From: Anabaena sp. PCC 7108
GTDB taxonomy: Bacteria; Cyanobacteriota; Cyanobacteriia; Cyanobacteriales; Nostocaceae
NCBI RefSeq assembly: GCF_000332135.1
Contig: NZ_KB235896.1
Span: forward strand, 2,057,403 to 2,121,402
Length of the DNA stretch: 64,000 nt
Direction of reading: 5' to 3'
Part shown: positions 1 through 64,000 of the stretch, piece by piece
Layout: every line of letters begins with the position of its first letter
Position numbering within the stretch: the stretch's first letter is position 1
Made by a program: the position numbers and the translations under genes
The notes under the pieces: generated by a model
Database searches by the model: none
The model's input: the letters and a program-made list of their open reading frames with translations, nothing else
Told to the model about the DNA's origin: nothing

Positions 1-13
1 TTAATTAAGAATT

Positions 14-532
14 ATGCAAATAATTTACTGGTTATTAATAACGCTCATGATTGTGGGTGTAATTGGTTCTGTAGTGCCGGCTATACCTGGAAGCAGCTTA
101 ATTTTAATTGCCATTATTATTTGGGGAGTTGTCAGTAGTTCCTTTGCAGCGATTAAAATTCCCCTCATAGTGACAATTATTGTTCTACTTCTGAGTATGG
201 CAGTAGATTTTTTGGCTGGCTACTTAGGAGCAAAACAAGCAGGTGCTAGTAAATGGGGGCAAATTGGCGCTTTGGTAGGATTGTTACTAGGATTTTTCGG
301 ATTATTACCCACATTACCCTTTGGCAGTCCATTATTAGGAATTCTACTTGGTCCGCTATTAGGTGCAATTATTGGTGAGTACATTTACTGTCGTGATTTA
401 GGACTTGCAGTCAAAGCTGGGATAGGAATCACAGTAGGAACCTTGGTAGGGAATTTCATTCAGGGCATTCTTGCGGTTGGTGCGGTGATAGTTTTTCTAT
501 GGACAACATGGCCTCAAGTATACGGTGGGTAA
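14..532 (+). CDS. DUF456 family membrane protein
   Basis: The 172-residue product is almost entirely hydrophobic, with about five membrane segments and glycine-rich turns such as PAIPGSSLI near residue 25 and GALVGLLLGFFG near residue 85. This pattern matches the small inner-membrane DUF456 family, whose function is unknown. No catalytic motif is visible. It lies at the window edge with no neighbour to give context; the next gene on the same strand is over 600 bases away. The start ATG at 14 has no clear Shine-Dalgarno sequence. The family assignment is fairly sure; no function is claimed. Confidence 0.8.
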   Translation: MQIIYWLLITLMIVGVIGSVVPAIPGSSLILIAIIIWGVVSSSFAAIKIPLIVTIIVLLLSMAVDFLAGYLGAKQAGASKWGQIGALVGLLLGFFGLLPTLPFGSPLLGILLGPLLGAIIGEYIYCRDLGLAVKAGIGITVGTLVGNFIQGILAVGAVIVFLWTTWPQVYGG

Positions 533-1148
533 AATTTAGTTACTTACTCGTATTGCTTAGGAATACATCTTCATCATAAGTTCATAAAAAAGTCATAGGT
601 TTGTAAAACAGGCTGACTTGTACAGTACGGCAGCAATAACTACAACTTCATCAGAAGATAGAAAGCCGATAACATAAGCCTTCTATCTTTTTTATTGCTT
701 GTCTGGCAGTCTGTGATAGCGAATATTGGCAGCAAAAGTATGTAGTAGGCAAAAACATTTCTATCATTGATACGACCAGTCTACTGACCTAAAACTCCCA
801 TAATCTAAGGATATTGCCATAAAACTACATCATGACGACTTAGGCTCAGTAAACAATAATAACTAGACTGAAAATGAAGATTATATCAAGATGGTTCAGT
901 ATATCTTGCATACTCTAAGTAATTATGTAATTATTACAGTGTAGGGAATGCAAGATGAACAAAAAAGCGGTAACACTACTTAATGTGTCATCCAACACAG
1001 CAATCCTACTCTACTTTCTACATTAAAGATGATTCCCACTTAGGGCTTAAGGGTATTTCCTGAACTTCTAAATAATTTCAGGATTGCTGTGGGGTAAAAA
1101 ATCTGTTCGTTTCTGTAAATAAATTTTTGATAGGAGCCTGAAATTACA
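533..1148. other. 616-base intergenic region
   Basis: No convincing gene is seen. It holds one terminator-like hairpin (656-695), and its right end must contain the promoter and ribosome binding site (AGGAG at about 1133-1137) of the PEP-CTERM gene. The rest is AT-rich sequence with frequent stops in all frames. Confidence 0.6.
656..695 (+). terminator. Hairpin followed by T-run
   Basis: AGATAGAA (656-663) pairs perfectly with TTCTATCT (681-688) and a run of T residues follows to about 693, as in a Rho-independent terminator. It lies 124 bases past the DUF456 stop, so it may end that transcript or a small untranslated RNA. Confidence 0.5.
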
Positions 1149-1871
1149 ATGTTTAACTTCAAATCTCAACTTTTAGGCGCTGCTGCTGTACTACCTATAG
1201 TTGCTGCTGGTTTCTTAGGTTCTGCTGGTTCTGCTGAAGCTGCTGCACTCATAGGTGATTTTAGCTTCAATGGTGGTACAACAGTTAATCCATTTGCGAG
1301 CAGTACAGTTAAGTTGACAAAAGATGCTCTATACTTTGAGCCTCAGCCAATTACCCCAGTTGCTATTGCCTCTCAGAGCGGCGACTTTTCGAGTTTCAAT
1401 TCAGCTAACATAGGTAATATTATCTCCTTCAGTGGAGATACTGCTGATAACCCATTTTTAGACCTCGGTAACCTTACTATACCTGGTATTATATTACCAG
1501 CTGAGAGTACTGCTTCTTTAACAGATAGCCTGAATACCTTTACTCTGGAATCTTCTGATTATAAGGTGTCACAAAGCGGTGCTAACGTTAGTATAGACGT
1601 TGAACTTTGGGGTTTCTTTACTAGTGCTACTGGAGAGATATCTAAGGGAGCAGGAAACATAACCTTCCAGAAAAATAATACGAATGTTACCGATGTAAAT
1701 ACTCTTCTTAACGGTGGTGGAACATTAACTACTGCGTCAGGTAGTGGTATGACCTTCTCTGGTGCTGCCTTCACCGCTACTTCTACTCCCGAACCTACCA
1801 CAATGTTAGGTTTAGGTTTAGTTGCTGCGGGAATGACCGTAGCTCGTCGTCGCAAACTTGTAAAAGCGTAG
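1149..1871 (+). CDS. PEP-CTERM sorting domain protein
   Basis: This 240-residue secreted protein has an N-terminal signal segment (residues about 10-32, ending AGSAEAAA) and a typical PEP-CTERM tail: the PEPTTMLGLGL element at about residue 213, a short hydrophobic helix, then the basic ARRRK cluster. Such tails are recognised by exosortase and cut after sorting to the envelope. The middle is rich in Ser, Thr, Asn and Gly, as expected of an extracellular matrix or surface protein, and shows no enzyme motif. The start is preceded by AGGAG. A strong terminator follows at 1913, so the gene is probably monocistronic. Its exact role is unknown. Confidence 0.88.
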   Translation: MFNFKSQLLGAAAVLPIVAAGFLGSAGSAEAAALIGDFSFNGGTTVNPFASSTVKLTKDALYFEPQPITPVAIASQSGDFSSFNSANIGNIISFSGDTADNPFLDLGNLTIPGIILPAESTASLTDSLNTFTLESSDYKVSQSGANVSIDVELWGFFTSATGEISKGAGNITFQKNNTNVTDVNTLLNGGGTLTTASGSGMTFSGAAFTATSTPEPTTMLGLGLVAAGMTVARRRKLVKA

Positions 1872-1912
1872 TTTGAAAGACTACTTCTAATATCAAAACC
1901 TTAATTTTCGAT

Positions 1913-1953
1913 CTGGTTGGAGTGCAACATTTTACCAACCAGGTCATTTTTTT
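1913..1953 (+). terminator. Rho-independent terminator of PEP-CTERM gene
   Basis: CTGGTTGG (1913-1920) pairs with CCAACCAG (1935-1942), followed by a seven-T run. It sits 42 bases after the PEP-CTERM stop codon and just before the end of the convergent HEAT-repeat gene, which it may also serve. Confidence 0.75.
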
Positions 1954-1986
1954 GTTTGTAGAGATCCAGTTTTGCGTCAAACCAAC

Positions 1987-2643
1987 CTACGCAATAGCTC
2001 TTTTCGCTTCCTTTGCAACTGCTTCTACTTCATCATTCACCAGAGTTTCTAAAATAGATTTAGCTTCCGCACCACCCAAATTAGCTAAAGCTTGGACAAC
2101 TCTGTAACGTACTTGCCAATCTGGATTAATCACATAAGGAACCAAGAGGGGAACAGCTTCTATATCTCCCAACTCACCAAGTGAACTAATCGCAGCAGTT
2201 TGAATTAACCCATTATCTGAGGAAAGTGCTTCTTTAAGTAGTTCAAAGCTACGAGGATCACCCAACTCTCCTAAAGTAGCAATGATACTAAATTGTACAA
2301 GCCATTCCGGGGTGGTATGGTAAAGCTGCTGTAAATCCTCAAAAGCAGCTTGTAGTTTTAGCGCACCTAAACAATCTGCTGCTGCTGCTTGGACATCAGC
2401 CTCTGGATCACTGAGTAAATCTCGCAACATCTGCAAAGATAAATCTAAATCTTGGGTTCCCAGCGTATCCATTTGACTTACAGCCGAGTAACGGACACGA
2501 GAATTACTATCAGTTACGCCAATTTTAATTAGTTCCAAAGCGGCTTTCGGTTCTAGTTCCCGAATTTGATTGACTGCACGCAAGCGATCGCCTAAATTCT
2601 CAGAACTAAGTAATTCTTTTACGGATTCGGCAGAAATACTCAT
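1987..2643 (-). CDS. nblB: NblB-like HEAT-repeat protein
   Basis: The 218 residues form about six HEAT/PBS-lyase-type helical repeats, seen as recurring elements such as VRYSAVSQM, VQAAAADCLGAL, VQFSIIATLGELGD, IQTAAISSLGELGD and VRYRVVQALANLGG. Length and repeat pattern match cyanobacterial NblB, which takes part in phycobilisome breakdown during nutrient stress and chlorophyll-deficient growth. The same fold is found in phycobilin lyases of the CpcE/F type, but those are longer or work in pairs; the single short form favours NblB. It lies 59 bases after the CBS-domain gene on the same strand, so the two may be co-transcribed. Confidence 0.7.
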   Translation of the reverse strand: MSISAESVKELLSSENLGDRLRAVNQIRELEPKAALELIKIGVTDSNSRVRYSAVSQMDTLGTQDLDLSLQMLRDLLSDPEADVQAAAADCLGALKLQAAFEDLQQLYHTTPEWLVQFSIIATLGELGDPRSFELLKEALSSDNGLIQTAAISSLGELGDIEAVPLLVPYVINPDWQVRYRVVQALANLGGAEAKSILETLVNDEVEAVAKEAKRAIA

Positions 2644-2702
2644 TTTTAATTATCTATCCTAAATTGTCAAATTGGTAATTGGGTTATCAACCTCCCCATT
2701 CC

Positions 2703-3161
2703 CTACTCAGCGGCCATGGTGCGAATAATGTCCCCACGAGTAAGAATACCAATAACTTGACCAGCATTGTCAAGGACAGGTAAACGGTGAACTTTGTGAT
2801 CTTGGATCATTTTTGCAGCTTCTTTAAGAGATTTATCAGGAGTAATAGTCAGAGAGTTTTTACTCATAACTTCTCCTACGGTTTGTCCTAAAGCTTTATG
2901 CAAATCTCGTTCATAAGTACCAGGATTTTGTAAATAAATCACACTATCCAAAATCATGATATATGCAGGAGGAGTTACACCAGTTTCTTGCCACATTAGG
3001 TCTGTTTCTGATATGATTCCCGCCAATTTACCTGCATCATCAATTACAGGTAAACCGCTAATCCGGTTTTCTGCCAAAATTTGGATAGCTTCTTTTAAAG
3101 GAGTTTCAGGATGAACGACAATAGGATCACTGGTCATCACTTCAGCAACTGTTTTAGACAT
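2703..3161 (-). CDS. Two-CBS-domain protein
   Basis: The 152 residues hold two CBS modules in tandem. The first (residues 3-60) runs from VAEVMTSDPIVV to RISGLPVID and GIISETDLM. The second (residues 92-150) runs from VGEVMSKNSLTI to KVHRLPVLD and GILTRGDII. CBS pairs form a cleft for adenosine nucleotides and act as energy sensors. Stand-alone proteins of this size in cyanobacteria and plants are thought to tune partner enzymes such as thioredoxin, but no partner can be read from this context. The neighbours on the same strand are nblB downstream and a Nudix gene upstream. Confidence 0.88.
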   Translation of the reverse strand: MSKTVAEVMTSDPIVVHPETPLKEAIQILAENRISGLPVIDDAGKLAGIISETDLMWQETGVTPPAYIMILDSVIYLQNPGTYERDLHKALGQTVGEVMSKNSLTITPDKSLKEAAKMIQDHKVHRLPVLDNAGQVIGILTRGDIIRTMAAE

Positions 3162-3260
3162 TTTTTTACTTACACCTTTTATAAAAGCCTTTTCAATTAT
3201 TGTAGAAAATTGTGGGTAACAACTACATGAGGTTCATACATCTTTACTTGCCGAAAATGC

Positions 3261-3692
3261 TTAAATATTGCCCTGTTTATATTTTCTCAGCGCCTCAATA
3301 ATTTCTAAATTCGCTTCAGGAAAAGTGAATTCATCTAGCTCATCCCACTTTACCCAACGGATTTCGTCACATTCAATTGCTTGGGGAACCCCGCTTAAAT
3401 GGTAACAGTGATGAACATTTAAAGTAACTCGCAAATGTTTGTAAGTATGATCAATTGTGATGAGATTTTCTCCCACTGAGATTTCTATACCCAGTTCTTC
3501 ATAAATTTCCCTATGAATACACTCTTCGATGGTTTCACCAGGTTCTATTTTTCCCCCAGGAAATTCCCATAAACCGCCCATTGTCCCTTCAAGACGACGA
3601 CGATCAATTAAAATTTGCTCTTGGTTGTTCCAAATAACAGCAACACCAATAATTTTATGAGGCAGGGTAGATACTTCATTCATGGAATTCAA
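3261..3692 (-). CDS. mutT: MutT-like Nudix hydrolase
   Basis: The Nudix box is complete at about residues 46-68: GGKIEPGETIEECIHRE followed by EELGI (G-x5-E-x7-R-E-x2-E-E-x-G). Total length (143 residues) and the preceding DRRRLEGTMGGLWEFPGG segment match MutT-type 8-oxo-dGTP diphosphatases, which clean oxidised nucleotides from the precursor pool; the early PHKIIGVAVIWN strand also fits. Another Nudix substrate cannot be excluded from sequence alone. A second in-frame ATG three codons in could be the true start. The gene is on the same strand as its neighbours, 99 bases before the CBS gene. Confidence 0.8.
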   Translation of the reverse strand: MNSMNEVSTLPHKIIGVAVIWNNQEQILIDRRRLEGTMGGLWEFPGGKIEPGETIEECIHREIYEELGIEISVGENLITIDHTYKHLRVTLNVHHCYHLSGVPQAIECDEIRWVKWDELDEFTFPEANLEIIEALRKYKQGNI

Positions 3693-3873
3693 TAGTTAGT
3701 AACTAATAAAAAACTCGACAGATTCACTTTCTTAATGTCGAGCTTGCACTTTTAGTAAATTTGCAATACGAAATTTTAACATTTATTAAATAAAAAACAC
3801 CAATTAATAAAGTCCTGTTATTGGGATCACAAATTTGATACAGAATTTATTGAACTGGTGTTAATTAATTACT

Positions 3874-4221
3874 TTAGTCAACGACATCGTTGTGATTGAC
3901 TTCAGTTCCTTGCAAGGTTGTATCAAAACTCATTCGCTGCTCGGCGTTACGCAGAAAGTAACCGCTAACCATAGCAGAGGCCAGTAGCCGTCCTAAGTTT
4001 TCTCGACTTGTGGTGACGGTGACACCAAAGTGTTCAGAAGGTAAGTTGCCCAAAAGTCCCATAATATTTCGTTCCATCACCTGAAAAACTTCTGAGGAAG
4101 TTGGTTTGGATAGTTGATTAACTGTTTCTGGGCTTAATGATTTAACATACTGCCATAGTAAATTACTAGTTTCGGACTCACTATCAAAAAATTCTGAGAC
4201 TCTTTTTGGTTGGTTATTCAC
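3874..4221 (-). CDS. DUF760 family protein
   Basis: This 115-residue soluble protein contains the conserved core WQYVKSLSPETVNQLSKP followed by EVFQVMERNIMGLLGNLP and a C-terminal segment ending near SGYFLRNAEQR. That pattern is typical of the cyanobacterial and plastid DUF760 family, whose function is not known. There are no membrane segments or catalytic motifs. The start at 4221 follows AAAGGAGATAAAACG, a good ribosome binding site, so the start is well placed. It is probably transcribed alone: a 182-base gap separates it from the Nudix gene. Confidence 0.78.
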   Translation of the reverse strand: MNNQPKRVSEFFDSESETSNLLWQYVKSLSPETVNQLSKPTSSEVFQVMERNIMGLLGNLPSEHFGVTVTTSRENLGRLLASAMVSGYFLRNAEQRMSFDTTLQGTEVNHNDVVD

Positions 4222-4408
4222 GTTTTATCTCCTTTACTACCACTATGAATGGCGGTATTTGTGACTGGAATAATCAATAACCTATCTTGTATTGAATGTA
4301 ACCGACAATCATATATTCATGTCAACCAATTTAACAGGTTATTTTTGTCCAGGGAGTCGGTTAAACCGTACCAAAAGCGTGGTAATTTTGCGAATAAGTG
4401 ATCAATGG

Positions 4409-4498
4409 TATCAAGTTCGTTTAACTACTTGTAATTTGTAACTCTCTGCTTCCCCCTCTGCATCAGTCTTAATTACAAGTGTTCATCTGAACTTGATA
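4409..4498. repeat. 90-base nested palindrome, MITE-like
   Basis: Outer arms TATCAAGTTC (4409-4418) and GAACTTGATA (4489-4498) are perfect inverted copies, and inner arms ACTTGTAATT (4427-4436) and AATTACAAGT (4471-4480) are also perfect. The element fills much of the 327-base gap between the DUF760 and sigma factor genes. Size and terminal inverted repeats suggest a miniature inverted-repeat element; a folded RNA role is an alternative. Confidence 0.6.
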
Positions 4499-4548
4499 TG
4501 ATTGGTGATGGGAAAACTCTTTCTTGTGTTCCCCATCTTCCCAATCCT

Positions 4549-5547
4549 CTAACTAGCAAGATATTCATTGATATTGGTTTTAGACTTGCGAAGTTTTGTT
4601 AAGGCTTCGCGCTCAATTTGCCGAACTCTTTCCCGGCTGATATTTAGAAGTTCACCTATTTTGGCGAGAGTCAAGGCTTGTCCGTCGATTAACCCAAAGC
4701 GGAGTTTAATCACTTCCTTTTGTTGTGGGGTAAGTTCTGCCATTAAACGCTCTAAGTCATAAGATAAGGAAGATTGCATGACAAAATCTTCTGGAGATGC
4801 GCCTGTATCTTCTAACATTTCTCCGAGTTCGGTGTCGTAATTATCTCCTAGACGTAAATCTAGGGATAAAGGCAAACGAGCTTTTTCTAGACACTCTCGC
4901 ACCTGTTTGGGTGTTAGTTCCAATTCTTGAGCTAATTCTGTAGCTGTGGGCGCACGTCCCAATGTTTGTGACAATTGGCGTTGTGCTTTTTTAATTTTAT
5001 TTAATTTTTCGGTAATATGAATAGGCAAGCGAATGGTGCGGGCTTTTTCAGCGATCGCACGAGTGATGGCTTGACGTATCCACCAATAGGCATAAGTAGA
5101 AAATCTATAACCTTTAGTAGGGTCAAATTTTTCTACCCCACGTTGCATCCCAATGCTGCCTTCTTGAATCAAGTCGAGTAAATCGACATTGCGCTTAATG
5201 TACTTTTTGGCAACGGAGACAACTAGGCGCAAATTAGCTTCTACCATTTTGCGTTTAGCAATCTCACCATCTGCGATCGCTTCGTTTAATTCCGCTGGTT
5301 CTAATTTTGTCGCTTTTGCCCATTCTTCTATGGTAGGTTCACGATCTAACTGGAGAACAAGGTTGTCTCTGACTTCATTTAAGCTAGTAGACCGTTGTAC
5401 CTGTTTACCAAAACAAATCTCTTCTTCGTGGGTGAGAAGTGGCACACGGCCAATCTCACGCAGATAAGTCCGCACAAGGTCTGTGGCTGTCTGAGCGGTC
5501 TTCATGGCGCTACTCTTTAGTGATGACGGGTTTGCTAGTAGGGTCAT
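4549..5547 (-). CDS. Group 2 RNA polymerase sigma factor (sigma-70 family)
   Basis: The 332 residues carry region 1.2 ([22 protein letters not shown], residues 23-44), region 2 with the core-binding [15 protein letters not shown] and the -10 recognition helix [14 protein letters not shown], region 3, and region 4.2 with the helix-turn-helix [19 protein letters not shown]. It lacks the long acidic 1.1 region of the housekeeping SigA, so it is a non-essential group 2 factor of the SigB-E kind used in stress, nitrogen or circadian responses. The exact paralogue cannot be told by eye. An alternative start lies at an ATG 14 codons in (5505). The gene stands alone between two non-coding stretches. 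Confidence 0.88.
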
Positions 5548-6083
5548 TGATTTATAAATGCCTTTTTAGGGTGCTATCCAGTCAAGCTGGGAAACCATTC
5601 TTAGGTTTGCGGCTTAAACGCCCGATGAACTCGGCTGCTCATACTTAGTCAAATAAGGCTATTAACTGCTAGACGTTACAGTTACTTCTTAGTAATCACA
5701 AGTACCTAGAGTTAGATATAAGGTAAGAAGTAAAACATTTTTGGTTTTATTTAGATTATTAATAATTGTAACATTTATGAGAAGACTTTGACTACCGAGA
5801 AACCCGTAATTTCGTGGCTTTTTCCAGTAGTCGATTGCGGTAATTTTACCCAATAGCATAGATTTGAAGGCACTGGTAGCAGGTTTTTAGTTGAGGAAAT
5901 AACTTCCTCATATTTGTTAAAATATCTCAATGATAACTATAATGATTCTCCCATAATAATTGCTTAAGGTTTTGGGGATTGGGGATTGGGGATTGGGGAT
6001 TGGGAATTAAGTTATTCTTCATTTTCTCCGCGTCCCCGCGTCTTCATGTCCCCGCGTCTCCCCTTCTCCCCATGTCGCCCCAG
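5548..6083. repeat. 536-base gap with heptamer and GACGCGG repeats
   Basis: Five heptamers TGGGGAT (the last one TGGGAAT) lie at 5973-6007. Then 6026-6079 is a C-rich run built from CCGCGTC and CCCC units, the complement of GACGCGG. The heptamers are the short tandemly repeated type common in heterocystous cyanobacteria. The left part must hold the promoter of the sigma factor gene. No gene is seen. Confidence 0.7.
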
Positions 6084-9000
6084 CTATTGAATAACTGGGC
6101 AATATTCCTGAATAACTTTTACATCCAAAGTCGTATTTTGTAAGGAACGGATACCTGCGACTGTGGCTTTGGCTCCGGCGATTGTGGTAATGATCGGAAT
6201 TTTGTAAGCTAAGGCTGTGCGGCGAATTAATCTCGCATCGGTATGGGCTTCTTCCCCAGAAGGTGTATTGATGATCAGTTGGATTTTTTGGTTTTTGATA
6301 GCATCGAGAACATGGGGACGACCTTCATGGAGTTTGAGGACTGACTGAATCTCTAACCCTTGTTCTTGTAAGACTTGGCGTGTACCTTGGGTCGCCATAA
6401 CGGTAAAGCCTAAAGCAATAAACTCTCTGACCACATCTACCGCAGCGGATTTATCACGATCGCTCATGGACACAAATACAGTACCTTTGAGAGGTAAGCG
6501 TTCACCGGCAGCTAATTCTGCCTTAGCAAAGGCGCGACCAAAGTCGCTGTCAATGCCCATCACTTCACCTGTTGAGCGCATTTCTGGTCCCAAAATGGTA
6601 TCTGTACCAGGGAACTTATTAAAAGGCAATACGGCTTCTTTGACCGCAATATGAGAGGGAATAACTTCTTTGGTAAAGTTCAACTCCTCTAAGGTTTTAC
6701 CTGACATAATTAAGGATGCCAGTTTTGCCAGTTGTACACCCGTGGCTTTAGAAACAAATGGAACTGTACGGGATGCTCTGGGGTTAGCTTCCAAAATGTA
6801 AACTTGGGGAGCATAACCATTTGCACCAACTACCGCAAACTGAATATTCATCAAGCCAACAACAGATAACTCCTGTGCTAGTTGCACCGTCCAAGTGCGA
6901 ATTTGATTTAGCACGGCTGGGGAGAGAGAAATAGAAGGTAAGGAACAAGCCGAATCTCCTGAGTGAATTCCCGCTTGTTCGATGTGTTCCATGATGCCAC
7001 CAATCACGACTCTGCCAGTATGGTCGGCGATCGCATCTACATCAACTTCAATGGCATTTTCTAAGAACTTATCAATCAAAATCGGGTGTTCTGGTTCCAC
7101 CAACACCGCAAAAGTCATGTAACGTTCTAAATCAGCGTCAGAATAGACGATTTCCATCGCCCTTCCCCCCAACACATAGCTAGGACGCACAACGACAGGA
7201 TAACCAATTCGTTTAGCAACAATCAACGCATCTTCGTAACTTCTAGCAATACCATTAGGCGGTTGGGCAATATTCAATTTTTGGAGAATCTTTTCAAACC
7301 GTTCGCGGTTTTCTGCCATGTCGATAGAATCAGGAGAAGTACCCCAAATTTTGGTAACTAGGGACTGGGAATTTTCTAACTTTTGTAAATACTCCTGCAA
7401 GGGAACCGCTAATTTTAATGGTGTTTGTCCACCAAACTGAACTATGACGCCGACGGGATTTTCAGTGTCGATGATGTTGAGAACATCTTCTTTGGTTAAT
7501 GGTTCAAAATACAAGCGATCGCTGGTATCGTAATCTGTAGAAACTGTCTCTGGGTTAGAGTTAACCATGATTGTTTCATATCCTGCACCATGTAAAGCAT
7601 AAGCAGCATGGCAACAACAATAATCAAATTCAATGCCTTGACCAATGCGGTTTGGACCACCACCCAAAATCATCACCTTGGGTTTTTCGGTGGGTAAAAC
7701 TTCCGTTTCTTCTTCGTAGGTGGAATAGTAATATGGAGTTAGTGCTTCAAATTCAGCCGCGCAGGTATCAACTGTTTTGTAAACAGGAATCACCCCTAAC
7801 TGCTTGCGATATGCCCGAACCTCATCTTCATTAGTTTTGGTAGCGTAGGCAATTTGGCGATCGCTAAAACCATCCCTTTTTACATCATACATTTGCTCTT
7901 TTGTCAACTGTTTTAAGGGCGTGCGTTTCAGGAACTTCTCTACTTCTAGTAGTTGTTGTAATTTATCTAAAAACCACGGGTCAATCGCGGTCAGTTCATA
8001 GATTTCCTCATGAGTCATTCCTAATTGCATAGCATGACGCACAGAAAAGATGCGTTCCGGGTTTGGTGTCCGCAGCTGGGCGCGAATTTGTTCACCGCTG
8101 GGTAATTTTTCGGCTTTGTCACAACCCCAACCAGCCCGTCCTGTTTCTAGAGAACGCAATGCTTTTTGGAAAGATTCGTTAAATGTTCTACCAATAGCCA
8201 TAGCTTCCCCGACAGACTTCATTTGTGTAGTCAGCACAGGTTCAGAACCGGGGAATTTTTCAAACGCAAACCGGGGAATTTTAGTGACAACATAGTCAAT
8301 TGTCGGTTCAAAGGAAGCGGGGGTTTTTTTGGTAATATCGTTTTGCAGTTCATTCAAGGTATAACCCACAGCTAACTTAGCCGCTATTTTGGCAATGGGG
8401 AAACCTGTGGCTTTGGAAGATAAGGCCGAACTGCGGGATACACGGGGGTTCATTTCAATCACCACCACATCCCCATTTTCAGGATTCACAGCAAACTGGA
8501 TATTTGAACCGCCGGTTTCTACACCAATTTCGCGGATGATTTTAATCGCCATATCCCGCAACCGTTGATATTCTTTATCGGTGAGGGTTTGGGCAGGGGC
8601 GACGGTAATTGAATCCCCAGTATGAATACCCATAGGGTCAATATTTTCGATGGAACAGATAATCACCACGTTATCTGCTAAGTCACGCATGACTTCTAGT
8701 TCATATTCTTTCCAGCCAAGTAGAGACTGGTCAATGAGAATTTGCGACACGGGACTGGCATCAATACCCACTTGTGCCATTTCTTCAAATTCTTCTTTGT
8801 TGTAGGCGATACCGCCACCCGTACCACCCATTGTAAAGGCTGGACGGATGATTAGGGGATATGTACCAATTCGCTGTGCGATCGCTTTTGATTCTGCTAA
8901 AGTCGAGGCTGTACCACTGGGACAGACTGCTACCCCAATCTTAGCCATTGCTTCGTTAAACAGCTTTCTGTCTTCGGCTTTTTCAATCGCTGGTAATTTC

Positions 9001-9374
9001 GCACCAATTAACTCAACGTTGTATTTATCTAAAACACCATTTTTCGCCAAAGCTACAGCCAGGTTGAGGGCGGTTTGTCCTCCCATCGTTGGTAACAGGG
9101 CATCTGGACGTTCTTTAGCGATAACTTTTTCTACTATTTCCGGTGTCAGCGGTTCAATATAAGTGCGGTCTGCCGTTTCTGGGTCAGTCATAATGGTTGC
9201 AGGGTTGGAATTAACCAACACCACTTCATAGCCTTCTTCTCGCAATGCTTTACAGGCTTGAGTTCCAGAATAATCAAATTCACAGGCTTGACCAATCACA
9301 ATTGGTCCTGAACCTAACAGGAGAATTTTTCGGAGGTCTTCACGACGGGGCATAGTTTTTACCTTAGATGACAA
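6084..9374 (-). CDS. carB: Carbamoyl-phosphate synthase large subunit
   Basis: The 1096 residues match the usual length of CarB, which makes carbamoyl phosphate from bicarbonate, ATP and ammonia passed from the CarA glutaminase; the product feeds arginine and pyrimidine synthesis. Two homologous ATP-grasp halves are visible, each opening with a [14 protein letters not shown]-type or [14 protein letters not shown] segment and containing [10 protein letters not shown] or [13 protein letters not shown] loops and an E-x-NPR-x-SR motif. The C-terminal 140 residues form the allosteric MGS-like domain ([18 protein letters not shown]). carA is not in the window. It links functionally to argH and the cyanophycin genes further along. 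Confidence 0.97.
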
Positions 9375-10023
9375 GAATAGAAATCTTGACTATTTTAAAG
9401 GTCTTTACCCCTGATCATGCTATTTATTATCAAGGTTTCCAGGTTTTTATGTCCCAGAAGTAATGTAGTACCTCATGACTAGTACCGCAGGGCAGAATTA
9501 AAAAAAATTAACAATTAACAATTAAAAATCAAAAAAGCATATTCCACAGGCTTTTCAGGCATTTTTCATGGTTGGTTGACTTCCCTTTCTACTAATCAGT
9601 CTGTCAAATAAATTTTGATCGATAAGGGAAGGAACCGCAAAAACGCGTTGGCATTGGCGTAGCCTCTTGTAGAGAAGTGTTTTGAAGGAAAGGACACAAA
9701 GCAAAAAAGGAAGAAGAAAGAAGATAAGTAATAAGATAAATTTTCAATAACTACAGAATAAATTTACTCCTGTTATTTATGTGCATTTGTAGCCACAAAA
9801 GCCACAAAATAATATTGATAATGCTAATAACAATCGTTATTAATTACTTCTTTATCTTAAAAAGAGCTTAACCTCAAAATAATCTCATTTTTTATCCAGA
9901 TATTCAATCAAAATAGCAGAAAGGTTTATATTTCCCTCTCTGCCATTATTAATCATTACCTAAACGTCTGAAAAGCTAATTTAGATTTCATTCTAGGTGA
10001 TAATCATCGAGATAATGCGAATT
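9375..10023. other. 649-base gap with repeats and Fur-box-like sites
   Basis: No gene is seen between dps and carB. The stretch has an AACAATT-type tandem repeat near 9505-9525 and a dispersed repeat (TGGCGTAGCCTCTTGTAGAG) near 9653-9675. It also has a hairpin at 9916-9943 with arms of nine bases that could end the dps transcript on the minus strand. AT-rich GATAAT-containing palindromes near 9817-9841 and 10001-10020 resemble Fur boxes but are unproven. Confidence 0.5.
9916..9943 (-). terminator. Hairpin after dps
   Basis: Arms GCAGAAAGG (9916-9924) and CCTCTCTGC (9935-9943) pair with one wobble. On the minus strand the structure is followed by TATTTTG. It lies about 80 bases past the dps stop codon, so it probably ends that transcript; the T-run is weak. 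Confidence 0.45.
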
Positions 10024-10578
10024 TTAGTTTTGAGCAGGTTGGACAAAACCTAAAGTTAAACTATCCTTAGCTAAAAAGTGAGCCAAATGATAAGCTCTTT
10101 CTTCAGTTTTTAACAGAATTTTTTCGTAAAGATAGCGTGTACCACGATCACCTAAACTCTCAGCCTGAGAAGCTTGACGGCGAATTACACTAATGATTGC
10201 TTGTTCTGCTACTAGGTCATTTTCTAGCATCTTCCGGGCTGCATATGCACCATCAGTTTCAGGCTCAAAGCAGCATAATTCAGCTAATTTGCTAAAACTT
10301 GCAGCAGGTACACCACCTAAACCATTTAACCTTTCACCAATTTCATGGATGTGGTCTTGTACTTCTTCATAGCTGGTATTAAAAAACTCATGCAGCGAGT
10401 AAAATTCTGCACCTTCAACTACAAAATGGTGTTTTTGATATTGTAGGTAGAGCGCTTGAAAACTAGCTAATACAACATTGAATCCTTCAATTACTGGAGT
10501 TGTAACACTCCGATCCAGTAATACAGGATTGTCATATACTTGACCAAAAGATTGTAACAAAATTTGAGTATCAGACAT
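10024..10578 (-). CDS. Dps-family ferritin-like protein
   Basis: The start is set at 10578 because GAGGAG lies just upstream and the first residues are [13 protein letters not shown]; this gives 184 residues. The four-helix ferritin-like core contains [35 protein letters not shown] (residues about 53-87), where the His, Asp and Glu of the inter-subunit Dps ferroxidase site are expected. Dps dodecamers oxidise and store iron and protect DNA from peroxide. Cyanobacteria have several Dps paralogues of differing metal choice, and which one this is cannot be told. The gene is transcribed divergently from the small Cys-rich gene at 10998. Confidence 0.87.
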
Positions 10579-10896
10579 TGTTCTCCTCGCTTTTAAACAG
10601 TTATATTTTGCAACTGTTAAGTCTTTATATATTAACACTTAAAAAAATGTCGGCAAGCCTATTAAATCTTGCAGATTTTGGCATTTTTAAGGCTGTGAGT
10701 ATCAATTTTTCTTCTTGTCAGATGCTCACAATCGATTTGATTTAGGTGTATCTATCCAACACCATTATTGACTTATACCGCTAAATATGCATATGTCATG
10801 AGGAATATCTCTTCATTATAGAAGTGATATTTTTTTGCAAAATTAATGCAAATAATTTTCACTAGTGTGTTATAACTTGAAGAGAATCAAATCCCA

Positions 10897-10921
10897 CAAA
10901 CTCCTATGAACAGGGAGTTTG
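10897..10921 (+). promoter_or_regulatory. Hairpin in leader of small gene
   Basis: CAAACTCC (10897-10904) and GGAGTTTG (10914-10921) form a perfect eight-base stem with a nine-base loop in the 419-base divergent region between dps and the gene at 10998. No T-run follows, so it is a structured leader or dispersed hairpin rather than a clear terminator. Nothing else is recognised in this region (10579-10997) beyond AT-rich promoter-like sequence. Confidence 0.4.
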
Positions 10922-10997
10922 CTTGTTGTGTTTACTGCAAGTTTGTTGCACTTTGAGGGCAATTCGCTTGAAATTTTTTAGCTCAGAAACAGGAATA

Positions 10998-11225
10998 ATG
11001 CAGGTTGTTGAGGTGAATTGGGCAGATCGTTGGCAAGTATATCAACGTCTGCGTGAGTTGGATATTACTTGTGGTTGTGCAATTAACCAGCCATTACAAG
11101 TAGAAATAGCCAGTACCACGGCAGCTATTCAACTTTGGAGTGTAATTCGACAATTCACGGCTTCTCGTCAAGAACTGATTTGCACTCTTGAACATTGCTG
11201 GCGTATTCGTCACCAACAGTTTTAA
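10998..11225 (+). CDS. Small conserved cyanobacterial protein (Asr1405/Asl0597-like)
   Basis: The ATG at 10998 follows AGGAAT and gives a 75-residue protein starting MQVVEVNWADRWQVYQRL. It has four cysteines (two in CGC near residue 26, two in the C-terminal half) and Trp-rich helices. It resembles the small Asr1405/Asl0597-type family of filamentous cyanobacteria, members of which occur near iron-sulfur or nitrogen-fixation genes; this recognition is from memory and moderate. It ends 39 bases before a [2Fe-2S] ferredoxin-like gene on the same strand, which supports a redox or iron-sulfur context. Function unknown. Confidence 0.6.
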   Translation: MQVVEVNWADRWQVYQRLRELDITCGCAINQPLQVEIASTTAAIQLWSVIRQFTASRQELICTLEHCWRIRHQQF

Positions 11226-11264
11226 TTGGCTAATAACTTTTCTTCATTCACCGGAGGTCAAAAA

Positions 11265-11987
11265 ATGCATATATATACTCAGATACAAGTAACAGAATTT
11301 TGCCTAGAAGGTCGGTTTTTAGATTTTGTGATCAAAGACGGATATAAGCTTAAAGGCTTATTATTGTGGACTTCTGAAGGTGAATGTTATGTAAAGTTAG
11401 CCAAGCATTTACGGAGTGCTTTTGATTTGCGTTTACCTAAAGGAACTTGGCTGCAAGTTGTGGGGACAAAACAGCACGACGCAAAAAAGGATAAGCTGAC
11501 ACTGAAAGCAGAACGTGTCATGGCTGCGCGTGAGGAGATAATATCGTGTCCAGTTGAATACTTATCATTAGGGCAGACACGGAGACGCGGAGAAACAGAG
11601 ACGCGGGGAGTCTTTTTTGATAAACAATTAGCCGGACTTAATAAAAATAAACAACCGGCATTACAGAATCAGAACCAGCCAAAACCAGCTAAGACACAAA
11701 CGATTTTAGTTTGTCAAAAGTCAGATTGTATGAAGCGCGGTGGTAAAGCTTTGTGTCAGGCTTTAGAATCTGAGTTGAGAAATAATGGTTTAGAAGATAA
11801 TGTAATTATTAAAGGTACTGGTTGCATGAAAAACTGTAAAGCAGGGCCAAATTTAGTAATGCCAGATAAAACTCGCTATAGTAAAATTCAAGCTCCACAA
11901 GTGCCGGCGTTGATAGATAAGCATTTTGGTAGTGAGATTCAGGAACAGTCAGAAAATGTAGCTGTACCTCGGTTTGCTAGAGTTTAG
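11265..11987 (+). CDS. Thioredoxin-like [2Fe-2S] ferredoxin domain protein
   Basis: The ATG at 11265, behind a GGAGG site, gives 240 residues. The N-terminal half (1-90) is a beta-rich domain seen in cyanobacterial proteins of this type. The C-terminal half (about 140-225) is a thioredoxin-like [2Fe-2S] domain, with LVCQKSDCMKRGGKALC and KGTGCMKNCKAGPNLVM supplying the cluster cysteines. Between them (residues about 103-116) lies an Arg/Thr/Glu-rich stretch encoded by a GACGCGG-type repeat inserted in frame. The protein probably carries electrons or senses redox state; no partner is known. It likely forms an operon with the small gene upstream. Confidence 0.8.
   Translation: MHIYTQIQVTEFCLEGRFLDFVIKDGYKLKGLLLWTSEGECYVKLAKHLRSAFDLRLPKGTWLQVVGTKQHDAKKDKLTLKAERVMAAREEIISCPVEYLSLGQTRRRGETETRGVFFDKQLAGLNKNKQPALQNQNQPKPAKTQTILVCQKSDCMKRGGKALCQALESELRNNGLEDNVIIKGTGCMKNCKAGPNLVMPDKTRYSKIQAPQVPALIDKHFGSEIQEQSENVAVPRFARV
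11571..11611 (+). repeat. GACGCGG-type repeat inside a coding region
   Basis: This stretch repeats GAGACGCGG, AGAAACAGAG and ACGCGGGGAG units, the same family found non-coding at 6026-6079. Here it is read in frame as LGQTRRRGETETRG in the linker of the [2Fe-2S] protein. Confidence 0.75.
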
Positions 11988-12058
11988 CGTATAGATCAAT
12001 CTGCTGTAATTTTTGTAACGAAGCATAGAGGCGCAAAGAACACAGAGGAAACCCAACT

Positions 12059-12811
12059 ATGATCACCGCTACCCAAGCATTTCAAGTCACTTGGGAAAAA
12101 CTACCCGATGATTACATTCTCCCAGATGACCCAGTGGATAACATCTACCAACCAGCCCTAGCAGCATCCCTAACCGAAAGCCTCGATCTATCCGGTAAAC
12201 TGGCCACCAATTGCCTTACACCAACTAATTATGGTATCTGCGCGACATTAAATGGCAAATTTGTGGTTAAAGCACCTGATTGGGCTTACATTCCCCAAAT
12301 CAATGTGAATAGGCAAGAAGTTTTCCGTAGTTACACCCCCCAACTACAGGGAGACATTCCAGTAATAGTTATGGAATTTATTTCAGATCCAGATGGAACA
12401 GAATATTCTAGTAAACCTACTTATCCTCCTGGGAAATGGTTTTTTTATGAAAGTATTTTAAAAGTTCCAAATTACATTATCTTTGAACCAGACAGTGGTG
12501 AATTAGAAGTCTATCGCTTAGACAATACCAGCGAAAAATATAAAATTCAGACACCTAATGAAAACCAACGTTATTGGATAGGAGAAATGAATCTTTACCT
12601 GGGAGTATGTGAAGGTACAAGGGAAAATATAACTGCTAAATGGTTGAGATGGTGGGATGAACAAGGAAACTTGTTATTGTGGAGTTCAGAATTAGTAGAA
12701 CAAAAGCAACAAGAATTAGAACAAAAGCAACAAGAATTAGAAGCAGAAAAACAACGTGCTGAAAAACTAGCAGCACAATTACGAACATTAGGTATAAAAC
12801 CTGAAAATTAA
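12059..12811 (+). CDS. Uma2-family (DUF820) putative nuclease with coiled-coil tail
   Basis: The 250-residue protein has the restriction-endonuclease-like fold of the Uma2 family, abundant in cyanobacteria. The PDWAYIPQI and VIVMEFISDPDG segments (residues about 76 and 104) hold the acidic residues of a PD-(D/E)xK-type site. The last 35 residues are a Gln/Glu-rich coiled coil (two EQKQQEL heptads) ending AAQLRTLGI, as in many Uma2 proteins. GAGGAAA upstream sets the start. Biological role is unproven: members are often spread with repeats and mobile elements. A paralogue with a similar tail lies at 50248. Confidence 0.82.
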   Translation: MITATQAFQVTWEKLPDDYILPDDPVDNIYQPALAASLTESLDLSGKLATNCLTPTNYGICATLNGKFVVKAPDWAYIPQINVNRQEVFRSYTPQLQGDIPVIVMEFISDPDGTEYSSKPTYPPGKWFFYESILKVPNYIIFEPDSGELEVYRLDNTSEKYKIQTPNENQRYWIGEMNLYLGVCEGTRENITAKWLRWWDEQGNLLLWSSELVEQKQQELEQKQQELEAEKQRAEKLAAQLRTLGIKPEN

Positions 12812-12816
12812 ACTAG

Positions 12817-12833
12817 GGTGGGCATAGCCCACC
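12817..12833. repeat. GGTGGGC/GCCCACC hairpin
   Basis: A perfect seven-base stem with loop ATA lies between the convergent Uma2 and pentapeptide-RidA genes. A related GGTGGGCAATGTCCACC sequence occurs near 46871. It is probably a dispersed hairpin and may help end both transcripts, although no T-run follows. Confidence 0.5.
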
Positions 12834-12843
12834 AGATAATTAA

Positions 12844-14211
12844 TTAACCACTAATCACCGCGATACAGTCAATTTCTACCAGCACATTTTTAGGTAAACG
12901 CGAGACTTCAACACAAGCACGCGCTGGGGCTGTATCTTCGGAAAAATATTTTGCATAAACCGCATTTACTGCGGCGAAATCATTCATATCAGCTAAAAAT
13001 ACACCAGTTTTAACCACATCTTGGAAAGTAGCACCAGCTGCTGTCAGAATGGCTTCCAGATTAGCCATTACCTGTTCAGTTTGTTTAACTACATCTTCTG
13101 TGTAAACAACATCACCTAGTCGAGGATCAATGGCAATTTGTCCAGCGACAAACAACATTTGTCCAGATGCGACGATGGCTTGATTATATGGTCCAACTGG
13201 TGCAGGTGCTTTATCGGTACGGATTACTTTACGAGTCATAGTTATCACTTTTTCTAATGGTGCTTCTTGTTTACCGAATTCTAAATCAGTAGATGTTTGG
13301 TAAACTTCTCCATCTGGCATTATCGCACCTGTGAGGTCTGCATTTTTAAAGGTTGCACCATAGATATTCGCGCCGGTTAAATCTGCTTTTCTCAGATTTG
13401 CGCCATTGAGATCAGCTTTCATTAAATTTGCTCTTTGCAGTTCAGCTTTACCGAAATTTGTACCTTTCAGACAGGCTTTTCGGAAGTTTACATCATTGAG
13501 GTTTGTTGCACCCAAATCTGCTTCAGCAAAATTTATACCTGATAAATCTTTCTGAGATAAATTAACACCCCGAATTTTAGATCCTTGGAAATTAGTATTT
13601 TTGAGCTTCACATTAGAGAGGATTGCCTGACTCAAATCACAATCTGTCAAGTTAGCATTATCCAAATTAGCAGAAGTGAGGTTAGTTCTAGCCAAGTTTG
13701 CATCTATCAAAGAAGCTTCAGTGAAATTAGTAGATTGTAAAGTCGCATCTCTCAAGTTAGCATTATCCAAATTAGCATTACTGAAATTAGTACCATCTAA
13801 GTTTGCTTTGCTCAAATTGGCATTATCTAACTTAGCGTTACTAAAGTTAGCATTGTTGACAATCGCTCCACTCAAGTTCACATTGTCCAAGTTAGCATTG
13901 CTAAAGTTGGTACTACTTATATTTGCCTTATTCAAGTCAGCACCACTCAAGTCTGCCCAAGTTAAATTTAAACTAGAACTGTTTACCAACTCACTCAAGT
14001 TAGCACTTGTTAAAGATGCCCTAGTGAGATTTGTGTTGTTAAGATTTGCTTTACTCAAGTTAGCATCATTTAAATCTGCTCCAGTCAAATCTGAACTTCT
14101 TAAATCTATTCCACTCAAATTTGCACCTGTAAGATTAACTCCTCTCAGATTTACAGCATGAAACTTGCGTTCCCCAGCAGCGTATTTCTCTAAAAGTTCC
14201 TCAGCGTCCAT
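12844..14211 (-). CDS. Pentapeptide-repeat protein fused to RidA (YjgF/UK114)
   Basis: One open frame of 455 residues has two parts. Residues about 17-300 are A(N/D)Lxx pentapeptide repeats, which form a right-handed beta-helix. Residues 325-455 form a complete RidA domain that begins MTRKVIRTD and contains the VGPYNQAI and PARACVEVSRLP (active-site Arg) motifs. RidA hydrolyses reactive enamine/imine intermediates such as 2-aminoacrylate. RidA normally starts at that internal Met (13239), and only a weak ribosome binding site precedes it, so this looks like a real fusion made by loss of a stop codon. Translation of RidA alone from the internal ATG remains possible. Confidence 0.82.
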   Translation of the reverse strand: MDAEELLEKYAAGERKFHAVNLRGVNLTGANLSGIDLRSSDLTGADLNDANLSKANLNNTNLTRASLTSANLSELVNSSSLNLTWADLSGADLNKANISSTNFSNANLDNVNLSGAIVNNANFSNAKLDNANLSKANLDGTNFSNANLDNANLRDATLQSTNFTEASLIDANLARTNLTSANLDNANLTDCDLSQAILSNVKLKNTNFQGSKIRGVNLSQKDLSGINFAEADLGATNLNDVNFRKACLKGTNFGKAELQRANLMKADLNGANLRKADLTGANIYGATFKNADLTGAIMPDGEVYQTSTDLEFGKQEAPLEKVITMTRKVIRTDKAPAPVGPYNQAIVASGQMLFVAGQIAIDPRLGDVVYTEDVVKQTEQVMANLEAILTAAGATFQDVVKTGVFLADMNDFAAVNAVYAKYFSEDTAPARACVEVSRLPKNVLVEIDCIAVISG

Positions 14212-14231
14212 AAAGCACCATTAAATACCCT

Positions 14232-14526
14232 GAACCAAGTATAAACGCAAAGGTTTGTATAAACTCTCTTTCCTTCTTCCTTCTTCCTTCTTCTTTCTTC
14301 CTTCGCGCACTTCGCGCCTTCGCGGTTCATTTCTCTTACCTCAACCTCGGACAAATCCCATAATGCCGATATTGCCAAGAACCCAGTATAAGCGCAAAAG
14401 ATTGTATTAAACCTCTTCCCTTCTACCTTCTACGTTCTCTTCAAGACTGTATGCGAACGAGCCTTTGCGGTTCATTTCTCTTACCCCAACCTCGGACGAA
14501 TCCCATAATGGCGATATTGCCAATAA
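14232..14526. repeat. Imperfect tandem duplication covering Nudix gene tail
   Basis: Two copies of a ~147-base unit (14232-14380 and 14379-14526) share the start GAACC(A/C)AGTATAA, a pyrimidine-rich middle, GCGGTTCATTTCTCTTACC, and CCTCGGAC(A/G)AATCCCATAATG near the end. The right copy contains the last 46 bases of the Nudix gene; the left copy is a non-coding duplicate of that tail. The middle also carries the CTTCGCGCCTTCGCGG dispersed repeat. Confidence 0.85.
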
Positions 14527-14912
14527 TCGCGCAAAATCCGGTCATGATCAAAACACAAATTCCCAGGAACACACCAAGGCTCAAAAATACCCACACCCTT
14601 AGCATCATCACCCGCTAAAGGCTCACCCGTTGCTGTAGCCAAAAACACAATGCTAATTGTATGCTGACGGGGATCACGACTAGGGTCAGAATATACCAAC
14701 AACTGTTCCACCAACTCCACCTGTAAGCCTATTTCTTCTTGTGCTTCCCGTCGTGCAGCCACTTCCACAGGTTCACCATAATCAACGAAACCACCAGGTA
14801 ACGCCCAACCCAAAGGCTGATTATGGCGCTCAATTAATATAATCGGTCGATGCGGTCTATCAATTAATTCGATAATAATATCAACAGTTGGTGCAGGATT
14901 TCTGTAAGTCAT
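14481..14912 (-). CDS. Nudix hydrolase
   Basis: The 143-residue protein has a full Nudix box at about residues 40-63: [19 protein letters not shown] followed by EEIGL. The [10 protein letters not shown] lead-in and [18 protein letters not shown] segment resemble the ADP-ribose or NUDT1-like hydrolases of cyanobacteria; the true substrate cannot be read. It is not close to the MutT-like gene at 3261 but shares the SDPSRDPR-type loop with the Nudix at 41700. Its last 15 codons are duplicated downstream as non-coding DNA. Confidence 0.85.
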
Positions 14913-15065
14913 AGAATTTTAGATTTTAGATAGATTTTAGATAGATTTTAGATTTTGTATCAATTCTGTAACTTAACCCCATCTCCCTACGACATACCGT
15001 GATAAATTCGTTCGTGTAGCGTTTCCTAGAGATAGAATCGCATCCTGTTATATTTTAGGTTAAAT

Positions 15066-16574
15066 ATGCCTTTTCCCAGATCCAGCGGTATTTTGCTGCA
15101 TCCTAGTTCTTTCCCCAGTCGCTTTGGTATTGGGGATTTAGGTTTAGAAGCTTATCGGTTTATTGATTTTCTCAAAAATAGTTACCAGCAATATTGGCAA
15201 GTTTTACCCTTGGGACCGACTGGGTATGGTAATTCTCCTTATATGTGCTACTCAGCAATGGCGGGAAATTACTTTTTAATTAGTCCAGAAAAGCTGGTAG
15301 ATGAAGGGTTATTAGTTGAAAATGATTTTGGTAATTTACCAAATTTTCCGGCAGATAAGGTAAATTTTGAGCAAGTTATACCCATTAAGGTAAATCTGCT
15401 CATCAAAGCTTGCGATAAGTTTAAAAATCACGCGACTGATTTCCAAAAGAAAGCATTTACTGATTTTTGTCGCACCAAAGCCTATTGGCTAGATAATTAC
15501 GCCTTGTTTATGGCGCTCAAAGATGCCAACAATGGTGCAAGCTGGAACACTTGGGAACCAGAACTAGCGCAGCGTGAATCCGCAGCATTAGCCCAAATTA
15601 CACAAAAGCTAGAACAGGAAATTTTTTATTACAAGTTTATCCAATACGAGTTTTTTCGTCAGTGGTCAGAACTCAAAAGTTATGCTAACCAAAATGGGAT
15701 AGATATTATTGGTGATATCCCCATTTATGTGGCTCATGATAGCGCTGATGTGTGGGCTAATCCTGATATTTTTGCTCTAGATGAAGAAACCGGCAAAGCA
15801 GCTTTAATGGCAGGTGTCCCACCCGATTACTTTAGCGCTACTGGTCAATTGTGGGGCAACCCGGTCTATAAATGGGAGGAGTTGCAAAAACAAGACTTTA
15901 AGTGGTGGGTACAACGCTTTGAAGCAATGCTGGATTATGTGGATATAATTCGTATTGATCACTTCCGGGGATTTGAGGCTTATTGGGCTGTACCTCAAGG
16001 GGAAGAAACAGCTATTAATGGTGAATGGATTGAAGCGCCTGGGGTAGCTTTTTTTGAAGTTATTAAACAGAAGTTGGGTAAATTACCAATTTTAGCGGAA
16101 GATTTGGGGATTATTACGCCACCAGTGGAAGCCCTGCGGGATCAATTTGAATTTCCCGGTATGAAGGTGTTGCAATTTGGTTTTGGTTCTGATCCTGGTA
16201 ATCCGTTTTTACCCTTTAATTATCCACGTAATGCTGTAGTTTATACTGGCACTCACGACAATGACACGACTGTAGGCTGGTTTAATAGTGCGAATGATTA
16301 CGAAAAGCAAAATTTGTTGCTTTATTTGGGTTCTATCAGCCCTGACGGCATACACTGGGATTTGATTAGATTAGCTTTGAGTTCCATTGCCAATCAAGCT
16401 ATTATTCCTTTACAGGATGTTTTAGGATTGGGAAATCAAGCACGAATGAATTATCCGAGTACGGCTGAGGGTAATTGGGATTGGCGCTATCAAGGTGGGG
16501 TTTTAAGTGGGGAATTGTGCGATCGCTTGAAAAATCTTACCAAACTTTACGGACGCGCTCCCAGAAATTCCTGA
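15066..16574 (+). CDS. malQ: 4-alpha-glucanotransferase (amylomaltase)
   Basis: The 502-residue length and the GH77 signatures are clear: SSGILLHPSSFPS at the start, GDIPIYVAHDSADVWAN, the nucleophile region RIDHFRGFEAYWAVP (Asp in IDHFRG), the acid/base ILAEDLGIITPPVE (Glu), and GTHDNDTTVGW with the third acidic residue. The enzyme moves malto-oligosaccharide units between chains and works with glycogen debranching and breakdown in the cytoplasm. It stands alone on the plus strand, and no other glycogen gene is near it. Confidence 0.96.
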   Translation: MPFPRSSGILLHPSSFPSRFGIGDLGLEAYRFIDFLKNSYQQYWQVLPLGPTGYGNSPYMCYSAMAGNYFLISPEKLVDEGLLVENDFGNLPNFPADKVNFEQVIPIKVNLLIKACDKFKNHATDFQKKAFTDFCRTKAYWLDNYALFMALKDANNGASWNTWEPELAQRESAALAQITQKLEQEIFYYKFIQYEFFRQWSELKSYANQNGIDIIGDIPIYVAHDSADVWANPDIFALDEETGKAALMAGVPPDYFSATGQLWGNPVYKWEELQKQDFKWWVQRFEAMLDYVDIIRIDHFRGFEAYWAVPQGEETAINGEWIEAPGVAFFEVIKQKLGKLPILAEDLGIITPPVEALRDQFEFPGMKVLQFGFGSDPGNPFLPFNYPRNAVVYTGTHDNDTTVGWFNSANDYEKQNLLLYLGSISPDGIHWDLIRLALSSIANQAIIPLQDVLGLGNQARMNYPSTAEGNWDWRYQGGVLSGELCDRLKNLTKLYGRAPRNS

Positions 16575-16739
16575 TCAAGCAGTCCTGATGAAGGAGTAAT
16601 TAAGAGACTTGCAAATAAAAAATATCTCATCGCTTTGATCGTCAGGGGTAGGGGGAGAAAAAGTCATTTTGATTTTGTGAAATTGGATAATTTATTGATT
16701 TTTACCCCTTTTACCGCTTGATTTTCTGGTTTACATGGC

Positions 16740-17552
16740 TCAAGATTTGACTTTAGCTGCAATCCTGACTTCTCCCGCTTTTCCTGGTTTGCCCATTTCC
16801 TTCGCTTCTTGCTGATTGACACTCATTAGCACACCACCAGCATTATCTGTTTTAACTGTGAGTTGCTGACTAGCTTTCCAATTTCGGTGAGATCCTTCCG
16901 GTAAAACTCCTTCAAATTCTGTTTTACCATCAGCAATGACACGAATCCAAGATGAAGATTTCAGAGTGACTCCAATTTCTACTGTTTGAATATCTGAACT
17001 AGGGCTGACAGTATCGCTAACAGGTTGAATTTGCTGTAACTCCTGGGATTGTATCTGTTCTGGTGTTAAACCAGATTGCGTTTGGGACTCGATCTGTAGT
17101 TGGTTATTACTGGCTTGGAGAGCTTGATTATTTAATAACTGAGACAAGCTCTTTACTGAACAGATAATCAGGAAAATGTAGAGCAAGTAAAGATGAACAG
17201 GACGCAATTGATCAATGGGTTTAGGTTTCCAAGTCGTTGGTAAATTCACTACTTGGGAACCAATCGGAAAAGTACTGGCAAATTCCGCTCCCTTCATACC
17301 CAATGCATCAGCAAATTGCCTAATTAAACCTTGAACATAAATGGGTTCTGGTAAATCGTTCAGATCACCTGTTTCAATGGCCTGTAATAGTCGGCGAGGA
17401 ATTTTAGTCAATAGTACTAATTCGTCTAAAGATAAACCCTGTTCTTGACGCAATGAGGCAAGTTGAAGGCCTAATTGTTGCAATTTTTCGGATTGTTGTT
17501 CTTTTATGGAAGGTTCAATAAGCTGTTCATCTTTCCTTCTTAGCCATTTCAT
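16740..17552 (-). CDS. RodZ-like helix-turn-helix membrane protein
   Basis: The 270 residues show a cytoplasmic Cro/C1-type helix-turn-helix (residues about 25-90, LGLQLASLRQEQGLSLDELVLLTKIP and LLQAIETGD). One membrane segment follows (about 127-145, LYLLYIFLIICSVKSL), then a periplasmic Gln-rich linker and a C-terminal DUF4115 beta domain (SSWIRVIADGKTEFEGVLPEG). This is the layout of RodZ, the adaptor between MreB and the cell-wall elongation machinery. The start overlaps the stop of the upstream pseudouridine synthase by four bases, so both are co-translated. Confidence 0.82.
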   Translation of the reverse strand: MKWLRRKDEQLIEPSIKEQQSEKLQQLGLQLASLRQEQGLSLDELVLLTKIPRRLLQAIETGDLNDLPEPIYVQGLIRQFADALGMKGAEFASTFPIGSQVVNLPTTWKPKPIDQLRPVHLYLLYIFLIICSVKSLSQLLNNQALQASNNQLQIESQTQSGLTPEQIQSQELQQIQPVSDTVSPSSDIQTVEIGVTLKSSSWIRVIADGKTEFEGVLPEGSHRNWKASQQLTVKTDNAGGVLMSVNQQEAKEMGKPGKAGEVRIAAKVKS

Positions 17553-18343
17553 GATTTTTCTACACTCCTTAACTCTGCTGACTCTTTAATAGGTATGTGA
17601 TTTAACTGCTGTTTTAAAAAAATAATCTCTTTTGGTGTGAGATAACGGTAGTTACCTACATCGAAAGATGGTGCTTTTGAACTTTGTAATTGAATTGAGC
17701 CTATCGCAGTGCGTTGTAGTTGGATGACTGGATATCCTAATTGTTGAGCTAGGCGACGAATCTGGCGGTTTCTGCCCTCCTGCAAAATAACTTCTAAATA
17801 GCTTTGTTGCGGAAGACTTTCAATCAAACTTACCTGGGCTGGTCGTGTTTTTATTCCGTCCAGTATTATGCCTTGTCTCCACCTCTCCAAAACTGCTTCT
17901 GGGGGATGTCCTTTAACTAAAACACGATAGGTCTTAGAAATACTATGGCTAGGATGTGTTAGTCCAAATGTCAAGTCTCCATCATTGGTGAGTATTAATG
18001 CTCCTGTGGAGTCTGCATCCAAACGGCCAACAGGGTGAATACCCAAACCTGCTTGTAATTTTTTTGGTAATAGATCCAAGACTGTAGGTCTTCCCTGGGG
18101 ATCATAGCAGGTAGAAACAACTCCGGCTGGTTTATTTAGTAGCAAGTAAATTAAAGCTGGGCGCTGCTTTTGGAACACTGATTTTCCATCAATGGAAATG
18201 GTATCTCGTTGAGGATCGACTTTTTGACCTAAATGTGCCAATATCCCGTTGATATGCACTCGTGACTGCTTAATCATTTCCTCGGCTTCACGACGTGAGG
18301 CAATGCCCCATTGAGCAATAATTTTTTGTACCCGTGCCTCCAT
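17549..18343 (-). CDS. Pseudouridine synthase, RsuA/RluB family
   Basis: The 264-residue protein starts with an S4 RNA-binding domain (residues 2-50, VQKIIAQWGIASRREAEEMI). The RsuA/RluB catalytic domain follows, with GRLDADSTGALILTNDG near residue 105 supplying the catalytic Asp, and a NRQIRRLAQQLGYPV motif near residue 192. It isomerises a uridine in rRNA; a close RluB-type 23S role is most likely. ATGA overlap with the RodZ-like gene (17549-17552) shows an operon. Confidence 0.9.
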   Translation of the reverse strand: MEARVQKIIAQWGIASRREAEEMIKQSRVHINGILAHLGQKVDPQRDTISIDGKSVFQKQRPALIYLLLNKPAGVVSTCYDPQGRPTVLDLLPKKLQAGLGIHPVGRLDADSTGALILTNDGDLTFGLTHPSHSISKTYRVLVKGHPPEAVLERWRQGIILDGIKTRPAQVSLIESLPQQSYLEVILQEGRNRQIRRLAQQLGYPVIQLQRTAIGSIQLQSSKAPSFDVGNYRYLTPKEIIFLKQQLNHIPIKESAELRSVEKS

Positions 18344-18477
18344 GTGATGATTGCTTCTTCCTTTAATACTGAAACCTTAATAATTGCATTTTGTAGTTAA
18401 TAGCCCATAAGTGTTACATTTAAGACTTGTTTAAGTTTTCTCAATTTTTGGACGAAAATAGCCGATAGAATTGTTAA

Positions 18478-19191
18478 ATGAGAAATCCAAGTACCTGGAT
18501 CACAAATGGCAAGAAAATCAGAATTATCACGCAAGTTCTGACAAAAGCGATTAAGCTATGGCTCAAAACGCAATTAAGTCAAGTATCTCAGCTTGATGTA
18601 GAAATTAGCGCCAGTGATCGCCAGATTCTTTCTGGGAATATTCCTTCTGTTTCTATTTTTGCTAGTGATGCAATTTATCAAGGTATTCATGTTACGCGTG
18701 TTCAACTCTTGGCAGAGAATATACAGATAAACATTGGTTCGGTACTTAAGGGACAACCGTTGCGACTATTAGAAATAGTACCAGTAGTAGCTGAACTAAC
18801 TGTAGAAGAACGGGATCTTAATCACTCTCTCTCATCTGAATTATTATCGACAACATTAAATGATCTACTGGTTCAACTATTACCAGAACAGTGCCAAAAA
18901 TCCAAGCCGATTTCTTGGCAGGAAATTACCCTTGACAATCAGCGCTTGATACTGACTGGTCTTTTAGCGTCTGATACTCAACCCACCTTGTTGGAGATGT
19001 GTGTGGGTCTGGAGCTAATCAACGGACAAAAACTACAATTAACACAAATTAAAATCGCGCGGGATCAAGAATTACTCTTAGAAAATAATTCTGGATATAA
19101 TTTTGATCTTGGTTCAGATGTTGATATTCAAGAAGTAACTGTGGTTCCTAGCCAATTACTATGTCGTGGACGAATTAACGTTAACCCCTAA
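18478..19191 (+). CDS. DUF2993 (LmeA-like) lipid-binding protein
   Basis: The 237 residues show the DUF2993 pattern common in cyanobacteria: an amphipathic N-terminus, then LDVEISASDRQILSGNIPSVSIFASDAIYQGIHVTRVQLLAENI with a repeated beta layout. Actinobacterial relatives (LmeA) bind phospholipids in the periplasm. No clear cleavable signal or catalytic motif is visible here. The gene is divergent from the pseudouridine synthase operon, and a 134-base gap holds both promoters. Confidence 0.75.
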   Translation: MRNPSTWITNGKKIRIITQVLTKAIKLWLKTQLSQVSQLDVEISASDRQILSGNIPSVSIFASDAIYQGIHVTRVQLLAENIQINIGSVLKGQPLRLLEIVPVVAELTVEERDLNHSLSSELLSTTLNDLLVQLLPEQCQKSKPISWQEITLDNQRLILTGLLASDTQPTLLEMCVGLELINGQKLQLTQIKIARDQELLLENNSGYNFDLGSDVDIQEVTVVPSQLLCRGRINVNP

Positions 19192-19311
19192 CCTAAATAA
19201 ACCTAAATAAATAATTTACAGCAGATTGGCAGTAAGTCAAGTAGCTTTGGCTTCTGACTCCTGAATTTTTCTGTCTTAGTTATAAGTTACCATTTTTTAC
19301 TGTTCACAGAT

Positions 19312-20187
19312 TTACAACAACAGAAGTGTGACAAAATAGTAAACCAAAGGGGCTGTAAAAATATAACTATCGGTACGGTCTAAAATACCACCATGTCCAG
19401 GTATCAATTGCCCTGAATCTTTGACTCCGGCATCACGTTTGAGTAAAGATTCAGTTAAGTCGCCCAAAAGGCTGGCAATACCGATGAGTAAACCTAGCGC
19501 AGAACCTGTGAGTAGGGAATGGGGTAAATCCAGAACATAAGCTCCGACTATACCCACTGTAACACTGGCTGTGATCCCAAAAACTGCTCCTTCTACGGTT
19601 TTTTTAGGACTGATGTCAGACAAGGGGGTTTTACCGAAAAACTTACCAATGACATAAGCGCCGATGTCCGCTGCCCAAATACACAAGAAAGTTAAGACTG
19701 TAGCCGTTAAACCTTGTGGTAAAGAGGCAAAATTTCCCTGTGTTAAAATATCGTTCCAGTTATTAGGCCAGTAACCACCCAAAGGAATATTGCTGATGCT
19801 AAGACTATCGATATCACGCAATCGTACCCAGTAACTCGGTAAGTAACCCACATAAAATAGCCCCATAATTGAAGCAGAAATATCTGCAATCGTTGCTAAC
19901 TGAGGTTGAAACAGCAGATAAAAACAAATAAGCGTACCAGCTATGGGCATGACTGCATCAGCTAAACTACTATCAAAAGTGCAAATGGCTAGTAAAATTT
20001 GACTAACGAACATGGTAGTTTTTGCCGCAGGAGCTATGCCTCTGGCTCGTACCAAATTAAAATATTCCTGTTGACCTAAAAAGACAACAATAGCGATCGC
20101 CACTGTGAAGTACCAACCCCCTAATAGAGTTGATGACAGCGCCATAGCGATCGCAATAATTCCACTAATAATTCGAGACCAAGGCAT
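19312..20187 (-). CDS. cdsA: Phosphatidate cytidylyltransferase
   Basis: The 291-residue integral membrane enzyme has about seven to eight hydrophobic segments. It also has the CDS signature near the C-terminus, GDLTESLLKRDAGVKDSGQLIPGHGGILDRTDS, with the conserved Asp and Lys residues, plus the SDISPKKTVEGAVFG segment. It makes CDP-diacylglycerol, the precursor of phosphatidylglycerol, which thylakoids need. It is followed upstream on the same strand by cbiT (67-base gap), probably by chance. Confidence 0.95.
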   Translation of the reverse strand: MPWSRIISGIIAIAMALSSTLLGGWYFTVAIAIVVFLGQQEYFNLVRARGIAPAAKTTMFVSQILLAICTFDSSLADAVMPIAGTLICFYLLFQPQLATIADISASIMGLFYVGYLPSYWVRLRDIDSLSISNIPLGGYWPNNWNDILTQGNFASLPQGLTATVLTFLCIWAADIGAYVIGKFFGKTPLSDISPKKTVEGAVFGITASVTVGIVGAYVLDLPHSLLTGSALGLLIGIASLLGDLTESLLKRDAGVKDSGQLIPGHGGILDRTDSYIFTAPLVYYFVTLLLL

Positions 20188-20254
20188 AATAATATGATTT
20201 TGGATTTTAGATTTTGGATTTTGGATTCAATCCAAAACCGAAAACCGAACAGAT

Positions 20255-20857
20255 TTAATCTAACTTCTCACCACTGAGAATGAAAATGGGATCAGCAGCC
20301 ACAAAGGTTTGCGAAAAGCCCCGTGTTTCTAAGCGGTTAACCGCAGACTGCACAACTTCGATATTTCTGGCTCTTAACTGAGAAAAGCTTTGGGAAATAG
20401 CATACAGACTTTCTAGATTAGCAGCTGTAGCTACAACTCTTCCGGATGGAGGCAAATAACGCCATGCCACTTGTAAAATTTCCTGGATAGTGCGTCCTCC
20501 TTCAATACAGATGCGTTGAGGGGGAAGTTTAATATCGTGTAAACACTCTGGGGCGCTACCTTCCATGACTTCCACATTTTTGACCCCGAAGCGATCGCAG
20601 TTACGTTTAATTAAGTTAGCTACTTCTTCATCTCTTTCTACAGCAACTACCCTTCCCTGTGGACAAAGCAACCCCACTTCTACAGGAATTGTACCTGTAC
20701 CCGCACCAATATCCCATAACACCGAATCTGCTTGTAGTCGCAGTTGGGAAATTAACAACAACCGTAGTTCTCTCGGACTCAGGGGAATACCTGGTAAATT
20801 TTCAAATAATTCGTCGGGAATACCGGGAGTAATGTAAGGCCAAAGTTGAGAAGGCAT
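20255..20857 (-). CDS. cbiT: Precorrin-6Y C5,15-methyltransferase, CbiT subunit
   Basis: The ATG at 20857 gives 200 residues (a TTG two codons earlier is less likely). The SAM-binding motif DIGAGTGTIPVEVGLL is at about residue 47, followed by VVAVERDEEVANLIKRN and RICIEGGRTIQEIL. This matches CbiT, which methylates C15 and decarboxylates the acetate side chain in cobalamin synthesis. In many genomes it is fused to CbiE as CobL; here it is separate. No other cobalamin gene is in view. Confidence 0.88.
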   Translation of the reverse strand: MPSQLWPYITPGIPDELFENLPGIPLSPRELRLLLISQLRLQADSVLWDIGAGTGTIPVEVGLLCPQGRVVAVERDEEVANLIKRNCDRFGVKNVEVMEGSAPECLHDIKLPPQRICIEGGRTIQEILQVAWRYLPPSGRVVATAANLESLYAISQSFSQLRARNIEVVQSAVNRLETRGFSQTFVAADPIFILSGEKLD

Positions 20858-21033
20858 AAGCAATTAAAAATTAAAATTTAAAACTTAAAAATGGAAAACT
20901 TAGTTTTGGGGAGCATCCTGGTTCAGGCTGTTTACAATTTAGATGTAGTATTCTGGAATCAGGATACTAACTAAACTTAGTTAATTCAGTCATAAACTAG
21001 AGAAAGTTCAGCAACATAACCCTATAAGTAATT

Positions 21034-22428
21034 ATGATGAATAGGGAAATATTGGCAAATCGCTACGAAGTTCAACAGCAGTTAGGTAAAAAGTCAGGAC
21101 GAAGAACTTTATTAGCACGTGATTTGGTAACTGGTGACTTAGTCATTGTCAAGTTACTTGCTTTTAGTAGCGACTTTGAATGGGATACTCTCAAACTGTT
21201 TGAACGTGAAGCCCAAACCTTAAAATCTTTATCACATCCCTCTATATCCCGCTATCTCGACTATTTTGAGGTAAATTCAGCGACTGATCAAGGATTTGCT
21301 CTCATCCAAACTTATATCCCAGCCAAAACCTTAGATCAATACTTACAAGCTGGTAGAAAATTTACAGAAATTGAAGTCAAAGAAATTGCTAAGGCAATTC
21401 TAGATATTCTCCTTTATCTCCATAATTTACATCCACCCGTTATCCACCGTGATATTAAGCCTAGCAATATTTTATTGGGAGAACGCTCAGGTAATCATGT
21501 AGGTCAACTTTATCTTATAGATTTTGGTTCCGTCCAAACCGTTCTGTCCTCAGAAATAGGTACAAAAACTGTTGTCGGGACTTATGGCTATATGCCACAA
21601 GAGCAGTTTGGGGGGCGTACTGTTCCTGCTTCTGACCTTTATAGTTTAGGTGCAACTCTGATTTATTTGGTAACGGGTACTCAACCAGCGGATTTACCTC
21701 AAAAAGATTTTCGCATTCAATTTGAGCAATTTGCAAACCTTACTCCCAGCTTAACTAAATGGTTCAAACGGATGATAGAACCAGATTTAGCAAAGCGGTT
21801 TGCTTCTGCATCTGAAGCACTTACAGCTTTAGAACAACCACAATACACTGATTTTACAGCTTTAACTATTGGGAAACCCGCAGGTAGTAAAATTCAACTC
21901 ACCAAAAACGAAGACTGTTTAGAAATTATTATTCCACCTGTTGGTTTGCAGCCATCAATGATGTTTTTAGGTTTATTTGCTACTGCTTGGAATTCGTTTA
22001 TTTTAATTTGGACTATAGGCGCTCTTTCTGCACCTTTTCCTGGCAATATTCCCTTTGCTTTGTTCTCCTTACCTTTTTGGGGTGTAGGTTTTTCAATGAT
22101 CTACGGTATATTGTATGGTTTATTTGGTAGTTTAAAAATTAGTATAGACTACCAACAAATTTCTCTTAATCATCAGTTGTGGGGCTGGAAAATACCCCGT
22201 CGTCGTTATGCCCCTAGAGAAAGTATTTACAAACTTGTTTATACACCCAAATATTTTACTAAAGATGCTGATGGGGATAAAACTCAAGTACCCGCACAAT
22301 TAGATATTTTGGCTGGAATAGAAAAGTTTGAACTGAGTATTAATGGGAATAATTTAAAATCTGAAGCTGAACTAGAATGGTTAGCTAAAGAATTAAGTGA
22401 TTGGTTAAATATAGAAATCACCAGTTAG
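21034..22428 (+). CDS. Serine/threonine protein kinase with membrane tail
   Basis: The 464 residues begin with a Hanks-type kinase domain (about 10-270). It has a variant glycine loop LGKKSGRRTLLARD, a catalytic Lys in VIVKLL, the catalytic loop HRDIKPSNILL, the metal-binding DFGSVQT and the activation segment GTYGYMPQEQFGG. A hydrophobic hairpin of two segments (about 310-365) and a small C-terminal domain follow. The kinase would thus face the cytoplasm while tied to the membrane. A close paralogue follows 97 bases later, so the pair arose by tandem duplication. Targets are unknown. Confidence 0.93.
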   Translation: MMNREILANRYEVQQQLGKKSGRRTLLARDLVTGDLVIVKLLAFSSDFEWDTLKLFEREAQTLKSLSHPSISRYLDYFEVNSATDQGFALIQTYIPAKTLDQYLQAGRKFTEIEVKEIAKAILDILLYLHNLHPPVIHRDIKPSNILLGERSGNHVGQLYLIDFGSVQTVLSSEIGTKTVVGTYGYMPQEQFGGRTVPASDLYSLGATLIYLVTGTQPADLPQKDFRIQFEQFANLTPSLTKWFKRMIEPDLAKRFASASEALTALEQPQYTDFTALTIGKPAGSKIQLTKNEDCLEIIIPPVGLQPSMMFLGLFATAWNSFILIWTIGALSAPFPGNIPFALFSLPFWGVGFSMIYGILYGLFGSLKISIDYQQISLNHQLWGWKIPRRRYAPRESIYKLVYTPKYFTKDADGDKTQVPAQLDILAGIEKFELSINGNNLKSEAELEWLAKELSDWLNIEITS

Positions 22429-22525
22429 ATGTCAAAAATTCAGAAGATTAGAGATTTTAGAATTAGAAAATGTTTAAATCTTAAATCAATTTAGCACAAA
22501 AACCAGGGCATGAATTTATAAAATC

Positions 22526-23917
22526 ATGGAAAATATTTTAGCTAATCGGTATATAATTCAGAAGCAGTTAGGCAAAAAAGCCGGCAGACGCACGCTGTTA
22601 GCAAAAGACTTAAAAACTGAAGAATTGGTAATTGTGAAGTTACTTTCTTTTGGTAGTGATTTTCAATGGGATGATCTCAAGTTATTTGAGCGAAAAGCCG
22701 AAACTTTAAAATCTTTATCCCATCCTTGTATACCTCGTTATTTAGACTATTTTGAAATCAATTCATCTACATTTAAAGGTTTTGCTCTCATCCAAGCTTA
22801 TATTCCTGCCAAAACCTTAGAGCAATATTTACAAAGTGGTAGAAAATTTACAGAATTAGAAGTTAAACAAATTGGTAAATCTATCCTCAAAATTCTCGTT
22901 TATTTACATGGACTGAATCCCCCAGTAATTCACCGCGATATTAAGCCTAGTAATATTTTATTAAGAGACAGAACAGGTAATAATGTAGGTGAAGTTTATC
23001 TGATAGATTTTGGCTCAGTACAAACAGTTTTAGCAACAGAAAAGATAGGAACAAGAACTATTGTAGGAACTTATGGTTATATGCCACAGGAACAATTTGG
23101 AGGTAGAACTGTTCCCGCTTCTGATCTTTATAGTTTAGGGGCAACATTAATTTATTTAGTGACTGGTTCTCATCCTGCTGATTTACCAGAAAAGGATTTT
23201 CGGATTCAATTTGAGGAAGTTGCTAATTTGAGTGAGAATTTTAGTAACTGGTTAAAGTTAATGACTGAACCTAGTTTAGGAAATCGGTTGCGTTCTGTAA
23301 ATGAAGCAATCACAGCCTTAGATCAACCCCAGTTGTTAAAAAATGCTGCTTTAACTTTCAAAAAACCAACTGATAGTAAAATTAAACTAACTAAAAATAA
23401 GGAATTAATAGAAATTATTATTCCGCCCATTGGCTTGAGAATGCCTTCATTTAATGCACTTTTCAGTACTGTATTTTTAGTTTCTATAAGTCAAAGTATA
23501 GTACTAGTTCTCCAAGAATTAATAGTAGTTTCTCCATTTTTTAAAATGATAGAAATAATATTTTTTATATTAATATTATCATTGTTGTATAAACTGCTAT
23601 TTATCTTATTTGGCAGGATGAAATTGCAAATTAATCAACATCAAATTTCCTTAATTCATGAACTATGGGGAACAAAAATAAAATTTTCTAAACCAGCCCT
23701 GAAAGAAGATATTTGTCTACTGCAAAGAATCAGAAAATATGCTCATAGAAATTCTGGGTTAACTGCATTACAAATTCAAGCTCAAATTATAATTTGGGCT
23801 GGAAAAAGGAAAAAATTTACAATTGGCAATGACAATGACTTGATATCTGAACCAGAACTTGATTGGCTTGCACATGAATTAAGTGAATGGTTAGATATGC
23901 CAATCAGGACGGAATAA
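22526..23917 (+). CDS. Serine/threonine protein kinase (tandem paralogue)
   Basis: The 463-residue protein repeats the layout of the kinase at 21034: LGKKAGRRTLLAKD, VIVKLL, HRDIKPSNILL, DFGSVQT and GTYGYMPQEQFGG. It also has two membrane segments (about 310-365) and a C-terminal domain that diverges more than the kinase part. All catalytic residues are present. The tail difference suggests the two copies respond to different signals or partners. It is followed 39 bases later by a small tatA/E gene. Confidence 0.93.
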   Translation: MENILANRYIIQKQLGKKAGRRTLLAKDLKTEELVIVKLLSFGSDFQWDDLKLFERKAETLKSLSHPCIPRYLDYFEINSSTFKGFALIQAYIPAKTLEQYLQSGRKFTELEVKQIGKSILKILVYLHGLNPPVIHRDIKPSNILLRDRTGNNVGEVYLIDFGSVQTVLATEKIGTRTIVGTYGYMPQEQFGGRTVPASDLYSLGATLIYLVTGSHPADLPEKDFRIQFEEVANLSENFSNWLKLMTEPSLGNRLRSVNEAITALDQPQLLKNAALTFKKPTDSKIKLTKNKELIEIIIPPIGLRMPSFNALFSTVFLVSISQSIVLVLQELIVVSPFFKMIEIIFFILILSLLYKLLFILFGRMKLQINQHQISLIHELWGTKIKFSKPALKEDICLLQRIRKYAHRNSGLTALQIQAQIIIWAGKRKKFTIGNDNDLISEPELDWLAHELSEWLDMPIRTE

Positions 23918-23956
23918 ATTCTATAGTTAATTACAGTACCTAAAGAGGAAAGTTAT

Positions 23957-24124
23957 ATGTTTGGATTAGGATGGCCAGAAGTAGTGATTATTGCTGTAGT
24001 TGCTATTTTAATTTTTGGAGCGAAGAAAATTCCTGAGTTTGGGAGAGTTTTGGGAAAGAGTTTGAGGAGTTTCCAAGAGGGAATGAAAAAGCCTGATGAA
24101 GATGATAATTCAGAACAATCATAA
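23957..24124 (+). CDS. tatA: TatA/E twin-arginine translocase subunit
   Basis: This 55-residue gene starts at 23957, behind AAAGAGGAAAG. The product begins MFGLGWPEVV, then a single membrane helix IIAVVAILIFGAKK, the conserved hinge KIPEFGRVLGKSLR and an acidic, charged tail, exactly the TatA/TatE plan. TatA oligomers form the pore that exports folded proteins across thylakoid and plasma membranes. Its length is at the short end of the family. No tatC is near, and it may be transcribed with the kinases. Confidence 0.93.
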   Translation: MFGLGWPEVVIIAVVAILIFGAKKIPEFGRVLGKSLRSFQEGMKKPDEDDNSEQS

Positions 24125-24383
24125 TTATCTGAATCAGGATGTCCAGGATTTAAGGATTTACAGGATGAGAATTTTTTTTAAATCAACCTCATCTATTTTT
24201 TAATTGTCTGATAGCGAAGCGTGGCGTAGCCATATCAGAATTTACAGGATTTCAGGATTTACAGGATGATGCAGATTTTATTAATTACTCGTTATTAGTC
24301 TTATATATTTTTCCGAAATATAGGAAAATACTATTGAAACATCCTTTAAATGCTACCCTAACCCAACTCATGGGGAAATAAAT

Positions 24384-24824
24384 ATGACAGATCCAATTAC
24401 AGCTATAACAGCCAGTGCGATCGCAAATCTAGCCTTCCAAGAATTTATTAAATCAGGATCTGGGGAACTTGCCAAGAAATTTACCACAGATGCGATCGCA
24501 AAAATGAACGAACTGCGGAAAACTATTTTAAATAAGCTGCGGGGTAAGTCTCTCAAGGTTGATGAAGCACTGACTAAAGCCGAAAAAGGAGATAGCACAG
24601 CTTTACCAACTATCACTAAATATCTAGATGTCGTCATGGAAGAAGACAGCGATTTTGCCGAACAGATCAAAAATATCGCACATCAAATCAATATCGGTAA
24701 AATTCAGGATAACAGTAGCATGACACAAAATAATTCTGACAATGCTAGAGGCTGGCAAACTAAAGTAGAAGGAGGCACAGCTTACATTGGGGAAATTCAT
24801 ATCAACGAGAAAAAAGACTCCTAG
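24384..24824 (+). CDS. Small helical protein with Bell-like domain and GGTAYIG motif
   Basis: The 146 residues split in two. Residues 1-103 are predicted helical, with a hydrophobic N-terminal stretch (ITAITASAIANLAFQEFI) and a pattern (LRKTILNKL, EALTKAEKGD, YLDVVMEEDSDFAEQI) that recalls the Bell/HeLo-like membrane-active domains of bacterial amyloid-signalling effectors; this is a judgement by eye. Residues 123-140 carry GWQTKVEGGTAYIGEIHI, almost the same as residues 55-72 of the NB-ARC protein encoded 15 bases downstream. The shared motif and tight spacing say the two proteins act together, this one probably as effector. No enzyme motif is seen. Confidence 0.7.
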   Translation: MTDPITAITASAIANLAFQEFIKSGSGELAKKFTTDAIAKMNELRKTILNKLRGKSLKVDEALTKAEKGDSTALPTITKYLDVVMEEDSDFAEQIKNIAHQINIGKIQDNSSMTQNNSDNARGWQTKVEGGTAYIGEIHINEKKDS

Positions 24825-24839
24825 CAGGAATAATTTGAC

Positions 24840-27800
24840 ATGAAAGAAGCGATAGAACAATTATGTCAGATGGCTGTTGAGTTAATTCAGAGTCATCCTC
24901 AAGCTAGTCCTGAACAGTTAGCAAAAGACTTGCAGCAAGCCTTAAAAAGCGATTCAGAATTAGCAGCAAGTTTTCGTCAAAGCAATTATGGTAATGCTAA
25001 AGGCTTTCAGACATTTGTTACAGGTGGTACAGCCTATATTGGTGATAATTTTCATGTTGATAAAGAAACTTTACAAGCTGTTTTAGAAATTTTCCAGCAA
25101 CAATACTTTCCTCAGATTCCCACACAACTAAAAGGAAACCCCTTCACACCACCACAACCCCGTGAGGGTGGATTGTTTGGACGTGAAGAAGAATTAACCC
25201 AACTCCATCAATTATTGCAAAGTGGTAAAAACGTTTGTGTTGTTTCTGGTATGGGTGGAGTTGGTAAAACTGGACTGGTGCGAGAATATGCCAATTTAAC
25301 AGAATGTACATCATTCTTTACTGGTGGAGTTTATTATATTGATGCCAGAGATAGACAAAACATGGCTACGGAAATTATCGCTTTGACTAAATGGAGATTT
25401 AAAGCCGAGTTACCAGCAAATTTATCTACTCCACAAATGGTTAAGGCTTGTTGGCAACAATGGAAATATCAAACAGAAAATGTATTATTGATTTTTGATG
25501 ATGTATCTGGTTTAGCTGATAATATCAAAACCTATTTACCACCAAAAGATTTAGTTTCCCTGCGGTTATTGATGACTTCACGGGAAAATCCTGAAACAGA
25601 TATTATAGAAAAATTAGAACTAAAAGTATTATCAGAAGATGCCGCAAGAATTTTTTTAGGTTCAATTATTGGACAATCACGAATAGATGCAGAACTAGAA
25701 CAAGCCAAACTGCTTTGTTATGAATTAGGGTATTTGCCTTTAGCTTTAGAACTGGTGGCATATTATTTAGATGATGAAGACTATCAGGAACTAACGCTAG
25801 AAAAAATGCGTGGTAAGTTACAAGAAAAAATTAAACACCCTTCATTGTCACCAGAAGAAGTACCGGGAGGAATGCAAGCACAAAGAGGTTTGCAAGCAGC
25901 ATTTGATTTAAGTTGGGATGAATTGAAACCAGAAGCTAAACATCTCGCTTGTGTTTTGGGAGCATTTGCAGCTTCCCCCGTTTATTGGGGTTTTGTCACA
26001 GGTATTTATCAACTTTTGCAAGGTGAATCATTTAATGAGGATAATTTAAAAGACCGTTGGTTAAAATCACTCCGTAAGCTGCATCTGGTGATAACTGTTG
26101 GAGAAAATATTTACAATTTACATTTACTTATTCACGACTATTTTAGTGAACACCTCAAACAGCATTCTGACTATGACCAAATCAAACAAATATATTGTGA
26201 TGTGTTTATTGACGTTGCTGGTAATGTTGATCAATCAAGCAATTTAGAAACATTCAATTTAATTGAAACACATCTCAAAAAGATGATTACTTGGTGTCAA
26301 GGCAATGAAAATACTCAACTTGCTTACAGTTTAAATCAATTAGCACTACTGTATGAATCACAAGGGCGGTACAACGATGCTGAACTTCTTTATTTACAAT
26401 CTTTAAAAATCAGCAAATGCCAACGAGGTGCTGACCATCCCCTTGTCGCTTCCAGTCTCAACAATTTAGCAGGAATATATGAATCACAAGGACGGTATAA
26501 TGATGCTGAACTTCTTTATTTGCAATCTTTAAAAATCAGAAAACTTCAATTAGATGCTAACCATCCCGATATTGCTACCAGTCTCAATAATTTGGCATTA
26601 CTATATAAATTACAAGGAAATTACAACGATGCTGAACCTCTGTATTTACAATCTTTAGAAATCAGAAAACGCCAATTAGTTGCTGATCATTCTGATGTTG
26701 CACAAAGTCTCAATAATTTAGCAGAACTCTACACTTTACAAGGAAATTACAACGAAGCTGAACCTCTGTATTTACAATCTTTAGAAATCTGTAAACGCCA
26801 ATTAGGTGCTGACCATCCCAATGTTGCTACCGGTCTCAATAATTTAGCAGAACTGTACAGGTTACAAGGACGGTATAACGAAGCTGAACCTCTTTATTTG
26901 CAATCTTCAGAAATCAGAAAACACCAATTAAGTCCTGACCATCCCGATGTTGCACAAAGTCTCAATAATTTGGCACTACTATATGAATCACAAGGACGTT
27001 ACAACGAAGCTGAACCTCTTTTTTTGCAATCTTTAGAAATCTGGAAATGCCAATTAGGTGCTGACCATCCCGATGTTGCTACCAGTCTCAATAATTTAGC
27101 AGTGTTATATGAAACGGAAGGACGTTACAACGAAGCTGAAACTCTTTTTTTGCAATCTTTAGATATCAGAAAACGCCAATTAAGTCCTGACCATCCTGAT
27201 GTTGCTGACAGTCTCAATAATTTGGCAGAATTGTACAGGTTACAAGGACGTTACAACGAAGCTGAAACTCTTTTTTTGCAATCTTTAGAAATCAAAAAAC
27301 GCCAACTAGGTACTGAGCATCCCTCTGTAGCTACCAGTCTCAATAATTTGGCATTACTTTATTATTTACAAGGACGTTACAACGAAGCTGAACCTCTTTA
27401 TTTAGAATCTTTAGAAATCAAAAAACGCCAACTAGGTGCTGACCATCCCTCTGTAGCTACCAGTCTCAATAATTTAGCAGAATTGTATAGAAATCAAGGA
27501 CGTTACAACGAAGCTGAACCTCTTTGGTTACAATCTTTAGAAATTTGGAAACGCCAATTAGGTGCTGACCATCCTTATGTCGCACAAAGTTTCAATAATT
27601 TGGCAGAATTGTATAGAAATCAAGGACGTTACAACGAAGCTGAACCTCTTTATTTGCAATCTTTAGAAATCTGGAAACGCCTATTAGGTGCTGACCATCC
27701 CTCTGTTGCTACCAGTCTCAATAATTTGGCATTGTTGTATGAAGCGCAAGGTAAATACTCAGAAGCTGAAGATTTAGCTCAACAAGCATTGGTAATATAT

Positions 27801-28037
27801 AAAACAAGATTAGGCAATGAACACCCTAATACGCAAAACGCAGCAGTTACAGTAAAGTTGCTATATGTAATGAGACTTTTGGGTTGCAATAAGGAAACAT
27901 TGATTGATATTCTCAAAGCACTTGTACAACAAGCAAATCTTCCCGCACTTAATAATGAAACAGCGTTAACCTTGCTAGAAATGATAGAAAGCAATCCTCA
28001 GCTATTGTCATCTATTCGAGAGTTTTTGCAACAGTAA
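24840..28037 (+). CDS. STAND ATPase: NB-ARC domain with twelve TPR repeats
   Basis: The 1065 residues run in order as follows. A short helical N-domain (1-48) is followed by GFQTFVTGGTAYIGD (55-69), shared with the upstream protein. An NB-ARC domain comes next (about 110-330), with Walker A GMGGVGKT at 137-144, Walker B VLLIFDDV near 220, an LLMTSRE sensor and a GYLPLAL motif. A winged-helix-like arm leads to twelve 42-residue kinesin-light-chain-type TPRs (498-1001) and a 64-residue tail. This is the plan of bacterial NLR-like immune receptors: the TPRs sense, the NTPase oligomerises, and the N-terminal motif recruits the effector. The trigger is unknown. Confidence 0.93.
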   Translation: MKEAIEQLCQMAVELIQSHPQASPEQLAKDLQQALKSDSELAASFRQSNYGNAKGFQTFVTGGTAYIGDNFHVDKETLQAVLEIFQQQYFPQIPTQLKGNPFTPPQPREGGLFGREEELTQLHQLLQSGKNVCVVSGMGGVGKTGLVREYANLTECTSFFTGGVYYIDARDRQNMATEIIALTKWRFKAELPANLSTPQMVKACWQQWKYQTENVLLIFDDVSGLADNIKTYLPPKDLVSLRLLMTSRENPETDIIEKLELKVLSEDAARIFLGSIIGQSRIDAELEQAKLLCYELGYLPLALELVAYYLDDEDYQELTLEKMRGKLQEKIKHPSLSPEEVPGGMQAQRGLQAAFDLSWDELKPEAKHLACVLGAFAASPVYWGFVTGIYQLLQGESFNEDNLKDRWLKSLRKLHLVITVGENIYNLHLLIHDYFSEHLKQHSDYDQIKQIYCDVFIDVAGNVDQSSNLETFNLIETHLKKMITWCQGNENTQLAYSLNQLALLYESQGRYNDAELLYLQSLKISKCQRGADHPLVASSLNNLAGIYESQGRYNDAELLYLQSLKIRKLQLDANHPDIATSLNNLALLYKLQGNYNDAEPLYLQSLEIRKRQLVADHSDVAQSLNNLAELYTLQGNYNEAEPLYLQSLEICKRQLGADHPNVATGLNNLAELYRLQGRYNEAEPLYLQSSEIRKHQLSPDHPDVAQSLNNLALLYESQGRYNEAEPLFLQSLEIWKCQLGADHPDVATSLNNLAVLYETEGRYNEAETLFLQSLDIRKRQLSPDHPDVADSLNNLAELYRLQGRYNEAETLFLQSLEIKKRQLGTEHPSVATSLNNLALLYYLQGRYNEAEPLYLESLEIKKRQLGADHPSVATSLNNLAELYRNQGRYNEAEPLWLQSLEIWKRQLGADHPYVAQSFNNLAELYRNQGRYNEAEPLYLQSLEIWKRLLGADHPSVATSLNNLALLYEAQGKYSEAEDLAQQALVIYKTRLGNEHPNTQNAAVTVKLLYVMRLLGCNKETLIDILKALVQQANLPALNNETALTLLEMIESNPQLLSSIREFLQQ
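26331..27842 (+). repeat. Twelve 126-base tandem repeats encoding TPRs
   Basis: Twelve in-frame units encode LNNLA-x-LY-x-x-QGRYNEAEPLYLQSLEI-type 42-residue repeats. Units 3-11 are nearly identical at DNA level. Differences gather at a few fixed places: the residues after LY, those after SLEI, and the QL-GADHP-VATS segment. Confidence 0.95.
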
Positions 28038-28116
28038 ACAGAAGCATCTGATGGCAATACATAAATTATCTTTCTTTACAAAAAGTGTTAATCTGAAAAT
28101 AACAGGAGGAAAGTAT

Positions 28117-28365
28117 ATGACTATAAAAGAGCAATTGATTCATGAAATTGAGCAAGCGCCAGAAAATGTAGTTTCTCAACTACTCAATTTTTTACATCTT
28201 CTCCAACTTCAACCACAATTATCTTCCTCAATCACTGAAACAGATGAAAACCTTTTAAATTGCATTGACGGTTTCATGGTCATTAAAGCACAAGGTTCTT
28301 TACCGGATATTGATTGGGTTTCATTTGTCCGTGAAGAAAGAATCAACGACCTCACATCACAATGA
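28117..28365 (+). CDS. Antitoxin-like protein paired with PIN toxin
   Basis: The ATG at 28117, right behind AGGAGGAAAGT, gives an 82-residue product starting MTIKEQLIHEIEQAPENVVSQ. The N-terminal helix followed by VVSQLLNFLHLLQ resembles the DUF2281-type antitoxins common in cyanobacteria. Its stop overlaps the ATG of the PIN gene (ATGA at 28362-28365), the usual sign of an antitoxin-toxin pair. It should bind and block the PIN nuclease and may repress the operon. Confidence 0.75.
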   Translation: MTIKEQLIHEIEQAPENVVSQLLNFLHLLQLQPQLSSSITETDENLLNCIDGFMVIKAQGSLPDIDWVSFVREERINDLTSQ

Positions 28366-28814
28366 AAGCACTATTCGACACCAATATTCTAGTTTCAGCT
28401 ATGATTGAAGCACATCCTAATCACTCTATCAGTCTTCCTTGGATACAAAAAGTCAGAAACAAAAGCATTTCAGGTTACATTTCAACTCATTCTATAGCAG
28501 AACTATATGCAGTCATCACACGATTGCCTTTACCCAAACCTCTCAGCACTCAACAAGTTCATGACATTATAATTAATAATATTGCGTCGTTTCATACTGT
28601 TGATTTAGAAAGTGCTGACTATTTGCAAGTTTTAAAAAATGTTACGCATCTCAATATTACAGGAGGTGGAATTTATGATGCAATTATTGCTCAAACAGCC
28701 ATAAAAGCAAATGTAGATATTTTATTGACATTCAACTCTAAACATTTTATAAGACTAGGGAAACATATTTCTCAGTTGGTAAAAGATCCATCTGTGTGGA
28801 AATCTGTAACGTAA
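28362..28814 (+). CDS. PIN-domain ribonuclease toxin (VapC-like)
   Basis: The 150-residue PIN domain has its acidic site intact: Asp in MKALFDTNILVSAMI, Glu in SIAELYAVI, Asp in GIYDAIIAQTA and the LTFNSKHF end. PIN toxins cleave RNA, often tRNA or rRNA, when freed from their antitoxin. The start codon overlaps the antitoxin stop. The pair sits just after the NB-ARC gene, adding to the accessory character of this island. Confidence 0.88.
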   Translation: MKALFDTNILVSAMIEAHPNHSISLPWIQKVRNKSISGYISTHSIAELYAVITRLPLPKPLSTQQVHDIIINNIASFHTVDLESADYLQVLKNVTHLNITGGGIYDAIIAQTAIKANVDILLTFNSKHFIRLGKHISQLVKDPSVWKSVT

Positions 28815-28956
28815 ATAATATGAATTTTTATGAACAACTCCCTACAACAGAAAACTTAATCAAATTAGTAGAAGCAATATCTACCAAAATGATCTTATTG
28901 AATAAAAAAATTCCGATGACGAGACGAAACGAGAAGACGAAGAAAAACATTCACAA

Positions 28957-28984
28957 GTAGAGACGAGTTGATTTGCGTCTCTAC
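28957..28984. terminator. GTAGAGACG/CGTCTCTAC hairpin
   Basis: Perfect nine-base arms (28957-28965 and 28976-28984) with a ten-base loop lie just after the cphA stop codon (minus strand) and after the toxin operon. No strong T-run follows. The same arm sequence recurs in hairpins at 53205 and 61627, so it is a dispersed hairpin that may act as a bidirectional terminator. Confidence 0.6.
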
Positions 28985-28990
28985 TAGTAA

Positions 28991-31693
28991 TTAGAGTAGG
29001 GTATTAACCACGGAAGAAGGTGCTACCCCATTTTGGGAATCATTGATATTAGTAGTTGCACTTTGTGGCTGGATTTCTTCCTGTACACCGCGCAATTTAA
29101 TTAACTTAATTGCCCGGTTAACGCTTTCTGGCAAAATTACCACCAGACTACCATCAGGAGCCATATCTAAGGCTTTATTAATTGCTTCGGTTTCATCAAG
29201 GATTGATTCAAAACGACAATTAGGCTTGGCTTGAGTAATACCTTGAGTAATCAAATCAGACGCTGAACCACGTAGACGACCTCTAGTGTCATCATCCTCT
29301 TTAATAATGATGTAGTCAAAGATATCTGCTGCTAATTTACCCAGAGTAACAAAATCTTCATCACGGCGATCGCCAGGACCGCCAATTACGCCAATTCTCT
29401 GACCAGTTGTCCAGTTGCGAACAAATGATCCCAAGGCTTCATAACTAGCAGGATTATGGGCATAATCTACCAAAGCGTGGTATTTACCCAGATTAAACAG
29501 ATTCATTCGTCCAGGCGTTTGACTAACTGAAGCGCGGAAAGTCTTTAAGCCGGCACGGATTTGCTCAATAGTGACATTCTGCACGAATGCGGCCAAACTT
29601 GCTGCTAAAGCATTAGCAATCATAAATGGCGCTTTTCCACCCATTGTCAAGGGGATATTTTCTGCTCTTTCTATGCGGTGTGTCCAATCACCTTTGACAA
29701 TTGACAGATAACCATTTTCATAAACTGCTGCCACTCCTCCCTTTTCTATATGCTTTCGCACTAGTTCCGAACTGGGGTTCATGGTGAAGTAAGCAATATT
29801 TGCCTTAGTCTTTTCTGACATGGCGGCCACGCGGTTATCATCAGCATTAAGTACCGCATAACCATCAGGGAATACAGCTTCGGCAACTACACTTTTAAGA
29901 TTGGCTAATTGATCAATGGTTTCTATATCGCCAATCCCCAAATGATCAGCAGCTACGTTCAGCACTACACCGACATTAGCAGATTCAAAACCTAATCCAC
30001 AGCGAAGAATACCACCACGGGCTGATTCTAATACAGCTACCTCCACAGTTGGGTCTTGGAGGATGACGTGGGCGCTTTGAGGTCCTGTATTGTCTCCGGC
30101 CTCTACTAAGTAATCTCCGATATATGTCCCATCTGTAGTCGTATAACCAACCACCTTACCAGTTTGCTTATAAATATGTGCTAACAGGCGAGTAGTAGTA
30201 GTTTTACCATTAGTGCCAGTGATACTGAGAATGGGAATACGGCTAGATTGTTCATTAGGGAACAGCATATTCATCACTGCACCAGCGACGTTGCGGGGAA
30301 TGCCTTGACTAGGGGCAACGTGCATTCGGAAACCAGGGGCGGCGTTAACTTCTACAATTACGCCATCCAATTCTCTGAGGGGACGGCTAATATCAGAGGT
30401 GACAATATCAAGTCCGGCAATATCTAAACCGATAATTTTGACTACCCGTTGTGCCAACCAGCGATTTTCAGGGTGAATTTCGTCGGTGCGGTCTACGGCA
30501 CTACCACCTGTACTCAAATTGGCCGTTGCCCGTAGATAACAAATGGTTCCCTTGGGCGGCACACTGTTGAGATTGTAACCTTGTCTTTCTAGCAGCTGGT
30601 AGCTGGTGCGGTCTAATTCAATTTTGGTGAGGACATTATCATGACCTTCACCACGATTAGGATCAAGGTTTATTTCTTCAATCAGTTCGGCAATGCTGGA
30701 TCTACCATTGCCAACAACATGGGCTGGTACACGTTCAGCCACTGCGACTACTTTGCCATCTACGACTAGTACCCTGTGGTCGCGCCCGACATAATAGCGC
30801 TCCACAATGATAGAGCGGGAAACTTGTCTGGCCATCTCGTATGCCGCTTCCGCTTCATCCCAACTTCTGATATCAATGGTAATGCCGCGCCCATGATTAC
30901 CATCTAGGGGTTTAATAACGATGGGATAACCGCCAACTTGCTCAATGGATTCTTCTAAATCATCCAAGAAGTTGATTACTGTACCTCTAGGTACTGGCAC
31001 ACCATTAGCAGCCAGGATGCGTTTAGTGGCTTCTTTGTCGCAAGCTAGTTCTACTGCCAGAATGCCTGTGTTATCGCTCATTGTGGCCTGCATTCGCTTC
31101 TGGTTAACGCCGTAGCCTAACTGAATCAGAAAGCGTGCAGCTAAGGGCATCCAAGGAATGCCTCTTTTTTCTGCCTCTTTGATAATTGCTTCTGTAGAAG
31201 GACCTAAAGACGCATCACGCAAAAAGTCCTTCAGGTCTTGGATATCTTGTTCTAATTCTGCCTTGGGATAACGACCTCGATCAACAATACTTTGACATAG
31301 CCGAACTGCGGCACGTCCCGCATAGCGTCCAGCTTCCTCATTCAGGTACTCAATTACCACCTGGAAAATTCCAGGTGTAGCAGTTTCGCGCGTGCGACCA
31401 AAACCTACGTGCATTCCAGCTAGTTCTTGGAGTTCTAGAGCTACGTGTTCCACGATATGGCCCATCATTGTGCCTTCTCGTACCCGCATCAAAAAACCAC
31501 CTCGACAGCCAGGCGAACAATAGTGACCTTCCAGACTTGGCAGCGCCTCAACTAATCCTTCATAAAAGCCAGGTATTTCATTCGAGGGCGTTTCGGCAAG
31601 GTTTTCTAGATCGAGGCGCATGACGATCAGCTTGTGGCGTCGAATGCTCCAGTAGTTTGGGCCGCGTAAGGTCTGGATCTTGAGGATTCTCAT
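28991..31693 (-). CDS. cphA: Cyanophycin synthetase
   Basis: The start is set at 31693 because CphA proteins begin MRILKIQTLRGPNYWSIRR; an earlier ATG at 31723 is less likely. The 900 residues comprise an N-terminal domain, an ATP-grasp domain (GYPIVIKPLDGNHGRGITI; VEVNAAPGFRMH) and a Mur-ligase-like domain with P-loop ITGTNGKTTTTRL and DYAHNPASY. It builds cyanophycin, a polymer of aspartate with arginine side chains that stores nitrogen in vegetative cells and heterocyst poles. cphB lies upstream on the same strand, the common cphBA order. Confidence 0.97.
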   Translation of the reverse strand: MRILKIQTLRGPNYWSIRRHKLIVMRLDLENLAETPSNEIPGFYEGLVEALPSLEGHYCSPGCRGGFLMRVREGTMMGHIVEHVALELQELAGMHVGFGRTRETATPGIFQVVIEYLNEEAGRYAGRAAVRLCQSIVDRGRYPKAELEQDIQDLKDFLRDASLGPSTEAIIKEAEKRGIPWMPLAARFLIQLGYGVNQKRMQATMSDNTGILAVELACDKEATKRILAANGVPVPRGTVINFLDDLEESIEQVGGYPIVIKPLDGNHGRGITIDIRSWDEAEAAYEMARQVSRSIIVERYYVGRDHRVLVVDGKVVAVAERVPAHVVGNGRSSIAELIEEINLDPNRGEGHDNVLTKIELDRTSYQLLERQGYNLNSVPPKGTICYLRATANLSTGGSAVDRTDEIHPENRWLAQRVVKIIGLDIAGLDIVTSDISRPLRELDGVIVEVNAAPGFRMHVAPSQGIPRNVAGAVMNMLFPNEQSSRIPILSITGTNGKTTTTRLLAHIYKQTGKVVGYTTTDGTYIGDYLVEAGDNTGPQSAHVILQDPTVEVAVLESARGGILRCGLGFESANVGVVLNVAADHLGIGDIETIDQLANLKSVVAEAVFPDGYAVLNADDNRVAAMSEKTKANIAYFTMNPSSELVRKHIEKGGVAAVYENGYLSIVKGDWTHRIERAENIPLTMGGKAPFMIANALAASLAAFVQNVTIEQIRAGLKTFRASVSQTPGRMNLFNLGKYHALVDYAHNPASYEALGSFVRNWTTGQRIGVIGGPGDRRDEDFVTLGKLAADIFDYIIIKEDDDTRGRLRGSASDLITQGITQAKPNCRFESILDETEAINKALDMAPDGSLVVILPESVNRAIKLIKLRGVQEEIQPQSATTNINDSQNGVAPSSVVNTLL

Positions 31694-31865
31694 GGGAATA
31701 GGTAGATGGAGATTCGGAACCAAAATTCTAGTTTCTTACTGGAATTGACCGCTAAACTGTTTGTCATGAACAGTTTTTTCTTTTCAGATAGTACTCATTT
31801 AATTCTTTTTGCAGCAGTAAATAAATGTGCGGTCAACTCAGTGTAACCTCAGATACTCTATCCCG

Positions 31866-32729
31866 TCAGCTGGAGATCCGATGCACAGCAGGTAATACAG
31901 TACGTTGATATAGATGGAATCGATCTCCGTAACTGAGGATATGTAAACGTAAATTGTGTACTGTTAAAGGCTCATTGGCGCTGACATGAGGTTCGTTGGT
32001 ATGGGTGAGTTCTGTGGGGTCAACAATGGTAACACTGCCTTTGCCCACGACTTGTAGCCAACCATCACGCTCAAATACAGCACAGGTATCTTCGTCAATG
32101 CCAATGCCTAGACGATCAGGATGAGCAGCGATCGCACTTACTAATCTTCCCATGCGATTACGGTTGTGAAAGTGTTGATCTACGATCACTTCGGGAATAA
32201 ATCCCAAACCTGTTGCCATATCGACTAGAGAACGATTTGGTGTTTCACCACTACCACCACCTGCAATCATATGATGTCCCATGACAGCTGCCCCCGCACT
32301 AGTTCCTGCAAGGGTTAGTTGTCCTGCCCTTACCCGTTGTCGGATAATTTCCATTGCTGGTGTATCTGACAGAACTCCACAGAGCCGCAATTGGTCTCCT
32401 CCGGTTAAAAAGACTCCCGTGCAGGCTTCGAGGGCTGCTTTAATCTGGGGATTTTCGCATTGTTCCCGTTCACGAATGTCTAAAATCTCCACCTTTTCAG
32501 CACCCATTTCTTCAAAAATGCGAATATACCGACCACCGATGATAGCGGGTTCGCGGGAGGCTGATGGAATAATTGTAATATACGCCTTGTTAGCGCCAGC
32601 ACGACCAAAAAAAGTTCGTAGGATATCGCGTCCATGAACTTTGTCTTCTGCGCCTCCGATAACCAGAACGGCGGTTTTTGTTGCTTGGGGTGTCCTCATT
32701 TCCAGCGATTTAGCTTTTAATTGCTGCAT
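31866..32729 (-). CDS. cphB: Cyanophycinase
   Basis: The ATG at 32729 follows AGGAGAAACACA and gives 287 residues, the normal length. The serine-protease-like S51 family signs are the nucleophile in LAGTSAGAAVMGHHMI, the GVFLTGGDQLRLCG strand and VDQHFHNRNRMGRL. The enzyme cuts cyanophycin into beta-aspartyl-arginine dipeptides. It is transcribed with cphA, 172 bases upstream of it. The leader is unusually long and structured and holds dispersed repeats, so expression may be controlled there. Confidence 0.95.
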   Translation of the reverse strand: MQQLKAKSLEMRTPQATKTAVLVIGGAEDKVHGRDILRTFFGRAGANKAYITIIPSASREPAIIGGRYIRIFEEMGAEKVEILDIREREQCENPQIKAALEACTGVFLTGGDQLRLCGVLSDTPAMEIIRQRVRAGQLTLAGTSAGAAVMGHHMIAGGGSGETPNRSLVDMATGLGFIPEVIVDQHFHNRNRMGRLVSAIAAHPDRLGIGIDEDTCAVFERDGWLQVVGKGSVTIVDPTELTHTNEPHVSANEPLTVHNLRLHILSYGDRFHLYQRTVLPAVHRISS

Positions 32730-32793
32730 TGTGTTTCTCCTGTCAACAACTTCAGGAGCCATCGCCTTGGACGGTGAGTGCAGCCACACGTGC

Positions 32794-32890
32794 GGTGAAG
32801 CAGCCCGATCTTGGGGTTTCCCCAAGTAGAGGGACTGCTGAACCCGTAAGGGCTTTGCCGCCGAGTGGACTGCCGAACCCAAAGGGGTTT
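32794..32890. repeat. Compound dispersed repeat in cphB leader
   Basis: 32794-32851 matches 37789-37844 in the same orientation: GGTGAA-CAGC, then GGTTTCCCC within an imperfect palindrome, a GACTG-TGAACCCG segment and AAGG. A second half-copy with GGACTGCCGAACCC follows to 32890. G- and C-run palindromes of this kind are a known repeat style in Nostocales. It lies between cphB and the structured RNA-like stretch. Confidence 0.7.
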
Positions 32891-32944
32891 CCCGGCTTTT
32901 GGCGAATGGCGTGTGAATTTAACAAGGTTTAGTAGCTTGTTGAT

Positions 32945-33165
32945 TTTCGCCTTTTGATTCTTCGAGAGGACACTGCTTGACGCACACGATACCTCAGCCG
33001 AATCATGTCCGTTGCTGTTCCTCATCGCCACCGCCTTGTTTTTCACCTATCCACTTGCTTCAGACTGGCTTTCTTATTGCTTGGGGTTAGGTTTCCCCTC
33101 TGGATTGGGGCAAGCAGGTCTTGACACTCTTCATTCTGAGGCTGGCTCGACGCATCCTGGAAGTT
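32945..33165 (-). ncRNA. HEARO/omega-RNA-like structured stretch
   Basis: Read on the minus strand, this GC-richer block has GCGTCGAGCCAGC near its 5' end, then GTGTCAAGACC. A nested stem follows, in which GCTTG and CAAGC (33111-33115 and 33079-33083 on the plus strand) enclose CCCC/GGGG (33107-33110 with 33095-33098), and then AATAAGAAAGCCAG. It lacks a sensible protein and recalls HEARO (IscB/IsrB-associated) RNAs of cyanobacteria; the recognition is from memory. No IscB or IsrB gene is present, so it would be a stand-alone copy or relic. The rest of the 747-base gap (32730-33476) holds repeats and the trmD promoter. Confidence 0.42.
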
Positions 33166-33476
33166 GTTAACTTTGGTGGGATTATTAATTTAAATTTAGT
33201 TGTGACAATATTTAAACATAAATTAAGTAATTAGAAAAACTTTTGATCCCACCAAAAAACCAATACTTCTGGTACTTTTAGATACTATTGATGAAGTTTA
33301 ACTCCTGTTTTACCTCTTTCTGACTTGAAGGGATCTGGGAATATGGATCTGTGAACCGGTGAAAATTATACTAATCACTGCTCAGTTATTACTCGTTCCC
33401 CGCCCGAACTGGGATAATTTAGCAATTTACGTTAAATATTCCCATCTAAGATTACTGTCCTTGCATACGAATTACT

Positions 33477-34217
33477 GTGCGTTTTGATATAGTTACGCTT
33501 TTTCCTGAATGTTTTCTCTCGGTTCTGAGTTCTGGTCTTTTGAGCAAAGCTTTGGCTAAACAGATTGCTCAAGTACATCTTGTCAACCCTAGGGACTTTA
33601 CCACTGATAAACATCGGAAGGTAGATGATGAACCTTATGGCGGTGGCGTAGGTATGCTAATGAAGCCTGAGCCGATTTTTGCTGCTGTGGAGTCGCTGCC
33701 GATTCTACCCCGTCGAGAAGTGATTTTGATGAGTCCCCAAGGTCAAACGATGGATCAGCCCTTGCTGCGCGAATTAGTGACCAATTACGACCAATTGATT
33801 GTGATTTGTGGACATTATGAAGGGGTTGATGACAGAGTACTGAATTTAGTTACTCGTGAGGTGTCTTTAGGCGATTTTATTCTCACTGGTGGAGAAATTC
33901 CTTCTATGGCTTTAATTAATGGGGTAGTCCGTCTACTACCAGGAACTGTGGGGAAGGTAGAATCTCTCAAAGCCGAAAGTTTTGAAGAAGGGTTATTGGA
34001 TTTTCCCCAATATACTCGTCCAGCAGATTTTCGTGGGTGGAAAGTTCCAGATGTGTTATTGAGTGGTAATCATGCAGAAATTGCTAAGTGGCGTTTCCAA
34101 CAACAAATTCAACGTACTGCTTCCCGTCGTCCCGATTTGCTCTCAAAATGGCAAGAAGAAAGGGAAGAGGTAACAGGTGACAGAGAGGAAAACAGGGTGC
34201 AGAGGAGAAATGACTAA
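33477..34217 (+). CDS. trmD: tRNA (guanine-N1)-methyltransferase
   Basis: Translation starts at GTG 33477 ([11 protein letters not shown], the fixed TrmD start). The 246 residues hold the trefoil-knot SAM site: [29 protein letters not shown], and [11 protein letters not shown]. The enzyme methylates G37 next to the anticodon, preventing frameshifts. The last 15 residues are an Arg/Glu-rich extension ([19 protein letters not shown]) that looks like a translated repeat. The stop overlaps the ispF start (TAATG), so both are co-translated. Confidence 0.96.
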
Positions 34218-34705
34218 TGACTATCAACATCAGAATTGGTAATGGCTATGATATTCACCGCTTGGTGAGCGATCGCAATTTAATTTTAGGCGGTATTCAC
34301 ATTCCCCATGAATTGGGTTTATTAGGACACAGTGATGCTGATGTGCTAACTCATGCCATTATAGACGCGATGCTAGGCGCTTTATCTTTAGGGGACATTG
34401 GTCATTATTTCCCCCCTACTGATCCCCAATGGGCTGGGGCTGATAGTTTAGTATTATTAACTCAAGTACATCAGCTAATTCGTGATCAAGGTTGGAAAAT
34501 AGGCAATATTGATTCTGTAATTGTGGCTGAACGTCCCAAATTAAAACCGCATATTACTAAAATGCGGGATAAATTAGCAGCAGTTTTAGAAGTCGAACCA
34601 AATCAAATTGGTGTGAAAGCTACCACGAATGAAAAATTGGGACCAACTGGGCGAGAAGAAGGTATTTGTGCTTATGCTGTAGTTTTGTTGGTGGCTGGTG
34701 ATTAA
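34217..34705 (+). CDS. ispF: 2-C-methyl-D-erythritol 2,4-cyclodiphosphate synthase
   Basis: The 162 residues are full length. The metal ligands lie in GNGYDIHRL (Asp, His), [21 protein letters not shown] (His) and [14 protein letters not shown]; the [14 protein letters not shown] end is typical. IspF makes the cyclic diphosphate in the MEP isoprenoid pathway, which feeds carotenoids, chlorophyll tails and the hopanoids treated further along. It overlaps the trmD stop by one base, a common gene pair in cyanobacteria. Confidence 0.97.
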
Positions 34706-34818
34706 ATTTTAAGTATTTATCCAACCAAACCATTGACTAATCATTTGCATTAAAATCAATGCTTGAATGCTAAAGATATATACATATATACTTAGTTAAT
34801 TGAGGAGAAAATCATCCT

Positions 34819-35304
34819 ATGCTAAATCAAAACTTAGGAGATGTAGATATTCCCGATTTAATCGCTTTAGATAAACATGGAAACAGCATTCTCGTTGGTA
34901 AAATTAGAGGTTTTCCTTTTAAGTACCCACATAACCATATAGGAAATGATCTTGGGCGCATGATTGAGAACTGGCAACCGTCAGTCAGAGAAAAAGTTGA
35001 ATTTGCTATGTTTGTTGATTTAGAAGCTATTCTCATCTTTAAATGGAATGGTCACGAATTTTCAGAAATTATCAATTTTAATACAAATGAGATTTTTAAT
35101 TATTACGATTCAAGCTTCAGTAATAAAAGGATATTTAGTCTGTATCTTACAGGACTTACGGAAGGTTGGATTCGTGATTTAGCTTATCATTGGAAATCAG
35201 AAATACCACCGAAATTTAAAGAAATTGATGAAATTGGTTTGTTGAAGCTTTTAGAAGATGGAGATACTACAACCCTTAGTAAAGGGATGCTTTTAAACAG
35301 TTGA
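34819..35304 (+). CDS. Uncharacterised protein with nuclease-like core
   Basis: The 161-residue protein has VDIPDLIALDKHGNSILVGKIRGFP at residues 9-33. The layout copies the PD...(E)xK core of restriction-like nucleases (usually PDxxAxDxxG then VEVKG), but the Glu and second Lys positions read Lys and Arg, so the site looks degenerate. The rest shows no known motif. GAGGAGAAAATC upstream gives a good start. It lies 40 bases before a PIN-like gene, and the two probably work as a pair. Function is not known. Confidence 0.6.
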   Translation: MLNQNLGDVDIPDLIALDKHGNSILVGKIRGFPFKYPHNHIGNDLGRMIENWQPSVREKVEFAMFVDLEAILIFKWNGHEFSEIINFNTNEIFNYYDSSFSNKRIFSLYLTGLTEGWIRDLAYHWKSEIPPKFKEIDEIGLLKLLEDGDTTTLSKGMLLNS

Positions 35305-35344
35305 TAACTAATATAAATAACTTGCTAGATCAAGGTGAATTCAA

Positions 35345-35974
35345 GTGCTTATACTTTACATTGAAACTAATTTTTTGATGGCTGTCGCTAAAGGACAAGA
35401 TTTAAAAGCAGAAGATTTATTGCGAGATATTTCTTCATCAATTCGCATAGTTATACCAGATGTTTGTTATATTGAATCTCTTACTACATACAAAATAGAT
35501 AAAAGAAAACGCTTAGAGTTTCAAGAAGAAATGGATAAACAGATTAAGGAATTAAACCGTGATAAGACATCTAATTATGCTAGATTATTTATGGGTAATT
35601 TAGGTGAAGCGCGTATAAATAATGAACTATTAATTAATGATATTCAAGATAGACTTTTCACTACTATTGATCAGCTTCTGAATAATGCAGAATTAATAAA
35701 TTTAAATAAAAATTTAATTCAGAATATTGCAGAAACAACTATTTTTCAACCAGAAGCATGGTTAATTAAAAATGATATCATGGATAATTTAATACTAGAA
35801 TGTATCCTAGATCATGCCCAATTACATACTCAAGAAGATAAAGCATTTATTAGTAATAATAGTAAGGACTTTGGTAAACCTGAAATTAAAGCAGTTTTAA
35901 GCAATGCTGGAATTAAATATTTTACAACCACGCAGGATTTTCTCAATTGGTTCAATTCTCGTTCATCAAACTAA
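35345..35974 (+). CDS. PIN-like domain protein
   Basis: The 209 residues, started by GTG at 35345, open with MLILYIETNFLMAVA, which is a PIN first strand with Glu where Asp is usual, and contain VIPDVCYIESL. They close with DKAFISNNSKDFGKPEIK and GIKYFTTTQDF, the PIN C-terminal strand-helix with Asn/Asp. A long charged helical insert (60-150) separates them. It is probably a ribonuclease. With the gene upstream it forms a two-gene unit in an accessory island; whether it is a toxin is unproven. Confidence 0.72.
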   Translation: MLILYIETNFLMAVAKGQDLKAEDLLRDISSSIRIVIPDVCYIESLTTYKIDKRKRLEFQEEMDKQIKELNRDKTSNYARLFMGNLGEARINNELLINDIQDRLFTTIDQLLNNAELINLNKNLIQNIAETTIFQPEAWLIKNDIMDNLILECILDHAQLHTQEDKAFISNNSKDFGKPEIKAVLSNAGIKYFTTTQDFLNWFNSRSSN

Positions 35975-35993
35975 ATAATTAACTATTAAAACT

Positions 35994-37781
35994 ATGTTAT
36001 CTACTAAAAAGATATTTCATCACACAAAACGCATTTTTTTATTAATAACTATCATTGCATTTACAGCAATATCAATTACGGCTTGCAACCCAACTAAACT
36101 GAAAATAAATGCTGCTCAAATACCTCAAATAGTAACTAGCATTCTCAGCGATCCAAAAACATTTAACTATGCGCTAAATTCGGAATCTCCCAACATTTTT
36201 GGTTGGACTTATGAAGGATTAACTACAGAAAACTATGAAACTGGTAAAATTGAGCCAGCTTTAGCTGAATCATGGCAAATTTCTGATGACAAATTAAAAA
36301 TTGTTTTTACTTTACGTGAGAATCTCAAATGGTCTGATGGCAAACCACTAACAGTTGATGATGTAGTGTTTACTTATAACGATATTTATCTCAATGAAGA
36401 TATTCCTACTGATATTAGAGACACACTTAAGATTGGCGAAAATCGGAAGTTGATTGCCGTAAGAAAAGTTGATAATCGACGAGTTGAGTTTACTGTTCCA
36501 GAACCATTTGCACCATTTTTGCGTAGTGCTACGGCTTATGGCATTTTACCAGCCCATGCTCTGAAAGAATCAATCAAAACAAAAGATAACGAGGGTAAAC
36601 CAAAATTTTTGACAAAATGGGGTGTGGATACTCCCCCAGAACAAATAATTGTTAATGGAGCTTATAAACTAGAACGCTATGATACTAGTCAACGTATAAT
36701 TTTTCGCCGAAACCCCTATTACTGGCGCAAGGATGCTCAAGGTAATCCCCAACCTTATATTGAAAGGATAGTTTGGCAAATTGTCGAATCAACAGATACT
36801 TCCTTACTGCAATTTCGTTCTGGTGGATTAGATGCTGTGGGTGTGTCTCCTGATTACTTTTCTCTGCTAAAAGTTCAAGAGAAACAAGGGAATTTCAAAA
36901 TATATAATGGTGGACCTAGTTCCAGTACAACATTTTTATTCTTTAATTTGAATAAAGGAAAAAGGAATGGTAAACCTCTAATTGATCCAGTTAAGTCACG
37001 TTGGTTTAATACAGTAGAATTTCGGCAAGCTGTAGCCTATGCAATTGACAGGCAAACAATGATTAATAATACTTTTAGAGGCTTAGGTAAATTACAAAAT
37101 TCACCGATTTATGAAAAAAGTCCCTATTATTTATCACCTCAATCTGGGCTAAAAATTTACGATTTTAATCTAAGTAAAGCCAAGGAAATGTTAATTAAAG
37201 GAGGATTTAAATATAATAAACAAGGTCAAGTTTTAGATGCTCAAGGTAATATTGTTCGCTTTACTTTAATTACCAATGCTGGGAACAAAATTCGTGAAGC
37301 GATGGGATCACAAATTAAACAAGACTTGAGCAAAATTGGCATTCAAGTTGATTTCACCCCAATGGCATGGAATACATACATAGATAAGATTTCCAACACC
37401 TTAGACTGGGATGCTGGTTTAATAGGATTTGGTGCTGGGTTAGAACCTAATGATAGTGCTAATCTTTGGTCTCCAGATGGTGGATCTCATTTATTTAATC
37501 AAAAACCACAAGCAGGACAAAAGCCAATTCAAGGTTGGGAAGTTGCTCCTTGGGAAGCAGAAATTGGTCAACTGTATATTCAAGGTGCAAAAGAGTTAGA
37601 TGAAGAAAAACGCAAGGTGATTTATGCGAAAACCCAGCAGATTACCCAAGAATATTTGCCAACAATTTATTTAGTAAACCCTTATTCGTTGGTAGCACTA
37701 CGCAATCGCTTGGAAGGGATAAAATTTTCTGCCCTTGGTGGTCTTTTCTGGAATATTTATGAAATTAAAATTACAAAATAG
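35994..37781 (+). CDS. ABC transporter peptide-binding lipoprotein (family 5)
   Basis: The 595-residue protein begins with a lipoprotein signal ending ISITAC (Cys31 the lipid anchor). It has the SBP family 5 plan: AESWQISDDKLKIVFTLRENLKWSDGKPLTVDDVVFTY, ILPAHAL, AVAYAIDRQTMI and a C-terminal lobe. It captures peptides or similar solutes and passes them to a Dpp/Opp-type permease. No permease gene is next to it. It follows the PIN-like gene by 19 bases but is likely functionally separate. Confidence 0.93.
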   Translation: MLSTKKIFHHTKRIFLLITIIAFTAISITACNPTKLKINAAQIPQIVTSILSDPKTFNYALNSESPNIFGWTYEGLTTENYETGKIEPALAESWQISDDKLKIVFTLRENLKWSDGKPLTVDDVVFTYNDIYLNEDIPTDIRDTLKIGENRKLIAVRKVDNRRVEFTVPEPFAPFLRSATAYGILPAHALKESIKTKDNEGKPKFLTKWGVDTPPEQIIVNGAYKLERYDTSQRIIFRRNPYYWRKDAQGNPQPYIERIVWQIVESTDTSLLQFRSGGLDAVGVSPDYFSLLKVQEKQGNFKIYNGGPSSSTTFLFFNLNKGKRNGKPLIDPVKSRWFNTVEFRQAVAYAIDRQTMINNTFRGLGKLQNSPIYEKSPYYLSPQSGLKIYDFNLSKAKEMLIKGGFKYNKQGQVLDAQGNIVRFTLITNAGNKIREAMGSQIKQDLSKIGIQVDFTPMAWNTYIDKISNTLDWDAGLIGFGAGLEPNDSANLWSPDGGSHLFNQKPQAGQKPIQGWEVAPWEAEIGQLYIQGAKELDEEKRKVIYAKTQQITQEYLPTIYLVNPYSLVALRNRLEGIKFSALGGLFWNIYEIKITK

Positions 37782-37985
37782 GTGACAGGTGAACCAGCGC
37801 GGTCTTGGGGGTTTCCCCCATTAGCGACTGGTGAACCCGAAGGGTGACAGGTGACAGGGAGCAAGCAGGGAGCAGGGAGCAGGGGAGGAATGAGTAATGA
37901 CCAATCACCAATCACCAATCACCAATCACCAATCACCAATCACCAAAAAATCAATCCAAAATCCAAAATCCAAAATCCAAAATTG
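37782..37985. repeat. Stacked dispersed and heptamer repeats before larB
   Basis: 37789-37844 is a copy of the palindromic repeat at 32794. Then come GGAGCAG units (about 37857-37885), six ACCAATC heptamers (37900-37941) and four CCAAAAT heptamers (37956-37983), ending four bases before the larB ATG. No promoter motif stands out. Confidence 0.85.
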
Positions 37986-37987
37986 TA

Positions 37988-38776
37988 ATGACTCAACCCG
38001 AAGCATTGCGATCGCTCTTAGAAGCCGTTGCCAATGGTAAAGTAACCCCAGAGATGGCATTAGACTCTCTCAAAGACCTAACCTATGAATCTGTAGGTGA
38101 CTTTGCTAAAATCGATCACCATCGTCAGTTAAGAACTGGTTTCCCAGAAGTGATTTGGGGTCCCGGTAAAACACCTGATCAAATTGCTCAAATTATGGAA
38201 GTTATGCGTCAGCGTGGTTCTGTAGTCATGGCCACCCGCATTTCTCCTGATGTTTATGCCGCACTACAAAAAAAGGTGCGGGAACTGCAATACTTTGAGT
38301 TGGCGAGAATTTGTGCCATAAATCCCTCAGTAATTGAACCTAGATTTCCTGGCAAAATTGCCATTCTCTCCGCTGGTACTGCTGATTTACCAGTAGCGGA
38401 AGAAGCCGCAGTCACAGCGGAACTTTCTGGTTTTCTTGTCCAGCGTCTTTGGGATGTTGGTGTAGCCGGGATTCACCGCTTACTCAATAATCGCCACCTA
38501 ATTGATTCAGCATCAGTATTAATAGTTGTAGCGGGAATGGAAGGCGCTTTACCCAGTGTCGTCGCAGGTTTAGCAGACTGTCCCGTGATTGGGGTTCCCA
38601 CAAGCATTGGCTATGGTGCGAGTTTTTCTGGTTTAGCACCTCTATTAACAATGCTCAACTCTTGTGCAGCTGGCATAGGTGTAGTCAATATTGATAATGG
38701 CTTTGGTGCGGCAGTTTTAGCAGGACAAATTTTGCGGACTTCAGAGAAATTACGCTTGGCATCAAAAACATCTTAA
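37988..38776 (+). CDS. larB: Nickel-pincer cofactor biosynthesis protein LarB
   Basis: The 262 residues start with a short helical region (SLLEAVANGKVTPEMAL). The AIR-carboxylase/PurE-like fold follows, with KIAILSAGTADLPVAEEAAVTAEL and VVAGMEGALPSVVAGL...PVIGVPTSIGYGA. LarB carboxylates and hydrolyses nicotinic acid adenine dinucleotide as the first step toward the nickel-pincer nucleotide of lactate racemase. larC and larE are not in the window. Heptamer repeats run up to the start codon and may weaken its ribosome binding site. Confidence 0.92.
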   Translation: MTQPEALRSLLEAVANGKVTPEMALDSLKDLTYESVGDFAKIDHHRQLRTGFPEVIWGPGKTPDQIAQIMEVMRQRGSVVMATRISPDVYAALQKKVRELQYFELARICAINPSVIEPRFPGKIAILSAGTADLPVAEEAAVTAELSGFLVQRLWDVGVAGIHRLLNNRHLIDSASVLIVVAGMEGALPSVVAGLADCPVIGVPTSIGYGASFSGLAPLLTMLNSCAAGIGVVNIDNGFGAAVLAGQILRTSEKLRLASKTS

Positions 38777-38877
38777 GGTTATGACATTAAACTATTCAGG
38801 GTAAAAAATGAGTATTATCGCTTAAACTTTAGATGTCATCTGCTACTCTTAACTGAAAAACTCAGCCCAAAATAAAC

Positions 38878-39084
38878 ATGACCTACTTGAGTGATTCCAT
38901 ATCTCAGCTAATTTGGCATTTGCCTGTAGATATCACTTTCCTAGCTCAACAAGTTCGTGATGCTGATCTTATGGGTCAGATCCAACGAAATTGGAGCCAC
39001 TTTGTCCAAAGCGGACAAATTTGGGCTTTATTGATTGGTTTGATTATTGGCTATATGCTCAAAAGCTTGACTAGTTACGGTTAA
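38878..39084 (+). CDS. Small single-pass membrane protein
   Basis: The 68 residues have a soluble N-terminus (SISQLIWHLPVDITFL), and one membrane helix near the end (about 47-62, QIWALLIGLIIGYMLK). The family is not recognised. The sequence is compact, coding-like and placed between larB and argH on the same strand. It might be a conserved cyanobacterial membrane peptide, but no function can be given. Confidence 0.55.
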   Translation: MTYLSDSISQLIWHLPVDITFLAQQVRDADLMGQIQRNWSHFVQSGQIWALLIGLIIGYMLKSLTSYG

Positions 39085-39161
39085 ATTGATTTTAGATTTT
39101 AGATTTTGGATTTATCATCAATCCGAAATCTAAAATTGTTTTTTCCTCTTTCTTCAGATTT

Positions 39162-40556
39162 ATGACCGAAAAACAAACTTGGAGCCAGCGATTTGAATCC
39201 GCACTGCATCCAGCAATCGCTCGTTTTAATGCCAGTATCAGTTTTGATATCGAATTAATCGAATATGACATCACTGGTTCCCAAGCTCATGCCAAAATGC
39301 TGGCTCACACGGGGATTATTTCCCCAGGAGAAGGAGAAGCACTAGTTACAGGGTTAGAACAAATTCGTCAAGAATACCGCCAAGACAAATTTCAACCTGG
39401 TATTGATGCCGAAGATGTACATTTTGCTGTTGAAAAGCGACTGACAGAAATTGTTGGTGATGTTGGTAAAAAGCTACATACAGCCCGCTCTCGCAATGAC
39501 CAAGTAGGTACTGATACCAGACTCTACCTCCGTGACCAAATTCAACAAATTCGCCAATATTTACGGGAATTTCAAACTGTTTTACTTGACATAGCTGAAC
39601 AGCACGTTGAAACCCTGATTCCTGGTTATACTCACCTACAACGCGCCCAACCGCTAAGTTTAGCTCACCATCTGTTGGCATATTTTCAAATGGCGCAACG
39701 AGACTGGGAACGCTTGGAAGATGTTTATAGCCGAGTGAATATCTCACCTTTGGGGTGTGGTGCTTTAGCGGGAACTACTTTCCCTATTGACCGCCATTAC
39801 ACAGCGGAACTATTAAAGTTTGATAGAGTTTATGCTAACAGCTTAGATGGAGTGAGCGATCGGGATTTTGCCATTGAGTTTCTCTGTGCAGCAAGTTTGA
39901 TCATGGTTCACCTCAGCCGACTGTCAGAAGAAGTCATCCTGTGGTCATCAGAAGAATTTCGCTTTGTCACTCTCAAAGATAGCTGTGCCACTGGTTCCAG
40001 TATTATGCCCCAAAAGAAAAACCCTGACGTACCAGAATTAGTGCGCGGTAAAACAGGGCGTGTCTTTGGACATCTTCAGGCAATGTTGGTGATTATGAAG
40101 GGACTACCACTGGCCTACAACAAAGACTTGCAAGAAGACAAAGAAGGGATTTTTGACAGCGTTAACACCGTTAAAGCCTGTCTAGAAGCAATGACTATTT
40201 TATTACGAGAAGGTTTAGAATTTCAGACCCAGCGCTTGGCAGCAGCAGTAACAGAAGACTTTTCTAATGCCACTGATGTAGCAGATTATTTAGCCGCACG
40301 GGGTGTACCTTTCCGAGAAGCTTATAATCTCGTGGGCAAAGTCGTAAAAACTAGTATAGCTGCTGGTAAACTACTCAAGGATTTGCAGTTAGAAGAATGG
40401 CAACAACTACATCCAGCATTTGCCGCTGATATTTATGAAGCAATTTCTCCGCGTCAAGTAGTTTCTGCCCGCAACAGTTACGGTGGTACTGGCTTTAACC
40501 AAGTTAGACAAGCGCTGATTACTGCCCGTACCCAAGTAAGTACTGAGTATTTGTAA
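39162..40556 (+). CDS. argH: Argininosuccinate lyase
   Basis: The 464 residues match ArgH throughout: the SQRFE start, [31 protein letters not shown], the [11 protein letters not shown]-type segment (here [17 protein letters not shown]), and the family signature [12 protein letters not shown] with the catalytic Ser loop. It cleaves argininosuccinate into arginine and fumarate, the last step of arginine synthesis, which also feeds cyanophycin. A strong terminator follows at 40598. Confidence 0.98.
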
Positions 40557-40597
40557 ATCTAAACTTGGCAATCAGGATTAAATTCAACTAATAAAAA

Positions 40598-40623
40598 TTA
40601 GGGTGTACGTTTGTACACCCTAA
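40598..40623 (+). terminator. Hairpin terminator after argH
   Basis: TTAGGGTGTAC (40598-40608) and GTACACCCTAA (40613-40623) form a perfect 11-base stem with a GTTT loop, 41 bases after the argH stop. No T-run follows, but position and strength fit a transcript end. Confidence 0.65.
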
Positions 40624-40782
40624 AGATTAAAAGATTCAAAGAGTACAGATATAGCAGTTGCCAGGGTAATTAGGACAATCTTAAATTCTGGAATCTTTGC
40701 TCAAACAAGAATTTGACAAAGCTGATTGCTGTTGGCGTAGCCTGCCTTCAGGCCTATGCTGACTGCTATGTAACTAGGCGAA

Positions 40783-40950
40783 TTAATCAGTCTCAGCAGC
40801 AGCTGTTGATCCTTCCTCTTCTTCACTCTTAGGAGGTCTTTGTTGGAACCTTCTTTGCATTCTTCCTGTCGTAGTCCGTTTACGAAACTTTCTGGCATAT
40901 GCCTGGTTCCGTAGCGCCTTTTCTTTTTTGGGGTTACGGCGCTTGGCCAT
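40783..40950 (-). CDS. Small highly basic protein
   Basis: The ATG at 40950 follows GAGGTG and gives 55 residues: a very basic N-terminal two thirds (MAKRRNPKKEKALRNQAY, then RKRTTTGRMQRRF) and an acidic tail (SEEEEGSTAAAETD). The composition is that of a small nucleic-acid- or ribosome-binding protein. I do not recognise it as a known ribosomal protein. A 749-base gap lies on its 5' side. Confidence 0.6.
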   Translation of the reverse strand: MAKRRNPKKEKALRNQAYARKFRKRTTTGRMQRRFQQRPPKSEEEEGSTAAAETD

Positions 40951-41699
40951 ATTCACCTCATGAATAAACAACAAAAAATCGGCATCTAGGCAATATCAGC
41001 TACCGATATTATTGATATACTTTTAGCCTAGTGCAAAAAACCAATACATTAGAAACAGCATATCATCGTATCGTATTTAAATAGGTGATGTCAAGCAAAA
41101 AATCCAGTCATTTCCGCAAAATTCAAACATTGTACGTAAACAATATATCTCTAAAATTACTCTGAAATTATACGTATTTTCTGGATTTAAATAAAAAATT
41201 GATCCCATAGCAGAATTCAGAAGTCAGAAATCAGGAGTTTGAGGTAAAAGCCGCTAGGTATTTGATCTAGCTATGTGGCGTAAGCAATATTTTTATTTTC
41301 AGTTTGTACTTCATTTGCTTCTAATCTTTTGTATATGAACGCTTTCTATAGATAAGTAGTTAATAAATAAATTCAAAAATATACTTAATTAACTTAATTT
41401 ATTCCCCAAAGTTTCCTGAATTTATTTTACCAATCTTGTATTTATTATTGTTTATAATTAGGCTTTGCCTCTGTTCTAATTCTCAAGAAATATTCGGAAG
41501 ATTGATTAAGTTAATGCAGTTACTGAAAGCAGATGTTAAAATTGATTTATTCTACGGGCATTCGTGAGAATAGAAGCCTTAATACTAAACATTTTTGTAT
41601 AAAACAAGACTCAAACAAAATTATTTGAGTTAGTGTAAGTGTTAGGGAATTATCGACTACAACATAAACATTTGAAGATTGAAAATTTTCGCTTTTTTT
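40951..41699. other. 749-base AT-rich gap
   Basis: No gene, tRNA or strong hairpin is seen. The left part must hold the promoter of the small basic gene, and the right part that of the Nudix gene. A CAGAAGTCAG-type short repeat lies near 41217-41240. The rest has stops in all frames. Confidence 0.5.
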
Positions 41700-42173
41700 A
41701 TGCCATTCATCAAGTCCACACGTAGCTTATGGCATTTTGGACAGACAGTATTGGGTATTATTTTTCGCCATCCAATTACTGGTACTAGTATTATCCCGAT
41801 TTTACCTGATGGTCGAATTGTGCTAATTCGACGGAGCGATGATGGTTGTTGGTCTTTACCTGGTGGTATGGTGGACTGGGGGGAGGATATTCCCAATGCA
41901 GTCCGTCGGGAGTTGATGGAAGAAACTGGACTAGAATTAGTGAAAATTCGGCGTTTAGTTGGAGTTTACTCCGCACCAGATCGAGATCCTCGAATTCATT
42001 CAATCTGTGTTGTGGTTGAAGCTGAAGTAGAAGGAATAATGGAGGTTAAAGATACTTTAGAAGTTCTGGAAATTCAAGCTTTCCCTTCTACTTCACTACC
42101 TAAACCACAGATGTCTCATGACCACTCTCGACAGCTACAAGACTATCTCAATGGCTTAACAACATTAGCATAA
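41700..42173 (+). CDS. Nudix hydrolase
   Basis: The ATG at 41700 gives 157 residues. The Nudix box is complete (about 57-80): GGMVDWGEDIPNAVRRELM followed by EETGL, introduced by RRSDDGCWSLPGG. The VYSAPDRDPRIHSICVVVEAEV segment also occurs in the Nudix at 14481 and suggests an ADP-ribose-type or similar substrate; the real one is unknown. It stands alone, and a MITE-like element follows 38 bases after the stop. Confidence 0.87.
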   Translation: MPFIKSTRSLWHFGQTVLGIIFRHPITGTSIIPILPDGRIVLIRRSDDGCWSLPGGMVDWGEDIPNAVRRELMEETGLELVKIRRLVGVYSAPDRDPRIHSICVVVEAEVEGIMEVKDTLEVLEIQAFPSTSLPKPQMSHDHSRQLQDYLNGLTTLA

Positions 42174-42211
42174 TAAGATGTTGGATTTTGGATTATATAG
42201 GTAATATAAAA

Positions 42212-42333
42212 CAATACCTTGTCCATTTTTTGTAGGTTGGGTTAAGCGACAGCGCAACCCGACGCATTTGTTGGGTTTCATGCTTCAACCCAACCTACAA
42301 ATCAAGACTTTTTTCGATTTGGACAAGGTATTG
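42212..42333. mobile_element. 122-base MITE with 14-base terminal inverted repeats
   Basis: CAATACCTTGTCCA (42212-42225) and TGGACAAGGTATTG (42320-42333) are perfect inverted ends. The direct repeat ATAAAA flanks both sides (42206-42211 and 42334-42339), a likely target duplication. Inner arms TGTAGGTTGGGTT and AACCCAACCTACA form a second palindrome. A copy lacking one end lies at 50122 in opposite orientation. There is no coding capacity. Confidence 0.85.
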
Positions 42334-42388
42334 ATAAAATCTATAATTTAAAATCTAAAGTCTATTAAAAGTGAGTACGTAAACTAAA

Positions 42389-43204
42389 ATGGGTGTTCTA
42401 TTTCGTAACTCTCGGAGAAAACTCTCTCAAGGATTATTGTTTTGGCTTGAGGTTGGTGAAGGTACTCCTGTAGTTTTCTTGCATGGTGCTTGGCATGATA
42501 GCAGCCAATGGGTATCAGTTATGGATTTACTTGCTGAGAATATCCATTGCTTAACACCAGATTTATTGGGTTTTGGGGAATCAGAAAGTCCTAATATCCA
42601 TCATTCGATAGATTTACAAGTAGAGTGCATATCTGAATTAATCGAGGCTTTGAAATTAGAAAAAGTCTATTTAGTGGGAGATTCTCTGGGTGGTTGGATT
42701 GCGGCTAGTTATGCTTTAAAGTATCCAGAAAAAACAAATGGTTTGGTGCTATTAGAACCAGAAGGTGTCGGGATAAAAGGACAAGAAAATTCTTGGCAAA
42801 AAGAGCAGAAATTATTTAATTGCCCACCACTAATTTTTAAGATATTACGCTTACTAGCTCCCTTAATTAAATTAATTGGTTGGGAGAAAAGAATTAGTGA
42901 AAATTTACAACTAAGACAAAAATTATTGCAATATTCTACAGCTTGTCAACTGCTATTTAACCGACAAGCATTAGAAATTGAAGCAGAATTATTACACAAT
43001 CGTTTGTACTCACTAGAAGTGCCTTGCTTAATTTTACAAGGTGGTCAAGATACTCCCAATGCTTTAGATAAAAGTCATAATTATGCGCGACTTATTCCTA
43101 AAGTTGACTTCAAAATAATTGCTCATGGGGAAAATAATTTACCAGAATCTTGTGCTGGGGTTGTGGCTGAATATATTCGGGATTTTGTTCAGGAAAATTG
43201 CTAA
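42389..43204 (+). CDS. Alpha/beta hydrolase
   Basis: The 271-residue protein has the fold's signs: oxyanion PVVFLHGAWHDSSQW, the nucleophile elbow GDSLGGWIAA (Ser near residue 98), the acid-bearing LILQGGQDTPNA and the final His in IIAHGENNL. The substrate is unknown. The N-terminus has no signal peptide, so it is cytoplasmic. It stands between the MITE and a minus-strand remnant island. Confidence 0.88.
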   Translation: MGVLFRNSRRKLSQGLLFWLEVGEGTPVVFLHGAWHDSSQWVSVMDLLAENIHCLTPDLLGFGESESPNIHHSIDLQVECISELIEALKLEKVYLVGDSLGGWIAASYALKYPEKTNGLVLLEPEGVGIKGQENSWQKEQKLFNCPPLIFKILRLLAPLIKLIGWEKRISENLQLRQKLLQYSTACQLLFNRQALEIEAELLHNRLYSLEVPCLILQGGQDTPNALDKSHNYARLIPKVDFKIIAHGENNLPESCAGVVAEYIRDFVQENC

Positions 43205-43251
43205 TTGCTAATTTATATCGGGACTTGTTAAAGTTAATTTTAAATTTTAAA

Positions 43252-43560
43252 TTAAACAACATTATCTAATGTTTGTTGCCAATCTGCGACAAATATTCCT
43301 TCGCTTTCAAACCGGGATATATGTTTTAAGTTGGTTGTCACAATAATGACTGCATCAAAACTATTTAATTGCAGAATTCCCTGAGCAGCAAGAATAACAT
43401 CACCATCTAAACTGTCATTACTTGCTGTTGGCTTTCCCTGATTTCGTACCCATGCCCATAATTCTGCTGCTTTTCGCATTGTTTCAGAAGTGATGGGAAT
43501 CAGACAAATTTTACTGAGTGAGTCAAGACGCTCTAAACTCTTTTTCTTGCCTTCTCTTAT
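43252..43560 (-). pseudogene. Truncated PIN-domain toxin remnant
   Basis: The frame stays open from about 43560, but only the back half of a VapC-type PIN domain is present: LIPITSETMRKAAELWAWV, then DGDVILAAQ with the third acidic residue and VTTNLKHISRF. The first strand with its Asp and the middle Glu are missing. The upstream part of the frame overlaps the end of the partner gene (stop at 43557). It looks like a deletion that removed the toxin start. Confidence 0.7.
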
Positions 43561-44012
43561 CTTGATAACCGATTTTTGTTTAAAGCTGCTTCGATTTGAG
43601 GATAAGCTTCTTGATCATAATCTGATTCATCAGCCATCCATCCATCTACCATATCTATGATTTTTTCTAAAGAATCATCTTTACGTTCTTTTAATTCAAT
43701 CCCTTGAACTAGATATTCATGGGCGAATTGTAATAGAGTTTTTTCTATGCTATTGGATTCTTGACTTCCTGTGATTAGGGAGTATTTAATATGACCTTTT
43801 ATACTTGATGATGGGATTAAAGTAGACAATAAGGTACGAGTAAAAATTCCTCTCGTTTCGGTAGAATAGCTGTTAGAATTCAAATAATTGGCTAAACTTG
43901 GGGATTTAACCTGAATTAAAGCATCGACTTTTGCTCTAACTTCGAGTAGTTCTTCTACAGAAAGAGCATCTAGTTGCTGCATAATAACATCAACTATTAA
44001 TGTTTTAGGCAT
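43557..44012 (-). CDS. Antitoxin-like conserved protein
   Basis: The 151 residues end with a segment widespread in cyanobacterial small proteins linked to PIN toxins: IIDMVDGWMADESDYDQEAYPQIEAAL. The N-terminus (QQLDALSVEELLEVRAKVDAL) is a helical motif of the same kind. It is placed directly upstream of the truncated PIN remnant, so it is probably the old antitoxin or a neighbour fused to it. No enzyme motif. Function uncertain. Confidence 0.55.
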   Translation of the reverse strand: MPKTLIVDVIMQQLDALSVEELLEVRAKVDALIQVKSPSLANYLNSNSYSTETRGIFTRTLLSTLIPSSSIKGHIKYSLITGSQESNSIEKTLLQFAHEYLVQGIELKERKDDSLEKIIDMVDGWMADESDYDQEAYPQIEAALNKNRLSR

Positions 44013-44098
44013 AATTTTACTTAGTGTAAACTTCTATTTCAATTCTATGCTATCTGTCGGTTATTCTCTATGCTTACGTTAAAAATTTATATTCCTAA

Positions 44099-44911
44099 TT
44101 AATTATTGCCAAATAGGATTTTCTCCATTCCCAAAAAAATTAAATTATTTTCTAGAATCACCTGGGCTGCTATTTCTGGAAATTGGGTTTGAAGATGGGT
44201 TTTCAATAAGTCACTATCTCCTCCAGTAATTGCTATTTTACTTTCAGGAAATAACGATAACCAAGACTGAATAAAATCTTTAATTCCCGCTAATAATGTG
44301 TAAATTACACCACTTTGAATTGCTTCTGGTGTATTCATGGCAAAACGTGGAGGCAAAACATTAATTAAACTCGTTTCTAATAATGGTAATTGTCCTGTTT
44401 TTTGCCCCAAACTAGTAAACTGTAAACTTAGTCCAGGTAGAATCGCCCCACCTACTAAACGCTGCTGATGATCTGCGCCTGTAAAAGTCAGTGCTGTACC
44501 GGCATCAATTACTAATATCGGAAATCCCCATTTTTTTCCTGCACCATGTAAAGCCAAGGCGCGGTCAATTCCTAGGGTGGGATAAATACCGTGGATGGGG
44601 ATATGGTTTAAAGTAATTAGGCGCACATTTGGGTAAGTTTGCCAAAGTTTTGTTTGACTGGGAACTACGGAAGCTAAAACGAGAGTGATAGGGAGGTTGG
44701 GTGAAAGGAAGATGGGACGAGAAGAAGAGGGTGAGAGAGGAAGAGTATTTGTTTTAGCTAACTGTTGCATATCAGATTCTGATAGATGGTCTGTATCCCA
44801 AGCGGAGTTAAGGGTATTGTCAACAAATAACGCCCAATGTAAGCGGGAATTACCAATCATTAATCCTATCCAAAGATTATCTGTGCGTTTTGGGGGGGTA
44901 TTCTGTTTCAC
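44099..44911 (-). CDS. coaX: Type III pantothenate kinase
   Basis: The 270 residues have the ASKHA fold of Coa[18 protein letters not shown] (phosphate 1), [34 protein letters not shown] (phosphate 2) and [23 protein letters not shown]. It phosphorylates pantothenate at the first step of coenzyme A synthesis and needs no feedback control. The Ser/Arg-rich segment around residue 60 is a slightly long loop. It is divergent from flv3. Confidence 0.94.
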
Positions 44912-45022
44912 ACTTTTAACTTTCTTAAGTGAGCCATAGGTTTTTTAAGAAAAACTAACATTCAACCCGTGCCACAATAAAGGAAGAGGAATAAATACTC
45001 AATATTATTAAGGAGGGGAATT

Positions 45023-46771
45023 ATGGTATTGCTCACCGATAAATATGATGGACAGGGAAGCCCAACCCCTGAAAAACGGCTTACCATACAGACTGTAGAT
45101 ATTGCTGAGGATACGACAGCGATTCGGTCTTTGGACTGGGATCGAGATCGCTTTGATATTGAGTTTGGTCTGCAAAATGGGACAACATATAACTCGTTTT
45201 TGATTCGTGGTCAGCAAACTGCCTTAGTCGATACCTCTCACGAAAAGTTTCGTCAGTTATATTTTGATACACTCACAGGTTTAATAAATCCGCAAGAGAT
45301 CAACTATTTAATCATCAGCCATACAGAACCAGACCACAGCGGCTTGGTGAAAGATTTGCTGCAAATGGCTCCTGATATTACTGTAGTTGGTTCTAAAGTC
45401 GCAATTCAATTCCTGGAAGATTTGGTACATCGGCCTTTTAAGCGGCGGATTGTTAAAAATGGCGATCGCTTGGATCTCGGTAATAATCACGAGGTTGAAT
45501 TTGTAATTGCTCCTAATTTACACTGGCCTGATACAATTTTCAGCTTTGATCATAAAACCCAAACTCTCTTCACTTGCGATGCTTTCGGGCTACATTACTG
45601 CACAGAACGCACCTTTGATGATGACTTGGCAGCCATTGAAAAAGATTTTAAATATTACTATGACTGCTTAATGGGTCCAAATGCCCGGTCGGTATTGTCC
45701 GCAATGAAGCGGATGGCGGAACTAAAAACAATCAAAATGATTGCTACTGGTCACGGTCCCTTACTCTTTCACAACGTTGAAGAATTAACCGGACGTTACC
45801 GTAATTGGAGTCAAAGCCAAACCAAGGCAGAAACAGTAGTGGGGGTATTTTATGTTTCTGAGTATGGCTATAGCGATCGCTTGGCGCAATCAATCACTAA
45901 CGGTATTGTTAAAACAGGCGTAGCTGTGGAAATGGTCGATTTGGGTGGAACAGTCGATTTACAAGAGTTACGGGAGCTTGTAGGACGTTGTGCAGGGCTA
46001 GTTGTGGGAATGCCCCCAGCTTCTGGTAGTTCCACTATTCAAGCTGCACTGAGTACGGTTTTAGGTTCGGCCAAAGAAAAACAAGCGATTGGGATTTTTG
46101 AAACTGGTGGTGGAGATGATGAACCAACCTATCCTCTTTTAAATAAATTCCGATCTGCGGGTTTGACTGTAGGTTTCCCTGTAATTGAAATTCGGGAAAC
46201 ACCGACAGAAAACATTTACAAAAAATGTGAAGAAGCGGGAACTGACTTAGGACAATGGGTAACAAGAGACAAAAGCATTAAAGCCATGAAATCTCTTGGT
46301 GCTGATTTAGACAAAGCATTGGGTCGAATCAGCGGCGGTTTATATATCATTACAGCTAAAAAAGGCGATGTATCCAGCGCCATGTTAGCTTCGTGGGTGA
46401 CTCAAGCCAGTTTCAAACCCTTGGGATTTTCCATTGCGGTAGCTAAAGATAGGGCTATTGAATCACTGATGCAAGTAGGCGATCGCTTTGTTCTCAATGT
46501 ACTAGAAGAAGGCAATTATCAACCACTGATGAAACACTTCTTAAAACGGTTTGCCCCTGGTGCAGACCGCTTTGAAGGAGTAAGAACCCAACCCGCAGAA
46601 AATGGTGCGCCTATTTTAGGTGATGCTTTAGCATATATGGAATGCGAAGTAGTGAGCCGAATGGACTGTGGCGATCATTGGGCAGTATACAGCACCGTCT
46701 ATGCAGGACGAGTATCAAAACCCGAATCACTGACAGCAGTTCACCACCGGAAAGTCGGAAACCACTATTAA
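45023..46771 (+). CDS. flv3: Flavodiiron protein, Flv3-type
   Basis: The 582 residues comprise a metallo-beta-lactamase-like diiron domain, a flavodoxin domain and a C-terminal flavin-reductase domain, the cyanobacterial layout. The diiron ligands are canonical: H100-x-E102-x-D104-H105 in ISHTEPDHSG, then NLHWPDTIF, CDAFG and GHGPLL. With Flv1 it reduces O2 to water using NADPH-derived electrons after photosystem I, protecting against fluctuating light. GGAGGGGAATT upstream sets the start. The adjacent flv3-flv1 order recalls the heterocyst-type flv3B-flv1B pair, but A/B class cannot be settled by eye. Confidence 0.92.
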   Translation: MVLLTDKYDGQGSPTPEKRLTIQTVDIAEDTTAIRSLDWDRDRFDIEFGLQNGTTYNSFLIRGQQTALVDTSHEKFRQLYFDTLTGLINPQEINYLIISHTEPDHSGLVKDLLQMAPDITVVGSKVAIQFLEDLVHRPFKRRIVKNGDRLDLGNNHEVEFVIAPNLHWPDTIFSFDHKTQTLFTCDAFGLHYCTERTFDDDLAAIEKDFKYYYDCLMGPNARSVLSAMKRMAELKTIKMIATGHGPLLFHNVEELTGRYRNWSQSQTKAETVVGVFYVSEYGYSDRLAQSITNGIVKTGVAVEMVDLGGTVDLQELRELVGRCAGLVVGMPPASGSSTIQAALSTVLGSAKEKQAIGIFETGGGDDEPTYPLLNKFRSAGLTVGFPVIEIRETPTENIYKKCEEAGTDLGQWVTRDKSIKAMKSLGADLDKALGRISGGLYIITAKKGDVSSAMLASWVTQASFKPLGFSIAVAKDRAIESLMQVGDRFVLNVLEEGNYQPLMKHFLKRFAPGADRFEGVRTQPAENGAPILGDALAYMECEVVSRMDCGDHWAVYSTVYAGRVSKPESLTAVHHRKVGNHY

Positions 46772-46815
46772 TTCGTAATTCGTAATTCGTAATTCCTAAT
46801 TCCTAATTCCTAATT
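46769..46815 (+). repeat. TAATTC(G/C) heptamer array
   Basis: Three TAATTCG and three TAATTCC heptamers follow each other from 46769, plus a partial unit. The first TAA of the array is the stop codon of flv3. The rest of the gap to flv1 (about 330 bases) has a GGTGGGC-type hairpin near 46871 and no gene. Confidence 0.9.
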
Positions 46816-47104
46816 GAAGAGAAATTTAAAATGGCGAATTATGAATTATCAATTATTAATTACCCAGTAGGGTGGGCAATGTCCACCTTACTAAAAATTC
46901 AGGTATTATACAGTTTGGTTTTTTGGTAATGTTTCAGAAACCAATTAGTTGATAAACAAACAGCAGAGGACGCAGAGGACTTAGAGAAATAAGAGTTTGA
47001 GGGATTTTGCTTTTGGTTGGTTGAATGTGTTTTAGTTGAATGTCTTGAAGTTGAAATAAACAATATAAATACAAGAAAGATATTAAAAAATGGAGATTAA
47101 AGCG

Positions 47105-48829
47105 ATGTCAGAAAATACTAAACCCCGTGATGTACAAATTCTGCCCATTGGCACAGATACAACAATATTAAGATCGCGCAGTTGGACAAGATTAAGATTT
47201 GAAATAGAATATGCTTTGGCTAAAGGTACAACTGCTAATTCTTTTTTAATTCAAGGTGATAAAATTGCTTTAATTGATCCTCCTGGAGAAACTTTCACGA
47301 CAATTTATCTAGAAGCTTTACAAAAACGGATTGATATTAAAGCAGTTGATTATGTAATTCTTGGTCATATCAATCCTAACCGGGCTGCAACATTAAAAGC
47401 TTTACTAGAAATTGCTCCCCAAATTACCTTTGTTTGTTCAAATCCAGGAGCAAAAAATTTAAAAGCAGCATTAGAAAATGAAGCCCTAGAAAATCAGAAT
47501 CCAATTTTAGTAATGCGGGGAGATGAAACTTTAGATTTAGGTAAAGGACATCATCTGCAATTTATTCCTACACCTAATCCCCGTTATGCTGACGCACTTT
47601 GTACCTATGATCCCCAAACAGAAATTCTATTTTCTGATAAATTATTTGGGGCGCATATTTGTGGTGATCAAGTATTTGATGAAGGTTGGGAAGTATTTAA
47701 TGAAGATAGGCGTTATTATTTCGATTGTCTCATGGCTCCCCACGCCAGACAAGTAGAAACAGCTTTGGATAAATTGGCAGATTTACCAATTAGATTATAT
47801 GCCACTGGTCATGGTCCATTGGTAAGATACGCTTTACAGGAACTTACCCACTCTTATCGAGAATGGATACAACAGCAAACTAATGCTGACATGACCGTAG
47901 CTTTGATTTATGCTTCCGCCTATGGTAATACTACGACATTAGCTCAAGCGATCGCACGTGGTATAACCAAAGCAGGTGTTAGTGTCGAATCTATTAACTG
48001 CGAATTTACCGAACCCGAAGAAATCAAAGCCGCAGTCGAAAAATCCGCTGGTTTTGTCATTGGTTCTCCCACACTAGGCGGCCACGCACCTACACCAGTC
48101 CAAACAGCTTTAGGAATTGTCTTATCTACCGCCACAAATAATAAATTAGCTGGGGTTTTCGGTTCTTTTGGTTGGAGTGGAGAAGCGGTTGATTTAATTG
48201 AAAACAAACTCAAAGACGCAGGTTACAGATTTGGTTTTGATACTATTCGCGTCAAGTTCAAACCCAACGAAGTCACTTTACAAACCTGCGAAGAAGCCGG
48301 AACCGATTTTGCTCAAGCATTGAAACGCGCTGCTAGAAAATCCGTAGTTGCTAAACAACCAGCAACTAATGTAGAACAAGCCGTTGGGCGCATTGTTGGT
48401 TCTTTGTGTGTTGTCACCGCTACTCAAGGAGAAGTGAAAACAGGAATGTTAGCATCTTGGGTAACACAAGCCAGCTTTAACCCTCCTGGTTTAACCATTG
48501 CGGTAGCTAAGGATAGGGCGATGGAAAATATGACCCACACTGGTAATGAATTTGTTGTCAACATCTTGGCAGAAGGTCGGGAAATACGTAAGCATTTTAT
48601 GAAGGTTTACACCCCTGGACAAGATAGATTTGCGGGTTTAGCGACTGAGGAAGCTAGTAATGGTGGTGTGATTCTGAATGGTGCTTTAGCTTACCTGGAG
48701 TGTTCTGTCCAAAGTCGCATGGAAGCAGGTGATCATTGGTTGGTTTATGCGACTGTTAATGATGGGAAGGTCTTAAATCAAGAAGCTGTAACTGCTGTAC
48801 ATCATCGGAAATCTGCGAGTTATTATTAA
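47105..48829 (+). CDS. flv1: Flavodiiron protein, Flv1-type
   Basis: The start is put at ATG 47105 (GGAG upstream); ATG 47090 is possible. About 574 residues repeat the Flv layout, but the diiron ligands are replaced: GHINPNRAAT has Asn and Arg where Flv3 has Glu, Asp and His, NPRYAD replaces the next His, and SDKLFG replaces the Asp. This is the known feature of Flv1/Flv2 proteins. It forms a heteromer with Flv3 for O2 photoreduction. The flavodoxin and flavin-reductase domains are intact. Confidence 0.92.
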   Translation: MSENTKPRDVQILPIGTDTTILRSRSWTRLRFEIEYALAKGTTANSFLIQGDKIALIDPPGETFTTIYLEALQKRIDIKAVDYVILGHINPNRAATLKALLEIAPQITFVCSNPGAKNLKAALENEALENQNPILVMRGDETLDLGKGHHLQFIPTPNPRYADALCTYDPQTEILFSDKLFGAHICGDQVFDEGWEVFNEDRRYYFDCLMAPHARQVETALDKLADLPIRLYATGHGPLVRYALQELTHSYREWIQQQTNADMTVALIYASAYGNTTTLAQAIARGITKAGVSVESINCEFTEPEEIKAAVEKSAGFVIGSPTLGGHAPTPVQTALGIVLSTATNNKLAGVFGSFGWSGEAVDLIENKLKDAGYRFGFDTIRVKFKPNEVTLQTCEEAGTDFAQALKRAARKSVVAKQPATNVEQAVGRIVGSLCVVTATQGEVKTGMLASWVTQASFNPPGLTIAVAKDRAMENMTHTGNEFVVNILAEGREIRKHFMKVYTPGQDRFAGLATEEASNGGVILNGALAYLECSVQSRMEAGDHWLVYATVNDGKVLNQEAVTAVHHRKSASYY

Positions 48830-48862
48830 GAACCCCTCCCCGCTGTTTCGTGGAGGGGTAAT

Positions 48863-49120
48863 TTATTTACCCATTTGGCCTAATTCTTCTCGTAATACTC
48901 GCCGTAGCGTTGCTTCTAATGGTTCACGGCGTTGTTGAATATACTCAAGCAGGGCATCATTAATCAATGTTTGGTAATTTCCGCCACCTGCTCGGTGTAC
49001 TTGCTCACGAAACCATGTCAGTATTTCATCATCTAGGCGAATTGTAATCCTGGTTTTTCCAGGTGGTGTGGGTTCAATCGCACCCCGTTTACCTTGACTA
49101 AAATTATACTCGGTTTCCAT
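48863..49120 (-). CDS. BrnA-like antitoxin (orphan)
   Basis: The 85-residue product has KTRITIRLDDEILTWFREQVHRAGGGNYQTLINDALLEYI, the ribbon-helix-helix and following helix typical of BrnA antitoxins. BrnA blocks the BrnT ribonuclease and represses its own operon. brnT would normally sit just upstream; here there is no such gene, only a palindromic site and repeats, so this is a solitary antitoxin or repressor. Confidence 0.8.
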   Translation of the reverse strand: METEYNFSQGKRGAIEPTPPGKTRITIRLDDEILTWFREQVHRAGGGNYQTLINDALLEYIQQRREPLEATLRRVLREELGQMGK

Positions 49121-49140
49121 AGTTTATTCTTCCTCATATT

Positions 49141-49160
49141 GTATGCACATTTGTACATAC
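49141..49160 (-). promoter_or_regulatory. Candidate operator of the BrnA-like gene
   Basis: A 20-base imperfect palindrome with outer arms GTATG and CATAC and inner ACA/TGT lies 20 bases before the start codon. Ribbon-helix-helix antitoxins bind such dyads next to their own promoter, so it is a likely autoregulatory site. Confidence 0.55.
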
Positions 49161-49214
49161 TAACAAAGTAGGAATGCTCAGTTAATAAAATTGTAGGTTG
49201 GGTAGAATAAAAAA

Positions 49215-49308
49215 TCAGGACTTACGCAAAATCAGGAATAAACGAACCGCGAAGGCGCGAAGGACACGAAGGAAGAAGGGTTTGAGAGAGTTCTTGCGTA
49301 AGTCCTGA
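49215..49308. mobile_element. 94-base MITE with 15-base terminal inverted repeats
   Basis: TCAGGACTTACGCAA (49215-49229) and TTGCGTAAGTCCTGA (49294-49308) are perfect inverted ends. The inside holds the GAACCGCGAAGGCGCGAAGG dispersed repeat also seen near 14303-14330. There is no coding capacity. The 667-base gap 49121-49787 is made up of this element, the next one and AT-rich DNA. Confidence 0.8.
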
Positions 49309-49408
49309 AAAATGATAGCGATCGCTTTCCTCCCCCCAACCATCGCATTTTTGGAGTTTGGACAAAGGTGATGTAAATACAGTATGCAGGAAAATAAAAA
49401 ATATATCC

Positions 49409-49550
49409 CTCGTTCCCAGACTCCGGCTGGGAATGCCTACCAGGAGGCTCTGCCTCCAATCCCAGAATACAAGCCACTTTACCAGATTTTGTGCTGGTAC
49501 TTGAGGCAGAGCCTCATCAACTGCATTCCTAGTCAGAGACTAGGAACGAG
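49409..49550. repeat. 142-base inverted-repeat element
   Basis: The 28-base ends (49409-49436 and 49523-49550) are inverted copies differing at about six positions, starting CTCGTTCC and ending GGAATGC. Inside are two small palindromes, GGAGGCTCTGCCTCC and TTGAGGCAGAGCCTCA. It is the common CTCGTTCCCAG-type dispersed element of cyanobacteria. Confidence 0.7.
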
Positions 49551-49764
49551 AAAAACTCGTTACGATAATCTAAAAACTTAGAGTAAGACTTGACGACGAT
49601 AGATAAAGTGTGTATCATATTAAATATGTCAATAAAAAAAGGGCAGTGCTACCAACACTATCCGGTTTCCAGTGTATTTAAAAACACAAGCAAAATCTTA
49701 CAATGCCTGTTATAAATACATGACACTGGTTTAGTTGAATCAATCTGAAAAACTGTTCTAATTT

Positions 49765-49803
49765 AATACTGAAAAACAATAAAACACTTATTTTTTCAGT
49801 ATT
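49765..49803 (-). terminator. Perfect 12-base hairpin at end of small membrane gene
   Basis: AATACTGAAAAA (49765-49776) and TTTTTCAGTATT (49792-49803) pair perfectly around a 15-base loop. On the minus strand the stem starts within the last codons of the gene at 49788-49913. A/T-rich arms give T-runs in both directions. Confidence 0.65.
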
Positions 49804-49913
49804 TCTATTATAGGCAGTATGTTTTTGGCTAATAAAATGGCATTAGGCAAAATGTAGGCTATGACTAGCATTAAAGCCAAAGCCAACACCATGGTAATTA
49901 TTAGACTGCTCAT
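49788..49913 (-). CDS. 41-residue single-pass membrane protein
   Basis: This short frame (ATG at 49913) encodes MSSLIITMVLALALMLVIAY, then ILPNAILLAKNILPIIEILKK: one or two hydrophobic helices and a basic end. AAAAAAGGAATG lies at a fitting distance upstream, a GATACAAT -10-like box is about 120 bases further up, and a perfect hairpin covers its end. These features suggest a real small gene of the kind found in photosynthetic or respiratory complexes. The family is not recognised. Confidence 0.5.
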   Translation of the reverse strand: MSSLIITMVLALALMLVIAYILPNAILLAKNILPIIEILKK

Positions 49914-50121
49914 TTATTTCATTCCTTTTTTGTGATAAATACGCAATTTATAACCCTACGACACCCGATAAGATACATCTGGGTGGATTTCCGTTTTCAT
50001 TGCATAATGATTGCTATTGTATCATATATATAAAAAAAGTACGAATAAATTTAATCTTTGACTCCTGTGCCTAAATATATAACTTTTTGCCAAAATACTC
50101 CCAGATTTAAGGCTAAGAGTA

Positions 50122-50213
50122 GATTTGTAGGTTGGGTTGAAGCATGAAACCCAACGCATTTGTTGGGTTGCGCTGTCGCTTAACCCAACCTACAGAAAAT
50201 GGACAAGGTATTG
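50122..50213. mobile_element. Copy of the 42212 MITE lacking one end
   Basis: Read in reverse complement, this matches the element at 42212-42333 from the CAATACCTTGTCC end through the TGTAGGTTGGGTT arms to the GATTTG segment. About 30 bases at the left end are missing. A 12-base centre (ACGCATTTGTT) is inverted relative to the other copy. The rest of the gap 49914-50247 is AT-rich and holds the promoter of the small membrane gene. Confidence 0.8.
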
Positions 50214-50247
50214 ATAGTGAACTTGACATTTCTTTTTTGCAGCCGTT

Positions 50248-51009
50248 ATGTATCAAACAGACCCACCGCGTTCTGCTAAGGAATTCCTACCAACAATGTA
50301 TGATTTACCTAGCGAAGATCCAGAGGAAGCCGGTTTGCCAGACGAATTTCATCTTTTACAACCCCAATTATTACGGGAAACTTTTTGTCCGTCAGACTTC
50401 CCGGAAAATCAGGTATTTATCGCCACAGACCTAAATCTTTACTACGATGTTCATCATCCATTATGGTATAAACGCCCTGACTGGTTTGCTGTCGTTGATG
50501 TCCCCAGGTTGTATGCACAAAAAGAACTGCGGCTGAGTTATGTAGTTTGGCAAGAAGGCGTTAATCCTTTTGTAGTGGTAGAATTTATTTCACCAGGAAC
50601 AGAAAAAGAAGATTTAGGGAGAACCCTACGAGATGCTAGTCAACCTCCAACTAAATGGGAAGTTTACGAACGAGTTTTAAGAGTACCCTATTATATAGTT
50701 TTTGACCGTTACACTGACCAGTTAAGAGCATTTCAGTTACAGGGAAGTAGTTATGCTGAATTGGAAATCAATCAACTGCGTGTATGGTTAAATGATATTG
50801 AATTAGGTTTGGGACTGTGGCAAGGTGTCTATGAAGGCATTGAACGGCAGTGGTTACGCTGGTATGATGCTTCAGGTAACTGGGTTCTCACACCGGCAGA
50901 ACGGGAAAGAAAACAAGGGGAACGGGAAAGACGACGTGCAGAAAGATTAGCAGCACAATTACGCACTCTAGGTGTTGAACCTGATTTTGGTGATGATGAA
51001 GAGGGCTAA
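50248..51009 (+). CDS. Uma2-family (DUF820) putative nuclease
   Basis: The 253 residues have the Uma2 core: HPLWYKRPDWFAVVDVPR (Asp), FVVVEFISPGTEKEDLG (Glu) and PYYIVFDRYTDQLRAF. It ends with a charged helix and AAQLRTLGVEP, a tail also found in the paralogue at 12059. The restriction-like fold suggests DNA binding or cleavage; no biological role is established. A second Uma2 gene follows 51 bases later on the same strand. Confidence 0.85.
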   Translation: MYQTDPPRSAKEFLPTMYDLPSEDPEEAGLPDEFHLLQPQLLRETFCPSDFPENQVFIATDLNLYYDVHHPLWYKRPDWFAVVDVPRLYAQKELRLSYVVWQEGVNPFVVVEFISPGTEKEDLGRTLRDASQPPTKWEVYERVLRVPYYIVFDRYTDQLRAFQLQGSSYAELEINQLRVWLNDIELGLGLWQGVYEGIERQWLRWYDASGNWVLTPAERERKQGERERRRAERLAAQLRTLGVEPDFGDDEEG

Positions 51010-51060
51010 ACGGCTGACTCTGAAAAATTTAAAACAGAACAATTGCACTAATAATCTGCT

Positions 51061-51624
51061 ATGAATACCGTCACCTTAAATTTAGATCCAGTTATTCACC
51101 TGACAGATGAGCAATTCTACCAACTCTGTACTGATAATAGAGACTTAAACCTAGAACTAACCGCAACAGGACAACTAATAATTCTCCCAGGTTCAGGAGG
51201 AGAAAAAGGTATTCAAGAAGCAAACCTAATTGCTAATTTAGGTCTTTGGAATTACCAAACCAAATTAGGAATAGTATTTAGTTCCTCAACAATATTCCGA
51301 CTTCCCAATGGTGCAAAACGTTCACCTGATGTAGCTTGGATAAAAGTAGAACGCTGGGAAGCATTAACAGAAGAAGAACGGGAAAAATTTCCCCCACTCA
51401 CACCAGATTTTATAATTGAACTGAGATCAAAATCAGACAGATTGAAAACCCTGCAAGAAAAATGCACCGAATATATAGATAATGGTTTGCGTTTAGGTTG
51501 GTTAATTAATCCCCAAGACAAACAAGTAGAAATTTACCGACCTGGAAAACCTGTATAAATCGTTCAACTTCCTGCTGTACTTTCTGGAGAAGACGTTTTA
51601 CCAGGATTTGAACTACAGCTTTAA
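51061..51624 (+). pseudogene. Uma2-family gene with premature in-frame stop
   Basis: The first 165 codons encode a normal Uma2 protein (PGSGGEKGIQEANL, RSPDVAWIKVERW, PDFIIELRSKSD, LGWLINPQDKQVEIYRPGKPV). TAA at 51556-51558 then breaks the frame, but the reading continues without another stop for 21 codons as IVQLPAVLSGEDVLPGFELQL, the family's usual ending, up to TAA 51622-51624. A single change (probably GAA to TAA) explains it. The truncated protein keeps the acidic site and might still fold. Confidence 0.85.
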
Positions 51625-51739
51625 ACGACATGAGAGTTTTTAGCCTTATTTAGTATAAATTTAAAATGTACCAATTAAAAAAATTTGCCGTGCAGGACTT
51701 GTGAAAATATAAACACAGTTCCTGACTAAAAAATTGTAT

Positions 51740-53200
51740 ATGAAAAAAACCCTATTCCTGAGTCCACCTTCCTTTGATGGCTTTGACGGTGGTGCTGGTT
51801 CACGATACCAGGCTAAACGAGAAATTACTTCCTTTTGGTATCCTACATGGTTAGCGCAACCCGCAGCCCTGGTTCCAGGTAGCAGGCTAGTAGATGCACC
51901 ACCACATAGTCAAACTGTGGAAGATGTGCTGAAAATTGCCAAAGATTATGAATTGGTAATTATGCACACCAGCACCCCCTCCCTCGTGAATGATGTCAAG
52001 TGTGCTGAAGCCATTAAAGCCCAAAACCCAAATGTGCAGATTGGTTTTGTGGGGGCGCACGTTGCGGTATTACCAGAAGAGACTCTGCGGGAAAATCCAG
52101 TTATCGACTTTGTATGTCGGAATGAGTTTGACTATACCTGTAAAGAAGTCGCAGAAGGTAAATCTTTATCAGAAATCACGGGTTTAAGCTACCGTGACCA
52201 AAATTCCCAGATTCGCCATAATGAAGAGCGTGCTTTGATTCACGACTGGGATGCTATGCCCAGTGTACTGCCAGTTTATGCTCGTGATTTAGATATTAGC
52301 AAATATTTCATTGGCTATTTGCTGCATCCTTATATTTCTTTTTACACCGGGCGCGGTTGTCCAGCAAAATGTACTTTTTGTTTGTGGCCGCAAACCATTG
52401 GTGGACACCTTTACCGTCATAAAACCCCAGAAGCGGTGGGAAGAGAAATGGAAGAAGCCAAAGCCTTGTTTGGGGACAAGGTGCGGGAGTATATGTTTGA
52501 TGATGACACGTTTACTATTGATAAGCATCGAGCGATCGCAATTAGCGAACACATGAAGCGGCTAAACCTGACTTGGAGTTGCAACGCCCGCGCTAATTTA
52601 GATTACGATACTTTAAAAACTTTACGGGATAACGGTTTACGCTTGTTGCTTGTGGGTTTTGAATCAGGAAATCAAGAAACTCTCAACCGCATCAAAAAAG
52701 GTATCAAGCTAGAAGTGGCGCGGGAATTTATGAAAAATTGCCACAAACTCGGTATCACCGTCCACGGTACTTTTATTATTGGTTTACCGATTGAAACCAG
52801 AGAAAGTGTAGAAGAAACAATTCGCTTTGCTTGTGAACTTAGTCCCCATACAATTCAAGTTTCTATAGCTGCACCTTATCCCGGTACAGAACTTTATGAA
52901 CAAGCTAGGGCTAACGGTTGGTTTGCGAACGAATCATTAGTTGCAACTTCCGGTATTCAAACCTCAACTTTGCAATATCCTACTCTTTCCAGTGCAGAAA
53001 TTGAAGATGCTGTTGAGCAAATGTATCGCAAATTCTACTTCCGTCCCAAAGCAATTATTCCCATTGTCCGGGAAATGTTGACTGATAGACAGATGTTAGT
53101 ACGTCGTCTGCGAGAAGGTGGGGAGTTTTTCTCTTACTTGAAAGAACGTCGCACCCAGTCTGTCGCTAACGCTAAAGCAAATCAGACGGCTGTTGTTTAA
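51740..53200 (+). CDS. hpnJ: Hopanoid radical SAM protein HpnJ
   Basis: The start is ATG 51740 (a TTG two codons earlier is less likely). About 486 residues hold an N-terminal B12-binding-like domain (1-150), then the radical SAM core with GRGCPAKCTFCLWPQ supplying the CxxxCxxC cluster site near residue 215, and a C-terminal helical region. This is HpnJ, which converts the glucosamine headgroup of bacteriohopanetetrol to the cyclopentitol (cyclitol ether). hpnK follows 64 bases later; hpnI lies at 58889. Confidence 0.9.
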   Translation: MKKTLFLSPPSFDGFDGGAGSRYQAKREITSFWYPTWLAQPAALVPGSRLVDAPPHSQTVEDVLKIAKDYELVIMHTSTPSLVNDVKCAEAIKAQNPNVQIGFVGAHVAVLPEETLRENPVIDFVCRNEFDYTCKEVAEGKSLSEITGLSYRDQNSQIRHNEERALIHDWDAMPSVLPVYARDLDISKYFIGYLLHPYISFYTGRGCPAKCTFCLWPQTIGGHLYRHKTPEAVGREMEEAKALFGDKVREYMFDDDTFTIDKHRAIAISEHMKRLNLTWSCNARANLDYDTLKTLRDNGLRLLLVGFESGNQETLNRIKKGIKLEVAREFMKNCHKLGITVHGTFIIGLPIETRESVEETIRFACELSPHTIQVSIAAPYPGTELYEQARANGWFANESLVATSGIQTSTLQYPTLSSAEIEDAVEQMYRKFYFRPKAIIPIVREMLTDRQMLVRRLREGGEFFSYLKERRTQSVANAKANQTAVV

Positions 53201-53204
53201 TAGT

Positions 53205-53232
53205 GTGGAGACGTTTCCTGAAACGTCTCTAC
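53205..53232. repeat. GTGGAGACGTTT hairpin between hpnJ and hpnK
   Basis: Arms 53205-53216 and 53221-53232 form a 12-base stem with one mismatch and a CCTG loop. It belongs with the GTAGAGAC hairpins at 28957 and 61627. It could attenuate transcription between the two hopanoid genes. Confidence 0.6.
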
Positions 53233-53264
53233 ATCCAAGACTAAATTAACAAATATGGATATTA

Positions 53265-54140
53265 ATGGTTGAGGAAAAAGAACAAAAACATCGTCGTTTC
53301 GCCATTATCAATGGTGATGATTTCGGCTTTTCTCCAGGTGTGAATCAAGCCATAATCCAAGCACATAGCCAAGGCGTGCTGACTAGTACTAGTTTAATGG
53401 TAAGTGGTGATGCGGCCGAAGATGCGATCGCACTGGCAAAAAATTACCCTGATTTAGCAGTCGGTTTACACCTGGTGTTGGTTTGCGGTAAATCAGTTTT
53501 ACCACCTTCGCAAATTCCCCATTTAGTCGATTCAGATGGTAACTTTTCTGATAATCCCACCCAAGCAGGATTAAGTTACCAATTTAACCCAGCTACCCGT
53601 GAGGAACTTCGTCAAGAAATCCGCGCCCAATTAGAAAAATTCCGCAATTCAGGTTTACAGCTTTCTCATGTTGATGGACATTTACACCTTCATGTACATC
53701 CTGTAATTTTAGGAATTTTAGTAGAATTAGCAAATGAATTTCATATTAAATTCATTCGTTTACCATCTGAAGAATTGGCAAAAAGTCTTAAACTTGATCA
53801 ACGTAATTTACTGATTAAAATAGTTTGGTCAATAGTATTTGGACAATTGCGCCGTTACGGTGAGAATTTATTAAAAACTCATAATATTGAATTTGCTGAA
53901 CGAGTTTATGGCTTATTACAAACTAGCAATGTCACAGAAGAATATTTACTGGGTTTGATACCGCAAATTCAAGCCGATTTAATAGAAATTTATTCTCACC
54001 CCGCAATAGTTAACGCTGGAGAACCGTTGAATACTCCAGGTGGTGAAGTCGAACTTGCGGGGTTATTGAGTGTGCGTGTGCGTGAAATGTTGGCGGTGAA
54101 TGGGTTTGAGTTGACAAATTATATAAAGTTGAATAAATGA
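53265..54140 (+). CDS. hpnK: Hopanoid N-acetylglucosamine deacetylase HpnK (YdjC/ChbG fold)
   Basis: The 291 residues have the YdjC metal site: NGDDFGFSPGVNQAI (Asp), VGLHLVL (His) and SHVDGHLHLHVHP (Asp and His residues). HpnK removes the acetyl group from the N-acetylglucosaminyl-bacteriohopanetetrol made by HpnI, giving the substrate for HpnJ. It follows hpnJ on the same strand. The gene ends where a restriction-modification locus begins, which separates it from hpnI. Confidence 0.88.
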   Translation: MVEEKEQKHRRFAIINGDDFGFSPGVNQAIIQAHSQGVLTSTSLMVSGDAAEDAIALAKNYPDLAVGLHLVLVCGKSVLPPSQIPHLVDSDGNFSDNPTQAGLSYQFNPATREELRQEIRAQLEKFRNSGLQLSHVDGHLHLHVHPVILGILVELANEFHIKFIRLPSEELAKSLKLDQRNLLIKIVWSIVFGQLRRYGENLLKTHNIEFAERVYGLLQTSNVTEEYLLGLIPQIQADLIEIYSHPAIVNAGEPLNTPGGEVELAGLLSVRVREMLAVNGFELTNYIKLNK

Positions 54141-54216
54141 AAATAAGGTGTTAGTAATTAGATAAAATCAAGAAATATTTTTATAATTTTACAGATTTTT
54201 GTGTAATAAAAAATAT

Positions 54217-55296
54217 ATGAAACTTAATTGTAAGCCTTATTATGAAACCAAATTTGGTGCAACTTATTTAGGAAATAGCCTAGAACTCATGGCACATATT
54301 CCTAATGAAACTATCGACCTAATTTGTACATCTCCACCATTTGCACTGGTTCGTAAAAAAGAATACGGAAACGTTGATGCTGATGAATATATTGAATGGT
54401 TTAAAGATTATGCAGCACAGTTTTATCGTATTCTTAAACCGACTGGTTCACTAGTTATTGATATTGGTGGTAGCTGGATTAAGGGGATACCAGTTCGCTC
54501 ACTTTATCATTTTGAACTGGTTGTTGCCTTGTGTAAAGCGAAAGAAAAAGGCGGACTTGGGTTTTATCTAGCACAAGAATTATACTGGTATAATCCAGCA
54601 AAATTACCTACTCCAGCTGAATGGGTGACAATTCGTAGGGAAAGAGTCAAAGATTCGGTAAATACAATTTGGTGGCTGTCAAAAGACCCACATCCTAAAG
54701 CTAATAATAGAAGGGTTTTAAAGCCTTATAGTAATGCAATGAAAAACCTTTTGAAGAATGGCTATAAACCCAAAGTCAGACCTTCAGGTCATGACATTTC
54801 TAATAAATTTGGGAATGATAGAGGAGGTGCTATACCCTCGAATATTATTGATTGCTGTACAGATAAAGGAGAAATAGGACAACCAATTCTTATTCAAGAA
54901 AATTTATCTGAAGATTTAGTTCAACCAGTCAATATTATTTCTGCTTCTAATACTGCTTCCAATGATTATTATCAAAGACGTTGCAAAGAAGAAGGTTTTA
55001 AACCCCACCCAGCAAGATTTCCTCAAGCATTACCAGAGTTTGTGATCAATCTTTGTACAGAACCTGGTGATATTGTTTTAGAACCTTTCGCTGGTTCTAA
55101 CATGACAGGTCGAGTTGCAGAAACCTTACAAAGACGCTGGTTAGCTTTTGAGATTGATGAACAATATATCATAAGCTCAAAACTAAGATTTGAAGAAAAT
55201 GCTCCTTTGGTTGTTGAACCTCCAACAGATTTACCAAAATTAACATTAGAAAATAATAATCAAAACCAACAAGGAGTACAGTTAGGACTATTTTAA
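54217..55296 (+). CDS. PvuII-type DNA N4-cytosine methyltransferase
   Basis: The ATG at 54217 gives 359 residues (a TTG six codons earlier is possible). Motif IV TSPPFALVRKKEYGNVDADEY (near 38) comes before motif I DIVLEPFAGSNMTG (near 290), the beta-class order. The blocks GGSWIKGIPVRSLYHFELV, RPSGHDISNKFGNDRGGAIP and HPARFPQALPEF match M.PvuII closely, so it probably protects a CAGCTG-like site. The gene upstream of a broken restriction gene would make the cell keep methylating DNA without cutting it. Confidence 0.88.
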   Translation: MKLNCKPYYETKFGATYLGNSLELMAHIPNETIDLICTSPPFALVRKKEYGNVDADEYIEWFKDYAAQFYRILKPTGSLVIDIGGSWIKGIPVRSLYHFELVVALCKAKEKGGLGFYLAQELYWYNPAKLPTPAEWVTIRRERVKDSVNTIWWLSKDPHPKANNRRVLKPYSNAMKNLLKNGYKPKVRPSGHDISNKFGNDRGGAIPSNIIDCCTDKGEIGQPILIQENLSEDLVQPVNIISASNTASNDYYQRRCKEEGFKPHPARFPQALPEFVINLCTEPGDIVLEPFAGSNMTGRVAETLQRRWLAFEIDEQYIISSKLRFEENAPLVVEPPTDLPKLTLENNNQNQQGVQLGLF

Positions 55297-55338
55297 TAAA
55301 AGCTCTGAAACTAACTATATTTTTTAAGGAATTGCGGA

Positions 55339-56808
55339 ATGGAGTCTAAAAAATTAAAAAGGTTTACTTATGGAGACCAGTTTGATCCAGCTAAATTTTC
55401 TTTAGTCGAAATTTTAGGGTTATGTAAAGAGTGTCAACCAAATCGGGACACGCTAAAAGTCAATATTGCCCAACGCTATTTCTCACAACATTCTCAAGGG
55501 ACTTCATCTACACTATCTGAACAAAATATCCGCACATTAGCACTAAACTGTTTTTTATCACTCAAAAACTATCAACTAATTGAAGAGTTAGAACAGTCAC
55601 ACCAATATAAACTTACTCCTCTTGCTATAGAAATTTTATTTAATACCAACAATACTTCATTTGTCAATCAGAAGTTTGCATCTCACATATTAAATAATTT
55701 ATCAGGCATGGCTTTATTGAAAGCTATCGAAGCAATTAATGCTAGAGGTGAAGAGCCACAGTTGGAGTCGATAGCATATGAATTGCAGGAAAGAGGATAT
55801 GCCATATCGCCTAACTGCACTTATGTAAGTACTATGAGACATTGGTTATCCCTAGCAGGTGTTTTTGAACGAAAATGTGAAATTAATTGGGATGTTGTTT
55901 CCGATATTTTAGGCATAAATAAAGATTTCATCGACGAGATTTATACCTTAAATCCGGGACAAAAACATTTTCTGCTGAGTCTGCTTAATCTTAATGTACA
56001 AGAATTTACACCTGCTAACAAAGTTGCCCAACATACCAGAAGTATTTATAAATTAAGACTCACTACTAAAAATTTAGTCAAGGATATTCTTGAGCCTCTT
56101 GCAAATCTCGGTTTGATAGAAACAGAAAAAACCACAAGTGGCAGAGGAGCTTAATCGAATAAGGTCAGATTAACTAGCAAAGCCCAATCTGAACTATTAG
56201 CACCCATGCTAAAATCAATCGCTAATGAAACACGACTTTCTGAAATTGAACTAAACCGGACTTTTGATGATGTTGTAACTGAATTAAATCATCCAGATAA
56301 ACATATTAAAGGCAAAGCGTTAGAGCTTCTGGCAATTTGGATGATACGCCTCACCAGTCTGCGTTTTACAAAATGGCGCAACAGAGAAAAAGGTAAAGGA
56401 GAAGTAGATGTTTTAGCAGCTTCTGATAGGTTTGTTTATAGTCGGTGGCAGATTCAATGCAAAAATACATCTAAAGTTGATACTGATGTCTTAGCCAAAG
56501 AAATTGGGCTAACATTTGTGACAGGGGCAGATGTCGTAATGGTTGTAACAACTGGTGAATTTACAAGAGATGCTTATCAGTATGCATATAGGATGATGGA
56601 AGTATCTCGCTACTATATGATTCTGTTACAAAAAGATGATATTGAAGCAATTAAAAGGGATAAGACGAATATTGTTGAAATTTTTGACAGAAAGGCTAGG
56701 CGAGTATTTGCGAAAAAAGAACTTGATGTGTCCGATGAAGAATTAAATGAAATTGAACAGGAAGAAAATTTGATGGTTGAAGCTATGGAAGATGAAAATA
56801 GTGATTAG
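55339..56808 (+). pseudogene. Restriction endonuclease gene split by in-frame TAA
   Basis: Two pieces lie in the same frame. Codons 1-271 (to TAA at 56152-56154) form a helical, winged-helix-like N-part ending TTSGRGA. The frame then continues as SNKVRLTSKAQSELLAP into a second part whose first ATG (56206) has no ribosome binding site. That part carries a Mrr/PD-(D/E)xK core: GEVDVLAAS...WQIQCKNTSKVDTDVLAKE. Read through, it would be one 489-residue protein. It is probably the PvuII-methyltransferase partner, inactivated by one nonsense change; two working subunits are less likely. Confidence 0.72.
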
Positions 56809-56853
56809 GTAATCGTTAGTTGCATCATCTGCACTCAAACACAACTAAAAACT

Positions 56854-57225
56854 TCATTTCTTTGTAACGGCGTGTTTTTGCAAATCTTCCAAATTACACA
56901 CCTCCACAGCCCTAGCATGGGTAGCTGAGAGGACAACTGGAGGTGCAACCCCAGCCTCAAGAGCTTCTTGCCAACGGGCTGCACACAAACACCAACAATC
57001 ACCAGGTTTCAAACCGGGAAAATTATATTCAGGAAAAGGGGTACTCAAGTCGTTTCCTTGAGATTTGGTGAATTCTAAAAATTCTGCTGTCACTTGAGCG
57101 CAAACCACGTGCATTCCCACATCTTGTCCACCTGTTGTACAAAACCCGTCGCGGTAATACCCTGTCATGGGAGAAGTGCAACAAATTTCTAAGTTTGTTC
57201 CTAATACATTTTTCGCGTCTGCCAT
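56854..57225 (-). CDS. DUF2237 family protein
   Basis: The ATG at 57225 (AGGATTAAAT upstream) gives 123 residues; earlier starts up to 57288 exist but overlap the ABC gene. The conserved family blocks are GTNLEICCTSPMTGYYRDG, TTGGQDVGMHVVCAQVT and GLKPGDCWCLCAARWQEAL, with many Cys and His that could bind metal. The function of this small family is not known. It lies 34 bases after the ABC exporter on the same strand. Confidence 0.88.
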   Translation of the reverse strand: MADAKNVLGTNLEICCTSPMTGYYRDGFCTTGGQDVGMHVVCAQVTAEFLEFTKSQGNDLSTPFPEYNFPGLKPGDCWCLCAARWQEALEAGVAPPVVLSATHARAVEVCNLEDLQKHAVTKK

Positions 57226-57259
57226 ATTTAATCCTAATTTCATCCTATAACTGTAAGTT

Positions 57260-58888
57260 TTAAAGGCAATATTCTTTATTATATTCAATTTTACCGTAGT
57301 CTAGTTTAATGATGCGGTCTGCTAGATGAAAATAGCGATCATCATGGCTAATTACGAGGATGGTTTTACCTTGTTTTCGCAATTCTGGTAATAACTGAGT
57401 ATAGAATATTTCTTTAAATATGGGATCTTGATCTGCTGCCCATTCATCAAATAGATAAATTGGTCTATCTTCTAAATAAGCTGTTAATAAAGCTAATCTT
57501 TTTCGCTGTCCTTGAGAAAGTGCTGTTGTAGAAAGTTGTCCATTTTCTATTTTTACTTTATGGTCTAATTGTAGTTTCTTGATATATTCTCTTGCCGCAA
57601 AATCTAGAGCGCTATTTTCTAAACCCAAAAGTTCTTCAAATAAATAAAAGTCGGAGAAAACAACAGCAAAATGTTGACGATACCATTCACGATTTTGATC
57701 ATTAATTAATTCTCCATCAAAGACAATTTCTCCGTTTTCAGGAATGTATAATCCAGTAATTAATTTAGCTAGGGTAGATTTACCGCTACCGTTGCCACCA
57801 ACAATGAAGATTATTTCTTGAGGATAGATTGTTAAATCAATTGAACCAAGGATAAAGTTGTTATCTTCTTGTTCTCTGTAATAAGTGTGAGTGATACCCT
57901 TAAATTGTAAACTTTGCCAGAAATATTTAATAGGGGGTGGTAATGTTGAGATTTCTGCCCGATTACCTAGAGATAAACCTAAAGATTCTATTTTTTGTAA
58001 GGCGATATTAGCTTTAGTAATTTGGGGAAGATTACTAACAATATTATCCATCGGCAACATCAAATAAGTAAAAGTTAGAATATAACTGGAAAGGGTTGGA
58101 GGACTGATAGGCAATAATTTAGGTAATACAAATAATAAAAAACCCATCGCAAAAAAGAATAGAAGTTTACCCCAACTAGTAGTTGCCGCAAATAAAGTCA
58201 AACCATCAATATTATGACGGCGAAATTGGCTGGCAGTTGATTGTAAATTTTTGGTTAAAAATACTTGTCGGCGTTGATAGTTAAGTTTAAGTTCTTTGAT
58301 GCCATCTGTAATAGTTCCTAAATGCTTAAATAGTAAATCTTGATCTTCACGGGCAAGGGCTAATAATTGCCCTCCTCGATTTAACAACCATTGGCAGCTA
58401 CCTATACCCACTACCATTAAAATAACTAGCATTAATAATACTAACCAAGATAAGCAAGTGATATAAACCAAACAACCCAAAACAGTTGCTAAATCAATGC
58501 ACATAAAGGGTACGATATATACAGCATTGGCAACAGCTTGGACATCTTCTGTTAAAGTTGCTAATAATCGAGGATTTCCGATTTGTTCTAAATAACTTAA
58601 CTCAGAAGCAAGTATTTGCCTACTCAAGCGCATTCTTAATTGTAAAATGGCATTTTGAGAGAGGCGAATTAGCATTACTTGTGTAATGATGCTAGTAATT
58701 AAAGCGATAATTACTAAACCCAAAAATCCGCAAGTAATCAATATTAAAGGTGCAGTATGTCCTTGATTTGCGCCCCTACCAATGAGGGCAATTAGTCCAG
58801 CACTACTAGCACCACTGACAAAACCAGTAAAGATAGCGATCGCTACCATTACCCAAGAAGAACTTAAAAGAAAGTAAATTAGATTCAT
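57260..58888 (-). CDS. Cyclic-peptide-type ABC exporter (membrane and ATPase fused)
   Basis: The 542 residues have six membrane segments (1-290) and a C-terminal ATPase: Walker A VGGNGSGKSTLAKL, signature LSQGQRKRLALL, Walker B IYLFDEWAADQDP and H-loop VISHDDRY. The DEWAADQDP motif and layout match SyrD/PvdE-type exporters of cyclic or modified peptides. No peptide synthetase or precursor is near, so the cargo is unknown; hopanoid or headgroup transport would be a guess. Its ATG abuts the start of hpnI on the other strand (58888/58889). Confidence 0.88.
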   Translation of the reverse strand: MNLIYFLLSSSWVMVAIAIFTGFVSGASSAGLIALIGRGANQGHTAPLILITCGFLGLVIIALITSIITQVMLIRLSQNAILQLRMRLSRQILASELSYLEQIGNPRLLATLTEDVQAVANAVYIVPFMCIDLATVLGCLVYITCLSWLVLLMLVILMVVGIGSCQWLLNRGGQLLALAREDQDLLFKHLGTITDGIKELKLNYQRRQVFLTKNLQSTASQFRRHNIDGLTLFAATTSWGKLLFFFAMGFLLFVLPKLLPISPPTLSSYILTFTYLMLPMDNIVSNLPQITKANIALQKIESLGLSLGNRAEISTLPPPIKYFWQSLQFKGITHTYYREQEDNNFILGSIDLTIYPQEIIFIVGGNGSGKSTLAKLITGLYIPENGEIVFDGELINDQNREWYRQHFAVVFSDFYLFEELLGLENSALDFAAREYIKKLQLDHKVKIENGQLSTTALSQGQRKRLALLTAYLEDRPIYLFDEWAADQDPIFKEIFYTQLLPELRKQGKTILVISHDDRYFHLADRIIKLDYGKIEYNKEYCL

Positions 58889-60040
58889 GTGTTAATTGTG
58901 AGTTATCAGTTGTCTGCTGTTTTACTTACTGCCTCCTTTTGTTTATCAGCAGTTTTATTCTACTGTTACGGGATTTATGCTGCCATAGCATTTCGGCGTT
59001 TTTCCTATCCAGTCAATCCCGAATTTCATCCACCTCTAACCATTCTTAAGCCACTTTGTGGGCTAGATGCGGAGACTTACACAAATCTGGCTTCATTTTG
59101 TCAGCAGTATTACCCACAATACCAGATTGTCTTCGGGGTAAGAGATTTCATTGACCCCTGTATAGAAATTATTGAAAAACTAATTCAGCAATTTCCCAAT
59201 GTGGATATTAGCTTAGTTGTCAATGATGAAATTATGGGTACAAACTTAAAGGTAAGTAACTTAGCCAATGCTTTCACCACAGCCAAACATGACATATTAG
59301 TTATCGCTGATAGTGATATTCGTGTTGATAAAAATTATTTACAACAGATTATCCAACCACTAAGAGATCCCGGTGTTGGTGTTGTCACCTGCTTATATCG
59401 TTCCTTAGCCCAGGGATGGGTAGCCAGATTAGACGCAATTGGTACGGCTACAGACTTTCATGCAGGTGTTTTAGTCAGCAATCAATTAGAGGGGATCAAA
59501 TTTGCGCTTGGTTCTACAATAGTGATTCGTCAACAAGTGCTAGAAAAAATTGGTGGCTTTGAAGCGATCGCAGATTATCTCGCTGACGATTTTCAACTTG
59601 GTCATCTCTCAGCCCAAGCTGGTTATCAAGTCCTATTATCTAATTATATAGTTGATCATGTTTTAGATACCAGCAGCCTGAAGGACACCATCAAACGCCA
59701 AATCCGCTGGGCTAGGTGTATCCGTGTTTCTCGCCCTTGGGGTTATTTAGGACTAGTCTTTACCTACGGAACAGTTTTTAGTCTACTGTTACTAATAACT
59801 AGCGGTGGTTCTATATTCGCCTGGACTACGTTAGTAATTACTTGGGGAATGCGGTTAGTTATGGCTTGGGTTGTCGGAGTCAAAGTGTTGCATGATCCAG
59901 TGGCCAAAAAGTTTTTATGGCTCATCCCTTTCCGCGATTTGCTGCATTTCTTCATCTGGTGCTATAGCTTTTTTGGTAGCACTATTGAATGGCGGAAACA
60001 GCGGATGAAGTTGACTCACGAGGGTAAGTTGGTGGTGTAG
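58889..60040 (+). CDS. hpnI: Hopanoid glycosyltransferase HpnI
   Basis: The 383-residue membrane-bound GT2 protein has one N-terminal and about three C-terminal hydrophobic segments. Its motifs are LTILKPLCGLD, LVIADSDIRVD (DxD) and KDTIKRQIRWARCIR (Q-x-x-R-W). HpnI attaches N-acetylglucosamine to bacteriohopanetetrol, the step before HpnK and HpnJ. The GTG at 58889 starts right after the divergent ABC gene's ATG, so its promoter must lie inside that gene, or the real start is a later GTG/TTG (58898 or after). Confidence 0.88.
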   Translation: MLIVSYQLSAVLLTASFCLSAVLFYCYGIYAAIAFRRFSYPVNPEFHPPLTILKPLCGLDAETYTNLASFCQQYYPQYQIVFGVRDFIDPCIEIIEKLIQQFPNVDISLVVNDEIMGTNLKVSNLANAFTTAKHDILVIADSDIRVDKNYLQQIIQPLRDPGVGVVTCLYRSLAQGWVARLDAIGTATDFHAGVLVSNQLEGIKFALGSTIVIRQQVLEKIGGFEAIADYLADDFQLGHLSAQAGYQVLLSNYIVDHVLDTSSLKDTIKRQIRWARCIRVSRPWGYLGLVFTYGTVFSLLLLITSGGSIFAWTTLVITWGMRLVMAWVVGVKVLHDPVAKKFLWLIPFRDLLHFFIWCYSFFGSTIEWRKQRMKLTHEGKLVV

Positions 60041-60143
60041 CAGGTGACAGTGTGAAAAGTCAGATTTGGATTTGAGATTGACCTTTTTTTAATTAAAACT
60101 TAAAAATTAAAAATTTAAGATTAATAATAATTTTTAATTAATT

Positions 60144-60217
60144 TTGGGTGCAAGCCCCCACTGAATCAAAGGTTCAGTGGTCTACAATCAGTGGTGGGTA
60201 CAAGCCCCTACTGATTG
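60144..60217. repeat. Two-hairpin GGGT-CAAGCCCC repeat
   Basis: CCACTGAA/TTCAGTGG (60158-60180) and CAATCAGT/ACTGATTG (60185-60217) form neighbouring stems. Each is tied to GGGT(G/A)CAAGCCCC, so the block is a direct repeat of a small palindrome. The flanks are AATTTTTAATT-type runs. The gap 60041-60350 has no gene. Confidence 0.65.
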
Positions 60218-60350
60218 CAATTTTTAATTAATAATTTTTAATTTTTAATTTGGAGCGAAGCGACTTGACCTTATAATTTAATTTTGGATTTGAGATTTGA
60301 GATGTATTTCCAAAATCCAAAATTTAAACTCTAAAATTCGGTGAAGGCTT

Positions 60351-61466
60351 TTACAACCGACGTAACCAGGTAGATTGTTCCCAAACTGCTTGGAGGGAAA
60401 CAAGATTTTGGCGATTAAACCAATGTTTCCAAGCTGCTATCAGATTTCCCTTGGCTGCTGCTTGCACTCCATCACTAACAGCCACACCAATATGCTGCAT
60501 GACGCTAGAGTCACGGTAGCAATCAATCATACAAGCCGTACAACCATCACGCACCCGTTGGGAACCATCAAACTCTGTGATATGACACATGGGTTTCTCC
60601 CAGTTGTGGCAACGATAAAGGTTAAGATGCCAGTCTAGATAAAACAATTTCCAGCCACCGAGACAGCCAAATTGCTCTGGTTCTCCCCGTAAATGACGCT
60701 GCATATCTTCAATAGATGCGGTAGGATTGACAACCGCAAAGTCGCGTTTCAGGGCTTTGACAGTTTCAAAACGCTGATTTAATTCCTCCGCAGTGTAGTT
60801 GACTAAGTCAGATTCAGCATAACCAAGATAGGATGAGCCAAGAGTGGTTAAAGGATAAGAGAAAGTGACACTGTCAAACCCTAAAGACTTCAAAAATGGT
60901 GGTAGTTGATTATAATCTTCAATCAATCTACTCATGGTGACAGAAGCTGTAGTACTGATATTGCGTCGCTGAAAATGGGTATTGGCTTCTTGAATGCGAT
61001 CGCATACGCCCCTGAGTCCCCGATTTTGCTCATGTTTTTCAGCCTCTGCTGCATCAATAGAAATAATCACACTCATTAACCCAGCATCAGCTAATTCATC
61101 AATTCGTTTTGGTGTCAGCAGTGATCCATTTGTCACCAACATTGTTGCCATACCAATACTAGAAGCATGGGCAATCATCTCATTTAAATCTGGATGCGCC
61201 ATTGGCTCACCACCCACATAGATGAGAAAATATACACCGTTCCGGTAAAGAATTTCCGCAGCTTGTTTTGCCTGTTCCAAGGTAACAGAATGCCGCTCAT
61301 CCATTGACATCTTATCCACAGCAAAGCTACAAAAACCACAACGGGCGTTACACACACTGGTAATAGCAAATTGACAAGTCGCAGGTCCCCCATCTAACAC
61401 TCCTTGTCGAGCAAGTTCCCAAAATGAGCGCCTTTTTGCTCCTAATATCTGGCTATTTTTTGGCAT
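60351..61466 (-). CDS. Radical SAM protein with auxiliary cysteine cluster
   Basis: The 371 residues have the core cluster motif CNARCGFC at C39, C43 and C46, the GGEP-like YVGGEPMAHPDL, and a C-terminal Cys-rich part (CLGGWKLF, YRCHNW, CTACMIDC) for extra iron-sulfur binding, SPASM-like. It is not HpnH: the HpnH-type CNLACAGC motif and N-terminus are absent. It is near hpnI, hpnJ and hpnK but on the other strand, so a further hopanoid or peptide step is possible and unproven. Confidence 0.85.
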   Translation of the reverse strand: MPKNSQILGAKRRSFWELARQGVLDGGPATCQFAITSVCNARCGFCSFAVDKMSMDERHSVTLEQAKQAAEILYRNGVYFLIYVGGEPMAHPDLNEMIAHASSIGMATMLVTNGSLLTPKRIDELADAGLMSVIISIDAAEAEKHEQNRGLRGVCDRIQEANTHFQRRNISTTASVTMSRLIEDYNQLPPFLKSLGFDSVTFSYPLTTLGSSYLGYAESDLVNYTAEELNQRFETVKALKRDFAVVNPTASIEDMQRHLRGEPEQFGCLGGWKLFYLDWHLNLYRCHNWEKPMCHITEFDGSQRVRDGCTACMIDCYRDSSVMQHIGVAVSDGVQAAAKGNLIAAWKHWFNRQNLVSLQAVWEQSTWLRRL

Positions 61467-61823
61467 TTTTCTAGTGATTTAATAATTTATTGTCAATTAA
61501 AGGGTTTAAATTAATGAACTTAAACTCTCTGCACTTCTTATTTTGACCTGTCTTTTGCCTTTTCTGTTCTATTGGTAAACTTCTTTTTAGACCGTTTGTT
61601 TATGAAGATGCAATTTATCATTTGTTGTAGAGACTTTCCATCAAACGTCTCTACCAAATAAATTTGGCGTTTACATATAATTGGTATTACCTGTTACCTG
61701 CTATATTTAGCTGAGTTTGAATAAAACTTTTACATAAAAAAGCAACCCATCCCGCAGCCGGAACAGGTTACTTTTAAATTTTTTAATTCAACACTTAGCT
61801 GAATTTGGCTTATTATAATCTAC
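61467..61823. other. Gap with hairpin and terminator
   Basis: A GTAGAGAC/GTCTCTAC hairpin (61627-61634 with 61647-61654) of the 28957/53205 type lies in the middle, and the rbp terminator lies at the right. The remainder is the 5' region of the radical SAM gene. No gene is seen. Confidence 0.6.
61734..61773 (-). terminator. Rho-independent terminator of RNA-binding protein gene
   Basis: On the minus strand AAGTAACC (61773-61766) pairs with GGTTGCTT (61747-61740) around a GC-rich inner part, and six T residues follow. It lies about 50 bases after the rbp stop codon. Confidence 0.8.
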
Positions 61824-62156
61824 TTAGTAGCGATTACGACCGCCACCGCCACCGCCGCCACCACCGTAGCCGCCGCGTCCACCACCACCACCACCGAAGG
61901 AACCACCACGGTCTTCCTTAGGCTTGGCTTTATTAACTTTCAAATCACGTCCCATCCATTCAGCACCGTCAAGAGCCTCGATGGCTGCTGTTTCTTCTGC
62001 ATCTGTACCCATTTCTACGAAAGCGAAGCCGCGAACACGGCCAGTTTCCCGGTCGGTGGGAATCTGTACGCGCTTAACTGCACCATATTCTGCGAATACA
62101 GCTGTTAGAGCTTCTTGTGTAACTTCGTAAGAAAGATTGCCTACGTAAACTGACAT
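61824..62156 (-). CDS. rbp: RNA-binding protein, single RRM with glycine-rich tail
   Basis: The 110 residues hold one RRM (1-80), with RNP2 VYVGNL at the start and RNP1 RGFAFVEM near residue 43, followed by a tail of [12 protein letters not shown] repeats. Such Rbp proteins are cold-induced RNA chaperones in Anabaena and related species, where a long leader controls them. The 433-base region upstream (62157-62589) fits such a leader, and a strong terminator follows the gene. Confidence 0.95.
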
Positions 62157-62589
62157 AGATTACTTTGTATCCAAAACCATCGGGTGTAGAGATTTAGATT
62201 TTGGAGAGAAGTCTGTAAATACCAAAAGGGAAAAACCTATCAATACTAACAACACACACTGCCGCCAAATCAAGTCTCACCTTTCTATAATTACACATCA
62301 GCCCGAAATTTGGGGGAAATTTTTGTAAAATTTTTATAAAAAATTATTTCCGCTCTAGATAACCTCTCGTGACTACAGATTGCATCATTTTCATGTTAGG
62401 TAAGAAAGGCAGGGACAAAGAGGGTTTTAGCTAGTTAATTATTCTGCACATTATTGCTCAAACCTTGTTTATTCCTGTCTTCTGCCTCCTACTTTACCCT
62501 CAGGATAAATATTCACACCCACATACTTATTACAGATAAGAGTTTGAAAAAGCTGATAGCTGATTGGTGGAGCTTAAATGATGATCAGC
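62157..62589. other. Leader region of rbp and gap before the lyase gene
   Basis: The first 150 bases upstream of the rbp ATG hold no open frame and likely form the long, cold-regulated leader known in this gene family. The rest is AT-rich sequence beyond the 3' end of the lyase gene. No hairpin of note was found. Confidence 0.4.
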
Positions 62590-63132
62590 CTAAACTTCTA
62601 ATCGCTTTTCCAAATATTGACCAATCATCAACTGTTCACCAGCACGGGAAATAATACTCTGTCTGGTGCGATATTTAGTACCAATGAACTTGATTTCTTC
62701 CTCAAAAACTGAGCTATTATACTCAGTTCGCAAAGACAGGGTTTGAAAATTGGAGAAATAATATTGAGCCGTGACTGGTTTGGTTGTAGCGAAACCGCGA
62801 TCACGGTACAAGACGTTTCCCAAAGCACCAAAAAGCGTACAGCCTTGAGATTCTTTTCTAGCTTTGAGTGTATCAGTACTTTGCCAACTCACTTCTGCAC
62901 CACAGGTTAAAATCTCTAGATTTGCCAAATCATGTAACTGAGACAGGTTTTGCAATTCCTCGCAACCTTGTTGTAAAAACCGAATGGTGATGAGACTCTC
63001 TACCTCCTTGGTTTCTCCATGAGGCAGGGTGTAATATCGTCGTTCAGATCGCCACTGTCCTACTGAGGCTTGGAAAAATTCCGCAATCTGCTGTTCATTG
63101 GCAGTTTCGACAATTTGCAGGGATGATGTCAC
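62590..63132 (-). CDS. CpcS/CpeS-family phycobiliprotein lyase
   Basis: GTG at 63132, behind AAGGAAGG, gives 180 residues, near the family length; a longer frame to 63210 is less likely. The lipocalin-like fold is suggested by EFFQASVGQWRSERRYYTL at the start, TVSW-type strands, YYFSNFQTLSLRTEYN and FIGTKYRTRQSII near the end. These lyases attach phycocyanobilin to phycocyanin or allophycocyanin cysteines. Which subtype (CpcS, CpcU or CpeS) cannot be read. Confidence 0.78.
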   Translation of the reverse strand: MTSSLQIVETANEQQIAEFFQASVGQWRSERRYYTLPHGETKEVESLITIRFLQQGCEELQNLSQLHDLANLEILTCGAEVSWQSTDTLKARKESQGCTLFGALGNVLYRDRGFATTKPVTAQYYFSNFQTLSLRTEYNSSVFEEEIKFIGTKYRTRQSIISRAGEQLMIGQYLEKRLEV

Positions 63133-63611
63133 TCTATTACCTTCCTTAAATATATGGTCGCTGTACTCTTGACTTTGTCTGCCAATATTGCTATGAGTAT
63201 AACGTCTCAAAAATCAATCTTTGTTTAATATTCTTAATATATACTCAAAAAGCATATAAATACCAGCCTTAGAGATACATTTTTAGATTCAGGAAATAGG
63301 GAAATAGAAAGAAAATCACCAATTACCTGGCTCTTTTAACCATGACTAATTTCCTATTACCCATTTCCAGAAAAATATTTATACTAATTTTATGATTTCA
63401 TAGTGTGTTAGCAATTATGTACATCTGTGAGACTCATATTTGATTTTTGTGAAAGTGTCCTGCACTTAGCGCTAACAAAACTCAGTAAACATATATCCCT
63501 TCTTTACTATTTCCTTGAACCCTGAGCTATTAGGAATCAAATCAGATGAGTACAGAGAATAATTTTGACAATTTAGTTTAGAAAAAATAGTGATTTTAAA
63601 TACAAAAACTG

Positions 63612-63645
63612 CCGAAAAAAGATTAAATATTACTTATTTTTCGGT
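63612..63645. repeat. CCGAAAAA hairpin upstream of RND adaptor
   Basis: CCGAAAAA (63612-63619) and TTTTTCGG (63638-63645) pair around an 18-base loop, about 75 bases before the adaptor ATG. It could be a terminator-like attenuator. The gap 63133-63720 has no other recognised feature. Confidence 0.5.
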
Positions 63646-63720
63646 AATTTATAGTATTTAAACTTATTGAATTATCAACAGATGTTGAACTGCAAAGACT
63701 CCCAAATAGGAGAAAAATTC

Positions 63721-64000
63721 ATGATTTTGGATGGAAAAAAGCCGAAAAAATCGGTGAAAATACTAACGACCTTAATTACCAGCCCAGTCATGAACAACCA
63801 GACATTATTAATGATTTGTATGTTAGGACTGGCATTGCTGACAGGGAGTTGTGGTTCATCGCCAAAAGAATCAGCTGAAGCTCAATCTCAGCGGACTGGT
63901 GGAAGAGAACGCGCTAATGTGAAAACATCTGTAGATGTAGCGATCGCGCGAACAAGTCCTTTAAACGCCCCAGCAGAGTATATAGGTAACACCACAGCAT
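63721..64000 (+). CDS. RND efflux membrane fusion protein, N-terminal part
   Basis: The frame from ATG 63721 (AGGAGA upstream) is open to the window end. It shows a lipoprotein signal with lipobox LLTGSC (Cys44), then an alpha-beta start TSVDVAIARTSPLNAPAEYIGNT typical of HlyD/AcrA-type adaptors, which link RND pumps to an outer channel. The rest lies outside the window. An internal ATG at 63790 would give a shorter signal but has no ribosome binding site. Confidence 0.78.
   Translation, partial: MILDGKKPKKSVKILTTLITSPVMNNQTLLMICMLGLALLTGSCGSSPKESAEAQSQRTGGRERANVKTSVDVAIARTSPLNAPAEYIGNTTA

Follow-up and report, generated by a model that had tools for sequence, protein, structure and literature searches.

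Upstream of the cyanophycinase gene cphB lies a leader that is conserved, restricted to the heterocyst-forming family and tied to one locus, and it is moderately likely that this leader acts in cis to control translation of the cyanophycin operon, with a riboswitch-like architecture that is absent from Rfam. Heterocysts hold nitrogen in a dynamic store, cyanophycin, which CphB breaks down to supply the filament, and control of this store is usually discussed in terms of NtcA transcription and PII. If the reading given here is true, the Shine-Dalgarno (SD) switch contained in this conserved leader would mean that control is also exerted after transcription and would offer a directly testable candidate for a sensor, and a well-studied group would have yielded a new cis-regulatory RNA that Rfam lacks.

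The starting point was a first-pass annotation of the window, i.e. the whole stretch of 64,000 nt that was analysed (C2:2057403-2121402), which had described the block at 32945-33165 as structured and non-coding, likened it to the HEARO/omega RNAs of IscB/IsrB nucleases, and offered a leader element of cyanophycinase as a fallback. The block, located between cphB on the minus strand and trmD on the plus strand (33477), is the middle of a cphB leader of approximately 440 nt on the minus strand, and it is the fallback that is well supported, for that strand. All of the motifs listed for the block are present, namely GCTTG at 33079-33083 with CAAGC at 33111-33115, CCCC at 33095-33098 with GGGG at 33107-33110 (plus coordinates), and a GCGTC-AGCC-type start, found as GCGTCGAGCC on the minus strand at 33153-33144. 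A real structured element also exists; however, it is on the opposite strand, is larger and has a different outline, and the block alone is not unusually structured. On the plus strand, the block folds at -52.6 versus a shuffle mean of -59.5 (z +1.5), with 189/200 shuffles folding at least as well, and on the minus strand its z is 0.0; a plus-strand structure was rejected, its folding not being above shuffles. The block's limits miss both closing arms of the minus-strand element (Table 1).

Table 1. Features of the cphB leader and its surroundings (window coordinates), together with the HEARO matches found in the same genome (contig coordinates, C2)
Feature	Position	Strand	Remarks
cphA (cyanophycin synthetase)	28991-31723		after cphB
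cphB (cyanophycinase), 287 aa	31866..32729	minus	ATG at 32729; ORF list
SD AGGAG of cphB	32737..32741	minus	7 nt before ATG, directly after P1 3' arm; sequence
Alternative SD-sequestering hairpin CUCCUG(AAGUUGUUGA)CAGGAG	32737..32758	minus	about -7.9 kcal/mol, predicted; leaders with insert
P1 3' arm CCUGAAGUUGUUGAC	32742..32756	minus	near-invariant in 93 aligned leaders
Variable insert between inner core and P1 3' arm	32757..32918	minus	absent in sister genomes L002/L004
P2 3' strand CUGAGGU	32991..32997	minus	consensus and helix count
P3 3' strand GACAU	33005..33009	minus	consensus and helix count
P4 3' strand UAGGU	33045..33049	minus	consensus and helix count
P5 3' strand CAAGC (annotated as GCTTG on plus)	33079..33083	minus	helix count
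P5 5' strand GCUUG (annotated as CAAGC on plus)	33111..33115	minus	helix count
P4 5' strand ACCUG	33115..33119	minus	consensus and helix count
P3 5' strand GUGUC	33123..33127	minus	consensus and helix count
P2 5' strand GCCUCAG	33136..33142	minus	consensus and helix count
P1 5' arm GUUAACAACUUC(C)AGG	33156..33171	minus	predicted extreme mRNA 5' end; anti-sequestor
Sigma-70-type promoter TTGTCA-16-AATAAT (10/12)	33181..33208	minus	promoter scan; conserved across family
Putative NtcA-like GTN10AC site (GTTTTTCTAATTAC)	33229..33242	minus	conserved upstream box; sequence
HEARO match 1, 157 bits	C2:3922285		beside RRXRR frame of 444 aa (ORF at C2:3922526); span C2:3922285-3923053
HEARO match 2, 54.5 bits (below Rfam cut-off)	C2:277090		beside RRXRR frame of 438 aa (ORF at C2:276467); span C2:276467-277303

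In the aligned intergenic region, the conserved blocks of the minus strand are an upstream box and a promoter-like site, followed immediately by GUUAACAACUUCCAGGAUGCAUC and finally by CCUGAAGUUGUUGACAGGAGAAACACA-AUG at cphB. The promoter-like site was also recovered by an unsupervised scan, and its position would place the start of transcription at approximately 33172-33174, such that the block would belong to the leader at the 5' end of the cphBA mRNA, transcribed leftward. AGGAG or a near variant is retained in most leaders. Among 30 checked genomes, cphB was present in 27, and trmD and cphA were nearby at nearly all of the loci read, also outside the family. No intrinsic terminator was found on the minus strand in the leader before cphB, and attenuation by such a terminator was rejected.

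The predicted mRNA 5' end, GUUAACAACUUCCAGG, just downstream of the conserved promoter, pairs with CCUGAAGUUGUUGAC, which abuts the SD of cphB. In its consensus form, this closing helix (P1) has 15 bp with a bulged C. The 113 leaders hold 23 distinct P1 arm pairs, and all 23 are predicted to pair; since P1 is mostly invariant and covariation is scarce, the proposed pairing, a few genomes aside, rests mostly on complementarity and not on covariation. Two loci depart from the usual arrangement. In L022, ~280 extra bases separate the conserved promoter from the 5' arm, and the arm would not be the mRNA 5' end there unless a second start exists. L026 (genome G018) lacks most of the core through a natural deletion, its leader body being down to 151 nt with P1 kept, and ~170 nt are inserted after the SD.

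Within P1, the family consensus has three successive helices, P2 (GCCUCAG/CUGAGGC), P3 (GUGUC/GACAY) and P4 (ACCUG/YAGGU), and then P5, all of which can be proposed with moderate confidence from the aligned sequences. In the 23-sequence core alignment, 81.3 % of P2-P5 cells are paired, as opposed to 26-41 % for slid partners, and double-change cells number 18 versus 7.7 in shuffles (0/500). Taken whole, the minus-strand leader together with the beginning of cphB (33173..32700) folds at -165.5 versus -140.3 (z -4.3; 0/100 shuffles). For 16 diverse leaders, the RNAalifold consensus has a z of -8.1 on the leader strand, or -4.65 for the inner part without P1, with weaker values for the reverse complement of the same leaders (-4.5, and -2.3 without P1). 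A tree-based, R-scape-like covariation test of all column pairs yielded nothing significant, clade structure being dominant, and default RNAalifold predicted zero pairs on the core alignment. Because the all-pairs test was null, the case is built on counts per helix, z-scores of the consensus fold and the P1 arms that re-pair. A candidate pseudoknot, AGCCAG/CUGGCU, was rejected, as it is 82.6 % paired yet no better than shuffles. The insert listed in Table 1 has one 32-nt end that is a dispersed repeat, with three further copies in the genome (91-94 % identity), and the insert occurs in a 22-leader arm class in which P1 and the SD hairpin are both predicted to be stronger.

The 3' arm of P1 has a second predicted partner. 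In leaders with the insert this is the hairpin given in Table 1, and in genomes lacking the insert the 3' end alone is predicted to fold as UUC-A-CCUG(AAGUUGUUGA)CAGG-A-GAA at about -4.8 kcal/mol, burying the SD. Folding predictions show P1 and the SD hairpin to be mutually exclusive thermodynamically, the two sharing that 3' arm. For full leaders (n=79), the predicted mean P1 probability is 0.87 and the SD is unpaired at 0.84; P1 is predicted to be formed in 70/79 leaders and has a low probability in four. When the leaders lack their first 12 nt (5' arm lost), the SD is predicted to be accessible at about 0.38-0.39 instead of 0.84, whereas deletion of 12 nt elsewhere leaves it at 0.84 and shuffling of the 5' arm gives 0.37. 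By these deletion and shuffle results, the 5' end of the mRNA is predicted to act as an anti-sequestor that frees the start site of the first gene on that mRNA. Mutually exclusive folds of the type found in riboswitch expression platforms are thus predicted, though not in the clade without an SD. In that Dolichospermum-type clade (L012, L019, L126-L137), UCCCUC stands in place of the AGGAG after the P1 arm, and CCGGGA in place of CCAGGA in the P1 5' arm; UCCC could pair with GGGA, a possible alternative switch. Since the clade keeps P1 and has lost the SD, the SD switch in this form cannot work there. The CCUG/CAGG of the SD hairpin could also arise incidentally, from two sequences that are each conserved for a reason of their own.

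What is found at the locus is what is expected of a cis-acting leader, namely an unchanging place immediately ahead of one and the same gene and conserved secondary structure on the mRNA strand, and translation is probably what the leader controls. For the start of transcription, switching in vivo, the direction of control and any ligand, we infer the following scheme. The 5' end of the RNA and the sequence directly before the SD of cphB would form P1, enclosing the nested arm P2-P5, and P1 and the short SD-hiding hairpin would compete for the same 3' arm, each excluding the other. With P1 formed, ribosomes would start on cphB; were P1 opened, or the 5' end bound, processed or missing, the hairpin would form and translation would drop. 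The enclosed body would be the site where a signal acts, whether a nitrogen-status metabolite, a protein or a small RNA. Nitrogen-status metabolites would be natural candidates, because the gene mobilises a nitrogen store and glutamine riboswitches are used elsewhere in cyanobacteria (PMC6316151). A more specific proposal, that the leader is a new heterocyst-family riboswitch class that senses such a metabolite (arginine, beta-aspartyl-arginine, glutamine or similar) and controls cyanophycinase translation via the 5' end/SD-hairpin switch, is tentative and, at present, unlikely; among known aptamer classes the leader finds no place, as no Rfam model matches it.

The predicted formation of P1 in most leaders (70/79) would also suit a structured but constitutive leader, in which P1 guards the 5' end or keeps the SD open for mRNA stability or translation enhancement, without regulation. 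The body between the arms is, moreover, variable, accepts inserts of >100 nt and is mostly deleted in L026. However, P2-P5 are kept beyond chance and the core is recognizable by a model family-wide, neither of which a mere stabilizer would need, and in L026 the usual SD-ATG arrangement is gone as well. An unregulated leader is, on this evidence, rather doubtful, although it is the alternative that survives best.

The few genomes in which P1 has changed bear on whether the arms work as RNA at all, since both arms are near-invariant in sequence and the nitrogen promoter region is rich in transcription factors, as would fit a reading in which the arms are transcription-factor DNA sites, inverted copies of GTTRACAACTTC, used for example in looping. 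In L160, both arms have changed, with GUUAACAAC(GAAG)CCGGAA facing UUCCGGUUGUUGAC, and the native duplex (-15.9) is stronger than either arm swap with the consensus partner (-11.3 and -13.9). In L150/L153/L156, CAGGAUG is replaced by GGUGGCUG, with re-pairing of GGUG with CACC in the distal part, and in L157 the register of P1 is shifted with pairing kept. Such coordinated arm changes are not expected of two DNA-protein sites; it is complementarity, not a site, that the re-paired L160 and L150/L153/L156 preserve. Additionally, the arm has a position fixed relative to the SD and not to the promoter, the insert of L022 lying between promoter and arm, and folding is better for the leader strand than for its complement. 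DNA sites in place of an RNA helix are accordingly improbable.

The cis-acting reading is also supported by the distribution of the element. When 60 related genomes were searched with the DNA, 31 matched, every one a member of the window's family, and 30/30 of the fetched loci are the cphB-trmD interval. In an order-wide sample of 391 genomes (71 of the window's family and 320 others), the 5' arm pattern occurs in 59/71 family genomes; three weak places outside the family (L115-L117, 3 mismatches), none with a 3' arm, were taken as chance. Among named genomes, the pattern was found on 84 contigs, all from Nostocales-type organisms by title. A covariance model built on the enclosed core detected 61/71 family genomes and 0/320 others of the order, with one locus per genome, two genomes reporting the same locus twice. 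The element is single copy in its own genome and was never seen away from cphB in the genomes searched; a dispersed element was rejected on the ground of one locus per genome. Synteny of trmD-cphB-cphA reaches beyond the family, where the leader arms are absent, and L161, from another family, has 39/42 bases of the promoter box without conserved P1 arms, from which the promoter appears to be older than the leader. Both L155, with an in-frame stop in cphB, and L152, from a reduced genome, have lost the promoter and 5' arm, and this apparent decay of the leader together with the gene is counted as support for the leader reading.

A 15-bp helix that closes the element, along with a promoter of its own, would also be compatible with release of the leader from the mRNA, for example through RNase III cleavage at P1, to work in trans as a small RNA. 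This, too, is improbable, given that the minus strand has no terminator before cphB, that the arms touching the SD are the most constrained parts, and that the element keeps to cphB. The P1-P2 junction contains a conserved ATG (window 33150-33154 and homologues), which opens a short frame, MHRASLRKKR, in many species. The suggestion that a basic leader peptide (MHRASLRKKR...) from this ATG couples arginine supply to cphB draws on the occurrence of the ATG within the first 30 nt in 98/105 leaders, with several Arg/Lys codons after it. However, there is no codon periodicity (variability 1.10/1.66/1.35, second positions being the most variable), the frame shifts, the ATG is lost in a clade, and lengths range from 2 to 173 aa. 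Codon-level selection was not seen, the peptide was rejected as very improbable, and the first-pass annotation's description of the block as non-coding is thereby borne out.

The reading of the block as a HEARO/omega RNA, in contrast, was refuted. No Rfam family, HEARO included, matched anywhere in the 64,000-nt window at gathering thresholds, and HEARO (RF02033) was not found in the region 32600-33600 at a permissive E of up to 10. The annotation had correctly noted that no IscB/IsrB nuclease is near the block, an RRXRR (PF14239) ORF being absent nearby; elsewhere in the genome there are two RRXRR (IscB-like) ORFs, each with its own HEARO match, both at least 1.8 Mb from the cphB block (Table 1). 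The 5' regions of IscB-type nucleases are the known home of HEARO RNAs (PMC9755519), and as the genuine HEARO RNAs of this genome sit by their nuclease, the cphB block does not belong with them. A variable guide segment would also be at odds with the leader 5' end, whose sequence hardly varies within the family. Thus, while IscB-like proteins and HEARO RNAs do exist in the genome, a HEARO/omega RNA lacking its nuclease has next to no likelihood for a block that has no model match, the wrong context and strand, and one fixed locus.

Compared with the HEARO/omega RNAs of IscB/IsrB, then, the cphB element is similar by eye in a handful of short GC stems but differs in having neither a covariance match nor an RRXRR ORF nearby, and it differs from a mobile guide RNA in being single-copy and fixed at one locus. 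Neither Rfam nor the papers searched yielded a description of this conserved cphB leader. Also close is the promoter region of cphB1 in Anabaena/Nostoc PCC 7120, whose NtcA-dependent promoter of non-canonical structure upstream of the gene (PMC3898017) may be shared, although in the literature searched no conserved structured leader is described for it. The cyanobacterial glutamine riboswitches (glnA/type 1 and DP/type 2, as well as the gifB leader) are also structured leaders in nitrogen metabolism (PMC6316151); however, their models have no match in the window, they are reported mainly with DUF4278 genes and not with cphB, and they are widespread, whereas the element described here is confined to one family. 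In relation to translational riboswitches in general, the cphB leader is a candidate that matches no Rfam riboswitch model and is limited to one family and one gene, and its body is less conserved than typical aptamers. What it shares with them is the 5' leader of a metabolic operon, a closing helix and an SD hairpin that are predicted to use one strand and exclude each other, and a conserved body enclosed between the arms.
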